From: Neoroseomonas alkaliterrae
GTDB taxonomy: Bacteria; Pseudomonadota; Alphaproteobacteria; Acetobacterales; Acetobacteraceae
Direction: 5' to 3'
NCBI RefSeq assembly: GCF_014199195.1
Contig: NZ_JACIJE010000012.1
Coordinates: 1-64,000 of the forward strand
DNA length: 64,000 nt
Shown here: piece by piece, positions 1 through 64,000 of the stretch
Layout: every line of letters starts with the position of its first letter
Numbering within the stretch: the stretch's first letter is position 1
Program-made: the position numbers and the translations under genes
The notes under the pieces: generated by a model
The model's database searches: none
What the model saw: only the letters and a program-made list of their open reading frames with translations
Told to the model about the DNA's origin: nothing

Positions 1-95
1 TCGCTACCCGCTACGACCAGACCGCCGAGAGCTTCCTCGGCTTCGCGACACTCGCCTCCATCCGACTGTGGATCAGGTTTGTCCACGCGGCCTAA
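1..95 (+). mobile_element. 3' end of an IS5-family transposase gene (truncated by window edge)
   Basis: Reading from base 3, the frame gives ATRYDQTAESFLGFATLASI followed by RLWIRFVHAA and a TAA at 93-95. The pattern RYD-x-TA-x-SFL-x-F-x-LASIRLWIR is the usual C-terminus of IS5-family (IS427-like) DDE transposases, downstream of the last catalytic acidic residue. Only about 30 codons are inside the window, so intactness of the element cannot be judged. The terminal inverted repeat must lie at or just after the stop, but I cannot define it without the left end. It marks the left edge of the window as a mobile-element boundary. Confidence 0.75.
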
Positions 96-127
96 CGTTG
101 GCAGAGAACCAACAGGAGGACCAAACC

Positions 128-988
128 GTGGCAGAGATCCTCGCCTATACGTTCGAAATCAAAGACCAGAATGGAAGCGTCATTGGGGACGTGAAAGTTT
201 ATGCTGAGGACGCTACCGGTGGTGTGAACTTCCGCTTCGACACGACTTTGCCTGATGGCTACAGAATTGATCTCAACGGATTCTTTGTCGATACAGGGGG
301 AGATGGAGGGGCCATACGCGCCTTCGGCACGAAGTCCAACAACATGAACGGGGGGAATAACGACGGCTACGACTATGCCATCGCGCTCGGTTCTGTGGGC
401 GGCAACGATGCCGATTTCGTGGATGGCACCCGATTCATGGCGGGCATTACAGTGGCGGACCTTGCCGGGTCCGATGCTGGCCTCCGCGCCACGAGCTACG
501 GCCTGGACGGCGAGGGCAGCCTGAAGCTGGTGGCTGAGTACACCCCGCCGCCGCCGCCGCCGGGCGATGACTTCCCGCTCTGGGGCCAGGATATCTCGAA
601 CACGATCCTGGTGTTCAACACCACGGCGGGTGACGAGAAGCCGAAGCCGGAGGGCGATGGCTACTACACAGTGAAGATCGACAATTGGCCCAATCCCGCC
701 GACGACGACCTGGATAACTCCATCGGCGACATCATTGCCTGGCTGGAAGCCCATGATCCTATCTTCATGCAGGAACAGTACGACGCCTCCGAACTCCTGA
801 TGGGTGTCATCATCAAGGGTGGCAACCAGGACACGAACTTCTATGCCTTCGGGGACAATAACCTGAACGGCACCCTTCCCGACGACCCGCCCGCTGGCCT
901 GGGCCTGACTTGGGATGGCAGCGACAATCCGCAGCCGGCGAACGCCGTCGACGTGAGCTACACCTACGAGTCCGTCCTTGGTGTCTGA
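128..988 (+). CDS. Hypothetical acidic two-domain protein with a polyproline hinge
   Basis: 286 residues from a GTG start chosen because AGGAGGA lies 7 bases upstream (114-120); an upstream ATG at 68 has no ribosome binding site and overlaps the transposase tail. The protein has no cysteine, no signal peptide and no membrane segment. An N-terminal part of about 137 residues, rich in Gly, Asp and Asn, is joined by six consecutive prolines to a C-terminal part of about 140 residues. The composition (acidic, Asn/Gly-rich, beta-prone) resembles proteins exported by type I secretion, but I see no RTX nonapeptides. GC content is visibly lower than in the neighbours, and it directly abuts an IS end, so recent transfer is plausible. 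Function is not recognised. Confidence 0.75.
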   Translation: MAEILAYTFEIKDQNGSVIGDVKVYAEDATGGVNFRFDTTLPDGYRIDLNGFFVDTGGDGGAIRAFGTKSNNMNGGNNDGYDYAIALGSVGGNDADFVDGTRFMAGITVADLAGSDAGLRATSYGLDGEGSLKLVAEYTPPPPPPGDDFPLWGQDISNTILVFNTTAGDEKPKPEGDGYYTVKIDNWPNPADDDLDNSIGDIIAWLEAHDPIFMQEQYDASELLMGVIIKGGNQDTNFYAFGDNNLNGTLPDDPPAGLGLTWDGSDNPQPANAVDVSYTYESVLGV

Positions 989-1010
989 GAAGGCCGACCA
1001 TTGACCGTGC

Positions 1011-1033
1011 GGGGCGGCAGAGGTCGCCGCCCC
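1011..1033 (+). terminator. Hairpin after the orphan gene, possible terminator
   Basis: GGGGCGGC and GCCGCCCC form a perfect 8-bp stem around a 7-base loop, 23 bases after the stop codon. No T tract follows, so it would be a weak intrinsic terminator or a 3'-end stabiliser. Confidence 0.4.
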
Positions 1034-1142
1034 GCGCCGCGACGGGAACGCGCCGCGCCTGCCCGCCTGGTGACGCAGCCCCGCGGTGTTGCCCGGGCCC
1101 GCCGTTGCGGCGCGCGACCGTCGCGGCCATCGCGCGACAGGG

Positions 1143-1171
1143 CTTGTCCCCGCGCACCGGCATCAATACAT
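1143..1171 (+). promoter_or_regulatory. Candidate heat-shock (RpoH-type) promoter of dnaK
   Basis: CTTGTC at 1143-1148 resembles the conserved CTTG core of alphaproteobacterial RpoH -35 elements, and the only AT-rich stretch of the spacer (CATCAATACAT, 1161-1171) lies at -10 distance. The -10 match is poor, so this is a suggestion based on position and on the known RpoH control of dnaK. I see no CIRCE element. Confidence 0.3.
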
Positions 1172-1312
1172 CACCGTTCGTCAGGGCCCGCACGCCATGC
1201 GGGGACCCGAACCACCCCCATCCGCGGCGGCCCGCGCCGCCGGTTCAGCACAGGGGGCGGGCACGGCGCCAATCCCGGGCCGATCCCGCCTGCCGCAGAG
1301 GAGAGTACACGG

Positions 1313-3235
<1,923 letters not shown>

Positions 3236-3684
3236 GCGGACAGGACGCGCCGAGCATGAGCCGCACCGCCCGGTTCCGCCAAGGACCGGGCGGCGCATCC
3301 TTCGGGGCCGCCGGATGAGGCGCGATCGGGCAGTGACAGGCGGGCGGGCGGCGCAGCGCGGGGCCGGGAGCGCGGCGACGCGGCGTGTCGCCGGCCGCCG
3401 TTTGTCGCAGGCACGGGCCCGCCGCGATGCATGCCTGGGGGTCTCACGCGCGAGCGGCACGATGCCGGGCGCGCCATGCGACGGCGCCGCGGCGTCGCGC
3501 CCGGCCGTCGCGCGCAGAACCCCAGGCGGCCGCGCTCCGGCGGCACCGGGCGCGGCGGCGACGCGGGCCGATGCCCGCCCCTTGCTGGGCGCGGCCCGGT
3601 GGGCGGCCATCCACGGCGCCTCCGTCCAGGGCACGAAGGCAGGCCGCGCGCATGCGCGGCGCCCGCCGATTGAGGGCAAGACCC
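3236..3684. other. dnaK-dnaJ spacer
   Basis: The spacer is unusually long for a dnaK-dnaJ pair, about 450 bases. Apart from the hairpin near the dnaK end and a ribosome binding site for dnaJ (GAGGG, 3672-3676) I see no gene, RNA or convincing promoter. Open frames crossing it lack family resemblance. Confidence 0.55.
3266..3293 (+). terminator. Hairpin downstream of dnaK
   Basis: CCGCCCGGT pairs with ACCGGGCGG around a 10-base loop, 30 bases after the dnaK stop. It could end or attenuate transcription between dnaK and dnaJ; there is no clear T run. Confidence 0.4.
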
Positions 3685-4845
3685 ATGTCCAAGCGTGACT
3701 ACTACGAGGTGCTCGGCGTCGCGCGCGACGCCGACGAGGAGGCCCTGAAGAAGGCCTACCGCAAGCTCGCGATGAAATGGCACCCCGACCGCAACCAGGG
3801 GAACAAGGAGGCCGAGGCCAAGTTCAAGGAACTGAACGAGGCCTACGACGTGCTCAAGGACGCCGAGAAGCGCGCCGCCTATGACCGCTTCGGCCACGCC
3901 GCCTTCGAGCAGGGCGGCCCGGGCGGGCCCGGCGGCTTCGGCGGCGGCGGCGGCAGCCCCTTCGGCGGCGCCTTCGAGGACATCTTCGAAGAGATGTTCG
4001 GCCGCTTCGGCGGCGGCGGGCGCAATGGCCGCGGCGGCGCCACGGGGCGCGGGGCCGACCTGCGCACGCAGGTCGAGATCAGCCTCGAGGAAGCCTTCGC
4101 CGGCACCAAGACGAACATCCGCATCCCGACCTCGGTCTCCTGCGAGGCCTGCAAGGGCACGGGCGCCGAGGGCGGCTCCTCGGCCGGGGTGCAGACCTGC
4201 GGGACCTGCGGCGGCCAGGGCAAGGTGCGCGCGCAGCAGGGCTTCTTCCTGATCGAGCGCACCTGCCCGACCTGCGGCGGCTCGGGGCGGATCATCAAGA
4301 ACCCCTGCAAGATCTGCCACGGGGCGGGGCGCGTGCAGCGCGAGCGCACGCTGAACGTGACCATCCCGCCCGGCGTGGAGGACGGCACGCGCATTCGCCT
4401 CGCCGGCGAGGGCGAGGCCGGGCTGCGCGGCGCGCCCTCAGGCGACCTCTACGTGGATGTCGCGGTCAAGCCGCACCCGATCTTCCAGCGCGACGGGTCG
4501 AACATCTTCATCCGCGTGCCGCTGCGCATGACGCAGGCGGCGCTCGGCGGGCATGTCGAGGTGCCGAGCATCGACGGCGGCCGCGCCCGCGTGACGATCC
4601 CGCCCGGCACGCAGACCGGCGACCAGTTCCGCCTGCGCGGCAAGGGCTTCTCGGTCCTGCGTTCGGCCGCGCGGGGGGACATGTATGTCCAGGTGAGCGT
4701 CGAGACGCCGCAGAACCTGACGCCGCGGCAGCGCGAACTGCTCGAGCAGTTCGAGGCCGAGGCGGCGAAGAACGCCAAGAGCAGCCCGGAAAGCGAGGGC
4801 TTCTTCGCCAAGGTGAAGGAGTTCTGGGACGGGCTCGGGCGGTAG
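3685..4845 (+). CDS. dnaJ: Chaperone protein DnaJ (Hsp40)
   Basis: 386 residues. The J domain (1-70) has the HPD motif at residues 33-35 that triggers DnaK ATP hydrolysis. A Gly/Phe-rich stretch runs roughly from 75 to 125. The zinc-finger region (about 153-220) has four CxxCxGxG repeats: [24 protein letters not shown] and CKICHGAG. The C-terminal substrate-binding and dimerisation part follows. All four zinc repeats and HPD are intact, so it is a full type I DnaJ. The start is set by the [11 protein letters not shown] family N-terminus and a GAGGG Shine-Dalgarno sequence. It follows dnaK in the same direction. Confidence 0.98.
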
Positions 4846-5344
4846 CGCCGGGACGCGGGCGGCGGCCCCTCGCGCGGACTGCGCGGAGGGCACCGGATCG
4901 CCCGCCCGCACGGCCAGCACGCCGCAGGCGCATGGCGCCGTTATGGTCCGATGCGGCGGCAACCGGGAGCCGACCAGAAGCCGCGATCACCCGCGTTTGC
5001 TTCCCTGACCCGCCGGCCGCCCGCCGCGCAGGCGCGCGGATCATCTGATCGCCGTCTGCCTCACGCCGGCCGACTTGCGCCCGCCGCGGATCCGCGGGCA
5101 TCGGCGCGCTTCGGCCGCAGACGGGGGCGCTGCCCTGGCCCGACACCGCGAGGGCCGGCAGGAACCGGGCGTCGCCGCCCAAGCCCCTGCCCTGCGCGAG
5201 ACCGGAGCGGCCCGGCCGTGAGCCCTGGCTTGTCGCAGCGTCTGCCCGGCCTCGAGGAGCGGCGGCGTGGCGGGCCAAGGGCATGCACGCGGCGGACGGG
5301 GCCCGCGTCCGCATCCGCCGCGGATCGCATGACGGGGCTGGCGC
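4846..5344. other. Convergent spacer between dnaJ and grpE
   Basis: About 500 bases separate the 3' ends of dnaJ and grpE. Both strands are open over long stretches because of GC content, but none of the translated frames shows family resemblance or a ribosome binding site. I see nothing else definable. Confidence 0.5.
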
Positions 5345-5917
5345 TCAGGCCGCCGGCCGGGTCGCCACCACCACCATCGCCGGCTTCAGCAGCCGCCCGT
5401 TCAGCGTCCAGGCCGGGGTCCAGCAGGCGCTGACGGTGCCGGGCTCGGTGCCCTCGATCGCCGGCTGCTCGGCCATGGCCTGGTGCAGTTCGGGGTCGAA
5501 GGGCTTGCCCGTCGGATCCTCGCGCCGGATGCCGTTGCGTTCGAGGATGCCGAGGAAGGAGCGTTCCACCCCTTCGAAACCGTCGCGGATCTTGGCGATG
5601 GCCTCGGGCTCGTTCTCCGCCTTGGGCGGCAGGGCATCGAGGCCGCGGCGGAGGTTCTCCGCCGCCTCCACCACGTCGCGGGCGAATTTCTGCGTGGCGT
5701 AGGCGCGCGCATCGGCCACCTCGCGCTGGGTGCGGGCGCGCAGGTTCTGCATCTCGGCCTCGGCGCGCAGCCACTTGTCGCGCAGCGCGGCGACCTCGGC
5801 CTCGAGGGCGGCGATGCGCTCCTCCGGGGTGGGGTCGGGACGGGGGGCGTCCTCGGCGGGCGGCGCCGTCTCGGCCGCCTCGGTTTCGGCGGGTGGGGTG
5901 TCCTGCTTCTCGCTCAT
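5345..5917 (-). CDS. grpE: Nucleotide exchange factor GrpE
   Basis: 190 residues. A disordered acidic/proline N-terminus (about 1-32) leads into the long coiled coil (about 33-110; EERIAALEAEVAALRDKWLR onward) that dimerises GrpE, then the C-terminal beta domain with GFEGVERSFLGILERNGI and the family tail TLNGRLLKPAMVVVA. GrpE releases ADP from DnaK. The ATG at MSEKQ is chosen over one six codons upstream because GrpE proteins usually begin close to this point. The segment GTVSACWTPAW replaces the more usual GTVxxVxQxGY, a mild divergence just before the conserved tail. Convergent with dnaJ, so expressed from its own promoter. Confidence 0.96.
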   Translation of the reverse strand: MSEKQDTPPAETEAAETAPPAEDAPRPDPTPEERIAALEAEVAALRDKWLRAEAEMQNLRARTQREVADARAYATQKFARDVVEAAENLRRGLDALPPKAENEPEAIAKIRDGFEGVERSFLGILERNGIRREDPTGKPFDPELHQAMAEQPAIEGTEPGTVSACWTPAWTLNGRLLKPAMVVVATRPAA

Positions 5918-6023
5918 CTCGGGATCGCGTCTCATGTCGCGGGCGCGGCGCGGGGCCGCTTGTCAGGGCATCACGTAAGCCCCCGGCGGCCGATGGACAA
6001 GCCGCGCCCGCGCACGGCGCGCC

Positions 6024-6371
6024 CTATTGGGTGGCGAGAGCCTCATGCAGCGTGCGCGGCCGGCGCGGCTGCGGCTGGGCCTGCTGCGGCGGCGGGCGCT
6101 GCGGGCGATCGGCGCTGCGATACTCGGGGCGGCGGTCGTGGTAGCGCCGGTCGTAGCGGTCGTCGCGCCAGGCGCGCGGCGGCGGGGCGCCGTAATAGGG
6201 GCGGCTGCCCCAGCCGGGGCTGTAGCCGCGGGCATAGCCGGGCGCATAGCCGTAGGACGGCGCGTAGCCATAGGCCGGCGCATAGCCGTAGCGCGGCGAA
6301 TCGTCGTAAGCGCAGGCCGGCGCGACGGAAACGGCTGCAAGCAGCAGCAGGGCGGTCGTCAGGCGGCGCAT
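6024..6371 (-). CDS. Exported YGYAP-repeat, Tyr/Pro/Arg-rich small protein
   Basis: 115 residues. A signal peptide (MRRLTTALLLLAAVSVAPACA) ends in ACA, fitting signal peptidase I; the cysteine does not sit in a proper lipobox. The mature part starts with tandem YGYAP units (three, then degenerate GYARGYSPGW) and continues as an Arg/Asp/Tyr/Pro-rich, low-complexity tail with a Gln/Pro run. No enzyme motif is present. Such tyrosine-rich repeat proteins of the cell envelope are common in Acetobacteraceae, but their role is not known to me. The start is the ATG that creates the signal peptide; longer in-frame starts lack one. Confidence 0.7.
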   Translation of the reverse strand: MRRLTTALLLLAAVSVAPACAYDDSPRYGYAPAYGYAPSYGYAPGYARGYSPGWGSRPYYGAPPPRAWRDDRYDRRYHDRRPEYRSADRPQRPPPQQAQPQPRRPRTLHEALATQ

Positions 6372-6493
6372 GGCGGGTCCTCCCGGTTGCGCCAGCATAG
6401 CACCATGGCCGTCCGGCGCTGCGGCGGCATGATGATGGCGCCGCGAAGGCAGGCGGCGGCTTCCCCCGCCGCTTCCGGGGGCGGGCGCCCCGC

Positions 6494-7048
6494 TCAGGGC
6501 GCTTCCTGCGCGAGGCGGGCGACGGCGGCGCGGTAGGTCTCGCGGAACAGCGCGTCGAGGGCCGGATTGACGCCCATCAGCCCCTCCGCCACGCGTCCGG
6601 CCCAACCGATGTATTCGGTGCGGCGGGCGTGGTTCCAGTTCGCCGGCGGGCTGTCGGCAATCGCGCGCAGGTTGGAGATCTTGTCCGCGAGCTTGAGCTG
6701 CCGAGCGGCTTCGGACTTCCGGGGTGCCTCGCTGACCTGCAGCGCCTTGCGCGTCTCCTTGGGCAGGGTCTTGTCGTCGGTGGCCTCGGCGACGATGGCG
6801 GCGACCGCCTCGCCGAACTCGGCGACGAGCTGCTCGTGGGTGACCTCGGTGTCCTCGACCGTGTCGTGCAAGAGCCCGGCGATGATCGCCTCGGGCGGGG
6901 CGCCGTGCTCGGCAAGGATCGCGGCGACCTCGATGACGTGGTTGACGTAGGGCTCCCGCGCCGCGCCCTTGCGGACCTGCGTGGCATGGGCGCGCGCGGC
7001 GAAGAGCGCGGCGCGCAGCAGGGCGGCGGGGTCGGCTTGCGGGTTCAT
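6494..7048 (-). CDS. HD-domain phosphohydrolase, MESH1/SpoT-hydrolase type
   Basis: 184 residues, an isolated HD domain. Metal ligands follow the (p)ppGpp hydrolase pattern: H37 in YVNHVIEVA, the H61-D62 pair and E65-D66 in LLHDTVEDT, then LKLADKISNLRAI, which matches the conserved KxAD-xxxNL of SpoT-type hydrolases. There is no synthetase domain, so it belongs with small alarmone hydrolases (MESH1-like), expected to remove pyrophosphate from (p)ppGpp or dephosphorylate NADPH. The substrate is inferred from the family. The start is the ATG giving MNPQADPAALL, after which the conserved helix begins. Followed by the repeat-protein gene on the same strand. Confidence 0.85.
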   Translation of the reverse strand: MNPQADPAALLRAALFAARAHATQVRKGAAREPYVNHVIEVAAILAEHGAPPEAIIAGLLHDTVEDTEVTHEQLVAEFGEAVAAIVAEATDDKTLPKETRKALQVSEAPRKSEAARQLKLADKISNLRAIADSPPANWNHARRTEYIGWAGRVAEGLMGVNPALDALFRETYRAAVARLAQEAP

Positions 7049-7169
7049 GCGGCTCCTGTCCTGGCGCGGCGCCGGGGCAGCGCGCGCGATGGGGGCGGCA
7101 CGCCGGCCGCCCGGCGGGTCATCGCGCCGCGCCGCGGGCATGCCGGTGCTGCGGATGCGCGGGGCGCCC

Positions 7170-8444
7170 TCAGGTGTTCATGGCGTCGAAGAAGTCCTGG
7201 TTCGTCTTGCTGTACTTCAGCTTGTCGAGCAGGAACTCCATCGCGTCCTGCGTGCCCATCGGGTTCAGGATGCGGCGCAGCACCCACATCTTGGCGAGCG
7301 TGGCGCGATCGACCAGCAGCTCCTCCTTGCGGGTGCCGGACTTGGTGATGTCGATCGCGGGGAAGACGCGCTTGTCCGACAGCTTGCGGTCGAGCACGAT
7401 CTCCGAGTTGCCGGTGCCCTTGAACTCCTCGAAGATCACCTCGTCCATGCGGCTGCCGGTGTCGATCAGCGCGGTCGCGATGATGGTCAGGCTGCCGCCT
7501 TCCTCGATGTTGCGGGCGGCACCGAAGAAGCGCTTCGGGCGCTGCAGGGCGTTCGCGTCCACGCCGCCCGTCAGCACCTTGCCCGAGGAGGGCACCACCG
7601 AGTTGTAGGCGCGGCCGAGGCGCGTGATCGAGTCGAGCAGGATCACCACGTCGCGCTTGTGCTCGACGAGGCGCTTGGCCTTCTCGAGCACCATCTCGGT
7701 CACCTGGACGTGGCGCGTGGCGGGCTCGTCGAAGGTGGAGGCGACGACCTCCCCGCGCACCGTGCGGGCCATGTCCGTGACTTCCTCGGGGCGCTCGTCG
7801 ATCAGCAGCACCATCAGGAAGACGTCGGGGTTGTTCGCGGTGATGGACTTGGCGATGTTCTGCAGCATCACCGTCTTGCCGGTGCGCGGCGGGGCGACGA
7901 TCAGCGCGCGCTGGCCCATGCCGATCGGCGCGATCAGGTCGATGACGCGATGCGTCATGTCCTTCATCGGCCCCTTGGCGACGCTCTCGACCTCGGGGTT
8001 CTCCATCTTCAGCCGCCGGTTCGGGTAGAGCGGCGTGAGGTTGTCGAAGTTGATGCGGTGCTTGATGGCCTCGGGCGGCTCGAAGTTGATCGCGTTGACC
8101 TTGAGCAGGGAGAAGTAGCGCTCCCCGTCCTTCGGCGCGCGGATCTGGCCTTCCACCGTGTCGCCGGTGCGCAGGCCGAAGCGGCGCACCTGGGCGGGCG
8201 AGACGTAGATGTCGTCGGGCCCGGGCAGGAAGTTCGCCTGCGGGCTGCGCAGATAGCCGAAGCCGTCGGGCAGGATCTCGAGCGTGCCCTCGCCGAAGAT
8301 CGCCTGCTCGTTCTCCGCGAGCGTCTTGAGGATGGCGAACATCATGTCCTGCTTGCGCAGGATGGAGGCGTTCTCGACGCCGACTTCCTCCGCGAAGGCG
8401 AGGAGGTCGGCGGGGCTCTTGGCCTTGAGTTCGGAGAGGTGCAT
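7170..8444 (-). CDS. rho: Transcription termination factor Rho
   Basis: 424 residues, normal for Rho. The N-terminal helical and cold-shock RNA-binding domains (about 1-130; GFGYLRSP and [16 protein letters not shown] are typical) lead to the RecA-like motor domain with P-loop APPRTGKT at 184-191, the Q-loop region [10 protein letters not shown] and Walker [16 protein letters not shown]. The ring hexamer threads RNA and stops transcription. The start MHLSELK is the family N-terminus. It follows hemJ on the same strand after a 336-base leader, a linkage seen in other alphaproteobacteria. Confidence 0.98.
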
Positions 8445-8780
8445 GGGTCCTGGACGCGGTCCGACAGCAGGGGATTGGCCGGGACGTTCCCGAAGGCCGG
8501 CCGGCGCGGCATGGCCGCGGCAGGCGGGCCCGTTCGCCCCGGGGCCGCGCCATGGATGGCGCGAGGGGCGAAGTCCCGTGGATAAGGAAGGAATTGGCGG
8601 CGCCAGGCGCGGAACGCCCCGCACCGCTGGCGGGAAGCGCGCGAACCCTATGGAGGCCCGGCGCGCCCGTCAACGGGGGATGTGCGGCGCGGGGGGCGGA
8701 AAATCAAGCACCGGGCCGGCGCGGGAGGGTCTCGGGGGGCCACATCCGCGCCTCGGGCCCGCCCGGCCGCGCGCCGCGGG
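8445..8780 (-). other. Leader region upstream of rho
   Basis: 336 bases between hemJ and rho with no supported gene. Rho synthesis is autoregulated in several bacteria by Rho-dependent termination in a long leader, so this untranslated stretch may serve that role; that is inference. I see no conserved RNA motif in it. Confidence 0.4.
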
Positions 8781-9233
8781 TCAGAACGGCTTCACGATCA
8801 CCATGACGACGATGAGGATGAGCGCCAGCGTCGGCACCTCGTTGGCGATGCGCCAGCCGCGCTCGCTGCGCGTGTTGGCGTCCCGCGCGAAGCGCTTCCG
8901 CGCGATCGAGAGGTCGTGGTGGAACCAGGTCATGGCGAGGATGCCGAGCAGCTTCCCGTGCCACCAGCCGCCCCGCCAGTCCACGATGCCCGGCGTCAGC
9001 ACCAGCAGCACGCCGAAGGTCCAGGTCCAGATCATCGCCGGGTTCATGATGGCGCGCAGCAGGCGCCGCTCCATCACCTTGAACAGTTCGGACTGCGCGG
9101 AGCCGGGGGCGACCTGGCAGTGATAGACGTAGAGGCGCGGCAGGTAGAACAGCCCCGCCATCCAGGCGAAGGCGCCGAGCAGATGCGCCGCCTTGATCCA
9201 CGGATACCAGGGGGCGAGGGCGTCGATCGTCAT
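8781..9233 (-). CDS. hemJ: Protoporphyrinogen IX oxidase HemJ
   Basis: 150 residues with four predicted membrane helices. The N-terminal WIKAAHLLGAFAWMAGLFYL with H17, and WWHGKLLGILAM with H92 and K94, match the conserved His/Lys positions of HemJ, the membrane heme protein that oxidises protoporphyrinogen IX late in heme synthesis. The final helix ends in VKPF, as usual for the family. The ATG giving MTIDALAPWY is preferred because HemJ proteins begin just before this first helix. It sits upstream of rho; no other hem gene is in the window. Confidence 0.92.
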   Translation of the reverse strand: MTIDALAPWYPWIKAAHLLGAFAWMAGLFYLPRLYVYHCQVAPGSAQSELFKVMERRLLRAIMNPAMIWTWTFGVLLVLTPGIVDWRGGWWHGKLLGILAMTWFHHDLSIARKRFARDANTRSERGWRIANEVPTLALILIVVMVIVKPF

Positions 9234-9387
9234 GGCGCGGGATGCTGCTTCGCGCAGGCGCCGCACGCAAGCGGGCGGCCCGCCGAGGCGCGGCTGCCGC
9301 GACATCCGCGCCCGGCCCTCACGGCCGCCGGCGGTTCCACGCGCGCGGAGGCTGCTCTAGGCTGGCCTGCAACGGGAGGCGGACGCC

Positions 9388-10311
9388 ATGGCCATCGCGA
9401 TCCTCGGCAACGGCATCATCGGGCACGGCATGGCGGATGTGTTCGCCAAGGCCGGCCACGAGGTGCGCCTGATCGGGAGGAGCGAGGCGAGCCTCGCCGC
9501 CGCGCTCGCGCGCATCCGCGAATCCATGGGCGTCTTCGCGGCCGAGGGGCTGTTCGAGGCGGCGCAGATCGAGCCCGCCATGGCGCGCATCTCGACCGCC
9601 ACCGACCTCGCCGCCGCGCAGGGCTGCGACTTCGTCTTCGAGGCGGTGCCGGAGGACATGGAGCTCAAGCTGTCGCTGTTCGAGCGGCTCGACGCGATGC
9701 TGCCCCCCACGGCCATCCTCGCCTCCTCCTCCGGCCATCCGGCGAGCGCGCTGGCGGCGCGCATGACGCACCGGGCGCGGATGGTGGCGGCGCATTTCTG
9801 GTACCCGCCGCAGCTCCTGCCGCTGGTCGAGGTCTGCGGCGGGCCAGAGACGGCGCCCGAGGTGGTGGATCGCACCGTCGCGCTGCTGCGCGCGGCGGGC
9901 AAGGAGCCGGTGGTCATCGAGAAGGAGGTGCCGGGCTTCATCGGCAACCGCATCCAGTTCGCCGCCCTGCGCGAGGCCTGGTCGCTCTGGGCGCGCGGCG
10001 TCGCCTCGGCCGAGGCGATCGACGCCGTGGTGCGGCATTCGATCGGGCGGCGGCTCGGCGTGACGGGGCCGATCGAATCGGCCGATCTCGGCGGCCTCGA
10101 CACCATGTGGCATTTCGCGCGCTTCCTGCAGCCGGACCTCGACGCCGAGCCGCAGCCGCCCGAGGCGATCGGGCGGCTGGTGGAGCAGGGCGCGCGCGGC
10201 GTGGCCAACGGGCGCGGGGTGCATGACTGGTCGCGCCGCGACGGCGCCGCGCTGGCCGAGGCGCGGCGGCGCGAACTGATCCGCTGGCTGAAGGCGGACC
10301 GCGCCCGGTGA
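9388..10311 (+). CDS. 3-hydroxyacyl-CoA dehydrogenase family protein
   Basis: 307 residues. The Rossmann fold has GNGIIG at 7-12 and the family sequence FEAVPEDMELKLSLFERLD. The catalytic His lies in HFWYPP, and the C-terminal dimerisation domain starts with EVPGFIGNRIQFAALREA. These features fit the NAD-dependent 3-hydroxyacyl-CoA / hydroxy-acid dehydrogenase family (including lambda-crystallin-like enzymes acting on free hydroxy acids). A GGGAGG Shine-Dalgarno sequence precedes the ATG by 8 bases. The stop overlaps the GTG of the next gene by 4 bases, so the two are translationally coupled and probably act in one pathway. The substrate is not deducible. Confidence 0.88.
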   Translation: MAIAILGNGIIGHGMADVFAKAGHEVRLIGRSEASLAAALARIRESMGVFAAEGLFEAAQIEPAMARISTATDLAAAQGCDFVFEAVPEDMELKLSLFERLDAMLPPTAILASSSGHPASALAARMTHRARMVAAHFWYPPQLLPLVEVCGGPETAPEVVDRTVALLRAAGKEPVVIEKEVPGFIGNRIQFAALREAWSLWARGVASAEAIDAVVRHSIGRRLGVTGPIESADLGGLDTMWHFARFLQPDLDAEPQPPEAIGRLVEQGARGVANGRGVHDWSRRDGAALAEARRRELIRWLKADRAR

Positions 10312-11609
10312 GCCTGCCGCCCGGCCACGCCGAGGCGCCGCACTGGTGGGAGGCCGCGCCGCGCCCCGTCCTGCCCGAACAGCCGGTGCCGGCGCGCAGC
10401 GATGCGGTGATCGTCGGCTCGGGCATCACCGGGCTCAATGCCGCGCTGGTGCTCGCGCGCGCGGGGCGGCAGGTGACGGTCTTCGAGGCGGGCGATCCCG
10501 GCGCGGGGGCGAGCACGCGCAATGCCGGCTATGTCGGCCGTTCGCTCAAGCACGACTATTCCGCGCTGCTGCGCCGCCATGGCCGGGCCATGGCCGCCGC
10601 CGTCTATGCCGAGATGCAGGCGGCGAACGACGCGGTGTTCGAGGTGGTCGAGGCCGAGGGCATCGCCTGCCATCTCGAACGCTGCGGGCGGGTGGTGCTC
10701 GCGCATTCGCCGCGGCAGATGCGCGACCTCGCGGCGGAACTCGCGCTGAGGCAGGAGCATCTGGGCGAGGCGCACATGCTGCTCGACCGCGCGGGCGTGG
10801 CCGCCGAGACCGGCTCGGACCGCTTCGCGGGCGGGGCGCTGATCCCGGACCTCGCGGCGCTGCATCCGGGGCTCTACCACGCCGGGCTGCTGGAGCGCGC
10901 GCTGGCGGCCGGCGTCACGGTGCTGGCGCGCACGCCGGCCACCGGCGTGGGCGGCGAACGCGGGGCGCTGCGGGTGGCGAGCACGCGTGGCAGCACCCTG
11001 GCGCGCGAGGTGCTGTTCGCCACCAACGGCTATACCGGCGAAGGCGCGCCCGGCTGGCTGCGCCGCCGTGTCATCCCCTTCGATGCCTGGATGTTCGCGA
11101 CCGAGGTGCTCTCGCCCAACCAGGTCGCGGCGATCCTGCCCGCGAACCGCACCTTCATCGACACCAACCACGACATCCTCTTCGCGCGCCGCTCGCCGGA
11201 CGGGCGGCGCATCCTGTTCGGCGGGCAGACCGGCGTGCGGCCGCGCCCGGTGCGCGAGCGCGCCGCGGCGCTGCATGCGCTCGCGGCCTCGGTGCTGCCG
11301 GGCATGGCGGGGCTGCGCGTGGACCAGGCCTGGACGGGGCGCTGCGCGGGGACGCTCGACCTCTATCCGCACCTCGCGGAGCGCGACGGGGTGTGGTTCG
11401 CGGGCGGCTACTGCTTCGCCGGCGTGCCGATGGGGACCTATCTCGGTCGCAAGGCGGCGTGGCAGATGCTGGGGCGGGCGGAGGGCGCCACGCATTTCGC
11501 GACCCGCCCCTTCCCCGGCCAGCCGCTGCCGGAGGTGGCGCGGCGGCTGGTGCCGGCGGTGATGGCCTATTGGCGGGCCTGCGACCGGCGGGCGATGCGG
11601 GCGCGGTGA
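10308..11609 (+). CDS. FAD-dependent amine/amino-acid oxidoreductase (DAO family)
   Basis: 433 residues. An FAD-binding GxGxxG is at 37-42 (VGSGITGLNAALVLARAG), with the acidic end of beta-2 in TVFEA, then GASTRNAGYVG, the GAS-x-R-N-x-G signature of DAO enzymes related to gamma-glutamylputrescine oxidase and glycine oxidase. The C-terminal FAD loop is FAGGYCFAGVPMGTYLG. It oxidises a C-N bond of an amine or amino acid in these families; the exact substrate is unknown. GTG start overlaps the preceding dehydrogenase stop (GTGA), so the pair forms an operon. Confidence 0.88.
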   Translation: MSLPPGHAEAPHWWEAAPRPVLPEQPVPARSDAVIVGSGITGLNAALVLARAGRQVTVFEAGDPGAGASTRNAGYVGRSLKHDYSALLRRHGRAMAAAVYAEMQAANDAVFEVVEAEGIACHLERCGRVVLAHSPRQMRDLAAELALRQEHLGEAHMLLDRAGVAAETGSDRFAGGALIPDLAALHPGLYHAGLLERALAAGVTVLARTPATGVGGERGALRVASTRGSTLAREVLFATNGYTGEGAPGWLRRRVIPFDAWMFATEVLSPNQVAAILPANRTFIDTNHDILFARRSPDGRRILFGGQTGVRPRPVRERAAALHALAASVLPGMAGLRVDQAWTGRCAGTLDLYPHLAERDGVWFAGGYCFAGVPMGTYLGRKAAWQMLGRAEGATHFATRPFPGQPLPEVARRLVPAVMAYWRACDRRAMRAR

Positions 11610-11813
11610 CGCCCGCCCGCCCCGCCCCGGGCGGCGGCCGGCTCGCGGCGGCCCGGCGCGGTTCGCGCGTGCTGTGCGCGGAGCGGGCGCCCGCGCGGCC
11701 TGCATGGCGCCGCCGCGTCCCTGCATGCCCGCGCGCCGGCCTGCTCCGGCACGCCGCACGCGGAGAAGGGACGCGGCCTTGCCGCCGCCTTCGCTGCGGC
11801 GCAGCATGAGGCC

Positions 11814-13007
11814 ATGACCCCCCCGCCGGACGACGAGGCCGCCAGCCGCGCGCGCATGCGCCGGGTGCTCGCGATGTATGGCCCGGCGGTCTTCGCCGGC
11901 GCGCTCGCCACCCGCGCGACCGACCCGGTGGTGGCCGACATCGCCGCCGATTTCGGCACCACCGCCGCCCAGGTGGCGCTGCTCGGCACCGCCTACACCC
12001 TGCCCTTCGCCCTGGTGCAGCCCATCCTCGGCCCGGTGGCGGACGCGATCGGCAAGCGGCGGGTGGTGACGGTCTGCGTCGGGCTGCTGTGCGTGATGCT
12101 CGCGCTCTCGGCGCTCGCGGCCTCGCTCGGCTGGCTGATGGCCTTCCGCGCGCTCTCCGGCGCGGCGGCGGGCGGCATGATGCCGCTGACGCTCGCCATC
12201 ATGGCCGATGCCGTGCCGCTGAAGGAGCGGCAGGTGGCGCTGTCGCGCATGCTGGTCTTCGGCATCTCCGGCCAGATCGCGGGCGGGGCCATCGCCGGGC
12301 CCGTCGCCGCGGTGGCGGGCTGGCGCGGCATGCTCGTGCTCTGCGCCGCCGCGGCCGTGGCCGGGCTGCTCGCGCTGCTGACGGCGGGGCGCGGGGCGGC
12401 GCCCGAGGCCGTCACGCGCTACGACCCGGTGCTCGCCGCCAGGCGCTACCGCGGCATCCTGCGCAACCCCAGCGCCGTGCCGCTCTATGCCTCGGTCGCG
12501 ATCGAGGGCGCGCTCGTCTTCGGCTCCTTCCCCTTCATCGCGCCGCTGATGATTGCCCGCGGCATCGGCGGCACCACCGAGGCGGGGCTCGCCATCGGCG
12601 CCTTCGGCATCGGCGGCCTCGCCTATGCGGCGATGGCGCGGCCGCTGCTCGGCCGCTTCGGCCAGGCGGGGGTGGTGCGGATCGGGGGCGGGGTCGGCTT
12701 CCTGGCCCTGGCGGGGCTCGCCCTGGCGCCCGCCCTGGCGGTGGCGGTCGGCGCCGGCTTCCTGCTCGGCACCGCCTTCTACATGATCCACAACGCGATC
12801 CAGACGCGGGCCACGGAACTCTCGCCGCAGTTCCGCGGCAGCGCGGTCTCGCTGCACGCCTTCTCCTTCTTCGCGGGGCAGTCGCTCGGGCCGGTGGCCT
12901 TCGGCCTGGGGGCGGCGACGATCGGGCTCGGGGCCTCGCTCGGGGTGGCGGCGGTGCTGCTGGCCGTGCTGGCCTGGTCGCTGGCGAGACGCCCGGCACA
13001 GGGCTGA
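11814..13007 (+). CDS. MFS transporter
   Basis: 397 residues with about twelve hydrophobic helices. The loop between helices 2 and 3 reads GPVADAIGKRRVV, the MFS motif A (G-x3-D-x2-G-x-R-x2), and helix 4 has FRALSGAAAGGMMPL. The N-terminal pattern resembles drug/metabolite:H+ antiporters (DHA1 type), but the substrate cannot be inferred. The last charged residues (LARRPAQG) mark a short cytoplasmic tail. It is monocistronic: 204 bases separate it from the upstream flavoprotein gene and a hairpin follows its stop. Confidence 0.88.
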   Translation: MTPPPDDEAASRARMRRVLAMYGPAVFAGALATRATDPVVADIAADFGTTAAQVALLGTAYTLPFALVQPILGPVADAIGKRRVVTVCVGLLCVMLALSALAASLGWLMAFRALSGAAAGGMMPLTLAIMADAVPLKERQVALSRMLVFGISGQIAGGAIAGPVAAVAGWRGMLVLCAAAAVAGLLALLTAGRGAAPEAVTRYDPVLAARRYRGILRNPSAVPLYASVAIEGALVFGSFPFIAPLMIARGIGGTTEAGLAIGAFGIGGLAYAAMARPLLGRFGQAGVVRIGGGVGFLALAGLALAPALAVAVGAGFLLGTAFYMIHNAIQTRATELSPQFRGSAVSLHAFSFFAGQSLGPVAFGLGAATIGLGASLGVAAVLLAVLAWSLARRPAQG

Positions 13008-13631
13008 GGGAACGGAAGGTGATTCACGCGCCCGGATCGCGATGGCCGGGTTGCGATGAATCAAGCACTTGGTCCGAGTCGCGCGAACGAATCGCTGACG
13101 ACCGCCGCCCGATTCGCAAAGCCGCCTGAAATCAAAGGCTTGTGGTGCGCCCCGGGGCGCGGGCACAAGCGTGTTCGCGCTCCGTGCGCGCCCCGGTCCC
13201 GAGTCGCGGCCGATTCGCACGGAGCGTCTCCGGTGCGGCTCCGTGGGGCGTCGCGGCGGGACCGATCGCGCCACCCGCGAACCCGCTGATGCCGGAGCAG
13301 GCGCGGAAAGGGCCGCGGTCCGATGCGCAGCCCGGCGCAGCGTCGCGGCCGATCCGCCTGCGACTGTTCGGGCGCAGCCGCGCGCGCCGTTCGGGGGGGG
13401 CAGGGGGAACAACGCGCGCTCGCAAACGCCCGACAAGCGGTGCGAAAGACCGCGTGGCGCGTTTTCGCTCCGGCGCGGCGGGGACGATGGAGCGAACCAG
13501 CCCTCGGCACGCCGCGCGCGGGATCTGCGCCGCATCATCCGGTCCGGCACAGCGGGAGGGCGGTTTCCCGCCGGGGCGAAAGCGCCCTAGGCTCGCGCCC
13601 AACACCGAAGGAACCGCCGAGGAGAACGCCC
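13008..13631. other. Long gene-free spacer
   Basis: 624 bases between the MFS gene and the binding-protein gene. Besides the hairpin at its left end it contains a 14-base perfect palindrome GCGCCCCGGGGCGC (13147-13160) and a 12-base direct repeat GTCGCGGCCGAT (13203-13214 and 13342-13353). No open frame shows family resemblance. GGAGAA at 13621-13626 is the ribosome binding site of the next gene. Confidence 0.5.
13020..13063 (+). terminator. Imperfect long hairpin after the MFS gene
   Basis: TGATTCA (13020-13026) and TGAATCA (13057-13063) form perfect outer arms; CCCGG and CCGGG pair inside them with small mismatches. It begins 13 bases after the stop codon. Terminator function is likely from position, but no T tract follows. 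Confidence 0.4.
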
Positions 13632-15209
13632 ATGATCCGTCGCCGCTCGCTCTTCGCCGCCGGCGCGGCCGGCCTCGCCGCCGCGCCGGCCATCGCGCAG
13701 AACACGCGCGCCACCACGCTGCGCTTCGTGCCCCAGGCCAACCTCTCGGTGCTCGATCCGATCTTCACCACCGCGACGGTGACGGGGAACCACGGCTACC
13801 ACGTCTACGACACGCTCTACGGCGTGGACGCGCAGCTCCGCCCGCAGCCGCAGATGGTCGAGGGGCACGAGGTCTCCGCCGACGGCCTCACCTGGTCCTT
13901 CCGCCTGCGGGAGGGGCTGCGCTTCCACGACGGCAGCCCGGTGCGCTCGGCCGACTGCGTGGCCTCCATCACCCGCTGGTGCGCGCGCGAGCCCTTCGGC
14001 CAGTTGCTCGCCCGCGTGGTCGAGGAATGGACCGTCCGGGACGACCGCAACTTCCGCGTCCGCCTCAAGCGCGCCTTCCCGCTCCTGCTCGACGCGCTGG
14101 CCAAGCCGGATTCCTCGACGCTGTTCGTGATGCCCGAGCGGATCGCGAGCACCGATCCGGGCCGCGCCATCACCGAGGTGATCGGCTCCGGCCCCTACCG
14201 CTTCATCGCCGGCGAATACAATTCCGGCAGCCGCGTGGTGTACGAGAAGTTCGACGGCTACGTCCCGCGCAGCGAGCCGCCCTCCTGGACCTCGGGCGGC
14301 AAGGTCGCGCATTTCCGGCGCATCGAGTGGCACATCCTGCCCGACCCCGCGACCGCCGCCGCCGCCCTGCAGAACGGCGAGGTGGACTGGTGGGAGCGGC
14401 CGCACCCCGATCTCGGCGCGCTGCTCGCGCGCTCCCGCGACGTGCGGCGGGAGGTGACGGACCCGAACGGGCGGCTCGCGGTGATGCGCATGAACTGCCT
14501 GCACCCGCCCTTCGACAACGCCGCCATCCGCAAGGCGGTGCGCCTTTCCGTGCTGCAGGAGGACTACATGCGCGCCTCCCGCGGCGATGCGCGGGAGGAC
14601 TGGGACATCACCCGCAGCCTCTGGCCGCGCGGTACGCCCTATTACCGCGACGAGGGCGAGGCGATGATGCCCGGCAACCTCGATGCCGCCCGCGCCGCGC
14701 TGCGCGAGGCGGGCTATGCCGGCCAGCGCGTGGTCATCATCAACCCGACGGACTTCCCCGATATCGGCCCGCTCGGCCTGGTCTCGGCAGACCGCCTGAA
14801 GCGGATCGGGATGAACATCGACCTCGCCGACAGCGACTGGGGCACCGTTGTGCAGCGGCGCAACAACCGCGAATCCGTGGACCGCGGCGGCTGGTCCATG
14901 CTGCACACCACGGGCGGGGCCACGGCCTGGGCCAACCCGGCGCTGTCCTTCCTGGTGCGCGGCCAGGGCACGCGCGGCTGGTTCGGCTGGTGGGAGAGCG
15001 CGCGCGCCGAGGAACTGGCCGAGGCCTGGCTCTACGAGCGCGACCCGGCGCGGCAGGCCGCGATCGCGCACGAACTCGGCCGGCACGCGCTGGAGGAGGC
15101 GGCCTTCCTGCCGCTCGGCCAGTTCCGCATCCGCACGGCCTTCCGCCGGGACATCACGGGCATCCTGCAGGGCTCCTCGCCCTATCCGTGGAACGTGCGG
15201 CGGGGCTGA
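13632..15209 (+). CDS. ABC transporter substrate-binding protein, peptide/nickel type (SBP_bac_5)
   Basis: 525 residues. A signal peptide with an arginine-rich start (MIRRRSLFAAGAAGLAAAPA, then IAQ) ends in AIAQ. The mature protein has the family 5 landmarks: DGLTWSFRLREGLRFHDGSP near residue 85 and GSGPYRFIAGEYNSGSRVVY about 100 residues later. The RRRS at the start is compatible with Tat export, as in many Acetobacteraceae receptors. No permease or ATPase gene is adjacent, so it is an orphan receptor that must share a membrane complex encoded elsewhere, possibly the one at 30.6-35.6 kb. Ligand unknown. Confidence 0.9.
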   Translation: MIRRRSLFAAGAAGLAAAPAIAQNTRATTLRFVPQANLSVLDPIFTTATVTGNHGYHVYDTLYGVDAQLRPQPQMVEGHEVSADGLTWSFRLREGLRFHDGSPVRSADCVASITRWCAREPFGQLLARVVEEWTVRDDRNFRVRLKRAFPLLLDALAKPDSSTLFVMPERIASTDPGRAITEVIGSGPYRFIAGEYNSGSRVVYEKFDGYVPRSEPPSWTSGGKVAHFRRIEWHILPDPATAAAALQNGEVDWWERPHPDLGALLARSRDVRREVTDPNGRLAVMRMNCLHPPFDNAAIRKAVRLSVLQEDYMRASRGDAREDWDITRSLWPRGTPYYRDEGEAMMPGNLDAARAALREAGYAGQRVVIINPTDFPDIGPLGLVSADRLKRIGMNIDLADSDWGTVVQRRNNRESVDRGGWSMLHTTGGATAWANPALSFLVRGQGTRGWFGWWESARAEELAEAWLYERDPARQAAIAHELGRHALEEAAFLPLGQFRIRTAFRRDITGILQGSSPYPWNVRRG

Positions 15210-15216
15210 GACCGGT

Positions 15217-15241
15217 GGGCGAAGGGCCGGACCCTTCGCCC
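15217..15241. terminator. Bidirectional hairpin between convergent genes
   Basis: GGGCGAAGGG and CCCTTCGCCC form a perfect 10-bp stem with a 5-base loop in the 40-base gap between the binding-protein gene and the convergent gene. The position suggests it ends both transcripts. Confidence 0.65.
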
Positions 15242-15249
15242 GCCTCGCG

Positions 15250-16125
15250 TCAGCGCGGCTGGAAGCCGCTCGCGACCAGGGTGAAGCGGCGCAGGTCCAC
15301 CCGTTGCTCGCGCAGCACGGCCTGCGCGACCTCCTCGCGGAAGGCGGCGAGCGCGGCGCGGTTGCCGGCGTTGCGCAGATCCTGGTGGCGGATGGCGATG
15401 GCCATGGCATGGAAGGCGAGGCGCTCGGCCGTCGCCTGACGCTCGGCCTCGGTCTGGCCCGCCATGGCGGGATCGGCCGCCAGCATCTGCCGCGCCTGCC
15501 CGCGCACCGCGGCGATGCCGGCGGGCTGCGCCAGCGCATCGCCGCCGGTCGCGACCTCCCAGGCGATGAGGTAGAAGGCGGCGACGACATCGGCGAGGTC
15601 GCGCGGATCGTAGCCGTGGCGCGTCAGCAGCGCGTCGAACTGCCGCCAGATCGCGCCGCTTTCCACCGCCGGGCGCAGCCGCGCCGGATCCTGCCCGCCG
15701 GGCAGGGTGGAGGAGAGCACCTCCTGCCGGATGCGCGCGGAGATGGCGGGATCGGCCCGGTAGGCCGTCGTGCCGGGGACGAGCCCGGTGCCGGTCTGGC
15801 GCGGCAGGGGTTCGGGCTTCGCTGTGGGTGGCAGGAGGGCGGGGCCGATGCCCGCGCCCCCCGGACCGGGGGCGACGGCGCCGCGCGGCGGCAGCGCCTG
15901 CGGCGCGGCGCCGGGCGCCGGCGTGATCGGCACCAGCACGGCCTGATCGGGCGCGGGAAAGAGCCGCAGCCCGGCACCCACCGCGGCGGAGCCGTCGGGC
16001 GAAAGGACACCGTAGGGCAGCATGGCGGGACGGCCATCGGCCATGCCCGGCTGGGCCTTCGCGGCACCCGGGCCGGCCAGCGCGCCTACCAGGGCTGCCA
16101 CGGCGATCAGCAGGCGTTCGGCCAT
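15250..16125 (-). CDS. Exported protein of unknown function, DUF6683-like
   Basis: 291 residues. A signal peptide (MAERLLIAVAALVGALAGPG, then AAKAQ) is followed by a proline/alanine-rich region and, from about residue 120, a helical domain with DPAISARIRQEVL, HGYDPRDLADVVAAFYLIAWEV and a C-terminal stretch before FTLVASGFQPR. The DPxDLADxxAAxxxxxWxV pattern recalls the DUF6683 family of alphaproteobacterial periplasmic proteins, but I recall that family only loosely. The ATG chosen is the one that yields the signal peptide. No catalytic motif is visible. Confidence 0.7.
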   Translation of the reverse strand: MAERLLIAVAALVGALAGPGAAKAQPGMADGRPAMLPYGVLSPDGSAAVGAGLRLFPAPDQAVLVPITPAPGAAPQALPPRGAVAPGPGGAGIGPALLPPTAKPEPLPRQTGTGLVPGTTAYRADPAISARIRQEVLSSTLPGGQDPARLRPAVESGAIWRQFDALLTRHGYDPRDLADVVAAFYLIAWEVATGGDALAQPAGIAAVRGQARQMLAADPAMAGQTEAERQATAERLAFHAMAIAIRHQDLRNAGNRAALAAFREEVAQAVLREQRVDLRRFTLVASGFQPR

Positions 16126-16241
16126 GACGCGCGCCCCTTGCAGGAGACTGACGCGGCGGAGGATCGGCCTTCCGCCGCGCGGATTCAAGCCGGGCGCGTC
16201 ACACGCCGTGAAGCGTTTCGGCGCCCGGATTCGCGCGCGCC

Positions 16242-16850
16242 CTATTCGAGGCGCGCCGCCTCCTCGAAGGACAGGCGCGGGTTGCGAGGGAACAGTCCGG
16301 CCGGGTCGCCATAGCCGAGATTGACCAGGAAGTTGGACTTCCAGTTGGTGCCGGCGAGGAAGGCCTCGTCCACCTTCGCGTTGTCGAAGCCGCTCATCGG
16401 CCCGGCATCGAGGCCGACCGCGCGCGCGGCGAGAATCAGGTAGGCGCCCTGCAGCGAGCCGTTGCGGAAGGCGGTCTGCTCGGCGAAGGAATAGGAGCCG
16501 GTGAACCAGGTCTTCGCATCCGGCGCGTGCGGGAAGAGCTCCGGCAGCCTGTCGTAGAAGTTCAGGTCGTGCGCGACGATCACGGTGACCGGCGCGGTCA
16601 TCGTCTTCTCGACATTGCCGGCCGAGAGCGCGGGCTTGAGCTTCGCCTTGCCTTCCGGGGTGCGCACGAAGACGAAGCGCGCGGGCGAGGCATTGGCCGA
16701 GGTCGGCCCCCATTTCAGCAGGTCGTAGAGCTCGCGCAGCTTCGCATCCGGCACCGGCCGGTCGGTCCACTTGTTGTGGGTCCGCGCCTCGCGGAAGAGG
16801 CGGTCGAGGGCACGGTCGTCGAGGGTCTCGTTCGCGGTGGTCGCGTCCAT
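16242..16850 (-). CDS. rutE: Nitroreductase-family malonic semialdehyde reductase, RutE/HadB type
   Basis: 202 residues, close to RutE of E. coli. The FMN-binding N-terminal sequence [37 protein letters not shown], and [16 protein letters not shown] near the C-terminus are typical of the RutE/HadB branch, which reduces malonic semialdehyde or related aldehydes with NADPH and FMN. No other pyrimidine-degradation (rut) gene is nearby, so the physiological role is open. Two ATGs are three codons apart; the inner one has a GGCTGGA stretch at better spacing. Confidence 0.85.
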
Positions 16851-16883
16851 GTCGGTCATCCAGCCTGGTTGAGGGGCCTGGCC

Positions 16884-16918
16884 CCCGGCCGGCAAGGGTT
16901 GGGCCCTTGCCAGCCGGG
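16884..16918 (-). terminator. Strong hairpin between nfuA and the nitroreductase gene
   Basis: GGCAAGGG and CCCTTGCC pair around TTGGG, extended outward after one mismatch by CCCGGC/GCCGGG, a 14-bp stem in total. It lies downstream of nfuA on the minus strand and upstream of the nitroreductase start, so it could end the nfuA transcript. No T tract is seen. The CAAGGG/CCCTTG core is reminiscent of one hairpin of the repeat element at 53.3 kb. Confidence 0.45.
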
Positions 16919-17050
16919 CGTCAGGCTCCGGTTTCGCGCGCGGCCGTCCGGCCGGCCCCGCGGCATGGGTGGGGATATGGCCGCCTCGGGCCGCGCCGCC
17001 ATGCCCGGCCGGGAATGGCGGCGATCACCCGCGCCAATGACGGCGGGGCG

Positions 17051-17620
17051 TCAGGCCTCCACCTGCTCGACCGCCACCACCTCCGGCACGTAGTGGCGCA
17101 GCATGTTCTCGACCCCGTGCTTGAGCGTGGCGCGCGAGGAGGGGCAGCCCGAGCAGGCGCCCTGCATGTGCAGCCGCACGATGCCGTCGCGGAAGCCGCG
17201 GAACACGATGTCCCCGCCGTCGCCGGCCACCGCGGGGCGCACGCGGGTGTCCAGCAGTTCCTTGATCTGCGCCACGATCTCCTGGTCCGCCGGGTCGTAG
17301 TCGTCGCCGTGCTCGCCCTCGGCCTCGCCGGCCTCGAGCACCGGCATGCCGGAGAGGAAATGCTCCATCACCGCGCCCAGCACCCGCGGGCGCAGCAGCG
17401 TCCAGTCGGCGTCGTGCACCTTGGTCACGGTGACGAAATCGGCGCCGAGGAAGACGCGGGCGACATCGCCGACCTGGAAGATGCGCTCGGCAAGGGGGGA
17501 GCGGCCGGCGGCCTCGGCGGCGGAGGTGAAATCCGCCGTGCCGCGGCTGCCGAGCACGTCGCGCCCGGGCAGGAACTTCAGCGTGGCGGGGTTCGGGGTG
17601 GCCTCGGTCTCGATGAACAT
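17051..17620 (-). CDS. nfuA: Fe-S scaffold/carrier protein, Nfu (NifU-like)
   Basis: 189 residues with both Nfu parts. The Nfu N-terminal domain (1-90) begins MFIETEATPNPATLKFLPGR, the hallmark of the alphaproteobacterial/mitochondrial NFU1 type. The NifU C-terminal domain (about 112-185) has GACSGCPSS with C156 and C159, the pair that holds a 4Fe-4S cluster at a dimer interface. It delivers clusters to target enzymes. Here an acidic insert (GEAEGEHGDDYDP) separates the domains. Single gene, with its own start at the family N-terminus. Confidence 0.95.
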   Translation of the reverse strand: MFIETEATPNPATLKFLPGRDVLGSRGTADFTSAAEAAGRSPLAERIFQVGDVARVFLGADFVTVTKVHDADWTLLRPRVLGAVMEHFLSGMPVLEAGEAEGEHGDDYDPADQEIVAQIKELLDTRVRPAVAGDGGDIVFRGFRDGIVRLHMQGACSGCPSSRATLKHGVENMLRHYVPEVVAVEQVEA

Positions 17621-17699
17621 GGCGGGGTTCCGCGCAGGGAATGGATACCCGACCTATGTGGTCCGGTTTGACGCGCGGCGCAACTCTGCGAGGCCCGGC

Positions 17700-18206
17700 T
17701 CAGGTGATCCGGTCGAGTTCCTTCTCGTCCAGCGTGCCGGGCACCAGCGTCATCGGCACCGTCAGACGGCTGGCGTAGCGGCCGGTCAGCGCGGTGATCA
17801 GCGGGCCCGGCCCGCCGCTGCCGGGCGCCATGGCCAGCACCAGGATCGAGATGCGCGGATCCTCCTCGAGCAGCGCCAGCAGCTCGTCCCGCGGCTCGCC
17901 CTCGCGGATGATGAGGATGGGAAAGCCGCCCGTGATCTCGTTCACCTCGGCGGCGAGGCCGCCGAGCAGCTTCTCGGCCTCCTGCCGCCGCTCCTCCTGC
18001 ATCATGGCGCCGACGCCGGCCCATTCGACGAGGCCTGCGGGCTCGATCACCCGCAGCAGCGCGACGCGGCCGCCGCCCTTGCGCGCGCGCAGGCAGGCGT
18101 AGCGCAGCGCCACCGCGCGCTCGGGGCTGTCGTCCACCACGACCAGGAAGATGCGATCGCGCTTCGCGGCGGTCGCGGCGGCGGCGGCTTCCTCGCTTCC
18201 GGGCAT
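17700..18206 (-). CDS. Universal stress protein (UspA family)
   Basis: 168 residues with one Usp domain. FLVVVDDSPERAVALRYA holds the first strand and Asp of the nucleotide-binding fold. The C-terminal part has ISILVLAMAPGSGGPGPL and TVPMTLVPGT, a version of the G-x2-G-x9-G(S/T) ATP-binding loop. It is last in a minus-strand operon after tauE and the TIGR02186 gene (9-base gap), a neighbourhood conserved in alphaproteobacteria. The role is a cytoplasmic stress-responsive ATP- or AMP-binding protein; the partner is unknown. Confidence 0.9.
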   Translation of the reverse strand: MPGSEEAAAAATAAKRDRIFLVVVDDSPERAVALRYACLRARKGGGRVALLRVIEPAGLVEWAGVGAMMQEERRQEAEKLLGGLAAEVNEITGGFPILIIREGEPRDELLALLEEDPRISILVLAMAPGSGGPGPLITALTGRYASRLTVPMTLVPGTLDEKELDRIT

Positions 18207-18214
18207 GTCGGTCC

Positions 18215-18982
18215 TCAGCTCCGGCGGAACAGGACGCTGCCGAGCCAGCCCGCCAGGGCGGCCAGCAGGATGCAGGCGATACCATAAAGCAGCGGCGCGT
18301 TCCGCGCGACCGAGGCGATCGAGGCCGCGGTGCCCACCCGGTCCACGCGCAGGAAGAGTTCCTGCCGCGCGACGATGCGCCGCTCGCGCACCAGCAGCAC
18401 CTCGACGCGGTAGTCGCCGGTCTGCACCGTGTCGGGGAAGGAGACGCGGGCGCTGAACAGCCGCCCGCCGGCCAGCGCGACCGGCGCGGCGTATTCCTGC
18501 CAGCGCCCGTCCTGCTGCTTGAGCTCGAGCAGCGCGGCGCGGAAGGCCGGGGCCTGGGCGCCCTCGGCGCGCAGCGGCAGGGCATCGAGGCCGAGCCGGG
18601 CGGCGCGGCGCACATCCTCGGGCAGCACCTCCCAGACCGGGCGCGTCGAGGCGAGCGCGTAGAAGCCGGGGATGTCGGGGAACACGGCGGCCGGCCCGTT
18701 CACCCAGAAGCCGAGGACATTGACCTTGCGCCGCACCACCGCCGGCTGGGAGGGGCCCCAGGCGACGATCACCACATCCTCCCCGCTCTCGGGGCCGATC
18801 AGCCGCTCGGTGGCGCCGAACACCATCACCGAGGCGCCGGTGAAGCCGGTCGTGATCTCCACCCGGTCGGTCGAGATGTCGGCGGTGAGCTGCGGCGTGC
18901 TCGCGGCCCCGGGCGCCTGCGCGGCAGCCGGCGCCCCGAGGCCGAGCAGCGCCGCCAGGGCGAGCGCCGCGAGCCGCCTCAC
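18215..18982 (-). CDS. TIGR02186 family periplasmic/membrane-anchored protein
   Basis: 255 residues from a GTG that overlaps the tauE stop (GTGA). A signal peptide (RRLAALALAALLGLGAPAAA) precedes a beta-rich periplasmic part with LTADISTDRVEITTGFTGA and VMVFGATE, and the protein ends in a single membrane helix with basic tail (LYGIACILLAALAGWLGSVL). This layout and sequence fit TIGR02186, a family almost always beside a TauE/SafE sulfite exporter in alphaproteobacteria. Its biochemical role is not established; translational coupling to tauE implies joint function. Confidence 0.88.
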   Translation of the reverse strand: MRRLAALALAALLGLGAPAAAQAPGAASTPQLTADISTDRVEITTGFTGASVMVFGATERLIGPESGEDVVIVAWGPSQPAVVRRKVNVLGFWVNGPAAVFPDIPGFYALASTRPVWEVLPEDVRRAARLGLDALPLRAEGAQAPAFRAALLELKQQDGRWQEYAAPVALAGGRLFSARVSFPDTVQTGDYRVEVLLVRERRIVARQELFLRVDRVGTAASIASVARNAPLLYGIACILLAALAGWLGSVLFRRS

Positions 18983-19890
18983 GGCACCGGCCCGATGGAG
19001 AACAGGTTCTCCGGCGCGCGCACGAGGTCGTAGAGCAGGCCGAGCGCCACGCTCAGCACCAGCAGGCCGAGCAGGGCGCGCGTCTCCTCCCCGCGCAGCC
19101 GGGTGCCCATGGCGGCGCCGAACTGCGCCCCGGCCACGCCGCCGGCCAGCAGCAGCAGCGTCAGCACGATGTCCACGCTGCCCACCTGCAGCGCCTGCAG
19201 CAGCGTCACGTTGGCCGAGACGAACACGACCTGGAACAGCGAGGTGCCGATCACCACCGAGGTCGGCATGCCCAGCAGGTAGATCATGGCCGGCACCAGC
19301 ATGAAGCCGCCGCCCACGCCCATCACGGCGGAGAGGATGCCGATGCCGAAGCCCACCAGCAGCGGCGGCACGACCGAGATGTAGAGGCGCGACTTGCGGA
19401 ACCGCACCTTGAAGGGCAGGCCGTGCAGCCAGGTGTGCTCGTGCGCCTTGGCCACCGCGATGCCGGCGCGGCGGCGGAAGATGGCGCGCACGCTCTCGCG
19501 CACCATCAGCAGCCCGACGATGCCGAGCACGACGACGTAGAAGAGCGCCACCGCGAGGTCCACCTGCCCCGCCCGCCTCAGCGCCGCGAAGAGCTGCACG
19601 CCGAGCGCCGACCCCGCGAAGCCGCCCGCGAGCAGCACCACGCCCATGCGCGCATCCACGTTGTCGCGCCGCCATTGCGCGATGAGCCCCGAGACCGAGG
19701 CGCCGAGGGTCTGGTTCGCGCCCGAGGCCACCGCCACGGGGGAGGGGATGCCGATCAGGATGAGCAGCGGCGTCAGCAGGAAGCCCCCGCCCACGCCGAA
19801 CAGCCCCGACAGCCAGCCCACGCCGAAGCCGATGCCCAGCAGCAGCAGGGCATCCACACTCATCTCGGCGATCGGCAGGTAGACCTGCAC
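18979..19890 (-). CDS. tauE: Sulfite/organosulfonate exporter, TauE/SafE family
   Basis: 303 residues with about eight membrane helices in two inverted halves. Each half has the family motif: WLSGLFGVGGGFLLTPLLI near residue 30 and ILSAVMGVGGGFMLVPAMIY in the second half. A GTG start is chosen because this subfamily characteristically begins xQVYLPIAEMSV, and nothing upstream is conserved. A cytoplasmic loop with an arginine-rich FRRRAG and HEHTWLHGLPFKVRF joins the halves. It exports sulfite or sulfonates in characterised members. First gene of the operon with the TIGR02186 and Usp genes; divergent from the nucleotidase gene over 134 bases. Confidence 0.92.
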   Translation of the reverse strand: MQVYLPIAEMSVDALLLLGIGFGVGWLSGLFGVGGGFLLTPLLILIGIPSPVAVASGANQTLGASVSGLIAQWRRDNVDARMGVVLLAGGFAGSALGVQLFAALRRAGQVDLAVALFYVVVLGIVGLLMVRESVRAIFRRRAGIAVAKAHEHTWLHGLPFKVRFRKSRLYISVVPPLLVGFGIGILSAVMGVGGGFMLVPAMIYLLGMPTSVVIGTSLFQVVFVSANVTLLQALQVGSVDIVLTLLLLAGGVAGAQFGAAMGTRLRGEETRALLGLLVLSVALGLLYDLVRAPENLFSIGPVP

Positions 19891-20024
19891 CGCGTCCCGG
19901 CCCCGGTTGCTGCGAATCCTCGGTGCCACAGGGTTTGAACCCGGGCGGCGCGAGGGACAAGGGACAATCGCGCCCGGACGGGGCAGGATTGCGGCAGCCG
20001 CCCCACCATCCGGGACCCGCCCGC

Positions 20025-21611
20025 ATGATGCCCAGCCGCCGCGCCCTGCTCGCCGCCGCCCTCGCCGCCCCCGCGCTGCGCGCCGCGCGCGCCGAGACGG
20101 CGCACCGCATCCGCCTCGTCCATGTGAACGACTTCCACAGCCGGCACGAGCCGGTGGCGCGCGCGACCGGGGCGGCCTGCCGGGCCGACGCGCCCTGCCT
20201 CGGCGGCTCGGCGCGCCTGGCCGGCGCCATCGCGGCCGCCAGGGCCGAGGCCGCCGCCGCCGGGCGCGGCGTGGTCGCGGTGGATGCCGGCGACCAGTTC
20301 ATGGGCAGCCTGTTCTACACGCAGCATCGCGGCGCGGCGGAGCTCGCGGTGATGAAGGCCTGGGGCTGCGAGGCCATGGCGCCCGGCAACCACGAATTCG
20401 ACAACGGCCCGGCCAATTTCGCCCGCTTCGTCGAAGGGGCGGATTTCCCCATCCTCGCCGCGAATATCGAGGCGCGGGACGAACCCGCCCTGGCCGGCAG
20501 GCTGCGCCCGTGGTGGGAGACGCGCCGCGGCGGCGCGCGCATCGCCTTCATCGGGATCACCACGCCCGAGACGCCGCTGCTCTCCTCCCCCGGCCCGAAT
20601 CTCCGATTCACCGACCCGGCCGAGGCGGTGACGCGCGCCGTCGCCGCCATCCGCTCCGGGGGGCCGGCGACGGTGGTGCTCCTCTCCCACAGCGGGCTGC
20701 AGGCCGACCGGGCGCTGGCGCAGGCCACGGGCGGGGTGGACGTCATCATCGGGGGGCATTCGCACACGCTGCTCGCCGCCGAGCCGGATGCGGACGGTCC
20801 CTCCCCGCTGCTCGTGGACGGGCGGGACCGCGCGGTGCGGATCGTGCAGACCGGCGCCTATGGCCGCTTCCTCGGCATGCTCGACCTCGACCTCGCCGCG
20901 GATGGGCGGGTGGCGGCGACCGGCGGGGCCTGCGCGCCGGTCGGCACCGCCTTCCCGGAGGATGCCCGCGTCGCCGCCCTCATCGCCGAACTCGCCCGCC
21001 CGCTCGAGGAGACGCGGCGGCGCGTGGTCGGCACGCTGCCCGCGCCGCTCGGCAATGCGGAATGCCGGCGCGGGGAATGCCTGCTCGGCAACATCGTCGC
21101 CGAGGCGCTGCTTGCCCGCGCGCAGGGGGCGGAGATCGCCATCACCAATGGCGGCGGGCTGCGCGCAGGCCTGCCCGGCGGCGCGGTCACCTATGGCGAC
21201 GTGCTGACCACCCTGCCCTTCGGCAACACGCTGGCGCTGATGGGCCTGCGCGGGGCGGATGTCGCGGCGGCGCTGGAGAACGGGCTGTCCCAGGGCGCCG
21301 GCACGGCGGGCCGCTTCCCGCAGGTCGCGGGGCTGCGCTTCGCCTGGGACCCGACGGCGCCGCCCGGGGCGCGCCTGCGCGGGGTCGAGGTCGCCGAGGG
21401 CGGGCGCTTCGTCCCGCTCGACCCCGGCCGGGTCTATCGCGTCGCCACCAACGACTTCATGCGCCGCGGCGGCGACGGCTACGCGGCGTTCCGCGACCGC
21501 GCCCTCGACCCCTATGACGGCGGCGTGCTGCTCGAGGAGGCGCTGGCCGACTTCATCGCCTCGGGCCGCGCGGCGGCGGTGCGGCTGGACGGGCGCATCG
21601 CCGTGCGCTGA
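20025..21611 (+). CDS. 5'-nucleotidase/UDP-sugar diphosphatase family protein (UshA-like)
   Basis: 528 residues. A signal peptide ([20 protein letters not shown]) sends it to the periplasm. The N-terminal metallophosphatase domain has the two-metal motifs [27 protein letters not shown] and IIGGHSHT. The C-terminal 5'-nucleotidase domain has the family stretch [14 protein letters not shown], then [16 protein letters not shown] and the terminal [19 protein letters not shown]. All metal ligands are present. It hydrolyses extracellular nucleotides for phosphate and nucleoside salvage. The start is the first of two adjacent ATGs, with GGGAC about 9 bases upstream. Confidence 0.93.
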
Positions 21612-21700
21612 GCCCCGCGCGCCGCAGGAAGCGGTTGCGGAGGCGGATCGCCCTCGGGCTATCCTCGCTGCGGGCAAGACGCCCGTGGGGAGGTCGCCGC

Positions 21701-22393
21701 ATGGCACCGAAACTGGCCGCCGAGTTCATCGGCACGCTCTGGCTCACGCTCGGGGGATGCGGCTCGGCCGTGCTCGCCGCCGCCTTCCCGGAGGTCGGGA
21801 TCGGGCTGCTCGGCGTCTCCTTCGCCTTCGGGCTGACCGTGCTGACCATGGCCTATGCGATCGGCCATGTCTCGGGCTGCCACCTGAACCCGGCGGTGAC
21901 ACTCGGCCTGGTGGCGGCGGGGCGGTTCCCGGGCAGCCAGGCCATTCCCTACATCTTCGTGCAGGTGCTGGGCGCGATCGCGGCGGCGGGCATCCTCTGG
22001 GCCATCGCCACCGGCAAGCCGGGCTTCGAGGTGGGCGGCTTCGCGGCCAACGGCTTCGGGGAGCATTCGCCCGGCAAGTATTCGATGAACGCCGCGCTGC
22101 TGACCGAAGTGGTGATGACCTTTTTCTTCCTCGTCATCATCCTCGGCGCGACGCATCCGCAGGCGCCCAAGGGCTTCGCCCCCATCGCCATCGGCCTCGG
22201 CCTGACGCTGATCCACCTGATCTCGATCCCGGTCACCAACACCTCGGTCAATCCCGCGCGCAGCACGGGCCCGGCGCTGGTGGTGGGCGGCTGGGCGCTG
22301 CAGCAGCTCTGGCTGTTCTGGGTGGCGCCGATCCTCGGCGCGGTGCTGGCCGGCGTCGCCTCCCGCACCCTCTGGCCGGACGACCGCCAGTAG
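21701..22393 (+). CDS. aqpZ: Aquaporin Z
   Basis: 230 residues, six helices and two half-helices. The two NPA boxes are at 63-65 ([11 protein letters not shown]) and 184-186 ([13 protein letters not shown]). The Arg after the second NPA and His in IHLISIPV give the narrow water-selective ar/R filter of AqpZ. N-terminal [20 protein letters not shown] is also typical. GGGGAGG lies 7 bases before the ATG. Expected to pass water across the inner membrane; no linked osmoregulatory gene. Confidence 0.95.
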
Positions 22394-22426
22394 GCGGCAC
22401 GCGCGAGGGCTGGCAGGCTCGCGGCG

Positions 22427-23191
22427 ATGGACGCCCCGCCGCTCAACCCGCATCCCACCCTCGCCCCGCGCCTGCTGATGGGCGTGGTGGTGCCCGCCAC
22501 CAACGTGACCACCGAGGCGGAGATGGACGACCTCCGCCCGCATGGCGTCATCAACGCCACCGCGCGCATCGCCAACCCCGACGCCGCCGTCGCCTCGGAC
22601 GCCGATGCGGCCGTGGTGCGCGCGGCGATGGTGGCGGGGCTGATGGGCGCGCTCGACACGCTGGCGCCGGCGCGGCCCGGGCATGTCGTGATCGGCGTGA
22701 TGGTGGAGAATTTCGTCGGCGGCGGCGCGGCGGGCGAGGCATTGCTGGCCGAGGCGGCGGCGCGCATCGGCTGCCCGGTCAGCGCGCCGACCCAGGCGAG
22801 CCTCGCCGCGCTCGCCGCCCTCGACGTGCGCAGCGTCGCGCTGCTGACGCCCTTCTTCCCCGCCGGCGACGCCGCGGCGAAGGCCTTCCTCGAGGAGGCG
22901 GGCATCGCCGTGCCGCGCGTGCTCGGCCTGCGCGCGCCGGGGCCCGCGGCGATCGGGCGCGTGACGGCGCAGCGCCTGCGCGAGGCGGTGCGCGACCTCG
23001 ACGGGCCGGACGTGCAGGCCATCCTGCAGGTCGGCACCAACCTGCCCTTCGCGGCGGTGGCGCGCGAGGCGGAGGCCGCGCTCGGCAAGCCGGTGCTGGC
23101 GACCAATCCGGTGACCTACTGGCACGCGCTGCGCCGCGCCGGGATCGCCGAGCGGATCCCGGGCGCGGGGCGGCTCTTCGCGCTCGCCTAG
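22427..23191 (+). CDS. Asp/Glu racemase-superfamily protein (maleate isomerase/arylmalonate decarboxylase-like) lacking the catalytic cysteines
   Basis: 254 residues. N-terminal MGVVVPATNVTTEAEMDDLRP and C-terminal LATNPVTYWHALRRAGI place it in the maleate isomerase/arylmalonate decarboxylase branch of the Asp/Glu racemase fold. In active members a Cys sits in each pseudo-symmetric half; here the first site reads VMVENFVGGGA and the second ILQVGTNLPF, where the usual C-T-N is G-T-N. The only Cys (RIGCPVSAP) lies at a non-catalytic position. Hence it may bind a dicarboxylate-like ligand or use other chemistry. It follows aqpZ by 33 bases and its stop overlaps the convergent gene by 4. Confidence 0.8.
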   Translation: MDAPPLNPHPTLAPRLLMGVVVPATNVTTEAEMDDLRPHGVINATARIANPDAAVASDADAAVVRAAMVAGLMGALDTLAPARPGHVVIGVMVENFVGGGAAGEALLAEAAARIGCPVSAPTQASLAALAALDVRSVALLTPFFPAGDAAAKAFLEEAGIAVPRVLGLRAPGPAAIGRVTAQRLREAVRDLDGPDVQAILQVGTNLPFAAVAREAEAALGKPVLATNPVTYWHALRRAGIAERIPGAGRLFALA

Positions 23192-23727
23192 ATGAAGATG
23201 CTCTTGAGCAGCCAGACCGCGAGATAGACCAGGATGGCGACGCCGATCACCGCCAGGGTGAAGGTCAGCGCCTTCTCCTGCGGCACGCGCATGACGATCG
23301 GCACGCCGCGATAGAGGGTGTAGAGGGCGTAGATCGCGCCTGCCAGCGCCACCAGCCCGCCCAGGATCGGGATGATGATGGCCCCGCCCGCCACCCAGGC
23401 CGCGGTCGGGTAGAAGGCGGCGAGCTTCAGCGCCGCCTGGCCGTCCTGCGGGCCGCCGAAGCTCGGCGCCAGCGCCTCGATGATCTTCGCCATCACGATC
23501 ACGCCGATCAGCGCCAGCACGTAGCTGACGATCGCGTTGGTGATCGCGCCGAAGAAGAAGCCGAGGGCCATCATCAGCAGCATCCCGGCGATGGCCGGGA
23601 TGGCGGCGAGGATCATCACGTAGCGCGTGAAGACCGGCACGAGTTCCACCGGCTCGGCCGCGATGGTCCGCCATTCCTGATCGGGCGCGAGGATCATCCC
23701 CTTCACGCGCGCGATGAGCTCGTTCAT
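23188..23727 (-). CDS. Yip1-domain inner membrane protein
   Basis: 179 residues with about five membrane helices. The start MNELIARVKGMILAPDQEWRTIA, with its W near residue 19, and GVIVMAKIIEALAPSFGG fit the bacterial Yip1 family (Pfam Yip1), membrane proteins of unknown function. The C-terminal part has the family sequence LYTLYRGVPIVMRVP followed by a last helix ending LLKSIFI. The ATG chosen gives the conserved soluble N-terminus. Monocistronic, overlapping the end of the convergent racemase-like gene. Confidence 0.85.
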   Translation of the reverse strand: MNELIARVKGMILAPDQEWRTIAAEPVELVPVFTRYVMILAAIPAIAGMLLMMALGFFFGAITNAIVSYVLALIGVIVMAKIIEALAPSFGGPQDGQAALKLAAFYPTAAWVAGGAIIIPILGGLVALAGAIYALYTLYRGVPIVMRVPQEKALTFTLAVIGVAILVYLAVWLLKSIFI

Positions 23728-23836
23728 GCCGCCCCCCTCGGGTGGTTCATTGCCCGGCCGATACTGCGCAGGCGGAGCGCGTCGGGGCAAGCCCGCCGCG
23801 CTTCTCCGCGCCGCCGGCATCTGCCAGCCTGCGCCG

Positions 23837-25105
23837 ATGCCCGAATCGGCCCCGCTCCGCTGGCGCGACCGGCGCTTCCTGGTGCTGCTCGCGCTCGGCT
23901 TCTCGGCCGGCGTGCCGCTGCCGCTCACGGCCTTCACGCTGCGCCAGTGGTTCGCCGAATCCGGCGTCTCGCTGGCCGCGATCGGCCTGACGGCGCTGAT
24001 CGGGCTCGCCTATTCCCTGAAATTCCTGTGGGCGCCGGTGCTCGACCATGCGGCCGCGCCGCTCTTCCGCCGCTGGGGGCGGCGGCGCGGCTGGCTCGCG
24101 AGCATCCAGCCCGCGCTCGCGCTGGCCATCCTCGCCCTCGGCCTGACCGACCCTGCGGCCGATGCGACCCTCACCGTCATGGTCGCCGTCGCAGTGGCCT
24201 TCCTCTCCGCGAGCCAGGACATCGTGGTGGATGCCTACCGCATCGAGGCGCTGGCCGAGCGCGAGCAGGGCTACGGCCTCGCCTGCTATGTCTGGGGCTA
24301 TCGGGGCGCGCTGCTCGCGGCCGGGGGCGGGGCGCTGGCCATGGCCGAGTTCGGCGGCTGGTCCTTCGCCTTCGCCATGTGCGCGGCGATGATCGGGGTG
24401 GGCTTCGCGGCCACCATCGCTGCCCCCGAGCCAGGCCGCCCCCCGCCCGAAGCCCCGCCCGGCTGGGGCGCGCGGCTGCGCATCGCGGTGGTCGAGCCCT
24501 TCGCGGATTTCGTGCGCCGGCGCCACTGGTTCGTCATCCTCGCCTTCGTCGCGCTGTTCAAGCTGGGCGAGGCGCTGGCCGGGATCATGACGCCCTCCTT
24601 CTACCGCGCGCTCGGCTTCTCGCGGCTCGAGGTCGCCTCGGTCTCCTCGGTCTTCGGGCTGTTCGCGACACTCGCCGGGGCGCTGGCGGGCGGCTGGCTG
24701 GTCGCGCGGATCGGCACCGCGCGGGCGCTGATCCTGACCGGCCTCGGCCAGATGCTGTCGAACCTGATGTATGTCGCCCTCTACTACGCGGGGCACGACA
24801 TAGGCTGGCTGTTCGCCCAGGTCGGGATCGAGAACTTCACCGACGGGCTCGCCGATGCGGCCTTCATCACCTACCTCTCGGCCCTGACGAGCCGCGCCTT
24901 CACGGCGACGCAGTATGCGCTGCTCTCCTCCCTCGCCGCCGTGCCGCTGCGCACGCTGGGCGCGAGTTCGGGCTGGCTTGCGGAAATGCTCGGCTGGCCG
25001 GCCTTCTTCCTGATGACGACCTTCGCCGCAGTGCCGGCCATGGCGATCATGCTGTGGCTGCTCAGGCACCTGCCGCCCCCCGCACCGCCCGAGGACCGGA
25101 GATGA
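23837..25105 (+). CDS. AmpG-like MFS permease
   Basis: 422 residues, about twelve helices. LGFSAGVPLPLTAFTLRQWF at the N-terminus, SLKFLWAPVLDH in the first loop and ASQDIVVDAYRIEAL in helix 4 are diagnostic of AmpG/PAT-type transporters, which import muropeptides (GlcNAc-anhydro-MurNAc peptides) for cell-wall recycling. Later signatures (FKLGEALAGIMTPSFYRALGF, YLSALTSRAFTATQYALLSS) also match. The downstream DUF486 gene starts inside its stop codon, so both are cotranslated. No ampC or amidase is next to it. Confidence 0.9.
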   Translation: MPESAPLRWRDRRFLVLLALGFSAGVPLPLTAFTLRQWFAESGVSLAAIGLTALIGLAYSLKFLWAPVLDHAAAPLFRRWGRRRGWLASIQPALALAILALGLTDPAADATLTVMVAVAVAFLSASQDIVVDAYRIEALAEREQGYGLACYVWGYRGALLAAGGGALAMAEFGGWSFAFAMCAAMIGVGFAATIAAPEPGRPPPEAPPGWGARLRIAVVEPFADFVRRRHWFVILAFVALFKLGEALAGIMTPSFYRALGFSRLEVASVSSVFGLFATLAGALAGGWLVARIGTARALILTGLGQMLSNLMYVALYYAGHDIGWLFAQVGIENFTDGLADAAFITYLSALTSRAFTATQYALLSSLAAVPLRTLGASSGWLAEMLGWPAFFLMTTFAAVPAMAIMLWLLRHLPPPAPPEDRR

Positions 25106-25446
25106 GCCCCTGGATCGCAACCCCGCTGCTGCTGATCGCCTCGAACATCCTGATGACCTTCGCCTGGTACGGGCACCTCAAGGCGCCGTCCTGGCCGCTG
25201 TGGATGGCGGTGCTGGTCTCCTGGGGGATCGCCTTCTTCGAATACTGCCTCGCCGTGCCGGCCAACCGCATCGGCTTCGGCACCTTCACCGGGCAGCAGC
25301 TCAAGGTGATGCAGGAGGTCATCACCATCGCCGTCTTCGCCGTATTCAGCGTGCTCTATCTCGGCGAGACGCTGCGCTGGAACTTCCTCGCCGCCGGGGC
25401 GTGCCTCGTGGCGGCGGTGGTGTTCATCTTCCTGCCGGTGGAGTGA
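25102..25446 (+). CDS. DUF486/DMT-family small membrane protein
   Basis: 114 residues with four helices. The sequence LLIASNILMTFAWYGHLK, SWGIAFFEYCLAVPANRIG and QLKVMQEVITIAVFAVFS is the DUF486 family, a four-helix relative of drug/metabolite transporters. The ATG overlaps the AmpG-like stop (ATGA). Function unknown. Confidence 0.9.
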   Translation: MSPWIATPLLLIASNILMTFAWYGHLKAPSWPLWMAVLVSWGIAFFEYCLAVPANRIGFGTFTGQQLKVMQEVITIAVFAVFSVLYLGETLRWNFLAAGACLVAAVVFIFLPVE

Positions 25447-25494
25447 GCAGGCAATATCGGCAGCCGGGCTCGCCGCCCGTCCGGAGGGAAACGA

Positions 25495-26376
25495 ATGCAC
25501 TGGAGGCTGCAGATCCTGCGCGGAACCCTCTATTCGCAGGTGCCGTTCTCTGCCCAGCTCCGGGCGCTCAAGCGCAAGCTCCGCCCCCCATCAGGCGAGG
25601 GCAGGAATGCGCGTTATGCGGTTGCCGACGGGCTTCATCAGATCGCCCTTCTGCGCCGGGCGGGGGTGCCGTTCACCGGCACCGTCCTGGAAATGGGGAC
25701 AGGCTGGCTGCCGATCATTCCAATCATCTACGCGGCCGCCGGATTCGAACGCTTCATTCTGACCGACACCGAGGCGCTCCTGCTGCCTTCCGGGCTGGAC
25801 ATTGCCGTCGGCGCGGTACGCCGGCGGCTGCCTCTGGTCAGTCAAGGACTGGGGCTGACGGAACGCGAGACCGCCGACGCGCTGGATCGGCCGCTTCGTT
25901 ACGAGTACCGCGCGCCCTGGCGGCCCTCCCTCGCCGACGAGGCCAGCGCCGATGGCCTGTTCTCGCGCTGCGTCTTCGAACATGTCCGGCCGGCCGAGAT
26001 CGAGGAATTTCTCCGCGAGGCACGCCGGATAGTCCGGCCCGGTGGCTGGATGTGCCACACCGTGGACAACGGCGACCATTGGGCACACATTAATCCGCAG
26101 CGCAGCCGGGTGGCGTTCCTGGCTTGGCGATCGGGCAGCCTGGTCGAGCGCTTCGCCGCTCTCAATCACTACGGATACAACAATCGTCTGCGGCACGCGG
26201 ACTATCTGGACATGTTCCGTCGGACGGGATGGGAAGTCGTGCTCTCGGAGGGCGTCCCGGACGAAGCAAGCCTTGCCGACCTCGCGCGGATGCGGCTCGC
26301 GCCTCCTTTCGATGCGCGGGATCACCGCGACCTCGCAATCCTCTCGTCCCATTTCGTGCTGCGCAATCCCGCATGA
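25495..26376 (+). CDS. SAM-dependent methyltransferase, class I
   Basis: 293 residues. Motif I is VLEMGTGWLPIIP (64-76), the acidic end of strand 2 is in ILTDTE (D91), and FSRCVFEHV followed by FLREARRIVRPGG is the post-motif region of Methyltransf_11 enzymes. A basic N-terminal stretch (LRALKRKLRPP) and long C-terminal extension with NHYGYNNRLRHADYLDMFRRTG resemble methyltransferases of surface-sugar biosynthesis. A GGAGGG Shine-Dalgarno sequence precedes the ATG. Wobble positions are less GC-rich than in flanking genes, suggesting acquisition. It stands alone among unrelated genes. Confidence 0.8.
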   Translation: MHWRLQILRGTLYSQVPFSAQLRALKRKLRPPSGEGRNARYAVADGLHQIALLRRAGVPFTGTVLEMGTGWLPIIPIIYAAAGFERFILTDTEALLLPSGLDIAVGAVRRRLPLVSQGLGLTERETADALDRPLRYEYRAPWRPSLADEASADGLFSRCVFEHVRPAEIEEFLREARRIVRPGGWMCHTVDNGDHWAHINPQRSRVAFLAWRSGSLVERFAALNHYGYNNRLRHADYLDMFRRTGWEVVLSEGVPDEASLADLARMRLAPPFDARDHRDLAILSSHFVLRNPA

Positions 26377-26435
26377 CGGCTGGCTTGCGTCCAATGCAAC
26401 GCGTCGTCTCATTCGGCCGCTGATCGGAGAGTCCC

Positions 26436-27542
26436 ATGCGCGTCGGTGTCCCGAAGGAAGTCAAGGTCCACGAATACCGCGTGGGCCTCGTGCCCGGATC
26501 GGTCCGCGAACTGGTCCTGAACGGGCACGAGGTGCTCGTCGAGACCGGCGCGGGCGCGGCCATCGGCTTTCCCGACGAGGCCTACCTCGCCGCCGGGGCG
26601 CGCATCGCACCGGATGCGGCGACGGTCTTCGCCGAGGCGGAGCTCATCGTGAAGGTCAAGGAACCGCAGCCCTTCGAATGGGCACGGCTGAAGCCCGGCC
26701 AGGTGCTCTTCACCTATCTTCATCTCGCCCCCGATCCCGCCCAGGCGAAGGGGCTGATGGAGAGCGGCTGCACCGCCATCGCCTACGAGACGGTCACCGA
26801 CGCGCAGGGCGGCCTGCCGCTGCTCGCGCCCATGAGCGAGGTGGCCGGGCGCATGGCCGTGCAGGTGGGCGCGCGCTGCCTCGAGAAGGAGGCCGGCGGC
26901 TCCGGCATCCTGCTCTCCGGCGTGCCGGGCGTGGCGCCCGGGCGCGTCGTCATCATCGGCGGCGGCGTGGTGGGATCCAACGCGGCGCGCATCGCCAACG
27001 GGATGCGCGCCCATGTCACGGTGCTGGACCGCAACCCGCGCGTGCTGGCCGCGCTCGACATCGAGTTCAACGGGCTGGTGGACACGCTCTTCGCCACGCG
27101 CGATGCGATCGAGCGCGCCGTGCTGGAGGCCGACCTCGTGATCGGCGCGGTGCTGGTGCCCGGCGCTGCCGCGCCGCGGCTTGTCAGCCGCGAGACGGTG
27201 GCGCGCATGCGCCCGGGCAGCGTGATGGTGGACGTCGCGATAGACCAGGGCGGCTGCTTCGAGACCTCCCGCCCCACCACCCATGCCGAGCCGACCTATG
27301 TGGTGGACGGCGTCGTGCATTACTGCGTCACCAACATGCCGGGCGCGGTCGCGCGCACCTCGGCGGTGGCGCTGAACAACGCGACGCTGCCCTTCACGCT
27401 GCAGATCGCGCAGATGGGCTGGCGGCGCGCGGCCGAGGCGAGCCCGCACCTCGCGGCCGGGGTGAACGTGCATGCCGGCGCGGTGACGCATCCCGCGGTG
27501 GCCGCGGCGCTCGGCCTGCCGCTCGGGACGCTCGGGCCATGA
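26436..27542 (+). CDS. ald: Alanine dehydrogenase
   Basis: 368 residues, the standard length. [20 protein letters not shown] contains the substrate-binding Arg; the catalytic Lys lies in [12 protein letters not shown] and the catalytic His in FTYLHLAPD. The NAD domain has [18 protein letters not shown], and [19 protein letters not shown] carries the conserved Asp. It interconverts L-alanine and pyruvate plus ammonia with NAD. GGAGA lies upstream of the ATG. The next gene's ATG overlaps its TGA by 4 bases. Confidence 0.97.
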
Positions 27543-28066
27543 CGGCGCCGATCGAGATCCGCCTCGGCAGCCCCGCGCAGCTCTTCAACACGCTCGATCC
27601 CACGCCCTTCCGCGAAGGCGACCTCGCCACCGAGGCGGAGGAGTACATCCTCGACTGGGCGGGGGAGCTGCCGCCCAAGGCGCCGCTCGCCATCGTGCTG
27701 CACCTGCCGCCGGCCGAGGCCGCGACGCCGGCCGCCGCCGCGCTGCCCACCGCCGTCACCGGGCACTTCGCCCGCCGCGCCGAGGCCGCGACGCGCGACC
27801 TGCGGCGCAACTTCCGCGAGGGGCGCACCGCGCTTGCGGTCGGGCTCGCCATCCTCGCCGCCTGCCTCGGCATCGCGCTCCTGCTCACGCCGGAGGGCGA
27901 GGCGCGCGGCCTCGCGCGCTTCGTGCAGGAGAGCTTCGTCATCGTGGGCTGGGTCGCGCTGTGGAAGCCGGCCGAGATCCTGCTCTACGATTGGCTGCCC
28001 ATCGCGCGGAAGCGGGCGCTGTTCCGCCGCCTCGCGGCCGCGCCGGTGCGTATTGCCGCGGACTGA
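27539..28066 (+). CDS. Conserved membrane-anchored protein of unknown function
   Basis: 175 residues. A soluble N-terminal part (IEIRLGSPAQLFNTLDPTPF, then EGDLATEAEEYILDWAGEL) precedes two membrane helices (ALAVGLAILAACLGIALLL and FVIVGWVALWKPAEILLYDW) and a basic cytoplasmic tail. I have seen this architecture as an unnamed conserved protein but cannot attach a function. ATGA overlap with ald means cotranslation. Its stop is back to back with that of the convergent NTF2-like gene (TGATCA). Confidence 0.75.
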   Translation: MTAPIEIRLGSPAQLFNTLDPTPFREGDLATEAEEYILDWAGELPPKAPLAIVLHLPPAEAATPAAAALPTAVTGHFARRAEAATRDLRRNFREGRTALAVGLAILAACLGIALLLTPEGEARGLARFVQESFVIVGWVALWKPAEILLYDWLPIARKRALFRRLAAAPVRIAAD

Positions 28067-28465
28067 TCAGCCGATCCGGCGCCAGCCTTCATAGACCGTC
28101 TCGCACGCGATGCGGCCGTCGCGCATGGCGAAAAGGTGCAGCAGCCGCATCTCGACCAGGCTGCCGACGGGCAGCGGCGCGTTGGCGACACCCGCCCCGG
28201 TCAGGCGGAAACGCACGGTGCAGTCGTCCACGACATGATCGGCGGTGGCGAAGCGCGTGCCTGGCGTGATCTCGACATCGGCCATGGAGGCGAACATCGC
28301 GCGGTAGTTGGCCTCGATCGCCTCGCGGGTGGTCAGGCGCAGCCCGCGCGTCGGCATCTCGAGCACGATGTCGTCGGTGTAGAGGCCCATCACCAGGGCG
28401 GGGTCGCGCGCCTCGTCGCGGATATGCGCCTCGACTGTGGCGAGGTTGCGGGCGATCGGATCCAT
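28067..28465 (-). CDS. NTF2-like / SnoaL-type small protein
   Basis: 132 residues with one NTF2-like cone fold: N-terminal helices (NLATVEAHIRDEARDPALVM), YTDDIVLEMP, then AIEANYRAMFASMADVEI, and beta strands ending in GRIACETVYEGWRRIG. Members are ketosteroid-isomerase-like enzymes, dehydratases or ligand-binding proteins; here an Asp in YTDDIV and polar cavity residues could allow catalysis, but the reaction is unknown. It is divergent from a marR gene, with a palindromic site between them, so it is the probable target of that repressor. Confidence 0.82.
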   Translation of the reverse strand: MDPIARNLATVEAHIRDEARDPALVMGLYTDDIVLEMPTRGLRLTTREAIEANYRAMFASMADVEITPGTRFATADHVVDDCTVRFRLTGAGVANAPLPVGSLVEMRLLHLFAMRDGRIACETVYEGWRRIG

Positions 28466-28499
28466 CGGAGCCTCTTTCGTCAGGGGGACTGACGATTGA

Positions 28500-28526
28500 T
28501 TGACAGATGTTCTGACGGTCTGTCAA
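28500..28526. promoter_or_regulatory. Palindromic operator between marR and the NTF2-like gene
   Basis: TTGACAGA and TCTGTCAA are perfect 8-base arms separated by 11 bases, lying 10 bases upstream of the marR ATG and 34 bases upstream of the divergent gene's start. Spacing and position fit a MarR dimer site controlling both genes. Confidence 0.65.
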
Positions 28527-28535
28527 GCATGCAAC

Positions 28536-28997
28536 ATGGATGATCGCCCCGCCCCCGAACGCCGCCAGACCCTGGGCGCCCTGCTGCGCCTGCCCTACGA
28601 GGCCCTGCAGCGCGAGGTCTATGGCGGCCTCGCCGCGCGCGGCTTCCCCGAGATCCGCCCCGCCCATTCCGCGGTGTTCCGCCACATCGCGCCGGGCGGC
28701 TCTCGGCTCACCGCTCTCGCCGAGCGCGCGGGCATGACCAAGCAGTCCATGGCCTATCTGGTGGACGGGCTCGAGGCCGCGGGCCATGTCCGGAGCCTGC
28801 CCGACCCGCGCGACGGCCGGGCCCGCCTCGTGACGCTGACGGCGAAGGGGGAGAAGGTGGTCGCCGCGCTGCTCGAACTCGGCGCCGAGGCCGAGGCGCG
28901 GCTGGCCGGGCGGATCGGCGCCAAGCGCGCCGCGCGCCTGCGCCGCGCGCTCGAGGAATGGGTCGCGGCGATCGAGCAGGACCGCCGCGCGCGCTGA
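28536..28997 (+). CDS. MarR-family transcriptional regulator
   Basis: 153 residues. The winged helix has GSRLTALAERAGMTKQSMAY (helix-turn-helix) and VRSLPDPRDGRARLVTLTAKG (wing with the conserved DxRxR). Flanking helices form the dimer interface. The ATG giving MDDRPAPERR is used because the longer frame would start inside the palindromic operator. MarR proteins typically repress a divergent gene and are released by a small phenolic or similar ligand; the target here is probably the NTF2-like gene. Confidence 0.92.
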   Translation: MDDRPAPERRQTLGALLRLPYEALQREVYGGLAARGFPEIRPAHSAVFRHIAPGGSRLTALAERAGMTKQSMAYLVDGLEAAGHVRSLPDPRDGRARLVTLTAKGEKVVAALLELGAEAEARLAGRIGAKRAARLRRALEEWVAAIEQDRRAR

Positions 28998-29963
28998 TCA
29001 GAGCTGGATGTCGAGCCGCCGCAGCAGCGGCCGCCAGCGTTCCGCCTCGCGCGTCAGGAACGCCTGGAAATCGGCGGGCGTTCCCCCCGCCGCCTGGATG
29101 CCCTCGTTGAGCAGGCGGTCGCGCACGGCAGCTTCCGCAAGTGCGGCGCCCGCCGCCGCATTGAGGCGCGCGACGGCGGCCGGCGGAGTGCGCGCCGGCA
29201 CCAGCAGCCCGAACCAGGTGATGGCGACGAGACCGGGCCAGATCTCGTTGAACACCGGCTGGTCCGGCAGGTTCGGCAGCCGCGTTTCCCCGGTCCAGCC
29301 GATGATCTTCGCCCGGCCCGTGCGCGCGAGCGCAAGGCCGGTCGCCCCGCCGACCAGCACGCTGTCCAGCGTGCCGGCCAGCAGGTCGGTCATCTGGTGC
29401 GCATCGCCGCGATAGCCGACATCCTGCCAGTCGAGGCCGAGGCGGTCTGCGATCAGCGCGCCGGCGATGTGGTTGAAGGATCCGCGCCCGTTGTGCCCCC
29501 AGGTCACGCGGCCCGGATTGGCGCGCACATGGGCGACGAAGCCCTCCAGCGTGTCCGGGATGCCGGGCTTGACGGCGATGCAGAAGGGCAGCGTCGCGAC
29601 ATGCAGGACGGGGGCGAAATCCTCGGGCCGGTAGGGCAGGTTGCGCCCGATAAGCGGGTTGATCGTCAGCGTGGTGCCCGAGGACATCAGCATGGTGTGG
29701 CCGTCGGGTGCGGCGCGCGCCACCGCCTCCGCCCCGATCACCGTCTGTCCGCCGGGCCGGTTGTCGATCACGATGTTCTGCCCCAGCAGCGGCACCATGC
29801 GTTCGGCAAGCGCCCGCGCGGTCACGTCGGTCGAACCGCCCGGCGGGAAGGGCACCACGATGGTCAGCGGGCGCGTCGGGTTCCACTGCGCCTGGGCCTG
29901 GGCAGCGCCCGCGGCGGCAAGGCCGAGCGCGGGCAGGGCCCGCCTTCCGATGGCGATGGTCAT
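28998..29963 (-). CDS. Bug/TctC-type tripartite tricarboxylate receptor
   Basis: 321 residues. A signal peptide (RRALPALGLAAAGAAQAQAQ) precedes PLTIVVPFPPGGSTDVTARA, the ligand loop of Bug proteins, and VIDNRPGGQTVIGAEAVARA, APDGHTMLMSSG and the C-terminal Venus-flytrap half. These periplasmic receptors bind carboxylates; the TctA/TctB membrane parts are not in the window, as is common for the expanded Bug families of Acetobacteraceae and Burkholderiales. Stop back to back with that of marR. The ligand is unknown. Confidence 0.92.
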   Translation of the reverse strand: MTIAIGRRALPALGLAAAGAAQAQAQWNPTRPLTIVVPFPPGGSTDVTARALAERMVPLLGQNIVIDNRPGGQTVIGAEAVARAAPDGHTMLMSSGTTLTINPLIGRNLPYRPEDFAPVLHVATLPFCIAVKPGIPDTLEGFVAHVRANPGRVTWGHNGRGSFNHIAGALIADRLGLDWQDVGYRGDAHQMTDLLAGTLDSVLVGGATGLALARTGRAKIIGWTGETRLPNLPDQPVFNEIWPGLVAITWFGLLVPARTPPAAVARLNAAAGAALAEAAVRDRLLNEGIQAAGGTPADFQAFLTREAERWRPLLRRLDIQL

Positions 29964-30592
29964 GGACGGTCCTCCGGTTGTCGTTGCCGCCAGCCTGCCA
30001 CCGCCGGCGGCGCGGCGCCAAGGCTGAACGCCGTGTCTGACCCGCAGGTCGGAGGCGCGACGACCCCGCACCGACAGTCCCGGCACGGCCGCCGCATCGC
30101 GGCTGGCCCATGATGGGGCGGAGGCCGGCGCGATCGGGATGGTTTCAGACCACGCCCGACAGGGATGCGGAGTTTTCCGCCCGGAAGCGTGTCGCCGAAG
30201 GGAAATCGCTGATGCGCTGGCCGGCGGCGCAGCACGCGCCTTCCGAGACGGACACTGAGCAGTGTCAGGTGCCGGCTGCGCCAGGCCGGCGCCGCTCCGA
30301 AGGAGCAGGGCCACCCGCCTCGTCACCGCGATCGAGCGCCGCGCGAACCGCGCGATGGGTGCGCCGTCCAGCGCCGCCCCATACGCCGCGACGTCATTCC
30401 TTCCCGGCAGGCCACCCCCGATGCGGGACTGTCCGGTGCGACGTGCTGACCGCCAAACACCGCGCGACGGTGCTGCGGGCTCGACCATGGCGCGCGAAAG
30501 GATGCTGGATCGAAGATCACCCACAGACGCTGAGAAGGACGTCCGCCTGAGCCAGTCCGGCGACAGCGGCCTGGGTTGCCGTCCCCTTGCGC
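29964..30592. other. Gene-free spacer between the Bug receptor and the ABC operon
   Basis: 629 bases. Both strands have open frames, including one continuous with the receptor frame, but none shows family resemblance, and composition looks non-coding in the AT-richer middle. It must contain the receptor promoter. The only distinct structure is the palindrome at 30251. Confidence 0.5.
30251..30266. promoter_or_regulatory. 16-base interrupted palindrome, possible operator
   Basis: GACACT-GAGC-AGTGTC is a perfect 6-base inverted repeat in an otherwise featureless spacer, about 290 bases upstream of the Bug receptor gene and downstream of the ABC operon. It could be a regulator site or a small hairpin. 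Confidence 0.3.
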
Positions 30593-32179
30593 TCACGCCC
30601 CGAACAGCGCGCGGCCGGGGATCGCCTCGATCAGGCTGCGGGTATAGGCGCTGCGCGGGGCGGCGAAGACCTCGCCGATGCGGCCCGTCTCCTCCACCAC
30701 GCCGCCCCGCATCACCGCCACCTCGTCGCAGAGCTGCGCGGCGACGCGCAGGTCATGCGTGATGAACAGGATGGACAGGCCGAGCCGTTCCTGCAGTTCG
30801 CGCAGCAGCGCCAGAACCTGCGCCTGCACGCTGACATCGAGGGCCGAGACCGGCTCGTCCGCCACCAGCACCTGCGGCTTCATCGCGAGCGCGCGGGCGA
30901 TCCCGATGCGCTGGCGTTGCCCGCCCGAGAACTCATGCGGGAAGCGGTCCACCGACTCCGGATCGAGGCCGACCAGCACGAAGAGTTCGCGCGCCTCCGC
31001 CATGGCCTGGGCGCGCGGCGTGCCGGCCGCGATCGGCCCCTGCGCGACCTGCGCGCCGGCGCGCCGGCGCGGATTGAGCGAGGCATAGGGATCCTGGAAC
31101 ACCATCTGAACGAGGCGCGAGGCCGCGCGCCGGTCCGGCGGCAGGCGCGCCCCGGCGATCACCACCTCCCCCTCATCGGCGCCGAGCAGGCCGACGACGC
31201 AGCGCGCCAGCGTGGACTTGCCCGAGCCGCTCTCGCCCACCACCGCGAGCGTGCTGCCGCGCCGGAGCGTGACCGAGACGGCATCGAGCGCGCGCACGGG
31301 CTTGCGGCGGCGGAACAGGCCCCGGCTGGCGTAGGTCTTGGTCAGGGCGCGCACCTCGAGCACCGCCTCCTCGGCCAGCGCACGCGGCGGCGGCGCGTGC
31401 AGGCCGGGCACGGCAGCGAGCAACGCCCTGGTGTAGTCGTGCCGCGGGTTGGTGAGGACTTCGCGCGCCGTGCCCTGCTCGACCACGCGGCCGAGGCGCA
31501 TCACGGCCACGCGGTCGGCGATCTCGGCCACCACGCCGAAATCGTGGGTGATGAACATCACCGCCGTGCCGTGGCGCCGCTGGAGGTCCTTGATCAGCGC
31601 AAGAACCTGCGCCTGCGTCGTCACGTCGAGCGCCGTGGTTGGTTCGTCGCAGATCAGCACCTCGGGCTCCAGCGCGAGGGCCATCGCGATCATCACGCGC
31701 TGGCGCTGGCCGCCCGAGAGTTCGTGCGGATAGGCGCGCAGAGCGCCCTCGGGGTCCGGCAGGCTGACCTCGCGCAGCGCGGCGACGGCGCGGCGCGCGG
31801 CTTCCTTCGCATCGAGGCCGAGATGCACCCGCCACATCTCGCCGATCTGCTCGCCCACCGTCATCAGCGGGTTCAGGGCGGTCATCGGCTCCTGGAACAC
31901 CATGGCGATGCGGCGGCCGCGGATGCTGCGCCACTGCTCGGACGACTTGCCGCGCAGCTCCTCCCCCGACAGCGCCATGCGCCCGGCGGTGATGGCGAGG
32001 CCCGGCGCTAGCAGCCCCATCACGGCGGAGGCGGTCACCGACTTGCCCGAGCCGCTTTCGCCCACCACGCAGAGGATCTCGCCGGCCGCAACACTCAGCG
32101 AGACATCCTCGATGGCGTTCTCCCGGTCCGCGCCCCGAGGCAGGCGGATGGTGAGATGCTCGACGAGAAGCCGTGTCAT
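30593..32179 (-). CDS. Peptide/nickel ABC transporter, fused dual ATPase (DppD-DppF)
   Basis: 528 residues with two complete ATPase domains. The first has Walker A GESGSGKS at 40-47, signature LSGGQRQR and Walker [13 protein letters not shown]; the second has Walker [10 protein letters not shown], signature FSGGQRQR and [13 protein letters not shown]. Each half ends with the oligopeptide-type C-terminal sequence ([32 protein letters not shown]). The fusion replaces separate DppD and DppF proteins. ATGA overlap with the upstream permease gene. It energises the transporter encoded in the same operon; last gene, followed by a long spacer. Confidence 0.95.
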
Positions 32180-33009
32180 CGCCCGCTGGCCAGCCGCGGG
32201 TTCAGCGCATCGTTCAGCCCCTGGCCGACCAGCGAGACGCCGAGGATCGTCATCAGGATCGCGACACCCGGAATGGCCGAGACATACCACTCGGTCCGCA
32301 GCACGTTGCGCCCCAGCCCGATCAGGTTCCCCCAGGAGGGCACGTTCGGATCCGAAAGCTGCAGGAAGGCGAGCGCGCTCTCGAGCAGGATGGCGACGGC
32401 CATCACCACCGAGGCATAGACGATCACGGGCGGCAGGGCGTTGGGCAGCACCTCGCGCAGGATGAGGTGCGCATCCGACAACCCCTGCACCCGGCACGCC
32501 TGCACGAAATCCCGCGTGCGCAGGGTGAGGAACTCCGCGCGTGTCAGCCGCGCCACGGGTGGCCAGGAAACGATGCCGATGGCGATCGTCACCGTCTCGA
32601 TGGTGCTGCCGAACACCGCCACGAGCACCAGCAGCAGCAGGAAGTTGGGCAGCGTCTGGAAGGCCTCGGTCACGCGCATCAGCGCGGTGTCCACGGCGCC
32701 GCCGTAGAAGCCCGCCAGCGCGCCGATCGCGATGCCGATCATCGCGGCGATGGAGGTGGCGACGAAGCCGATCAGCAGCGAGACCCGCGCCCCGTGGAAG
32801 AGCTGCGCCGCGATGTCGCGCCCCGAGGAATCCGTCCCGAGCGGGAAGCGCGGATTCTGCCCCGGCCATTGCAGAGGGCGCCCGGCAAGGCCGAGCGGAT
32901 CCCCCGGGTAGAACCAGTGGGCGCCGATGCCCATCACCAGCACGGCGAGCAGGATGACGCTGCCGATCAGCGCCGGCGGGCTGCGCAGATAGGCCTTGAG
33001 CGCGCGCAT
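32176..33009 (-). CDS. Peptide/nickel ABC transporter permease (DppC type)
   Basis: 277 residues with about six helices. N-terminal LRSPPALIGSVILLAVLVMG and the extracytoplasmic loop GTDSSGRDIAAQLFHGARVS are standard for DppC/OppC. The EAA loop that contacts the ATPase is LRTRDFVQACRVQGLSDAHL followed by ILREVLPNAL. Start and stop overlap the neighbouring genes (TGATG with dppB-like, ATGA with the ATPase), so the four genes form one tightly coupled operon. Confidence 0.94.
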   Translation of the reverse strand: MRALKAYLRSPPALIGSVILLAVLVMGIGAHWFYPGDPLGLAGRPLQWPGQNPRFPLGTDSSGRDIAAQLFHGARVSLLIGFVATSIAAMIGIAIGALAGFYGGAVDTALMRVTEAFQTLPNFLLLLVLVAVFGSTIETVTIAIGIVSWPPVARLTRAEFLTLRTRDFVQACRVQGLSDAHLILREVLPNALPPVIVYASVVMAVAILLESALAFLQLSDPNVPSWGNLIGLGRNVLRTEWYVSAIPGVAILMTILGVSLVGQGLNDALNPRLASGR

Positions 33010-33986
33010 CAGGACTCCGAGGAGATGCGCGGGTCGAGCCGCGCGTAGAGAATGTCCACGACGAAATTGATGGCGATGACGAGCAGCGCCGAGACGAAGA
33101 CGATGCCAAGCAGCGTATTGAGGTCGCGCTGCACGACGCTTTCATAGGCCAGCCGCCCGAGGCCCGGCAGGGCGAAGACGCTCTCGACCACCACCGATCC
33201 GCCGAGCATGGTGCCCGCCTGCAGCCCGATCAGCGTGACCATCGGCAGCATCGCGTTGCGCAGCACGTGCCGCGCCACCACCCGCGTCTCGCTCAGGCCC
33301 TTGGCGCGCGCGGTGCGCACGAAGTCGAGCGAGAGCACCTCCAGCATCGAGGCGCGCATGATGCGCAGGTAGATCGCGAGGAAGATGAGCCCCAGCGTCA
33401 GCGTCGGCAGCACCAGATGCCGCGCGATGTCGAGCACCGCGGCGATTCCGGTGTAGGACTGCGTGATATCCGAGAAGCCGCCCGCCGGCAGCCACTGCAG
33501 ATAGACGCTGAACACCACGATCGCCATCAGCCCGAACCAGAAGGAGGGCGTGGCGTAGAAGATCAGCCCCAGCGTCGAGATCAGCGTGTCCGGCCAGCGG
33601 TTGACCCGTCGCGCGGCGATCACGCCGAGCACGAGGCCGAAGAAGAATGCGAAGGACAGCGCAGAGGCCATCAGCAGGATCGTCGGCGGCAGGCGCTCGA
33701 GGATCACGGTCGCGACCGGCTTGCCGTAGATCGCGGAGAAGCCGAGATCGAGGGTCGCGAGCCGCAGCAGGTAGTTCCAGAGCTGCGCCGCGATCCCGGC
33801 ATCGAGGCCGTAGAAGCGGCGCATCTCCTCCGCGAAGGCGGCGTCGCCGCCGCCGATCTGCGCCATCAGCGCGTCCACCGTGTCCCCGGGCGCGAACTGC
33901 AGCAGCAGGAACATGCCCATCAGGATCAGCAGCAGGGTGGGCAGCGAGGCGGCGAGCCGCCGCCCCGCGAGACGCAGGACCCTCAA
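33009..33986 (-). CDS. Peptide/nickel ABC transporter permease (DppB type)
   Basis: 325 residues from a TTG start overlapping the receptor stop (TTGA); no nearby ATG or GTG would keep the first helix (RRLAASLPTLLLILMGMFLL). It has about six helices, the typical FAPGDTVDAL after helix 1, and the EAA loop EVLSLDFVRTARAKGLSETR before VVARHVLRNAMLPMV. C-terminal sequence VFALPGLGRLAYESVVQRDL is characteristic of DppB. It forms the channel with the DppC-type partner. Confidence 0.93.
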   Translation of the reverse strand: MRVLRLAGRRLAASLPTLLLILMGMFLLLQFAPGDTVDALMAQIGGGDAAFAEEMRRFYGLDAGIAAQLWNYLLRLATLDLGFSAIYGKPVATVILERLPPTILLMASALSFAFFFGLVLGVIAARRVNRWPDTLISTLGLIFYATPSFWFGLMAIVVFSVYLQWLPAGGFSDITQSYTGIAAVLDIARHLVLPTLTLGLIFLAIYLRIMRASMLEVLSLDFVRTARAKGLSETRVVARHVLRNAMLPMVTLIGLQAGTMLGGSVVVESVFALPGLGRLAYESVVQRDLNTLLGIVFVSALLVIAINFVVDILYARLDPRISSES

Positions 33987-35575
33987 GGCGCCAGCCAGGT
34001 GTCGTGCCAGGTCGAGGACGCCCAGCGCGGATTGTTCCCCGCATTGCGGATGCGGCGGTTGAAGACCGAGACGAAGATCTGCTCGATCGGCATCCACAGC
34101 GGCAGTTCCGTCTGCACCGCGCGTACGAAGTCGGCGTAGAGCGCCCTGCGCTTGACCGGGTCCACCTCGGTCGCCGCGGCGTCGATGATCGCGTCGATGC
34201 GCTCGTCCTTCCAGCCCCACTGGTTCGTCCAGGGCGCGCCGACCGGGCTGCCGGAACGGTACCACACCGTGGTGCTGACCGCCGGATCCGAGCGGTACTG
34301 GTGCCAGCCGGTCGCGAGGTCGAAGGCGTGCTCGCGATACACCGTGCGCAGATAGCCCGCGGCGTCGAGGCGGACGATCTCGATCCGGATGCCGACCTGG
34401 CCGAGCGACTGCTGGATGAAGGTGGACCACAGCGCGATGTCCTCGCCCCAGGGGGCCGGGTGCAGGCGCAGCGTGAAGCGCACGCCCCCCGCCCCGCGGC
34501 GGTGGCCGGCCTCGTCAAGCAGGCGGTTCGCCAGCGCGGTGTCGAAGCGGTACTGCGGCATGTCCGGGCCGGGATAGTAGTCGGTCGAGACCGAGGGGAT
34601 CGGCCCGGTCCCGGGCTTGGCGAAGGGGCCGAGGAAGTTCTCGATGAAGAAGGGGACGTTCAGCGAATGGGCGATGGCGCGGCGCACGCGGATGTCGGCC
34701 AGAACCGGATTGCGGAAATTGAACTCCAGCGTGTTGGTGCGGACATTGCCCTCGTTGCCGCGCGTCGTCGCCTCGAAGCGCGGGTCGCGGCCGAGGCGCT
34801 GCATGTCGGCGATGCTCAGCGACGAATAGGGCGCGAAGAGGATCTGCCCCGCCTCCATCTGCGCCGCCGCCGCCGCGCGGTCACCGACGACGCGCCAGAC
34901 GATGCGGTCGAGATAGGGCATGTTCTCGCGCCAGTAGTTCGGGTTGCGCTCGGCGATGATGAACTGGCCGCGCTCGTACTGCACGAAGCGGAACGGGCCG
35001 GTGCCGATGGGCGCGGTGTTGGCCGGGTTCTGCCGGATGTCGCCCGACTCGAACACATGCTTGGGCGAGATGTAGCCGAGGTCGGGCAGCGCGCGCAGCA
35101 GCAGCCCCTGCGGCATGGGCCGCGAATAGCGGAATACCGCGGTATGCGCGTCCGGCGTGTCCACCGCCTCGAGGAACTGCTGCAGCGTGGTCCCGTAGTT
35201 CAGGATCTTCTTCCACATCTCCATCGCCGTGAACTGCACGTCGGCGGAGGTGAAGGGCCTGCCGTCGTGCCAGGTCACGCCGCGGCGCAGGCGGAAGGTG
35301 TGGGTCAGCCCGTCCGGCGCGCTCTCCCAGGATTCCGCCAGCGTGCCGACCGGATTGCCCTGCGCGTCGAGGTCGAGCAGCGCCTCCTGGATCTTGCCGC
35401 CGACGATGTAGACGCCGGTCGAGGCCTGCAGAGAAGGGTTGAGGATGCGCTGCTCGGTGGCGAAGTGCACCGTCAGCACGCCGCCGCGGCGCGGCGTCTC
35501 CTGCGCCATCGCGGGCACGGGCAGCATGGCGGCGCTGCCCATCAGCAGCATGTCGCGGCGGGTCGGTCCGGTCAT
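33983..35575 (-). CDS. Peptide/nickel-type ABC substrate-binding protein
   Basis: 530 residues, first gene of the transporter operon. A twin-arginine-like start (MTGPTRRDMLLMGSAAMLPV) and AMAQ cleavage site export it. Family 5 receptor landmarks: GKIQEALLDLDAQGNPVGTL, HTFRLRRGVTWHDGRPFTSA and APIGTGPFRFVQYERGQF. ACAGGAGAC lies 6 bases before the ATG, favouring it over an ATG nine codons upstream. The ligand is not predictable; such systems carry peptides, glutathione, opines or nickel chelates. Given the neighbours, an amide or peptide-like substrate is possible. Confidence 0.93.
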   Translation of the reverse strand: MTGPTRRDMLLMGSAAMLPVPAMAQETPRRGGVLTVHFATEQRILNPSLQASTGVYIVGGKIQEALLDLDAQGNPVGTLAESWESAPDGLTHTFRLRRGVTWHDGRPFTSADVQFTAMEMWKKILNYGTTLQQFLEAVDTPDAHTAVFRYSRPMPQGLLLRALPDLGYISPKHVFESGDIRQNPANTAPIGTGPFRFVQYERGQFIIAERNPNYWRENMPYLDRIVWRVVGDRAAAAAQMEAGQILFAPYSSLSIADMQRLGRDPRFEATTRGNEGNVRTNTLEFNFRNPVLADIRVRRAIAHSLNVPFFIENFLGPFAKPGTGPIPSVSTDYYPGPDMPQYRFDTALANRLLDEAGHRRGAGGVRFTLRLHPAPWGEDIALWSTFIQQSLGQVGIRIEIVRLDAAGYLRTVYREHAFDLATGWHQYRSDPAVSTTVWYRSGSPVGAPWTNQWGWKDERIDAIIDAAATEVDPVKRRALYADFVRAVQTELPLWMPIEQIFVSVFNRRIRNAGNNPRWASSTWHDTWLAP

Positions 35576-35598
35576 GGTGGGTCTCCTGTCGCGGGCCA

Positions 35599-36387
35599 TC
35601 AGGGGGTTTCGAAGATCACGGCGACGCCGGTCGCGAAGCCGGGCGGGCGCGGCGTGGCGGTGCCGAGCACGATGGCCGCGCCGCCCTCCTCGGGCAGGGC
35701 GGCCTCTTCGCATTGCGCGAGGCGCGCGATGACCGCGCGCGGCGCGAAACCGACATCGCCCCGGCCCGGGCCTGTCTGCACGAGATGCACCTCGCCGTCG
35801 CGGAGCATCGGCGCGTCGATCGCGGCGGCAAGCCCGGCGGCGCCGCCGGCCGGATCGGCGGTCGCGACCAGAACCCGCAGGATGCGCGTCACGCCGTTCG
35901 GGTGGGATTGCAGGGCGGGCACCCACACCGCCTCGGGCGTGTGGTGCTGGCAGGCGAAGATGCCGAGGCCGCCCACGCGCTGCTCGGGCGGCCAGCGAAA
36001 GACCGAGAAGCGCGCCTCCGCCACCGTGTCGTCGGGCATCGGCACGGGCCGCCCGAACTCCACCGGGCCGATGGCGGGCACGCCGCGCGCGCGCAGCGCC
36101 TCGGCGCCGGCCGCCGCGTCGGTGGTGGTGAAGGCGGCGCGATCCAGCCCATCCCGCACCGCCACGAAATCACGCAGCGCCTGGTTGTGCGGCGTCGGCG
36201 AGACGGGCGAAAGCAGTTCGAGGTAGTCCCGCCCGAACATCATCGTGTGGTTGGCGCTGCCGATATGCGCGCTGTGCAGGCCGCGGGGCGAGAGCGTGAA
36301 TCCGAGCGCGCGCCAGGCCTGCGCCGCGGCATCGAGGTCGCGCACCGCAACGACGAGATGGTCGAGCCCGGTCAGGGTCGGGATCAT
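35599..36387 (-). CDS. VOC-superfamily glyoxalase-like protein
   Basis: 262 residues. N-terminal LTGLDHLVVAVRDLDAAAQA, WRALGFTLSPRG and HTMMFGRDYLELLSP match the Glyoxalase_3/VOC fold, and a second degenerate module follows (GLGIFACQHHTPEAVWVPAL). H10 in GLDHLV and the Glu in YLELLSP could bind a metal. Proteins of this layout occur next to degradation genes, but the reaction is unknown. It lies 24 bases upstream of the ABC receptor gene on the same strand, so it may lead that operon. Confidence 0.82.
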   Translation of the reverse strand: MIPTLTGLDHLVVAVRDLDAAAQAWRALGFTLSPRGLHSAHIGSANHTMMFGRDYLELLSPVSPTPHNQALRDFVAVRDGLDRAAFTTTDAAAGAEALRARGVPAIGPVEFGRPVPMPDDTVAEARFSVFRWPPEQRVGGLGIFACQHHTPEAVWVPALQSHPNGVTRILRVLVATADPAGGAAGLAAAIDAPMLRDGEVHLVQTGPGRGDVGFAPRAVIARLAQCEEAALPEEGGAAIVLGTATPRPPGFATGVAVIFETP

Positions 36388-36592
36388 GGAAGCCCCCAGG
36401 ATGGTCCGGTCACTCTAGGCATCGCGCGTGTTGCGTCGCAACAACGGACAGGGCCTTCCCCGCGGGGGCTCCGCCGGGCGATGGTCTTCGCCGAAGCGGG
36501 ACATGCGGTGCCGCGCCTTCGTCCGGCACGTTCCCGGAACGCCGCCGACCCGGCTAGACTGGCAGGGATCGCGGCGGGCGGAGGATGGGTCC

Positions 36593-37600
36593 ATGGCGGT
36601 TCAGGCGCTCGGCTATGTCGGCCTGCATGCGCGCTCGCTCGACGACTGGGTGGCGTTCGGCGCGCAGCTCCTGGGCATGCAGCTTGCCGAGCGCAGCCGC
36701 GCGCAGCTCGTCTTCCGCATGGATGACCGCCGCCAGCGCCTGCTGGTCACGCCCGATGCCGCCGACGGGCCGGCCTTCTTCGGCTGGGAGGTCGCGGACG
36801 CCGCCGCGCTCGATGCGCTAGCCACGCGGCTCGAGGATGCCGGCGTTCCGGTCATGCGCGGCGATGCGGCGCTCTGCGCGCAGCGGCGCGTCGCGGGGAT
36901 GGCGGTCTGCACCGATCCGCTCGGCAACCGCATCGAACTGGTGCATGGCTGCGAGAGCACGACGGAGCCCTTCCTGCCCGGGCGCTGCATCAGCGGCTTC
37001 CGCACCGGGGCCCTCGGCATGGGCCATGCCGTGCTGCTGGTGCCGCGGCTGGAGGCGGTGCTGCCCTTCTACACGGGGCTGCTCGGCTTCCGCGTCTCGG
37101 ACTTCGTGCTGGACCCCTTCAAGGCGTATTTCCTGCACTGCAATCCGCGGCACCACAGCCTCGCGCTGATCGAAGGGCCCGCGCCGCGCCTGCATCACCT
37201 GATGGTCGAATGCTTCAGCCTCGATGACGTCGGCCAGGGCTACGACCTCGCGCTCGCGCAGGAGGGGCGCGTCGCGACCACGCTCGGCCGCCACACCAAC
37301 GACTGGATGACGAGCTTCTACGCCACCACGCCCGGCGGCTTCCTGATGGAATACGGCTGGGGCGGCCGCGCCGTGGACCCCGCAACCTGGGTGCCGCGGG
37401 AGGAGACGCACGGCCCGAGCCTCTGGGGCCATGAGCGCCTGCTCGCGCCGCCCGCACTGCGCGAGGCCGCGGCGCGGCTGCGCATGGAGGCGGCGGCGCA
37501 GGGCGTGCGCGCGCCGGTGCAGGTGCTGGCCGGCAACCACACGCTGCGCCGGGGCGAGTGCGCCTGGTGGGACGCCGCCGTGCGCGACGCCGCGGATTAG
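36593..37600 (+). CDS. Type I extradiol dioxygenase (VOC superfamily, BphC-like)
   Basis: 335 residues, two VOC modules. The C-terminal module has the full active-site set of extradiol ring-cleaving dioxygenases: iron ligands H145 (GMGHAVLLV), H201 or H202 (LHHLMVE) and E253 (LMEYGW), plus candidate catalytic H187/H188 (PRHHSLAL), H234 (GRHTNDW) and Y243 (SFYATTPGG). It should cleave a catechol-type ring next to the hydroxyls using Fe(II) and O2. No other ring-cleavage gene (hydrolase, tautomerase) flanks it directly. The start is the ATG after GGAGGATGGGTCC, giving the typical LGYVGLHA N-terminus. Confidence 0.88.
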   Translation: MAVQALGYVGLHARSLDDWVAFGAQLLGMQLAERSRAQLVFRMDDRRQRLLVTPDAADGPAFFGWEVADAAALDALATRLEDAGVPVMRGDAALCAQRRVAGMAVCTDPLGNRIELVHGCESTTEPFLPGRCISGFRTGALGMGHAVLLVPRLEAVLPFYTGLLGFRVSDFVLDPFKAYFLHCNPRHHSLALIEGPAPRLHHLMVECFSLDDVGQGYDLALAQEGRVATTLGRHTNDWMTSFYATTPGGFLMEYGWGGRAVDPATWVPREETHGPSLWGHERLLAPPALREAAARLRMEAAAQGVRAPVQVLAGNHTLRRGECAWWDAAVRDAAD

Positions 37601-37646
37601 CCGCCCCGCGTTTGCGCCCGCGCCGCGCGCGGGAGAGACTGCGCGC

Positions 37647-39194
37647 ATGACCGATCCTCTCGAACAGGCTGCCGCGGCGATTCCGCGCGCCTATCCCGGC
37701 CCCGGCGGCGCCCTGGCCGTGCTCCGCGAGGGCCGCGTGCTGCTGCGCCACGCCTGGGGCTACGCCAATGCCGAGCGCCGCATCCCCTTCACCCCGCGCA
37801 CGCTGTTCCGCATGTGCTCCATCACCAAGCAGTTCGCCTGCGGCGTGCTGCTGGAGGAGTTCCCGGATCCGTCGGTGCTGGATGGGGATGTGCGCGCCCG
37901 GCTGCCGCTGCTCGAAGGCGCGGCGCCGGGGATGCTGCACCTCTGCCACAACCAGTCGGGCCTGCGCGACTACTGGGCGGTGGCGATGCTGCACGGCTCG
38001 CCGGTGGAAGCGCCCTTCGGCGACGTGGAGGCGGCACACATCATCGGCGCGACGCGCTCGCTGCATTTCGCGCCGGGCACGCGCTATTCCTACGTCAACC
38101 AGAATTTCCGCCTTGTCTCGGACATACTGGAAAAACGGACGGGCCGCGGCTTCGCGGAACTGCTGCGGCGGCGCGTTTTCGACCGCGCGGGCATGGAGAG
38201 CGCCTTCCTCGCCGCCGACACCCGCGCCATGCCCGACGGGACCGAGGGCTACGAAGGCGGCCAGGCGACGGGCTTCCGCGCGGCGGAGAATCGCCTCCTG
38301 TGGACGGGCGATGCCGGCCTCGGCGCCTCGCTCGACGACATGATCGCCTGGGAGCGCCACATCGACGCGACGCGGGAGGATCCGGGCGCGCTGTATGCGA
38401 GGCTCTCCGCGCCCGTCGTCTTCGCGGACGGCGCGCGCGCGGAATACGGCTTCGGGCTGCATCGCGCGCAGGAGTTCGGCCATGCGCTGACCGGCCATGG
38501 CGGCGCGCTGCGCGGCTGGCGCAGCCACCGCCTGCATGTGGCGGCCGAGCGGCTCTCGGTCGTCGTGCTGTTCAACCATCTCTCGGACGCGCATGCCGCC
38601 GCGCTGGACCTGCTGGCGGCCGCGCTCGGCGTGCCGCGCGCGACGCCGCCCGCGCCCCCTCCGCCGCCGGATTGGGCCGGCGCCTATATGGAACCGGAGA
38701 CCGGCCTTTCCGCGCGGCTCGACCTGCAGCCCGAGGGCCGCCTGCGGCTGCGCTTCGGCCATGTCGCGGAGTGGCTCGTCATGCAGCCGGACGGCAGCGC
38801 GGCGAATGGCCGCGTCCGGCTCGCGATGACGGCGCGGGGCCTGCGGATGGAACGCCCGGCCGAGAACCTCGCGAGCCTGCTGCGCCCGGCCGGCGGCGAG
38901 GCACGCCACGACATCGCGGGCCGCTACCGCTGCGCGGAACTCGATGCGGAACTCACCATCACCGACGGCGGAGGCGTCGCCTATGGCGCCTTCTCCGGCT
39001 TCCTCGGGCAGGGGCGGATGGAACTGCTGGAACCGATCGGCCCAGACCTATGGGCGCTGCCCTGTCCGCGCGCGCTGGACCATTCCCCGCCGGGCGACTG
39101 GACGCTGGCCTTCGAGCGCGACGATGCGGGCGCGGTGCGCGGCGTGCGCGTGGGGTGCTGGCTCGCGCGCGGGCTGCTCTACGCGAAGGCGTGA
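37647..39194 (+). CDS. Serine hydrolase, D-aminopeptidase/beta-lactamase fold
   Basis: 515 residues. The catalytic beta-lactamase-fold domain has S58-I-T-K61 (SxxK) in FRMCSITKQFACGVLLEEF, Y-x-N in YSYVNQNFRLVSDIL and HGGALRGWRSHR as the third motif. C-terminal beta domains (from about 335) match the two extra barrels of Ochrobactrum D-aminopeptidase, which has nearly the same length, and MCSITKQF is its signature. No signal peptide, so cytoplasmic. It probably releases N-terminal D-amino acids from peptides or amides; not an antibiotic-resistance enzyme by its family. Confidence 0.88.
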   Translation: MTDPLEQAAAAIPRAYPGPGGALAVLREGRVLLRHAWGYANAERRIPFTPRTLFRMCSITKQFACGVLLEEFPDPSVLDGDVRARLPLLEGAAPGMLHLCHNQSGLRDYWAVAMLHGSPVEAPFGDVEAAHIIGATRSLHFAPGTRYSYVNQNFRLVSDILEKRTGRGFAELLRRRVFDRAGMESAFLAADTRAMPDGTEGYEGGQATGFRAAENRLLWTGDAGLGASLDDMIAWERHIDATREDPGALYARLSAPVVFADGARAEYGFGLHRAQEFGHALTGHGGALRGWRSHRLHVAAERLSVVVLFNHLSDAHAAALDLLAAALGVPRATPPAPPPPPDWAGAYMEPETGLSARLDLQPEGRLRLRFGHVAEWLVMQPDGSAANGRVRLAMTARGLRMERPAENLASLLRPAGGEARHDIAGRYRCAELDAELTITDGGGVAYGAFSGFLGQGRMELLEPIGPDLWALPCPRALDHSPPGDWTLAFERDDAGAVRGVRVGCWLARGLLYAKA

Positions 39195-39195
39195 T

Positions 39196-40563
39196 TCACG
39201 GCGCGCCGGGCGCAAGCAAGGCGGAGACGGCCTCCACGGAACCGCCATCGGGCAGGCGCAGGATGGCGTCCCTGAGGCGCGCCGCCTGCGCCCCACCGAG
39301 CAGCGGCTCGCAATTGCCGCGGAACTTGTCCTCGAGTTCCGCATCGCTGAGCGGCGCGCCGGGGTCGCCCTTGGGGAGCATCACCGTCTCGGTGAAGGAT
39401 TGCCCGTCCTCCATCGTGATGGTCACGCGCGCCGGGAACTTCGCGGGATAGAGCGCGTTCAGCGCGGGGTCGGCGATCACCTCGGTGCGGTCGAGCACGC
39501 GGCGGATCAGCGGGTCGTGGATCCGCCCGGGCGCGAACTGCGCCTGCGTCAGCGCGCCATCCACCGCAGCGGCGGCGATGCAGTAGGGGACGGAGACGCG
39601 CGCGGCCATCGGCGTCGCCGCCTCCTTGGCGGAGAAATGCGACTTCACCGTGTCGTAGGTCTCGTTGGTGATGCGCGCGATGCGCGCGGGGTCCGGACGG
39701 TGCCGTGCGACGATGGCCAGCGTCGCCTGGATGGGCGAATGGCTCGCGAGGATGGAGGGGAAGAACTTGAAGCCGTTCTGCAGGATCTCCCAGCGCGTGC
39801 CGAGGCCCTCCGTCAGCGCCGACGCCCTGGGCTCCAGCGAGAAGGCGGCGAGGTAGCCCTTCGGATGCTCCAGGATGCCCGGCGGGGCCGTCATGCCGAG
39901 GGCCGCGAGCTGGGCCGAGAGCACGCCGTTCAGCGCCGCCTTGCCCGGATGCAGGCTCTTGGTCATGTCCCCCGATTCGAAGAAGGTGTTGAGCCCCGCC
40001 GCCTGTGTCCCCGCGAGGCCCAGCGCGCGCTGCACGCCATCGGCATCGAGGCCCATGGCATGCGCCGCGCTCGCCGCGCCGCCGAAGGTTCCGTTGGTCG
40101 CGGTCGAATGCCAGAAGCGGTAATGCGTGGGCATCACCGCCATGCCGACGCGCACCGCCACCTCGTAGCCCGCGACGATGGCCGCGAGCATCGGTCGCCC
40201 GCCCAACCCGCGCGCTTGCGCGAGCGCCAGCGACGCGGGCAGCACGACGGAGCCGACATGCAGCAGCGCGCGCTTGTGCGTGTCGTCATTGTCCGCCGCG
40301 TTCACCAGGATGCCGTTGGCCAGCGCCGCGAAGGCGGGCTGGGCGGCGAGCCCCGCCGCGCCGATCACCCCCGCCCCGGGCTGCGCCGGATACATCGCAG
40401 CGATGTCGCGGGCGATGCGTGCCTTCTCGCGGTCCTCGGTCCAGGCCGCGACGGCGCAGCCGATCGCATCGAGCGCGACGCGCGCCGCCTGCGCCATGAC
40501 CTCGGGGGGCAGATCCTCGTGCCGCAGCGCGGCGACGAACTCCGCGAGCGCGCGCGTCGTCAT
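39196..40563 (-). CDS. MmgE/PrpD family protein
   Basis: 455 residues. DAIGCAVAAW near residue 35, DNDDTHKRALLHVGSVVLPA, AIVAGYEVAVRVG, HSTATNGTFGGAASAAHAMG, KSLHPGKAALNGVLSAQLA and KFFPSILASHSPIQATLAI are the usual landmarks of MmgE/PrpD, the family of 2-methylcitrate dehydratase, cis-aconitate decarboxylase and related hydro-lyases acting on tricarboxylic acids. No prpB or prpC is nearby. Its presence 3 kb from tcuAB suggests a tricarboxylate-like substrate. It converges tail to tail with the hydrolase gene, stops 1 base apart. Confidence 0.92.
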   Translation of the reverse strand: MTTRALAEFVAALRHEDLPPEVMAQAARVALDAIGCAVAAWTEDREKARIARDIAAMYPAQPGAGVIGAAGLAAQPAFAALANGILVNAADNDDTHKRALLHVGSVVLPASLALAQARGLGGRPMLAAIVAGYEVAVRVGMAVMPTHYRFWHSTATNGTFGGAASAAHAMGLDADGVQRALGLAGTQAAGLNTFFESGDMTKSLHPGKAALNGVLSAQLAALGMTAPPGILEHPKGYLAAFSLEPRASALTEGLGTRWEILQNGFKFFPSILASHSPIQATLAIVARHRPDPARIARITNETYDTVKSHFSAKEAATPMAARVSVPYCIAAAAVDGALTQAQFAPGRIHDPLIRRVLDRTEVIADPALNALYPAKFPARVTITMEDGQSFTETVMLPKGDPGAPLSDAELEDKFRGNCEPLLGGAQAARLRDAILRLPDGGSVEAVSALLAPGAP

Positions 40564-40713
40564 GGGCGTCCTCCATCGTGCTTGCGCCGGAGCGTGGAGG
40601 CGCCGGCGCGGGCGCGCAAGGCCCAGCCGTTGACGCGGCCCGCGCGCCTCGCTCAGCATCGCCGCGGACGGAGAGGAAACGCGCATGCAGGCCGCCCGAG
40701 CGGAACGCGCCCG

Positions 40714-41766
40714 ATGAGCGCCGAATGCACCCTGCTCGTCGCGGGCGCGACCGGCGCCGCGGCGACGCGCATGATCGAACGCGCCCGCGCGCTGCCGGGC
40801 TTCCGCGTCATCGGCCTGTCGCGCAACCGCCCGGAGGATGCGCCCGAGTGGATCGTCGCCGATCTCGCGGACGCGCAGGGCCTCGCCCGCGCGCTCGCGA
40901 CGCGGCCGGACGTCACGCACATCGTCTATGCAGCGCGCGCACCGCATGGCGAGACGGGCGTCGAGGACGTGCCCGCGAATGTCGGCATGCTGCGGAACCT
41001 TCTGGATGCGGCGGAGGCCGCGCTGCCGCACTTCGCCCATCTCCACCTGATCCATGGCGGCAAGTGGTACGGGCTGCATATCGGCCCCTACCGCACGCCG
41101 GCGCGGGAGGACGACCCGCGCCATCTCCCGCCGAACTTCTACTACGACCAGCAGGATCTCGTCGCCGCGCGGCAGCGGGGGCGGGCCTGGACGTGGTCGG
41201 CCAGCCGCCCGAACTTCGTGCTCGATGTCGCACCGGGCCGCGCGCGCAACATGGTCTCGACGCTCGGCGCCTATGCCGCGATCTGCCGCGAACTGGGCGC
41301 GCCCTTCGACTTCCCCGGCAAGCCCGGAGCCTGGGACAGGCTGCACGAGGTGACGGACGCCTCGCTGCTCGCCGAGGGCGTGCTGTGGATGCTGCGCGAG
41401 CCCCGCTGCGCCAACCGCGCCTTCAACATCACGAACGGGGACGCCTTCCGCTGGTGCGACCTCTGGCCCTTCCTGGCCGAGCTGTTCGGCCTGCGCTGCG
41501 GGAAGCCGCGCCCGATGGCGATGGCGCACTGGATGGCCGACAAGGGGCCGGTCTGGGAAGCGATCCGGGCGAGGCACGGGCTGGCGCTGCCGCTGGCCCA
41601 GGTGGCGTCCTGGAGCTTCGCGGACTTCTTCCTGAACATGGACTACGACGTGCTGTCCTCGATGACCGCGGCGCGCGCCGCGGGGTTCACGGGATTCGTG
41701 GACAGCTGGGCGATGTTCGCCGACCAGGTCGCCGGATACCGCGCCGCGCGCATCCTGCCGCCCTGA
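40714..41766 (+). CDS. NAD(P)-dependent reductase of the PRISE type (progesterone 5-beta-reductase/iridoid synthase-like SDR)
   Basis: 350 residues, an atypical short-chain dehydrogenase. The nucleotide loop is VAGATGAAATRM (9-20). The PRISE motifs are recognisable: THIVYAARA, HLIHGGKWYGLHIGP (with K117), NFYYDQQDLV (Y143/Y144 as catalytic Tyr) and WSASRPNFVLDVAPG. These enzymes reduce the double bond of activated enones or cyclise reactive enol products, and occur in plants and some bacteria. The sequence ITNGDAFRWCDLWPFLAELF near the end also matches. Followed 25 bases later by an SMP-30 gene. Substrate unknown. Confidence 0.85.
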   Translation: MSAECTLLVAGATGAAATRMIERARALPGFRVIGLSRNRPEDAPEWIVADLADAQGLARALATRPDVTHIVYAARAPHGETGVEDVPANVGMLRNLLDAAEAALPHFAHLHLIHGGKWYGLHIGPYRTPAREDDPRHLPPNFYYDQQDLVAARQRGRAWTWSASRPNFVLDVAPGRARNMVSTLGAYAAICRELGAPFDFPGKPGAWDRLHEVTDASLLAEGVLWMLREPRCANRAFNITNGDAFRWCDLWPFLAELFGLRCGKPRPMAMAHWMADKGPVWEAIRARHGLALPLAQVASWSFADFFLNMDYDVLSSMTAARAAGFTGFVDSWAMFADQVAGYRAARILPP

Positions 41767-41791
41767 TGCAACGCCGAGGCAGGGAAACGCC

Positions 41792-42709
41792 ATGTACGCC
41801 GCACCGCCCGAGATCCTTGCGGAGATCCATACGGAAGTGCCCGAGGCGCTGCGCATCCGCGGCCGGTCGAGCGAATGGCTCTACGGCCGCCCGGGTCCGA
41901 CGCCGCATTCCTTCCTCGAGGGCCCGTCCTTCGACCGCGCGGGCCATCTCTGGCTGACCGACATCGCCTTCGGCCGCATATTCCGCGTGAGCCCCTCGGG
42001 CGAGTGGAGCGTGGTTGCCGAGTACGACGGCGAGCCCAACGGCCTCGCCTTCCATCGCGACGGCTGGGCGGCGATCACGGATGCGAAGCGCGGGCTGCTG
42101 CGGCTCGATCCCGAGACGGGCACGATATCGCCGCTGGTGCCGCGGGCGCGCCGGGAGGGCTTCCGCGGCGTCAACGACTGCACCTTCGCGATGAACGGCG
42201 ACCTCTTCTTCACCGACCAGGGCCAGACCGGGCTGCACGACCCGGCCGGCCGCGTGTACCGGCTGCGCGCGGGCGCCGCGCAGGCCGATGCGCTCGTTTC
42301 CAACGTGCCGAGCCCGAACGGCCTCGTGCTCGCGGCGGACGGCCACACGCTCCATGTCGCGGCGACACGCGACAACGCCATCTGGCGCGTGCCCATCACC
42401 GAGGATGGCGGCGTGATCCGCGTGGGCCGCTTCATCCAGATGTCGGGCGGGCTCGCGGGGCCCGACGGCATGGCGCTCGACGTGAAGGGCAACCTCGTCG
42501 TCGCGCATGCCGGCATGGGCACGGTGTGGATCTTCTCGCGCCTGGGCGAACCGCTGCTGCGCATCCGCTCGCCGCGCGGCCTCGGCACCACGAATGTCTG
42601 CTTCGGCGGCCCGGAGAACCGCGACATCTTCATCACCGAGAGCGAGAGCGGCACCGTGCTGCGCGCGCGGTGGGAGCATCCGGGGCAGGCGCTGTTCTCC
42701 CACGCCTGA
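41792..42709 (+). CDS. SMP-30/gluconolactonase-family protein
   Basis: 305 residues, a six-bladed propeller. The metal-site residues typical of the family are visible: E43 in FLEGPSFDRAG, Asn in FRGVNDCTFAMNGDLFF, Asn in SPNGLVLAADG and Asp in GPDGMALDVKGNLVVAH. No signal peptide. Members hydrolyse lactones. GGCAGGGAAA precedes the ATG. It is cotranscribed with the PRISE reductase (25-base gap), suggesting reduction followed by lactone opening of one compound. Confidence 0.9.
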   Translation: MYAAPPEILAEIHTEVPEALRIRGRSSEWLYGRPGPTPHSFLEGPSFDRAGHLWLTDIAFGRIFRVSPSGEWSVVAEYDGEPNGLAFHRDGWAAITDAKRGLLRLDPETGTISPLVPRARREGFRGVNDCTFAMNGDLFFTDQGQTGLHDPAGRVYRLRAGAAQADALVSNVPSPNGLVLAADGHTLHVAATRDNAIWRVPITEDGGVIRVGRFIQMSGGLAGPDGMALDVKGNLVVAHAGMGTVWIFSRLGEPLLRIRSPRGLGTTNVCFGGPENRDIFITESESGTVLRARWEHPGQALFSHA

Positions 42710-42766
42710 CGCCCGAAGCGCACCAGGACCGGGTTTCGCCCGCCGGCATCGGTCAGCGCCGGTTCG

Positions 42767-43453
42767 TCAGCGCCTTCCGCCCGGCACTGCCACCGGTACG
42801 CCGACCGTGCCCACCATCCAGGCGAGGCGGTGCTTCTGCGCCGCGCGCGCATGGGCACGCGCGGCGGTCTCCGCGGCATCGCCGTCGCGCCGGATGATGG
42901 CCTCGAGGATCGCGCGATGCTCGGCATGGGCCTGCTCGGCGCGCCCGCCGCGCGTCAGCAGCGTCGGCAGCAGGGACATGGTGGCGGCGAGCTGCTCGAG
43001 GCTGCGCAGGAGGTAGCGGTTGTGCGCGGCGAGGTAGAGCAGCCCGTGCAGCCGCTGGTTCACCTGCGCGAGCGCCTCGCCGTCGCCGAAGCAGGCGGGT
43101 TCCTGCTCCACGATCTCGGCCATCGCCGCGATCTCGGTCTCGCTCGCATGCTGCGCGGCGAGGCGCGCGGCCGCGCCCTCCAGCACCTCGCGCATCACGT
43201 AGAGCTCGACCACCTGCTGGTGGTCCGGCCGCGTCACCGCGAGGCCGCGGCGCGGCTCGTGCGTCACCAGCCCCTCGGCCTCCAGCCGCGCGATGGCCTG
43301 CCTCACCGGCGTGCGCGAGACGCCGAAGCGCGCCGCGAGGTCGGTCTCGGTCAGCCTTTCGCCGGGGGCCAGCGCGCCGGCGCGGATGGCCTCGCGGATG
43401 CGCGCATAGGCTTCCTGGCCGAGATCGCGGGAGGAGGTCGGTCCGCCATCCAT
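42767..43453 (-). CDS. GntR-family transcriptional regulator (FCD/FadR subfamily)
   Basis: 228 residues. The N-terminal winged helix has ERLTETDLAARFGVSRTPVR and QAIARLEAEGLVTHEPRRGL; the C-terminal all-helical FCD domain (about 85-215) has LYVMREVLEGAAARLAAQ and two later histidines (LHGLLYLAAHN, AEHRAILEAI) that usually bind a metal and a carboxylate ligand. It is divergent from tcuA with operator-like repeats between them, so it is the probable local regulator, taking the place of the LysR-type TcuR of Salmonella. Confidence 0.92.
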   Translation of the reverse strand: MDGGPTSSRDLGQEAYARIREAIRAGALAPGERLTETDLAARFGVSRTPVRQAIARLEAEGLVTHEPRRGLAVTRPDHQQVVELYVMREVLEGAAARLAAQHASETEIAAMAEIVEQEPACFGDGEALAQVNQRLHGLLYLAAHNRYLLRSLEQLAATMSLLPTLLTRGGRAEQAHAEHRAILEAIIRRDGDAAETAARAHARAAQKHRLAWMVGTVGVPVAVPGGRR

Positions 43454-43556
43454 GCCTGCCCTATAGCCCGGCCGCGCCGCGGCGCGGAAGGCGGACAGGG
43501 CCGGCTGCAGCGGGCTTGCGGCGGCGGTCTTGCGCATCACGCCGGTTCGTATATTC

Positions 43557-43576
43557 TTGGATGCAACTGGATACAA
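43557..43576. promoter_or_regulatory. Tandem GntR-type operator upstream of tcuA
   Basis: Two adjacent 10-base boxes, TTGGATGCAA and CTGGATACAA, fit a TTG-x-AT-x-CAA palindrome (second box with one mismatch). They lie 30-49 bases before the tcuA ATG and about 100 bases from the gntR start. The only AT-rich stretch of the gap, GTATATTC, directly precedes them and may be the -10 region. Confidence 0.55.
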
Positions 43577-43605
43577 GCGCACCATCCCTCCGTAGGGAAC
43601 CGGCC

Positions 43606-45003
43606 ATGGCGGATCTGAGCGAGACCTTCGACGTGCTGGTCGCGGGCGGCGGCAATGCAGCGCTCTGCGCCGCCATCACCGCCTGCCGGGCCGGCGCGCG
43701 CGTCGTGGTGGCCGAGCACGCGCCGCGGGCGATGCGCGGCGGCAATTCCCGCCACACCCGCAACCTGCGCGCGCTGCACCACGGCCCGACCGGCGTGCTG
43801 ACCGATTCCTATCTCGAGGAGGAATACTGGGACGATCTGCGCCGCGTCACCGCGGGCAAGACCGACGAGACGCTGGCGCGGCTGTGCATCCGCGCCTCCG
43901 AGCACGCACCCGGATTCCTCGAATCCTGCGGCGTGGTGTTCCAGCCCTCGCTCTCGGGCACGCTCTCGCTCAGCCGCACCAACGCCTTCTTCCTCGGCGG
44001 CGGCAAGGCGCTGGTGAACGCCCTCTACCGCACGGCGGAGGCGCTCGGCATCACCATCCTCTACGACACCGAGGTGCAGCACATCGTGGTGAAGGACGGC
44101 TTCGCGACCGAGGCCATCGTCTCCCACCGCGGCTTTCCCGCGCGCATCCGCTTCAAGGCCTTCATCGCCTCGGCCGGCGGCTTCCAGGCCAACCGCGAAT
44201 GGCTGCGCCGGTACTGGGGGGATGCGGCGGACAACTTCCAGATCCGCGGCACGCCCTATGCACAGGGCCGCGTGCTGAAGGATCTGCTCGCGCAGGGCGT
44301 GCAGGAGGTGGGCGACCCCACCCAGTTCCACGCGGTCGCCAACGACGCCCGCGCGCCGATGGAGGATGGCGGCCTCGCCATGCGGCTCGACTGCGTGCCC
44401 TTCTCCATCGTGGTGAACCGCGACGTCGAGCGTTTCTACGACGAGGGCGAGGATGTCTGGCCCAAGCGCTACGCCATCTGGGGCCGGCTGATCGCGCAGC
44501 AGCCGGGCCAGGTCGCCTTCGCGATCAACGACTCCAAGGCGCAGATGGACTACCTGCCGCCGGTCTTCGCGCCCTACCGCGCGGACACCATCGCGGACCT
44601 CGCCGCGCAGATCGGCCTCGATGCCGCGAAGCTCGAGAAGTTGGTGGCCGACTACAACGCCGCCGTGCGGCCGGGCACCTTCAAGGCGCAGTCGCTCGAC
44701 GACTGCCGCACCGAGGGGCTGAGCCCGCCGAAATCCCACTGGGCGCGGCGCATCGACACCCCGCCCTACTACTGCCACCCGCTGCGGCCTGGCATCACCT
44801 TCACCTTCCTCGGCGTGAAGGTGAACGAGCGCGCGCGGGTGATGATGCAGGACGGCACGCCCTCGGCGAACATGTTCGCGAGCGGGGAGATCATGTCCGG
44901 CAACATCCTCGGCCAGGGCTACCTCGCCGGCTTCGGCATGGCGATCGGCACCGTCTTCGGCCGCATCGCGGGCGAGGAAGCCGCGAAACTCGTGAGGAAC
45001 TGA
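43606..45003 (+). CDS. tcuA: FAD-dependent tricarballylate dehydrogenase TcuA-like
   Basis: 465 residues, as TcuA. An FAD-binding GGGNAALCAAITACRAGARV (15 onward) is followed by GGNSRHTRNLRALH, a TcuA signature, and the C-terminal FAD contact is MFASGEIMSGNILGQGYLAG. It belongs to the fumarate reductase/succinate dehydrogenase flavoprotein group. TcuA oxidises tricarballylate to cis-aconitate; here the substrate may differ. The stop is 4 bases before tcuB. Downstream of a GntR-type operator. Confidence 0.9.
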   Translation: MADLSETFDVLVAGGGNAALCAAITACRAGARVVVAEHAPRAMRGGNSRHTRNLRALHHGPTGVLTDSYLEEEYWDDLRRVTAGKTDETLARLCIRASEHAPGFLESCGVVFQPSLSGTLSLSRTNAFFLGGGKALVNALYRTAEALGITILYDTEVQHIVVKDGFATEAIVSHRGFPARIRFKAFIASAGGFQANREWLRRYWGDAADNFQIRGTPYAQGRVLKDLLAQGVQEVGDPTQFHAVANDARAPMEDGGLAMRLDCVPFSIVVNRDVERFYDEGEDVWPKRYAIWGRLIAQQPGQVAFAINDSKAQMDYLPPVFAPYRADTIADLAAQIGLDAAKLEKLVADYNAAVRPGTFKAQSLDDCRTEGLSPPKSHWARRIDTPPYYCHPLRPGITFTFLGVKVNERARVMMQDGTPSANMFASGEIMSGNILGQGYLAGFGMAIGTVFGRIAGEEAAKLVRN

Positions 45004-45007
45004 GGCG

Positions 45008-46120
45008 ATGGCCCACGAATCCGCGACCGTCGCCGAGGCCCGGCGGCAGATGGAAATCTGCAATGCCTGCCGCTACTGCGAAGGCTACTGCGCCGTCTTC
45101 CCCGCGATGGCGATGCGCCGCGCCTTCACCGAGGGCGACCTCGCGCACCTCGCCAATCTCTGCCATGGCTGCAAGGGCTGCTACCACGCCTGCCAATATG
45201 CGCCGCCGCACGCCTTCGGCATCAACATCCCCGCCACCTTCGCCGAACTGCGCAACGAGACCTACGCGAAGCACGCCTGGCCGGCGGGCTTCGGCCGGCT
45301 GTTCGAGCGCAACGGCACGGTGGTCTCGGCCTTCGCCGCGCTCGGCGTGACGCTCGCGCTGCTGCTGACGGTGGCGCTGCAGGATCCGGCGGTGCTGTGG
45401 TCGGCGCAGCGCGGCGTCGGCGCCTTCTTCCGCGTCATCCCGCACTGGCTGATGATCGCGCTCGGCGTCGCGACCTTCGGCTATGCCATCCTCGCCATGG
45501 CGATGGGCGCGCGCTCCTACCTGCGGGCGACGGGTGGCGCCGGCGGCGGCCTCGCGCCCGCGGCCGAGGCGACGATGGACATCGTGACCATGCGCCATCT
45601 CGGCGGCGGCGGGCATGGCTGCAACGACCTCGACGACGGCTTCGCCATGCGGCGCCGCTGGCTGCACCAGGCGCTGTTCGGCGGCTTCATGCTGTGCTTC
45701 GCCGCCACCTGCACGGGCACCATCTACCACTACGTGTTCGGCTGGTACTCGCCGCATGCCTTCCTCTCCCTGCCGGTGCAGCTCGGCACCTGGGGCGGCG
45801 TGTTCATGATGATCGGCGCGGCGGGGCTGATGCATGTGAAGGTCATCACCGATCCCGGCCCGGTCTCGCGCAAGGTGCTGGGGGGCGAGTTCGCCATCCT
45901 CGGCCTGCTGTTCCTGATCGCGGCGACGGGGTTGCTGCTGCTCGCGGTGCGGCACACGGGCGCGATGGGCATCATGCTCGCGCTGCATCTCGGCCTGGTC
46001 TTCGCCTTCTTCCTGCTGATGCCCTATTCCAAGATGGTGCACGGCCTCTACCGCGCCATCGCGCTGCTGCGGAACGCGAAGGAGAAGCGCGGCGCCGCGC
46101 CGATCGCCGCGGCCGGCTGA
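45008..46120 (+). CDS. tcuB: TcuB-like iron-sulfur/cytochrome b membrane protein
   Basis: 370 residues. Two 4Fe-4S motifs lie at the N-terminus: C18, C21, C24 and C28 (ICNACRYCEGYCAVFP) and C52, C55, C58 and C62 (LCHGCKGCYHACQYAPPH). About six membrane helices follow, with several His that could hold heme (HQALFGGFMLCF, YHYVFGWYSPHAF, HLGLVFAFFLLM, MVHGLYR). TcuB re-oxidises TcuA flavin and passes electrons to the quinone pool. Starts 4 bases after tcuA, so cotranslated. All eight cysteines are intact. Confidence 0.92.
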   Translation: MAHESATVAEARRQMEICNACRYCEGYCAVFPAMAMRRAFTEGDLAHLANLCHGCKGCYHACQYAPPHAFGINIPATFAELRNETYAKHAWPAGFGRLFERNGTVVSAFAALGVTLALLLTVALQDPAVLWSAQRGVGAFFRVIPHWLMIALGVATFGYAILAMAMGARSYLRATGGAGGGLAPAAEATMDIVTMRHLGGGGHGCNDLDDGFAMRRRWLHQALFGGFMLCFAATCTGTIYHYVFGWYSPHAFLSLPVQLGTWGGVFMMIGAAGLMHVKVITDPGPVSRKVLGGEFAILGLLFLIAATGLLLLAVRHTGAMGIMLALHLGLVFAFFLLMPYSKMVHGLYRAIALLRNAKEKRGAAPIAAAG

Positions 46121-46192
46121 AGCGTTTCAGCGCCGGGCCGTTCCCGGCGCGGCATCCTCCGCCTGCCACCCGAGAGGAAGGCAGACCGAGAG

Positions 46193-46807
46193 ATGCGCAG
46201 GATCCTTGCCGCCGCCCTCGCCCTCGCCGCGCTGATCGCCGCGCCGCTGCCGGCCGGGGCGCAGGGCGTGAAGGGCGCCGAGCGCCAGGCGCTCACGCAG
46301 AACGGCCAGTGCAGCGCCGAGCAGCGCGTGGCGATCCGCCGCGGCTTCGCCGATGCGCGGCGGATGACGAACGAGTCGATCGCCGCCCTCACGCTGGAGC
46401 CCGAGCGCATCCAGGGCCATCTCGAACGCTTCTTCGGCACGAACCCGGCCGGGGCCATCGCCAAGAACTTCCACGCCATCGCCGAGGGTCTCGACAGCCG
46501 CGAGAACCGCATCGCCTACGAATGCAACCGCGCCGGCGCCTGCGGCAACGCCACCTTCGCCTATGTGCGCTGGGGCGGGAATGCGCGGGAGGTGATGGGC
46601 TTCTGCCCCGGCTACTTCCGCGCCGCGCGCAGCGGCCAGGACAGCCAGGGCGGCATCGTCATCCACGAGATGAGCCACCTCGCCCTCGGCACGCGCGACC
46701 ACGCCTACCAGCCGCGCGGCGCCGAGGCGCTGGCGAAGGACGACCCCGCCGCCGCCCAGATGAACGCCGACAGCTACGAATACTTCGCCGAGTTCCTGCC
46801 GCGCTGA
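46193..46807 (+). CDS. Exported aspzincin-like (M35-type) metalloprotease domain protein
   Basis: 204 residues. A signal peptide (MRRILAAALALAALIAAPLP, then AGAQ) exports it. The zinc site is H158-E159-x2-H162 in IVIHEMSHLALGTRDHAY, and the GTxDxxY motif gives D169 as third ligand, as in M35/lysine-specific metallo-endopeptidases. The four other cysteines (CSAEQ, CNRAGAC, FCPGYF) could form two disulfides, as in deuterolysins. It is half the size of fungal enzymes, being almost only the catalytic domain. GAGAGGAAGG lies upstream. Its position after tcuB is probably incidental. Confidence 0.82.
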   Translation: MRRILAAALALAALIAAPLPAGAQGVKGAERQALTQNGQCSAEQRVAIRRGFADARRMTNESIAALTLEPERIQGHLERFFGTNPAGAIAKNFHAIAEGLDSRENRIAYECNRAGACGNATFAYVRWGGNAREVMGFCPGYFRAARSGQDSQGGIVIHEMSHLALGTRDHAYQPRGAEALAKDDPAAAQMNADSYEYFAEFLPR

Positions 46808-46833
46808 TACTGCCCCCCAGCCTGGCAGCGAAA

Positions 46834-46880
46834 CCCCGCCGGGCACCGCGCAATCCCGCGCGGCCCGGCGGGGACCTTCC
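46834..46880 (+). terminator. Strong intrinsic terminator after the metalloprotease gene
   Basis: CCCCGCCGGG/CCCGGCGGGG (46834-46843, 46864-46873) with an inner CCGCGC/GCGCGG stem gives 16 base pairs with one 2-base bulge, followed by ACCTTCCTT. It starts 27 bases after the stop. Confidence 0.8.
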
Positions 46881-46993
46881 TTCCCTCGGCCGCGGCTGAC
46901 CGATCGGTCGGCGCGGCCGCGGCCCCCTCGACAGGCGGGCCGGTGGCTGCTTCCCTGCGCGCGACAACGCCAGCAGGAGGAACCGCCCCCGCC

Positions 46994-48166
46994 ATGAGCA
47001 TCAACGGCGCCGCCTACATCGTCGGGGCCTTCGAGCACCCGACGCGCAAGGCCGAGGGCCAATCGGTCGCGCAACTGCATGCGGAGGTCGCCTTCGGCGC
47101 GCTCCAGGATGCGGGCCTCACGAAGGACGACGTGGACGGCTTCTTCTGCACCGGCGCAGCACCGGGGCTCGGGCCGCTCAACATGGCCGACTACATGGGC
47201 CTGACGAAGCTGCGCCACGTGGACAGCACGGACATGGGCGGCTGCTCCTATGTCATGCATGTCGGCCATGCGGCGCAGGCCATCAAGGAAGGGCGCTGCA
47301 ACATCGCCCTCATCACGCTCGCCGGCCGGCCGCGCGCCGAGGGCATGGCGACGGGGACGGTGCCGCGCTCCTGGGCGCCGAACATCCCGGACGATCCGTT
47401 CGAGATCCCGATGGCGCGCACCGTGGTCACGTCCTACGCGAATGTCGCCTCGCGCCACATGTACGAATACGGCACGACCTCCGAGCAGCTCGCCTGGATC
47501 AAGGTCGCCGCCTCGCAGCACGCGCAGCACAATCCGCACGCCATGCTGCCCAAGGTCGTCACGGTCGAGGACGTGCTGAACTCGCCCATGGTGGCGGACC
47601 CGCTGCACCGGCTCGACTGCTGCGTCATCTCGGATGGCGGCGGCGCGCTGATCGTGGCGCGGCCGGAGATCGCGAAGTCGCTCAAGCGCCCGCTGGTGAA
47701 GGTGCTGGGCTGCGCCGAGGCCACCAAGAACCAGGCGGCCGGCTATCTCGACCTCACCTATTCGGCCGCGCGCCAGTCCGGCGCGGCGGCCTTCGAGGAG
47801 GCGCGCGTCACGCCGAAGGACATCCAGTACGCCTCCATCTACGACAGCTTCACCATCACGGTGCTGATGCAGATCGAGGATCTGGGTTTCGCCGAGAAGG
47901 GCAAGGGCGGCGCCTTCGTCGCCGACGGCAACCTGATCTCGGGCGTCGGGAAGCTGCCCTTCAACACCGATGGCGGGGGCCTGTGCAACAACCACCCGGC
48001 CAATCGCGGCGGCATGACCAAGGTCATCGAGGCGGTGCGCCAGCTCCGCGGCGAGGCGCACCCGAAGGTGCAGGTGCCGGGCTGCAGGCTCGCGCTCGCC
48101 AACGGCATCGGCGGCCTGCTCGGCCACCGGCACGGTTCCGCCACGCTCATCATGGAACGGGAGTGA
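46994..48166 (+). CDS. SCP2/thiolase-family acetyl-CoA acetyltransferase-like protein
   Basis: 390 residues. VAFGALQDAGLTKDDVDGFF, DSTDMGGCSYVMHVGHAAQA (candidate nucleophile C84), CCVISDGGGALIVA, FTITVLMQIEDLGF and GGLCNNHPANRGGMTKVIEA follow the non-decarboxylating SCP-x/sterol-degradation thiolases. These often work as heteromers with a DUF35 OB-fold partner; such a gene starts 5 bases downstream. GGAGGA precedes the ATG. Likely releases acetyl- or propionyl-CoA from a beta-keto acyl-CoA, or acts as an aldolase-type partner; the substrate is unknown. Confidence 0.9.
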   Translation: MSINGAAYIVGAFEHPTRKAEGQSVAQLHAEVAFGALQDAGLTKDDVDGFFCTGAAPGLGPLNMADYMGLTKLRHVDSTDMGGCSYVMHVGHAAQAIKEGRCNIALITLAGRPRAEGMATGTVPRSWAPNIPDDPFEIPMARTVVTSYANVASRHMYEYGTTSEQLAWIKVAASQHAQHNPHAMLPKVVTVEDVLNSPMVADPLHRLDCCVISDGGGALIVARPEIAKSLKRPLVKVLGCAEATKNQAAGYLDLTYSAARQSGAAAFEEARVTPKDIQYASIYDSFTITVLMQIEDLGFAEKGKGGAFVADGNLISGVGKLPFNTDGGGLCNNHPANRGGMTKVIEAVRQLRGEAHPKVQVPGCRLALANGIGGLLGHRHGSATLIMERE

Positions 48167-48171
48167 TCACC

Positions 48172-48570
48172 ATGGCGACCCAGGCCGCCAACCGCGCCAT
48201 CCCCGCCCCCAAGGAAGACCCGACCACCAAGCCCTTCTGGGACGCCGCCCGCGAGGGCCGCTTCCTCATCGGGCTGTGCAAGGACACCGGCAAGCACTTC
48301 TGGTATCCGCGCGGCTGCTCGCCCTTCACGCTGTCGAACAACGTGGAGCTGGTGGAGGCGAAGGGCACGGGCACCATCTACTCCTTCACCGTCATGCGCT
48401 CGAAGGAGCCGCACGCGCCGGCCTATGTGGAGCTCGACGAGGGCCCGCGCATCTTCACCAACATCGTCGATTGCGACCTCGATGCGCTGAAGATCGGCCA
48501 GAAGGTGAAGCTGGTCTTCAAGCCGACCGAAGAGGGCGGCGCGCCGGTGCCGATGTTCACGCCGGCCTGA
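48172..48570 (+). CDS. DUF35 OB-fold partner protein with a degenerate zinc ribbon
   Basis: 132 residues. The N-terminal helix (TTKPFWDAAREGRFLIGLC) and the OB fold (GTGTIYSFTVMRSKEPHAPA, RIFTNIVDCDLDALKIGQKV) are those of DUF35 proteins that complex with SCP2-type thiolases and hydro-lyases. The zinc ribbon between them is broken: C36 and C49 remain, but the partner positions of each CxxC are T39 and F52. So zinc binding is probably lost. Cotranslated with the thiolase gene (GGAACGGGAGTG before the start). Confidence 0.88.
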   Translation: MATQAANRAIPAPKEDPTTKPFWDAAREGRFLIGLCKDTGKHFWYPRGCSPFTLSNNVELVEAKGTGTIYSFTVMRSKEPHAPAYVELDEGPRIFTNIVDCDLDALKIGQKVKLVFKPTEEGGAPVPMFTPA

Positions 48571-48620
48571 ACCGCACGGCCAGGCGACGCGCCGGGGCCA
48601 TCGCGGCCCCGGAAAGCCGG

Positions 48621-48648
48621 GGGCGGGAGGCGATCCTCCCGCCCTTTC
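48621..48648. terminator. Intrinsic terminator between convergent genes
   Basis: GGGCGGGAGG and CCTCCCGCCC form a perfect 10-bp stem around a CGAT loop, followed by TTTCTC on the plus strand. It ends the thiolase/DUF35 transcript and could act on the opposite one. Confidence 0.85.
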
Positions 48649-48657
48649 TCATGCGCG

Positions 48658-49635
48658 CTATTCGAGCCGCGCCCCCGAGATCCGCACCGCCTCCTGCCAG
48701 GTCGGGCGCTCGCGGTCGGCGCGGGCCTTGAGATCCTCAGCGCTCGTCCAGACCGCGAGTGCGCCGGAGCGCAGGAAGCGGTCCTTGAACGCCTGGTCGT
48801 CCACGATCTGGCGCAGCGCCGCGCTGAGGCGGTCGATGACGGCCCGCGGCGTGCCGTTGGGGAAGATGAAGCCCTGCCAGGAGGAGACGACGAAGTTATC
48901 CATCCCCGCCTGCGCCATGGTCGGGATCTGGTCCATCGTCGGCCAGCGCTCGGCGCTGGTCACGGCCAGCGCCCGCATCCGCCCCTCCTGGATGACGGGG
49001 ACATAGGAAGTCAGGTTGTCCAGCGCGAAGTCGAGGTCGCCCGAGAGCATCGCCGGGATGGTCTGCGCCGCGCCGCGGAACGGGACGTGCGTGCCCTCGA
49101 TTCCCGCCCGCGCGCAGAACAGCGCGCCCGAGAGATGCGGCGTGGTGCCCACCCCCGGCGAGCCGTAGGAGATGCCGCCGCGCTTGGCCTTCCCCCAGGC
49201 GATGAAGTCCCGCAGCGTCTGGGACGGGTTGTGCTGGGCAGCCACCACCGCGACGTTCGGCAGGTCCCAGGCGATTCCGACCGGCACCAGGTCGCGGTCC
49301 GGGTCGTAGGGCAGGCGGGTATAGAGGAAGCGGTTGATCACCAGGTGCCCGACCGAGGCGATACCCATTGTGTAGCCGTCGGGCGCGGCCTTGGCGGTGG
49401 CGTCAATGCCGATGTTGCCGCCGGCGCCGGCGCGGTTCTCGACCACGAAGTTCTGGCCGAGCAGGGCCTGCAGACGTTCGGCATAGATGCGGACCAGCAC
49501 GTCGGTGGACCCGCCGGGCGGCCAGGGCACGATGATGCGCACGGGCCGGTTCGGCCACTCGCCCTGGGCCTGGACGATGCCCGGCGCGGCGAGCAGGCCG
49601 GTGCCGGCGGCGAGGAGGGTGCGGCGGGTGGTCAT
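48658..49635 (-). CDS. Bug/TctC-type tripartite tricarboxylate receptor
   Basis: 325 residues. A signal peptide (RRTLLAAGTGLLAAPGIVQA) starts after MTT; the mature part has RPVRIIVPWPPGGSTDVLVR, VENRAGAGGNIGIDATAKAA, APDGYTMGIASVGH and AIVxxxxLxxAL-type C-terminal helices (RAVIDRLSAALRQIV). It is a second orphan Bug receptor and only distantly similar to the one at 29 kb. The ATG is chosen as the one immediately before the signal peptide. Its nearness to tcuAB makes a tricarboxylate ligand plausible. Confidence 0.92.
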   Translation of the reverse strand: MTTRRTLLAAGTGLLAAPGIVQAQGEWPNRPVRIIVPWPPGGSTDVLVRIYAERLQALLGQNFVVENRAGAGGNIGIDATAKAAPDGYTMGIASVGHLVINRFLYTRLPYDPDRDLVPVGIAWDLPNVAVVAAQHNPSQTLRDFIAWGKAKRGGISYGSPGVGTTPHLSGALFCARAGIEGTHVPFRGAAQTIPAMLSGDLDFALDNLTSYVPVIQEGRMRALAVTSAERWPTMDQIPTMAQAGMDNFVVSSWQGFIFPNGTPRAVIDRLSAALRQIVDDQAFKDRFLRSGALAVWTSAEDLKARADRERPTWQEAVRISGARLE

Positions 49636-49939
49636 GACGTTCCATCTCCCGGATTGGTGATGGGAAGGAGATAGAGCGGACGGCGGGGGCTGGCCAGCCA
49701 CGCGGCGCCGCGCGGTCCGGCCCGACGGAGTCGGGATTCCTTACAGACTTGTGAGGCCTCGTGCGCCACGGCCAGGAAACATAGCCAAAACAGCGATCTA
49801 ACGGCGAAAAATGCGTGGCCCGTTTATTGCTCCAGTCGCTCCGGCGGCGGATCGGGACCCCCTATCCCCTCCGCCCCACCCCGCAGCAGCCGCGCTCCCC
49901 CCTTCCGATGCGCGGCCCCATGAGGGGAGCAAAACCACC
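49636..49939. other. Divergent promoter region
   Basis: 304 bases between the divergent Bug and THxN genes. The middle (about 49738-49810) is the most AT-rich spacer of the area and probably carries the promoters. TGAGGGGAG (49921-49929) is the ribosome binding site of the THxN gene. No small gene is supported. Confidence 0.5.
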
Positions 49940-50680
49940 ATGCGTAAGGGCCTCATCGCCTCCGCCGCAGCCATCGCGCTTCTGGCGCCGGGCGCGGCCT
50001 CGGCGGCCTCGGTGTCCATCGACGTCATCACCGCCACCTGGTCCAACGTCGTCGGCGGCTCGGCCGTCAACTTCACCGGCAACGGCACCGCCTCCGCCTC
50101 GGTCAACTGGGGCACGGGGGGGCCGCAGAGCGGCTACGTCTTCACCGCCGCGACGATGCCGATCGCCTCCCTGCTGCCGCCCTCGCCCTCGCCCGATTTC
50201 ACCCTTGGCACCTTCACGCACCGCAACTTCCCGATCACCTCGGGGACGAGCATCACCGGCGTCCGCCTGACCATCACCGCCGGCATCAGCATCGACAACG
50301 TCAGCCAGGGCACGAAGAACTTCGTGTTCGACTTCGACCACTGGGAGACGCCGAACGGTGCCAATCCCTGCGCCAATGGCGGGGCGAATGGTTCCGGCGT
50401 CAACGAATTCGGCTGCGCCGACCGGGTCCAGGTGGGCTTCAACAACCTCTCCGAGAGCATCGTCATCGGCGCCGACACCTACACGCTGAACATCGTCGGC
50501 TTCGAGATCAACGGCGTGCCGTTCAGCGAGTTCTGGACCAAGGAGAACGCCAGCAACTCGGCGCTGATCCGCGCCAACTGGACGCTGCGCTCCGAGGTGG
50601 TTCCCGCCCCGATGTCCCTTGCCCTGTTCGGCATGGGCCTCGCCGGGCTCGGCCTCGCGATGCGCCGCCGCGCGGCCTGA
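49940..50680 (+). CDS. THxN-family exported protein with PEP-CTERM-like sorting tail
   Basis: 246 residues. A signal peptide (MRKGLIASAAAIALLAPGAA, then SAA) precedes a beta-rich, Asn/Gly/Ser-rich body. T93-H94-R95-N96 in FTLGTFTHRNFPI is the motif naming the THxN family of PEP-CTERM proteins. The C-terminus has a short VPAP, a hydrophobic helix (MSLALFGMGLAGLGLAM) and RRRAA, the tripartite sorting layout, but with PAP where PEP is usual. Such proteins are thought to be cut by an exosortase and released or anchored in an extracellular matrix. No exosortase gene is in the window. GAGGGGAG is 10 bases upstream. Confidence 0.85.
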   Translation: MRKGLIASAAAIALLAPGAASAASVSIDVITATWSNVVGGSAVNFTGNGTASASVNWGTGGPQSGYVFTAATMPIASLLPPSPSPDFTLGTFTHRNFPITSGTSITGVRLTITAGISIDNVSQGTKNFVFDFDHWETPNGANPCANGGANGSGVNEFGCADRVQVGFNNLSESIVIGADTYTLNIVGFEINGVPFSEFWTKENASNSALIRANWTLRSEVVPAPMSLALFGMGLAGLGLAMRRRAA

Positions 50681-50688
50681 CCGGGACA

Positions 50689-50718
50689 CCCCGGCGCCGG
50701 GCCCGCCCCGGCGCCGGG
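50689..50718. terminator. Tandem palindromic repeats between convergent genes
   Basis: CCCCGGCGCCGGG occurs twice in tandem (50689-50701 and 50706-50718); each copy is self-complementary, and together they can form a long hairpin just after the THxN stop. Terminator function is inferred from position. Confidence 0.4.
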
Positions 50719-50763
50719 ACCGCCTCCGGCGCGGCAGCCCCGCGCATTCCGGACGGCCCGGCC

Positions 50764-51411
50764 CTAGCCCCGCCCGCGCAGCACCGCCGCCAGCGTCACC
50801 AGCATCGAGGCGGTCGCGCCCCAGATGTAGTGCCGTTCATGCGGCCAGACCCAGAACTCGCGTATCCGCCCGCGGAACTCCTGCCGCCGCCGCTCGGGCG
50901 CGGCGGGGTCCAGCAGCCGCGCGAGCGGATATTCGAAGGGCTCCTCCACCTCGGCCGGATCGTGCCGCAGGCCGAAGGGCGGGCGCAGCAGCGCCACCAC
51001 GGGCGTGACCAGGTAGCCGGTGCCGGTCAGCACGCTCGGCAGCCGGCCGACCAGTTCGGGCAGGCCCGGGTCGAGCCCGACCTCCTCCTCCGCCTCGCGC
51101 AGCGCGGCCTCTTCGGGCGTCTCCCCCGCCTCCATCCGCCCGCCGGGGAAGGAGACCTGCCCGGCATGGGAACTCAGCCGCGCCGAGCGCAGCGTCAGCA
51201 GCACGGTGGGCTCGGGATGCACGACCAGCGGCACCAGCACCGCCGCCTGCACGATGCGCCCGCCCGCGCGCGCGGCGCGGTCGAGATCCTCCTGCGGGGA
51301 TGGCCGGTCGCGCGGGACGGAATCGGGGTCGGCGAGCCGCTGCCGCAGCGCCGCGGCGTCGAGCCGCAGCGCCGGCGCCAGCACGGGCGCTTCGCTCGGC
51401 GGCGGGCTCAA
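50764..51411 (-). CDS. NUDIX hydrolase, CoA pyrophosphatase type (NudL-like)
   Basis: 215 residues. A perfect Nudix box (GRMEAGETPEEAALREAEEE, then VGL) follows the CoA-diphosphatase signature LLTLRSARLSSHAGQVSFPG. It should cleave CoA or oxidised CoA to 3',5'-ADP and phosphopantetheine. The start is a TTG overlapping the DUF1285 stop (TTGA); a GTG nine codons in is the alternative. Second gene of a two-gene operon on the minus strand. Confidence 0.92.
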   Translation of the reverse strand: MSPPPSEAPVLAPALRLDAAALRQRLADPDSVPRDRPSPQEDLDRAARAGGRIVQAAVLVPLVVHPEPTVLLTLRSARLSSHAGQVSFPGGRMEAGETPEEAALREAEEEVGLDPGLPELVGRLPSVLTGTGYLVTPVVALLRPPFGLRHDPAEVEEPFEYPLARLLDPAAPERRRQEFRGRIREFWVWPHERHYIWGATASMLVTLAAVLRGRG

Positions 51412-51995
51412 TCGGCCGCCATGTCGAGCGCCGGCGCCTCGTCGATCGGGAAGAACACCCCCTCGCTCCAGACGCCGAGCACCTCGCGCCCGTCAATCGT
51501 CTCCGGCTGGGCCAGCGCGACGAGTTCGTAGAAGACGGCGCGGCTGATCCGCGCCTCGAGCCCCGGGCGCACCAGGATGTAGGGCCGCGGCTCGCGCGTG
51601 CGCGGGTCGAGGTGCACGCGGATCGGATGCTCGGCGCCCGCGGTCACCATCTCGTCGAGGTTGGTGCGGAAGGTCAGGCATTGCTGGGGAACGCCGCAGC
51701 CGCAGTCACAATCGCGCCAGAACAACTCGACCGCGAGGAAGGGCGCGTCCTCCACCTCGATGCGCCCGCGCTCGGCCGGAGTCTCGAGCCAGTAGGATCC
51801 GTCCTCGCCGCGCTTGAGCACCGATGCGAACAGGCAGACCAGAGGTTTCCGCTGGATCGGGCTGCCCTTGTAGTACCAGGTGCCATCGCGCGCGATCCGG
51901 ATGGCATAGTTGCCGCATTCCATCCTCGCGCGGGCAAGCACCGTGCCTGCCGGAGGCACCGTGCCGCCCGTCTTTTCCATGCCCTGGAGCGTCAT
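51408..51995 (-). CDS. DUF1285 domain protein
   Basis: 195 residues. IRIARDGTWYYKGSPIQRKP, LVCLFASVLKRGEDGSYWLE, ETPAERGRIEVEDAPFLAVE and a C-terminal SRAVFYELVALAQPE plus GVWSEGVFFPI are the DUF1285 family, widespread in proteobacteria and without a proven function. A pair CDCGCG and a further Cys (QQCLTF) form a cluster of four cysteines that is not typical of the family as I know it. Start uncertain among GTG at 52016 and ATGs at 51995 and 51980. Translationally coupled to the NUDIX gene; divergent from moxR. Confidence 0.88.
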   Translation of the reverse strand: MTLQGMEKTGGTVPPAGTVLARARMECGNYAIRIARDGTWYYKGSPIQRKPLVCLFASVLKRGEDGSYWLETPAERGRIEVEDAPFLAVELFWRDCDCGCGVPQQCLTFRTNLDEMVTAGAEHPIRVHLDPRTREPRPYILVRPGLEARISRAVFYELVALAQPETIDGREVLGVWSEGVFFPIDEAPALDMAAD

Positions 51996-52102
51996 CGCCC
52001 GTCGTCGCCCTTGCACGCGCCCTGGCCGATGCGAGGTAATCCGGTATGGGGTGGCACCGGCCGGCGCGCCTCCGCGACTGTCATATAGGGAGCCATGCCC
52101 GC

Positions 52103-53107
52103 ATGAGTGAAGTGGCCGAAACGCAGGATCCCGCCGCCCTCGTCGCCGAGGTGGAGGCGCTCGGCGCCCGCCTCGCCCGCGTCCGGGAGGCGGTGGGCAA
52201 GGTCATCTTCGGCCAGGACCTCGTGATCGAGCGCGTGCTGACCACGCTGCTCGCCGGCGGGCATGTGCTGCTCGTGGGTGTGCCGGGCCTCGGCAAGACG
52301 AAGCTCGTGGACACGCTCGGCACCGTGCTCGGCCTCGATGCCCGCCGCGTGCAGTTCACCCCGGACCTGATGCCGGCCGACATCCTCGGCTCCGAAGTGC
52401 TGGAGGAGGACGCGCACGGCAAGCGCGCCTTCCGCTTCCTGCGCGGGCCCATCTTCTGCCAACTGCTGATGGCCGACGAGATCAACCGCGCCAGCCCGCG
52501 CACGCAATCGGCGCTGCTGCAGGCGATGCAGGAACACCGCGTGGCCATCGGCGGGGAGATGCACGCGCTCCCCGCGCCCTTCCACGTGCTCGCCACGCAG
52601 AACCCGATCGAGCAGGAAGGCACCTACCCGCTGCCCGAGGCGCAACTCGACCGCTTCCTGCTCGAGATCGAGGTCGGTTACCCCGACGCCGCGGCCGAAC
52701 GGGCCATGCTGCTCGCCACCACCGGCGCGCGGGAGGCACGGCCCGCGCAAGCCATGACCGGCCCCGAACTCATCGCCGCGCAAGGCCTGATCCGCCGCAT
52801 CCCGGTCGGCGAACAGGTGCTGGAGGCGATCCTGAAACTGGTGCGCGGCGCCCGCCCCGAGACCTCGCCCCTGGAAACAGTGCAGAAGAACCTCTCCTGG
52901 GGGCCCGGGCCGCGCGCCGCACAGGCGCTGATGCTCGCCACCCGCGCCCGCGCGCTGCTCGACGGCCGCCTCGCACCCTCCGTGGACGACGTGATCGCAC
53001 TGGCCGAACCCGTGCTGCGCCACCGCATGGCTCTGACCTTCGCCGCCCGCGCCGACGGCGTGCGACTGAGCGAAGTGATCGAGGCGCTGAAGGACAGCCT
53101 GGGGTGA
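52103..53107 (+). CDS. MoxR-family AAA+ ATPase
   Basis: 334 residues. Walker A GVPGLGKT at 59-66, Walker B LLMADEINRASPRTQSALLQ, sensor 1 LATQNPIEQEGTYPLPEAQL and the C-terminal lid with LSWGPGPRAAQALMLATRAR are those of MoxR proteins (APE2220/RavA neighbours). These hexamers act as chaperones in assembling enzyme complexes or envelope proteins, always with DUF58 and von Willebrand-type partners. AGGGAG lies 10 bases before the ATG. First gene of the four-gene operon to 59.1 kb. Confidence 0.95.
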   Translation: MSEVAETQDPAALVAEVEALGARLARVREAVGKVIFGQDLVIERVLTTLLAGGHVLLVGVPGLGKTKLVDTLGTVLGLDARRVQFTPDLMPADILGSEVLEEDAHGKRAFRFLRGPIFCQLLMADEINRASPRTQSALLQAMQEHRVAIGGEMHALPAPFHVLATQNPIEQEGTYPLPEAQLDRFLLEIEVGYPDAAAERAMLLATTGAREARPAQAMTGPELIAAQGLIRRIPVGEQVLEAILKLVRGARPETSPLETVQKNLSWGPGPRAAQALMLATRARALLDGRLAPSVDDVIALAEPVLRHRMALTFAARADGVRLSEVIEALKDSLG

Positions 53108-53131
53108 GGGGACAGGCGGCCCGGGTCACGT

Positions 53132-53351
53132 CGGAGAGGGGCGCCGCCCCTCTCCGAACCTCTCCCCGCCAAAGGCCGAAAGGCCTTTGGAAACCAATCT
53201 CAATCGGGGTGGTGAGGGAGGGGGCGTGGCGCGCCAGTGATCGAGTGCGCGCGTGTGACGCCCCCTCCCTCACCACCCCGATCAGGTCGAGGGTTCCAAG
53301 GGCCTTAAGCCCTTGGCGGGAGGGGTCCGGGGAGGGCGGCGCCCTCCCCGG
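53132..53351. repeat. 220-base nested palindromic element (five perfect hairpins) inside the moxR operon
   Basis: Five perfect inverted repeats follow each other: an 11-bp stem (53132-53142/53146-53156), a 9-bp stem with GAAA tetraloop (53169-53177/53182-53190), a 25-bp stem with 30-base loop (53203-53227/53258-53282), an 8-bp stem CCAAGGGC/GCCCTTGG (53296-53303/53309-53316) and an 11-bp stem (53327-53337/53341-53351). Outer hairpins of the two sides also resemble each other, so the whole is one large imperfect palindrome. It fills the spacer between moxR and the DUF58 gene and ends 10 bases before the latter's start. It looks like a MITE- or REP-type element. Confidence 0.85.
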
Positions 53352-53360
53352 CGCGTGCCC

Positions 53361-54209
53361 GTGACCACCGTTCCCGTCCCCTGGGCCGAGGCCCTTGGCG
53401 CCTCGCTCCCGCCGCTTGTCGTGCAGGCCGAGCGTGTGGCGCAGACGGTCATGCAGGGTGTCCATGGCCGGCGGCGGCCGGGTCAGGGTGATGCCTTCTG
53501 GCAGTTCCGCCCCTATCTGCCGGGCGATGCGGCGGCGCGGGTGGATTGGCGGCAATCGGCCAAGTCGGACCGCCTCTTCGTGCGCGAGACGGAGTGGGAG
53601 GCGGCGCAGACCGTCGCGCTGTGGTGCCAGTCCGGGCCGGAGATGGACTGGCGCAGCGACCGCATGCTGCCCACCAAGCGCACGCGGGCGGAGTTGCTGC
53701 TGCTCGCCCTCACCTCGTTGCTGTTCCGCGGGGGCGAGAGGGTGCGCCTGTTCGGCCTGCCGCGGGCCTTCGCGGGGCGCGGCGCGCTGCCGGTTCTGGC
53801 GCAGTCGCTCCCGCGCGCCGCCGCCGTGGCGGAGGATGGGCGCATCCCGCGCCATGCGCGGGCGGTGCTGATCGGGGATTTCCTGGCGCCGCTCGAGCAG
53901 ACGCGGAAGGTCGTCGCGCAACTGGCGGCGCGGGCGGTGCGGGGCCATCTGTTGCAGGTGCTCGACCCTGCCGAGGAGACCCTGCCCTTCACCGGCCGCG
54001 TCCGGTTCGAGGGCGTCGCGACCCCCGATCATGCGCTGGTGCCGCGGGTCGAGGGCGTGCGCGCGCTCTACGAGGAACGCCTTGCGCGGCATCGCGACGG
54101 GCTGCGGGCGCTGGCCGCGGCCTCCGGCTGGTCCTTCGCGACGCACCGGACGGACCATCCGCCCGAGGCCGCGCTGCTCGCGCTGCATCGCCGGCTGGCG
54201 CCCGACTGA
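53361..54209 (+). CDS. DUF58 domain protein
   Basis: 282 residues from GTG (a second GTG lies two codons upstream; the adjoining hairpin precludes an earlier start). GQGDAFWQFRPYLPGDAAAR followed by VDWRQSAKS is the DUF58 signature (G-x3-F-x3-R-Y-x2-GD-x2-R-x-IDW). RVRLFGLPRAF and ARAVLIGDFLAPLEQTRKVV continue a von Willebrand A-like fold. DUF58 proteins are the constant partner of MoxR. Its stop overlaps the next ATG (TGATG). The ribosome binding site, if any, lies in the last hairpin of the repeat element (GGAGGG, 53331-53336). Confidence 0.9.
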   Translation: MTTVPVPWAEALGASLPPLVVQAERVAQTVMQGVHGRRRPGQGDAFWQFRPYLPGDAAARVDWRQSAKSDRLFVRETEWEAAQTVALWCQSGPEMDWRSDRMLPTKRTRAELLLLALTSLLFRGGERVRLFGLPRAFAGRGALPVLAQSLPRAAAVAEDGRIPRHARAVLIGDFLAPLEQTRKVVAQLAARAVRGHLLQVLDPAEETLPFTGRVRFEGVATPDHALVPRVEGVRALYEERLARHRDGLRALAAASGWSFATHRTDHPPEAALLALHRRLAPD

Positions 54210-56944
54210 TGTGGCAGGCCGGCCCCATCGCCTTCGCGGCGCCGTGGCTGCTGGTGGCGCTGCCGGCGCTGCCGCTGCTGTGGTGGCTGCTGCGCGTGAG
54301 CCCGCCGGCGCCGCGCAGCCAGGCTTTCCCGGCCATCCGCCTGCTGCGCGACCTGCCGCCGACGGAGGAGACGCCGCACCGCACGCCCTGGTGGCTGCTG
54401 CTGTTGCGGATCGCGGCGGCGGCGCTGCTCATCCTCGGCCTCGCCCGGCCGGTGTGGCAGCCGCAGACGGGCGCGGGGGGCGATGGCCCGCTGCTGGTGG
54501 TGGTGGACAATGGCTGGGCCGCCGCCCCTGACTGGGCCGCGCGGATGGCAAGCGCGACGGCGGCCGTGGATGCCGCAGCGCGCGAGGGGCGGCGCGTGGC
54601 GCTGCTGCCAACCGCCGCACCCGAGACGGGCGAGCCGGTCGCGGCCACCGGGCTGATGCCGGCGGAGGAGGCGCGGGCGCGCCTCGCCGCGCTCCGCCCG
54701 CGCGCCTGGGCGCCGGACCGCGAGGCCGCGCTCGCCGCCCTCGCGGCCTTCCGGCGGGCCCATCCCGGCGCGATCGCGAGCCTCTATGTCGCGGACGGCG
54801 TCGAGCATGCGCGGGAGGGCGACGCCTTCTCCCCCCTCGCCGCCGCGCTGGCCGAGGCCGGGCCGCTGACCGTGGCGCAGGCCGAGGGCCGCCCGGCGCG
54901 GCTGCTGCCCATGCCGCGCGCCGAGGCCGACCGGCTGGTGGTGCGCGTGCTGCAGACGGCCCTGGCGGCGCCGAGCGAGGCGACGGTCCTCGCCCGCACC
55001 GGGGATGGGCGGGCGATCGCCTCCGCCACGCTCGCCTTCGCGGCCGGCGCGACGGAGGCCGAGGCCGCGCTCGACCTGCCGATCGAGATCCGCAACCAGG
55101 TGGTGCGCCTCGACATCGAGCCCGAGGCCGGGGCGGCGGGGACCGTGCTGCTGGACGAGCGCTTCCGCCGCCGCCCGGTGGGGCTTGCGGCCGCGCAGGA
55201 GACGACGGCGGATGCGCCGCTGACCGGCGATCTCTTCTACCTCGATCGCGCGCTCTCGCCCTATGCCGAGATCCGCCGCGGCAGCCCCGAGGCGCTGCTG
55301 GCCCGCCGCCTCGCGGTGCTGATCCTGGCCGACCGCGAGATCCCCGAGGGCCGCGAGCGCGAGGCGCTGACCCGCTGGGTCGAGCAGGGCGGGATGCTGA
55401 TCCGCTTCGCCGGCCCCCGCATGGCCGAGCGCCCCGATCCGCTGCTGCCGGTCACGCTGCGCGCCGGGGAACGCGCGCTCGGCGGCGCGCTCTCCTGGGA
55501 ACGGCCGCAGACCCTCGCCCCCTTTGCCGAGGGCACGCCCTTCGCCGGCCTGACGCCGCCGACCGAGGTGACGGTGGAGCGGCAGGTTCTCGCCGAGCCC
55601 TCGCCGCGGCTGACCGAGCGCTCCTGGGCGCGGCTGGCCGACGGCACGCCGCTCGTCACCGCCGCCCCGCGCGGGCAGGGGCGGATCGTGCTGTTCCATG
55701 TCACGGCCAATGCGGAATGGTCGAACCTGCCGCTGTCCGGCCTGTTCGTGGACATGCTGCGGCGGCTGGTGGCGCTCTCGGCCGGGGTGCAGGGGGCGGA
55801 GGGCGAGGCGCCGCTCGCCCCGCTCGAGGTGCTGGACGGCTTCGGCCGGCTCGGCCCCGCGACGCCGGCCGCCGCGCCCATCCCGGCCAACCGGGTGGAG
55901 GAGACCGCGGCCTCCCCGCGCCATCCGCCGGGCTGGTACGGCACGCCCGGCCAGACGGAGGAGGCGGCCTGGCGGCGCGCGCTGAACGTCTCGGCCCATC
56001 TGCCGCCCCCGCGCGCCGCCGCGCCGCCGCCCGCGGGCGCGCGCAGCGAGGCGATCGGCGGCGTGCCGGCCGAGCGCGACCTCGGGCCCTGGCTGCTGGC
56101 GCTGGCGCTGCTGCTGCTGGCGGCCGACCTGCTGGTCTCGCTGGTGCAGCGCGGCCTCGTCGGGCCGCAATGGGGCCGGCGCGGGATCGCCGCGGCGCTG
56201 GCGCTGGCGCTGGCAGGCCCCGCGGCCGCGCAGGAGGGGCCGGGCGCGGCGGCGATCGCGACGCGGCTCGCCTACATCGTCACCGGCAATGCCCAGGTGG
56301 ACGAGATCAGCCGGATGGGCCTCGCGGGGCTGTCGGATTTCGTGAACCGGCGCACCGCCGCGGCGCTCGCGGAGCCGCACGGCGTGGTGCCGGGGCGGGA
56401 CGACCTCTCCTTCTACCCGCTGCTCTACTGGCCCGTGCTGCCCGACGCGCCGCAGCCCGACGCGGCGACGGCCGCGGCGCTGAACGCGTTCATGCGCCAT
56501 GGCGGCATCATCCTGATGGACACCCGCGACGAGGGCTCGGGCGAGGGGATGAACCCCGGTGCCGGGGCGGCGCTGCGGCGGGTGACGCGGGACCTCGCCG
56601 TGCCGCCGCTCGCGCCCGTGCCGGAGGATCATGTGCTCAAGCGCGCCTTCTACCTGCTGCAGGACCTGCCCGGGCGCTATGCGGGCGGCCAGGTCTGGGT
56701 GGCGCGCGACCAGGACCGGGCGAATGACAGCGTGAGCCCGGTGATCATCGGCGGCCATGACTGGGCGGCGGCCTGGGCGCAGGACGGGCGCGGGCAGAAC
56801 CCCTATGCGACCATTCCCGGCGGCGCGCGGCAGCGCATCCTGGCCTACCGCTTCGGCGTCAACCTCGTGATGTACGCGCTGACCGGCAACTACAAGGGCG
56901 ACCAGGTGCATGTGCCGGCGATCCTGGAAAGGCTCGGGAATTGA
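54209..56944 (+). CDS. BatA-like/DUF4159 large membrane protein
   Basis: 911 residues. N-terminal helices (FAAPWLLVALPALPLLWWLL and WWLLLLRIAAAALLILGLAR) form the BatA-type anchor. A von Willebrand A-like cytoplasmic or periplasmic part follows (LLVVVDNGWAAAPDWAARM). Two more helices near 630-680 lead into a second half starting TRLAYIVTGNAQVDEISRMG with MRHGGIILMDTRDEGSGEGM, the DUF4159 domain that ends at LERLGN. DUF4159 resembles a class I glutamine-amidotransferase-like fold without a catalytic Cys. The family is confined largely to alphaproteobacteria; function unproved, presumably envelope assembly with MoxR. Confidence 0.88.
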   Translation: MWQAGPIAFAAPWLLVALPALPLLWWLLRVSPPAPRSQAFPAIRLLRDLPPTEETPHRTPWWLLLLRIAAAALLILGLARPVWQPQTGAGGDGPLLVVVDNGWAAAPDWAARMASATAAVDAAAREGRRVALLPTAAPETGEPVAATGLMPAEEARARLAALRPRAWAPDREAALAALAAFRRAHPGAIASLYVADGVEHAREGDAFSPLAAALAEAGPLTVAQAEGRPARLLPMPRAEADRLVVRVLQTALAAPSEATVLARTGDGRAIASATLAFAAGATEAEAALDLPIEIRNQVVRLDIEPEAGAAGTVLLDERFRRRPVGLAAAQETTADAPLTGDLFYLDRALSPYAEIRRGSPEALLARRLAVLILADREIPEGREREALTRWVEQGGMLIRFAGPRMAERPDPLLPVTLRAGERALGGALSWERPQTLAPFAEGTPFAGLTPPTEVTVERQVLAEPSPRLTERSWARLADGTPLVTAAPRGQGRIVLFHVTANAEWSNLPLSGLFVDMLRRLVALSAGVQGAEGEAPLAPLEVLDGFGRLGPATPAAAPIPANRVEETAASPRHPPGWYGTPGQTEEAAWRRALNVSAHLPPPRAAAPPPAGARSEAIGGVPAERDLGPWLLALALLLLAADLLVSLVQRGLVGPQWGRRGIAAALALALAGPAAAQEGPGAAAIATRLAYIVTGNAQVDEISRMGLAGLSDFVNRRTAAALAEPHGVVPGRDDLSFYPLLYWPVLPDAPQPDAATAAALNAFMRHGGIILMDTRDEGSGEGMNPGAGAALRRVTRDLAVPPLAPVPEDHVLKRAFYLLQDLPGRYAGGQVWVARDQDRANDSVSPVIIGGHDWAAAWAQDGRGQNPYATIPGGARQRILAYRFGVNLVMYALTGNYKGDQVHVPAILERLGN

Positions 56945-56977
56945 GCGCCGCTGCCCTCCGCCCCGCACCCCGCCGAT

Positions 56978-57025
56978 GGCCGATCGGCCTCTGGCCGGAG
57001 GGGCCCGGGTGGCGCCGCCCTCCCG
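56978..57025. repeat. Degenerate copy of the right end of the 53 kb palindromic element
   Basis: After a 12-base palindrome GGCCGATCGGCC (56978-56989) comes CTCTGGCCGGAGGGGCCCGG and then GTGGCGCCGCCCTCCCGG, alignable by eye with the CCCTTGGCGGGAGGGGTCCG and following bases of the element's right end at 53311-53351. It ends 13 bases before the next start codon, the same placement as in the full copy. Confidence 0.5.
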
Positions 57026-57038
57026 GTAGCGAGGCCCC

Positions 57039-59126
57039 ATGACCCAGACCATCGCCGGCCTCGACTTCGCCCCCGTCCTGCCGCCCTGGCTGCTCGGCCT
57101 CGCCGCGGCGGCGGCGCTGCTCGCCCTCGTCCCGGCGGCTTGGCGGCGCGCGCGCGGCACGGCGTGGCGGGCGCTCTCCTTCGCGCTGGTGCTGCTCGCG
57201 CTCGCCAACCCGCGCCTCGTGGAGGAGACGCGCGAGACGCGTCCCGACATCGCGCTGATGGTCGTGGACCACAGCGATTCCACCGCCATCGGCACCCGCC
57301 GCGCCAGCATCGAGGCGGCGCGGCGCGAGATCGAGGCCCGCGCCGGCCGCCTGCCCGACCTCGAACTCCGGACGGTCGAGGTGCCCGAGGCCGGCAACCA
57401 GGGCACTCGCCTCTTCGCCGCCATCGAGCGTGCGCTGGCCGAGATCCCGCGCGCGCGGCTCGCCGGCGTGATCGCGCTGACCGACGGCCAGGCGCACGAC
57501 ATCCCCGCCCAGCCGCCCTTCGATGCGCCCTTCCACGCCCTGATGCCCGGCCGCGCGGGGGAGACCGACCGCCGCCTGAGGGTGATCGAGGCGCCGGGCT
57601 TCGGCATCGTCGGCCGCGAGGTCGAGATCCGCGTCGCGGTGGATGACCTCGGCGTGCCGAACCCCGCGGGCGCCGCCCGCCTGACCATCCGGCGCGACGG
57701 CGAGCAGCCGCGCAGCGCATCGGTGCCGATCGGGCGCGACCAGCGCATCACCGTGCCCATCCAGCGCGGCGGCCCGACCGTAGTCGAGATCGAGGCCGAT
57801 CCCCGGCCCGGCGAGGTCAGCCCGCTGAACAACCGCCAGGTGGTCACCATCAACGGGGTGCGCGACCGGCTGCGCGTGCTGCTCGTCTCCGGCGAGCCGC
57901 ATGCCGGGGAGCGGACCTGGCGCCGGCTGCTCAAGGCCGACCCCAATGTGGACCTGGTGCACTTCACCATCCTCCGCCCGCCCGAGAAGGACGACCTGAC
58001 GCCGCTGAACGAGCTCGCGCTGATCGCCTTCCCGGTGCGCGAGCTGTTCCAGGTGAAGCTGCGCGAGTTCGACCTGATCGTCTTCGACCGCTTCTCCAAC
58101 CGCGGCATCCTGCCGGCGGTCTATCTGCGCAACATCGCGGATTATGTGCGCGGCGGCGGGGCGCTGCTGATGTCCACCGGGCCGGAGTTCAGCGGGCCGG
58201 TCAGCCTGGCGCTGACCCCGCTCGGCCAGGTGCTGCCGGCGCGCCCGGCGGGGCGGCAGGCCATCGTCGCCGAGGCGCCCTTCCGGCCGCGCGTCTCGGC
58301 GCTCGGCCACCGCCATCCCGTCACCGAGGGCCTTCCCGGCGCCAATACCGAACAGCGCCCCGAGGCCGAATGGGGCCGCTGGTATCGCTGGCTGCGCGCC
58401 GATCCGCGCGGCGGCAGCACGGTGATGGAAGCCCCGGACGGCTCGCCGCTGCTGCTGCTCGATCGCGTGGGGGAGGGCCGGGTCGCGCTGCTGCTGTCGG
58501 ACCACATCTGGCTGTGGTCGCGCGGGCATGACGGCGGCGGGCCGCAGCAGGAACTGCTCCGCCGCATCGCGCACTGGCTGATGCGCGAGACGGAACTCGA
58601 GGAGGAGGACCTGACCGCGCGCATCGAGGCCGGGCGGCTGACCGTCACGCGCCGCAGCCTCGCCGAGGGCCCGCCGCCCGAGATCGCCGTCACCGCGCCC
58701 GACGGCACGGTGACGCGCGCCGTGCCGGAGGTGACGGGCGGCGGCCGCGCCGTGCTGAGCCTGCCGGCGGACCGGCCCGGCGTGTGGCAGGCGAGCGATG
58801 GCCGGCGCACCGCCTTCGCCGCCTCGGCCGCGGCCAATCCGCTGGAGATGGCGGATCTGCGGGCCGACCCCGAACGCCTGCGGCCGCTGCTGGCCGGCAC
58901 GGGTGGGGCGGCGCGCTATATCGGCGACGGCGCGGCGCCCAACCTGCCGGAACTGCGTCGCGTGGCGCCCGGGCGGGATGTCGCCGGCGCCGGCTGGATC
59001 GGGCTGCGCCGCAATGGCGACCACACCGTGACGGGCATCAGCGCCATGCCTCTGCTGCCGCCCTGGCTGGCGCTGATGCTGGTGCTCGGCGCCGCGGTGG
59101 CGGCGTGGCGGCGGGAGGGGCGGTAG
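57039..59126 (+). CDS. Glutamine-amidotransferase-like membrane protein of the MoxR/DUF4159 cluster
   Basis: 695 residues. Two N-terminal helices (PPWLLGLAAAAALLALVPAA; ALSFALVLLALANPRLVEET) and one C-terminal helix before WRREGR. The region from about 260 (RLRVLLVSGEPHAGERTWRR, then VHFTILRPPEKDDLTPLNEL) to 500 resembles a GATase1-like fold, with IADYVRGGGALLMSTGPEFS and RVALLLSDHIWLWSRGHDGG. No catalytic Cys-His-Glu triad is recognisable, so it is a structural relative. DIALMVVDHSDSTAIGTRR near residue 70 resembles a MIDAS-like D-x-S-x-S. Fourth gene of the operon. Confidence 0.85.
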   Translation: MTQTIAGLDFAPVLPPWLLGLAAAAALLALVPAAWRRARGTAWRALSFALVLLALANPRLVEETRETRPDIALMVVDHSDSTAIGTRRASIEAARREIEARAGRLPDLELRTVEVPEAGNQGTRLFAAIERALAEIPRARLAGVIALTDGQAHDIPAQPPFDAPFHALMPGRAGETDRRLRVIEAPGFGIVGREVEIRVAVDDLGVPNPAGAARLTIRRDGEQPRSASVPIGRDQRITVPIQRGGPTVVEIEADPRPGEVSPLNNRQVVTINGVRDRLRVLLVSGEPHAGERTWRRLLKADPNVDLVHFTILRPPEKDDLTPLNELALIAFPVRELFQVKLREFDLIVFDRFSNRGILPAVYLRNIADYVRGGGALLMSTGPEFSGPVSLALTPLGQVLPARPAGRQAIVAEAPFRPRVSALGHRHPVTEGLPGANTEQRPEAEWGRWYRWLRADPRGGSTVMEAPDGSPLLLLDRVGEGRVALLLSDHIWLWSRGHDGGGPQQELLRRIAHWLMRETELEEEDLTARIEAGRLTVTRRSLAEGPPPEIAVTAPDGTVTRAVPEVTGGGRAVLSLPADRPGVWQASDGRRTAFAASAAANPLEMADLRADPERLRPLLAGTGGAARYIGDGAAPNLPELRRVAPGRDVAGAGWIGLRRNGDHTVTGISAMPLLPPWLALMLVLGAAVAAWRREGR

Positions 59127-59246
59127 GGCCGGTCCCGCTCGGGCGCAGCCGGCAGGTGCGCGCGCAGGCAAGGTGTGGCCCCCGTGTTCGCGCCCCGGGC
59201 GCGCAGGCCCGCCACGCCCGTGCCCGCGGCACGCTCCCAGGGGCGA

Positions 59247-59669
59247 TCAGCGCCCCCCCGGCCCCTTGGGCGGCGTCAGCGCTTCGGCCGCCTCCGCCTC
59301 GCGCTCGATCCGCTCGGCATCGGCATCGTTGAGGGGAACCACGCCGTAGCCCTGCTGCACGGTGTGCACGGCCTCGTGCGGGAGCAGGTCCAGCGCCGCC
59401 GGGGCGGCGCCGAAGGGGTCGCCGAAGCCCGGGCTGCCCACGGTGAAGGCGCGCGCGCCGAGGGCGCCGAAGTGCCCGCCCTTGAGGCGCACCACATCCC
59501 CGTCATGGAGCGCCATGCCCGGTGCGACCGGCACGCTGCGCCAACCCTCGGCCCCCTCGCGCAGCACCGCGACATGGTCCGGCATGTCCTGTTCCGGCAT
59601 GGGCCGGGGCTCGCCCGGCCGGACCACCCCCGCGAGGCGGGCCACCGGTGCTTTCGGCGGGTTCGGCAT
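59247..59669 (-). CDS. Small DUF4157-like (HExxH) protein
   Basis: 140 residues. ARAFTVGSPGFGDPFGAAPA, ALDLLPHEAVHTVQQGYG and ERIEREAEAAEAL match the three conserved blocks of DUF4157 (eCIS core-associated putative zincin): H98-E99 and H102 of HExxH, VQQ, then the E-x-EA block that gives the third ligand. In that family the domain usually heads a large toxin or repeat protein; here it stands almost alone after about 70 residues with an RLAGVVRPG start. No signal peptide. The ATG is the first of the conserved frame. No eCIS gene is visible. Function uncertain. Confidence 0.65.
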   Translation of the reverse strand: MPNPPKAPVARLAGVVRPGEPRPMPEQDMPDHVAVLREGAEGWRSVPVAPGMALHDGDVVRLKGGHFGALGARAFTVGSPGFGDPFGAAPAALDLLPHEAVHTVQQGYGVVPLNDADAERIEREAEAAEALTPPKGPGGR

Positions 59670-59798
59670 GGCGGTCCCTTCCTGCGCGATTTGATGCCGG
59701 AACAATGCCGCCTTCGGCACCGGCCGGCCACCAACCGGCGGTTGCCGCCCGGCGATTGCCGCTGTTCCCGGCAAGGCGAAGGGGCGTAGAACAGCGCC

Positions 59799-60446
59799 AT
59801 GCGACGGCACCTGCTCCTTGTCGCGCCGCTGGCGCTGACGCTTCTTCCCCTCTCCCCCACCGGGCCCGGCCCGGCGCTGGCGCAGTTCGCCACGCCGCCG
59901 CCCGCGGCGCCGCAGGCCACGCAGCGCGCGCCCGCCGCCCTGCCGGGCCTTGCGACGCGCCGCGCGCCGGAGCCCATCCCGGCCGATCCCAACGCCACCC
60001 TCTCGCCCACCGCGGCGCTGTTCGACGCGATCAACCGCGGCGACCTCGCGGCGGCGCGGGATGCCTTCAACCGCGGCGCCAGCCTCGACGAGCGCAACGT
60101 GCTCGGCCTGACCGCGATCGAGGCGGCGGTGGACCAGAACCGCAACGACATCCTGTTCTTCCTGCTCTCCGCCCGCGGCGCCGCGCGCGGCGCGCCGCCG
60201 CCGCCCGAGGCGATGCTCACGCCCGCGCAGCGCGCCGCGCGCGACCGCGCCGCGGCGGCCGAAGCGGCGCGCGCCGCGCGGGAGGCCGCCCGCGGCGGCA
60301 CCGGCCCGCGCGGCCCGGCGCCGGCCACGCGGCCGCGGCTGTTCGCCAATGACGGCGGCGCCCCGCGGCCGGAGATCGGCTTCCTGGGCTTCGATGCGGG
60401 CCGCGGCGCCGCGACGGGGGCGGCGCGGGCGCCACGCCGGGGCTGA
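59799..60446 (+). CDS. Exported ankyrin-repeat-like protein
   Basis: 215 residues. A signal peptide (MRRHLLLVAPLALTLLPLSP, ending GPALAQ) is followed by a proline-rich stretch and one to two ankyrin-like units: LFDAINRGDLAAARDAFNRG, ASLDERNVLGLTAIEAAVDQ and NDILFFLLSARGA. The C-terminal half is low complexity (RAARDRAAAAEAARAARE, then Pro/Arg). Such Ala/Pro-rich periplasmic proteins are common in this group; role unknown. It has no partner gene. Confidence 0.78.
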   Translation: MRRHLLLVAPLALTLLPLSPTGPGPALAQFATPPPAAPQATQRAPAALPGLATRRAPEPIPADPNATLSPTAALFDAINRGDLAAARDAFNRGASLDERNVLGLTAIEAAVDQNRNDILFFLLSARGAARGAPPPPEAMLTPAQRAARDRAAAAEAARAAREAARGGTGPRGPAPATRPRLFANDGGAPRPEIGFLGFDAGRGAATGAARAPRRG

Positions 60447-60850
60447 GGTTTTCGCGGCGCGCCCGCGCCCGGCGCATCCCGGTTCGGTCCGTGCGGGCCA
60501 TCGCGGCGGGCCGCCGTTTCGCGCAGGGCTTGCGGGCTGGATGAGGCGGCCGCTGCCCCGCCGACGAAGCCTGATCGCTCGCGCCCGGGATCATGCCGGG
60601 AGGCGAGAGGCTTGACCGTCCGCTCGCCGGCCTCGCGCGGCTGGCAGCGTGGTCGCGCGCCAGGGCCGGTCCATGCAGCCGGCGGAGGACGGATCAACCC
60701 TTGCCCGCCGGGTATCATTACCAACCGGCGTAAGATTGATCTTTCGCCCGCTGGTATGGCGCGTGGGGTTGGCGGGGCGGCCGCGCGCGGAACCGACCCC
60801 CGATGACCCGCGGACCAAAGGCAAAGGACCGATCCTCTGCCCGGTGGCTA
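60447..60850. other. Convergent spacer between the ankyrin gene and metX
   Basis: 404 bases without a supported gene. The AT-richer pocket at about 60690-60760 carries the nested hairpin; the rest shows nothing I can define. Confidence 0.5.
60692..60741. terminator. Nested hairpin between convergent genes
   Basis: GATCAA (60692-60697) and TTGATC (60736-60741) enclose CGCCGG (60706-60711)/CCGGCG (60725-60730) and an inner GGTA-TCAT-TACC. It lies in an AT-richer pocket between two convergent genes; a bidirectional terminator or a small structured RNA are both possible. Confidence 0.4.
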
Positions 60851-62005
60851 TCAGACCCCCGCCTTCTCCGCCGCGCCGCGCAGGAAGCCGCCGAGGGCGG
60901 CGTGGAACTCAGGCTCCTCCAGCAGGAAGGCGTCGTGGCCCTTGTCGGAGGCGATCTCGACGAAGGACACGCTGGCCCCCGCCGCGTTCAGCGCGCGCAC
61001 GATGGCCCGGCTCTCGCTGGTGGGGAACAGCCAGTCGCTGCTGAAGGAGGCGATGAAGAAGCGCGTCGCCGTGCCGCGGAAGGCCGCGGCGAGGTCGCCC
61101 CCGTGCTCGGCGGCGAGGTCGAAGAAATCCATCGCCCGCGTTATGGTCAGGTAGGAATTCGCGTCGAAGCGGCGGACGAAGGTGCTGCCCTGGTGGCGCA
61201 GGTAGGATTCCACCTCGAACACGTCCTCGAGGAAGGTCAGCGCCGGGGCACCACGCAGCCGCCGCCCGAACTTGCGCGTCAGCGCCTGTTCCGACAGGTA
61301 GGTGATGTGCGCGACCATCCGCGCCACCGCGAGGCCGCGCGCGGGGATGCGCCCATCCTCCCAGTAGCGCCCGCCCTTCCAGTCCGGGTCACCATGGATC
61401 GCCTGGCGGCCGACCTCGTGGAAGGCGATGTTCTGCGCCGAGTGATGCGCGGCGGTGGCGATGGGCGCGGCGGCGAAGACGCAGTCGGGATAGGTCGCCG
61501 CCCATTCCAGCACCTGCATCCCGCCCATCGAGCCGCCGATCACCGCCAGCCAGCGCGCGATGCCCAGATGCTCCATCAGCCGCTTCTGGGCGCGGACCAT
61601 GTCGCGGATCGTCACCTGCGGGAAATCCGTGCCCCAGGGACGGCCGAGGCCGCGCCCCTCGGCATCCGTCATCTCGCTGCGCGGCCCGGTCGAGCCCATG
61701 CAGCCGCCGAGCACATTGGCGCAGACCAGGAAGTAGCGGTCGGTATCGAGCGGCCGGCCCGGGCCGACGATGCTCTCCCACCAGCCGGGCTTGCCGGTCA
61801 CGGGATGCGTCTCGGCGAGGTACTGGTCCCCGGTGAGCGCGTGGCAGACCAGCACCGCATTCGACTTCGCCGCGTTCAGCGTGCCGTAGGTGCGATAGGC
61901 GACGGTCAGCGGCAGCACCACGGCGCCGCAGTCGAGCGGCAGGCCGTCGGCGAAGACCGCCTGCTGGTGCCCGACCTCGGGGAAGGGTGCGACGAGTTGC
62001 GACAT
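60851..62005 (-). CDS. metX: Homoserine O-acetyltransferase MetX
   Basis: 384 residues, alpha/beta hydrolase. The nucleophile S159 sits in [16 protein letters not shown], preceded by GGCMGSTGP and [20 protein letters not shown]; the acid lies in [10 protein letters not shown] and the His in [18 protein letters not shown]. These are the diagnostic motifs of MetX, which acetylates L-homoserine for methionine synthesis. The start [12 protein letters not shown] fits the alphaproteobacterial family. No metW follows; 404 gene-free bases lie downstream. I see no SAM-II riboswitch in the short 99-base gap upstream. Confidence 0.96.
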
Positions 62006-62104
62006 GGGGGGCGCAGCATTAGGCCCCGCCGGGCCCAGCCGCAACGCCCATCCCCCCGCCGCCGCTTGGCGGGCCGGGCGGCGCCGTCTATTGCATCCCC
62101 GCCC

Positions 62105-62941
62105 ATGCCCGACACGCCCGCACCGCCCCCCGCCGAGGCCGAGATCGCCGCCCTCCGCGCCGAGATCGACGCGCTCGACGATGCCATGCACGACCTGCTG
62201 ATGCAGCGCGCCGCCGTGGTCGCGCGCCTCGCCGGCAGCCGGGCCAAGGGCCAGGGCTCCCCGCTGCGCCCGGGGCGGGAGGCCGCGGTGCTGCGCCGCC
62301 TGCTCGCCCGCCATTCCGGGCCGCTGGCGCGCGAGCGCGTGGTGCGGATCTGGCGCGAGATCTTCATGGCGAGCACCGCCATCCAGGGCCCCTTCAGCGT
62401 TGCCGCGCATGCGCCGCAATCGGCCGAGACGCGGCTCGCCCGCACGCATTTCGGCCCGATCACGCCGATCCGCGTGCATCCCACGCCGGCGCGCGCGCTC
62501 GCCGCGGTCAGCGACGGGGAGGCCTCGGTCGCCGTGCTGCCCGCCCCGGCCGAGACCGACCAGGCCGAGAGCGCCTGGTGGGCGCGGCTCGACGTGCCAC
62601 GGCTGCAGGTGGTCGCGCGCCTGCCCTTCATCGCCGCGCCCTCCGCGCCGGAGGCGCTGGTGGTCGCGCCGGTTCCGCCCGACCCCTCGGGCGATGACCG
62701 CAGCCTGCTGCTGATCGAGGCCGAGGCCGACGCGCCGCGCGGGCGCATCGCCCAGGCCCTTGCCGATGCCGGGCTGGCGGCCGGGGCGGTGCTGGTGCTG
62801 CGCGCGGGGGAGGCGACGCTGGCGCTGGCCGAGATCGAGGGCTTCCTGCGCGCCGACGATGCGCGCCTCGCCGCGCTGCCCTGGGCGCGGCGGACCATCC
62901 TCGGCGCCTATGCCGCGCCGGTTGCCGGAGACGCGCCATGA
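62105..62941 (+). CDS. AroQ chorismate mutase with a C-terminal prephenate-dehydratase-like extension
   Basis: 278 residues. The N-terminal AroQ helix bundle (about 14-92): [35 protein letters not shown] and [13 protein letters not shown] carry the usual active-site Arg, Lys and Arg. The rest (about 95-278) has the strand order of a periplasmic-binding or prephenate dehydratase fold ([24 protein letters not shown]) but none of the TRF or ESRP signatures, so dehydratase activity is doubtful. The stop overlaps the hisC start (ATGA), a chorismate mutase-aminotransferase linkage typical of tyrosine/phenylalanine synthesis. Confidence 0.85.
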
Positions 62942-64000
62942 CCGTCATGCCCCGCCCCTCGATCCTTTCCGTCGAGCCCTATGTCGGCGGCGAGAGCAAG
63001 ATCCCGGGCGTCAACCGGATCGTGAAGCTCTCCTCCAACGAGGGGGCCTTCGGCCCGCCGCCCGGCGCGATCGAGGCGATCCGCGCCATGGCGCCCGAGG
63101 CGCACCGCTACCCCGACGGCAGCGCCACCGCGCTGCGCGAGGCGATCGGCGCGCGCTTCGGCCTCGATCCCGCGCGCATCGTGGTCGGCAACGGCTCGGA
63201 CGAGTTGCTGGCGCTGCTGATCCTCGCCTATGGCGGGGAGGGCACCGAGCTGGTGATGAGCGCGCACGGCTTCCTGATGTACGACATCACCGGCCGCTGG
63301 GCCGGCTGCCGCGTGATCAAGGTGCCGGAGCGGAACCTGACGGCGGATGTGGACGGGCTGCTCGCCGCGGTCGGGCCGCGCACGCGGCTCGTCTTCCTCG
63401 CCAACCCGAACAACCCGACCGGCTCCATCCTGCCGCAGGCGGAGGTGGAGCGCCTGCGCGCCGGGCTGCGCGAGGACATCCTGCTCGTGCTCGATGCCGC
63501 CTATGCCGAATACGTCACGCGGCCCGACTACGATGCGGGCGCGAAGCTGGTGGATGCGACCGGCAACACGGTGATGACGCGCACCTTCTCGAAAATCTTC
63601 GGCATGGGCGGGATGCGGCTCGGCTGGGCCTACGCGCCGGCGCCGGTGGTGGACATCCTCGGCCGCGTGCGCGGGCCGTTCAACGTGAACGCCGCCGCCA
63701 TGGCCGCCGGCGTCGCCGCGCTGGCCGAGCCGGGCTGGATCGAGAAGTCCGTCGCGCACAACACCGCCTGGCGCGGCAAGGTGAGCGAGGCGCTGAGCGC
63801 CGCGGGGATCAGGGTCTGGCCGAGCGAGGGCAATTTCGTGCTGGCCGATTTCGGCACGGCGGAGAAGGCGCGCGCGGCGGACGCCGCGCTGCGGGCGCGC
63901 GGCCTGATCGTGCGCGCCATGGGCGGCTACGGGCTGCCGCAGGCGCTGCGCATCACCATCGGTACCGCCGAGGAATGCACCATGGTGATCGAGGCGCTGA
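62938..64000 (+). CDS. hisC: Histidinol-phosphate/aromatic aminotransferase (3' end beyond window)
   Basis: 354 codons are present and the frame is still open at the window edge. [71 protein letters not shown] and the PLP lysine in [20 protein letters not shown] are HisC landmarks. It transfers amino groups to imidazole-acetol phosphate and, in alphaproteobacteria, often to prephenate or phenylpyruvate. ATG overlaps the chorismate mutase stop by 4 bases, supporting an aromatic role too. Only a few residues should be missing. Confidence 0.95.

What the first reader, a model, noticed from the sequence alone, without database searches (positions are those of the whole stretch)
53132..53351. Elaborate nested palindrome filling an operon spacer between moxR and a DUF58 gene
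Five perfect hairpins (stems of 11, 9, 25, 8 and 11 bp; one has a GAAA tetraloop) are packed in 220 bases, and the outer parts mirror each other. The 25-bp stem is exact over all positions, which is far beyond chance even at this GC content and implies recent spread or selection. The last hairpin ends 10 bases before the DUF58 GTG and contains the only GGAGGG available as ribosome binding site, so it may gate translation of the downstream gene. I do not recognise it as a named REP, BIME or MITE family.
Basis: seen in the sequence. Interest (0 to 1): 0.75.

Follow-up and report, generated by a model that had tools for sequence, protein, structure and literature searches.

The report
Repeat family with triple-helix-coded hairpins
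The palindrome between these two genes is one copy of a scattered, probably mobile DNA repeat of the acetic-acid-bacteria family whose hairpins each carry an extra strand that changes in step with the stem, as a three-stranded DNA helix would require.

Summary
The palindrome is real (53131-53351; exact 25-bp central stem; RNA fold z -14). It is not locus-specific: it is an inverted pair, about 220 nt, of a ~63-nt two-hairpin unit. There are 67 BLAST matches in its own genome and 79 units in a complete congener (27 pairs, all in one orientation); the unit occurs in 101 of 200 genomes of the order (29 of 51 genera). Orthologous sites are filled or empty. No Y1/RAYT transposase was found in 23 of 23 genus genomes.

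The unexpected part lies between the hairpins. The linker after hairpin 1 is the parallel (not antiparallel) complement of the purine arm and changes with it over 45 distinct arms and several genera (0 of 2000 permutations as good; a lone odd base is in register in 35 of 37 pairs, 5.1 expected). On the opposite strand this is the purine-motif triplex code (G·G-C, A/T·A-T). The tail after hairpin 2 follows a related rule.

Closest known kind: intrastrand-triplex repeats (PIT/BoxC/TM-ECO) of enterobacteria. Different here: strand order, two triplex-capable hairpins per unit, third-strand covariation. The proposed gating of the DUF58 ribosome site is not supported. Triplex formation and mobility mechanism are inferred, not shown.

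The parts
53131..53351 (.). Whole composite element: left unit, central hairpin, right unit inverted
   Evidence: model R1 matches 53132-53195 (+) E 5e-14 and 53291-53351 (-) E 2.1e-10
53131..53157 (+). Left unit, hairpin 1; purine core GGAGAGGGGC 53133-53142, loop 53143-53145, pyrimidine arm from 53146
53159..53168 (+). Left unit linker CCTCTCCCCG = exact parallel complement of the purine core (proposed third strand on the opposite strand)
53169..53190 (+). Left unit, hairpin 2 with GAAA loop
53191..53195 (+). Left unit tail AAACC, follows the hairpin 2 tail rule
53203..53282 (.). Central hairpin, exact 25-bp stem (53203-53227/53258-53282) around 30 nt
53291..53316 (-). Right unit tail and hairpin 2
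53317..53325 (-). Right unit linker (reads CGGGAGGGG on +): exact mirror of the purine arm GGGGAGGGC at 53329-53337
53327..53351 (-). Right unit, hairpin 1
52046..53107 (+). moxR (AAA_3 PF07726), upstream neighbour
53361..54209 (+). DUF58 gene (PF01882) from the GTG kept in relatives; alternative GTG at 53355
   Evidence: one search scanned 53364-54206

Best explanation
One copy of a family-wide, non-coding, probably mobile repeat of Acetobacteraceae. The copied thing is an inverted pair of two-hairpin units around a central hairpin, about 220 nt. SHOWN: dispersal, preferred size, preferred orientation of the pair, filled and empty orthologous sites, and a rule by which the segment after each hairpin mirrors the stem's purine arm and changes with it. 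INFERRED: on the strand opposite to the unit's + strand each hairpin carries a tethered third strand that lies antiparallel to the purine arm (G.G-C, A.A-T or T.A-T), so a unit can fold into two consecutive intrastrand triplex hairpins when that strand is single (replication, transcription, a transposition intermediate). INFERRED, weaker: the mirror code persists because this folded DNA helps a copy to spread or survive, as an end structure recognised by an unidentified non-Y1 enzyme or as protection of the ends. In the moxR-DUF58 operon the element separates genes that in the sister clade lie almost next to each other; an effect on DUF58 would be a by-product.
For: Copies. Pairs: 27 of 27 neighbouring pairs facing in G009, 24 of 27 with outer length 214-224 nt. 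Filled/empty sites. No PF01797 in 23 of 23 genus genomes. Third-strand rule: permutation tests z 23, z 8.2 in unselected stretches, z 15.0 on 119 distinct pairs with equal lengths, z 9.1 in other genera alone, 35 of 37 lone odd bases in register. With repeats of the same place removed, 212 of 283 units fit the purine code fully and 94 the pyrimidine code; loop 3 nt in 281, turn 3 nt in 232 of 283. Distinct pairs fitting fully: 57 of 119, permuted mean 13.9, maximum 24 in 1000. Tail rule z 20.7. A DNA fold of the opposite strand leaves exactly the proposed third strands unpaired.
Against: No structure was measured; 62 of 119 distinct pairs do not fit the code in full. Copies of a subfamily share descent, so cells are not independent. 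In E. coli a comparable motif was not protected in cells (PMC4666352, section 17). The first tail position breaks the rule where the 3' arm has C. No transposase, no target duplication and no excision product was found. Outside the genus a few neighbouring units are not facing (4 of 66 over all sets).
Confidence: 0.66

Rival explanations
1. Ordinary REP/REPIN-type dispersed palindrome; the arm-linker match is an inherited mark of a few founder subfamilies in low-complexity G/C tracts, without a triplex.
For: Dispersed inverted dimers, intergenic, close to stop codons as in known REPs (PMC3733652).
Against: 45 distinct arms in several genera; match survives permutation among equal lengths and with one linker per arm; a mirror relation cannot be copied by a polymerase.
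Confidence: 0.15
2. The opposite strand forms a G-quadruplex or other G-rich fold in which the two purine tracts align antiparallel; the stem is secondary.
For: Two mirrored G-rich tracts 3 nt apart; such sequences can compete with triplexes (PMC4666352, section 17).
Against: A Watson-Crick stem with a 3-nt loop accompanies nearly every unit used (though detection required a stem); the hairpin 2 tail puts T, not any base, opposite A.
Confidence: 0.08
3. The structure works in RNA: the transcribed hairpins with a pyrimidine third strand stabilise or end mRNAs at gene 3' ends.
For: Hairpin 1 faces gene ends, median 13 nt after a stop codon for single units.
Against: A opposite A-U is common (153 of 417 A cells) and does not fit the pyrimidine motif; the pyrimidine code fits fully in 94 of 283 units against 212 for the purine code; no intrinsic terminator here.
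Confidence: 0.07
4. One reading: the last hairpin hides the DUF58 ribosome binding site.
For: GGAGGG lies inside the last hairpin; the element is in 13 of 14 readable clade members at this locus.
Against: Wrong spacing, no fixed distance in relatives, right unit missing in L218 and L221, whole element missing in L225 and in 15 of 15 sister-clade loci read; many copies elsewhere.
Confidence: 0.04

Closest known systems
Intrastrand triplex repeats: PIT elements / BoxC / TM-ECO (Holder et al. 2015, PMC4666352; introduction, result sections 15-18 and the first part of the discussion read)
   Same: Intergenic G/C-rich hairpin plus third strand in one strand, purine-motif code, 3-nt second loop, inverted pairs made of two types, many copies.
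   Different: Order on the G-rich strand is third strand - purine arm - pyrimidine arm here, pyrimidine - purine - third strand in TM-ECO; two hairpins with third strands per unit; many arm sequences with matching third strands; long central hairpin. TM-ECO pattern: 0 in 1.2 Mb of two genomes and in the window.
REPIN / REP doublets with RAYT (PMC3116915, abstract start in a listing only; PMC3733652, sections 6 and 14 and passages read)
   Same: Short palindromic unit, inverted doublets of preferred size, mostly intergenic, no coding capacity.
   Different: No Y1 transposase in the genus; unit has two hairpins; no GTAG tag seen at the hairpin foot in the aligned units.
CGTC-type REPs of alphaproteobacteria (PMC3733652)
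   Same: Alphaproteobacterial, hairpin-outward dimers, no dedicated transposase.
   Different: Stems of 8-9 bp with 4-5-nt loops and a CGTC end; the authors state that CGTC repeats are missing in Acetobacteraceae (passage).
H-DNA (mirror repeats)
   Same: Homopurine-homopyrimidine mirror symmetry and the same triplet code.
   Different: Here the duplex part is a hairpin of one strand, not the two strands of the double helix.

Membership tests
REP/REPIN with RAYT | Dispersed palindromic unit, often as inverted doublet, between genes | tested here: met
REP/REPIN with RAYT | Y1 (PF01797) transposase in the genome | tested here: not met
   0 of 23 genus genomes; 2 marginal hits in 16 other copy-bearing genomes; controls ring in 5 of 14
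REP/REPIN with RAYT | GTAG guide at the hairpin foot | tested here: not met
   no conserved GTAG in 52 aligned units or the printed flanks
CGTC REPs | 8-9 bp stem, 4-5-nt loop, CGTC end, CCA tail | tested here: not met
   no conserved CGTC end in the alignment; two-hairpin unit
Intrastrand triplex motif (PIT/TM type) | Three consecutive blocks in one strand that satisfy the triplet code with short loops | tested here: met
   212 of 283 units fully, loop 3 nt in 281, turn 3 nt in 232; both units of the window fit
Intrastrand triplex motif (PIT/TM type) | TM-ECO consensus and strand order | tested here: not met
   0 matches; order differs
Intrastrand triplex motif (PIT/TM type) | Triplex forms in vitro | not testable with these tools
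   needs CD, NMR or probing
MITE | Non-autonomous copies of one size, filled and empty sites | tested here: met
MITE | Terminal repeats of a known IS and target-site duplication | tested here: inconclusive
   no duplication recognised at two sites; no comparison with IS ends made
Known Rfam RNA | Match above gathering score | tested here: not met
   13 matches, all microRNA models below gathering score

The most novel reading that the evidence does not exclude
A bacterial repeat family whose spread selects for a third-strand (Hoogsteen) code: triplex hairpins are the recognition or protection structure of a mobile element moved by an unidentified non-Y1 machinery, and the repeat is a natural record of triplet covariation across a bacterial family.
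Probability: 0.38. Interest if true: 0.85.

Novelty: new variant of a known kind. Interest (0 to 1): 0.66.

Why it matters
Whether intrastrand triplex repeats of bacteria do anything is open. The E. coli motif is a stable triplex in vitro but was not seen protected in cells, and its copies are nearly uniform (PMC4666352), so evolution could not be asked. Here stems differ widely and third strands follow them. That is the kind of evidence by which Watson-Crick stems are accepted, applied to Hoogsteen contacts in DNA. It makes triplex function testable by compensatory exchange of natural parts, and it points to an unknown way of spreading REP-like DNA in bacteria where no Y1 transposase was found.

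Tried and rejected
Locus-specific regulator: many copies elsewhere. RAYT-driven REPIN: no PF01797 in the genus. Autonomous parent element: of five interiors of 250-5000 nt only one related pair, with an open frame that looks like an ordinary gene. Watson-Crick pairing of linker with 5' arm: antiparallel match much weaker (z 5.6 in the first set; -0.6 in unselected stretches). Rfam: only microRNA models below gathering score. Intrinsic terminator or sigma-70 promoter: none. Strand bias against replication in G009: GC skew of 40 sampled stretches gave no clear origin, so not tested. Literature: nine searches listed no paper that I recognised as describing this repeat or third-strand covariation in bacterial repeats; they cover open-licence papers only, mostly seen as listings. 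Opened: PMC4666352 and PMC3733652 (named sections and passages) and PMC12306157 (outline).

Bias and recount. The 239 units come from loci fetched by similarity to the window copy, by a hairpin 2 pattern, by the Y1 search or as DUF58 neighbourhoods. The unselected set is 60 evenly spread stretches: 35 units, 29 used. The other-genus set (56 used) comes from 24 loci fetched (L380-L403) and 20 stretches placed at or near listed hits. The raw 303 units count some places twice; without repeats 283 remain. The 61 of 61 facing neighbours also hold repeats; over all sets without repeats it is 62 of 66. Negative interiors in those lists are detection artefacts. False hairpin pairs in the sets were left in. 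The ORF caller is rough: in the window it missed DUF58.

Full report
OBSERVATION. The palindrome is there and is far beyond chance. The inverted repeats, the exact 25-bp stem and the GAAA loop are confirmed; the RNA fold scores z -14.16 with 0 of 200 shuffles as good. The neighbours are moxR (PF07726) and a DUF58 gene (PF01882).

DISPERSED FAMILY. The 246-nt query gives 67 matches in the own genome, many of them both strands of one place, and matches in 23 of 39 genomes (own included; 22 of the 23 are in the genus). A hairpin 2 pattern gives 115 stretches, capped, in named genomes; their titles are Neoroseomonas, Roseomonas, Rhodovarius, Siccirubricoccus, Paeniroseomonas, Paracraurococcus and Belnapia, and two metagenome bins titled Acetobacteraceae and Alphaproteobacteria. 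A covariance model of the unit matches in 101 of 200 genomes of the order, own included, 29 of 51 genera. In a sample of 289 genomes of the class, own included, three genomes of other families have one match each. Scores stop at 150 candidates per genome, which three genomes reach or nearly reach (G165 150, G145 148, G230 146).

ANATOMY. A unit is hairpin 1 (purine 5' arm), pyrimidine linker, hairpin 2 starting CC, short tail. In the complete congener G009 there are 79 units; 54 form 27 neighbouring pairs, all 27 with hairpin 2 inside, 24 with outer length 214-224 nt; 25 are single. Over all fetched loci, repeats removed, 62 of 66 neighbouring units within 600 nt face each other this way. In the window the pair surrounds a 25-bp stem; over four orthologues that stem keeps 99% of its pairs with three pairs changed on both sides. 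Palindromes can also be kept by template switching, so this alone does not prove selection. A rough ORF caller puts 168 of 182 units between genes and 14 inside predicted genes; for single units hairpin 1 faces a gene end in 52 of 86, median 13 nt after the stop.

FILLED AND EMPTY SITES. At the moxR-DUF58 junction 13 of 14 readable genomes of one clade carry the element (two of them the left unit only) and G010 has a 16-nt spacer. 15 of 15 loci of the sister clade have none: the first aligned DUF58 residue (11, in one case 14) begins 28 or 37 nt after the moxR stop (loci were given for 30 of the 32 genomes with a match, and one of the 30 did not reach moxR). L214, L216 and L217 have unrelated central parts, which suggests replacement or a second insertion. 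At the site of L051, G015 and G040 lack exactly positions 384-634 of the query, the flanks abut, and the genes there overlap as TGATG; six further loci of the ten fetched look empty in a less exact way. I recognised no target duplication. Deletion instead of insertion is not excluded at either site. PF01797 is absent in 23 of 23 genus genomes; 2 of 16 copy-bearing genomes of other genera have a marginal hit.

THIRD-STRAND RULE. The linker is the complement of the hairpin 1 purine arm read in the same direction: GGAGAGGGGC with CCTCTCCCCG, GGGGAGGGC with CCCCTCCCG, GAGGGGAGC with CTCCCCTCG, GAGAGGGAC with CTCTCCCTG. Hairpins were detected without a condition on the linker except its length. First set, 219 of 239 units: parallel agreement 0.868 against 0.726 permuted, z 23.4; antiparallel z 5.6; one linker per arm (32 arms) z 11.1. 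Unselected stretches, 29 of 35 units: z 8.2, antiparallel z -0.6. Exchanging linkers only among distinct pairs of equal core length: 119 pairs, 45 cores, z 15.0, 0 of 2000; other genera alone 44 pairs, 26 cores, z 9.1; reversed order z 0.9 and 0.2. Where arm and linker have one odd base each, it is in register in 35 of 37 distinct pairs, 5.1 expected, over 15 cores. Among all purine-arm hairpins of 8 bp, 10 of 28 (own, 400 kb) and 10 of 22 (G009, 800 kb) are followed by such a strand, 1 and 2 by the reversed one, and shuffled sequence had no such hairpins. The tail after hairpin 2 follows 3'-arm T to A, C to C: 0.939 against 0.801, z 20.7 over 231 units; z 4.2 over 12 distinct arms; where the first position of the arm is C the rule fails there.

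READING. Without repeats (283 units) arm G is answered by C in 1724 of 1786 cells, arm A by T 211, A 153, C 34, G 19 of 417. On the opposite strand this is G.G-C, A.A-T and T.A-T in antiparallel order, the purine motif as given in PMC4666352. The pyrimidine motif would not take the 153 A. 212 of 283 units fit the purine code fully, 94 the pyrimidine code; 57 of 119 distinct pairs fit, permuted mean 13.9, maximum 24 in 1000. Loop 3 nt in 281 and turn 3 nt in 232 of 283. A DNA fold of the opposite strand pairs both hairpins and leaves the proposed third strands free. I propose tandem intrastrand triplex hairpins at both ends of the element. That they form, and that they serve spreading, is inferred.

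COMPARISON. TM-ECO/PIT/BoxC is the nearest kind (PMC4666352): intergenic, purine motif, 3-nt second loop, inverted pairs of two types, stable in vitro, no protection in vivo. Ours has another strand order, two such hairpins per unit and variable arms with matching third strands. Its pattern is absent in the 1.2 Mb scanned. A REP survey states that CGTC repeats are missing in Acetobacteraceae (PMC3733652). I file it as a new variant of intrastrand-triplex repeats with REPIN-like organisation, not as a member of the RAYT-REP families.

The ribosome-site gate is not supported.

LIMITS. Units share descent; distinct cores and genera reduce but do not remove this. Covariation is mostly between subfamilies, so it speaks for a constraint on spreading copies more than on each copy where it sits.

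Noticed in passing
window 56945-57038: The spacer between the next two genes of the same operon holds a G/C palindrome that matches the unit model weakly on both strands (E 0.08 and 0.13); possibly a decayed copy.
   Followed up: partly
L068 455-1010 and L143 3968-4525: Two units face each other across about 555 nt that are 87% identical between species and hold an open frame; it looks like a conserved gene with a unit on each side.
   Followed up: partly
moxR-DUF58 spacer in L214, L216, L217: Same site, same two-unit layout, but unrelated central sequence and other right-unit subtypes: replacement, conversion or repeated insertion at one site.
   Followed up: no
L401 771-1700: In another genus three units lie in the same orientation within about 1 kb, two of them nearly identical and 151 nt apart, unlike the facing pairs elsewhere.
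   Followed up: no
genus g1: Members with small genomes (2.6-4.1 Mb) have 0-4 matches each, members of 5-6.4 Mb have 23 or more; the split agrees with the two clades at moxR-DUF58. The own genome (4.2 Mb) is of the copy-rich kind.
   Followed up: no
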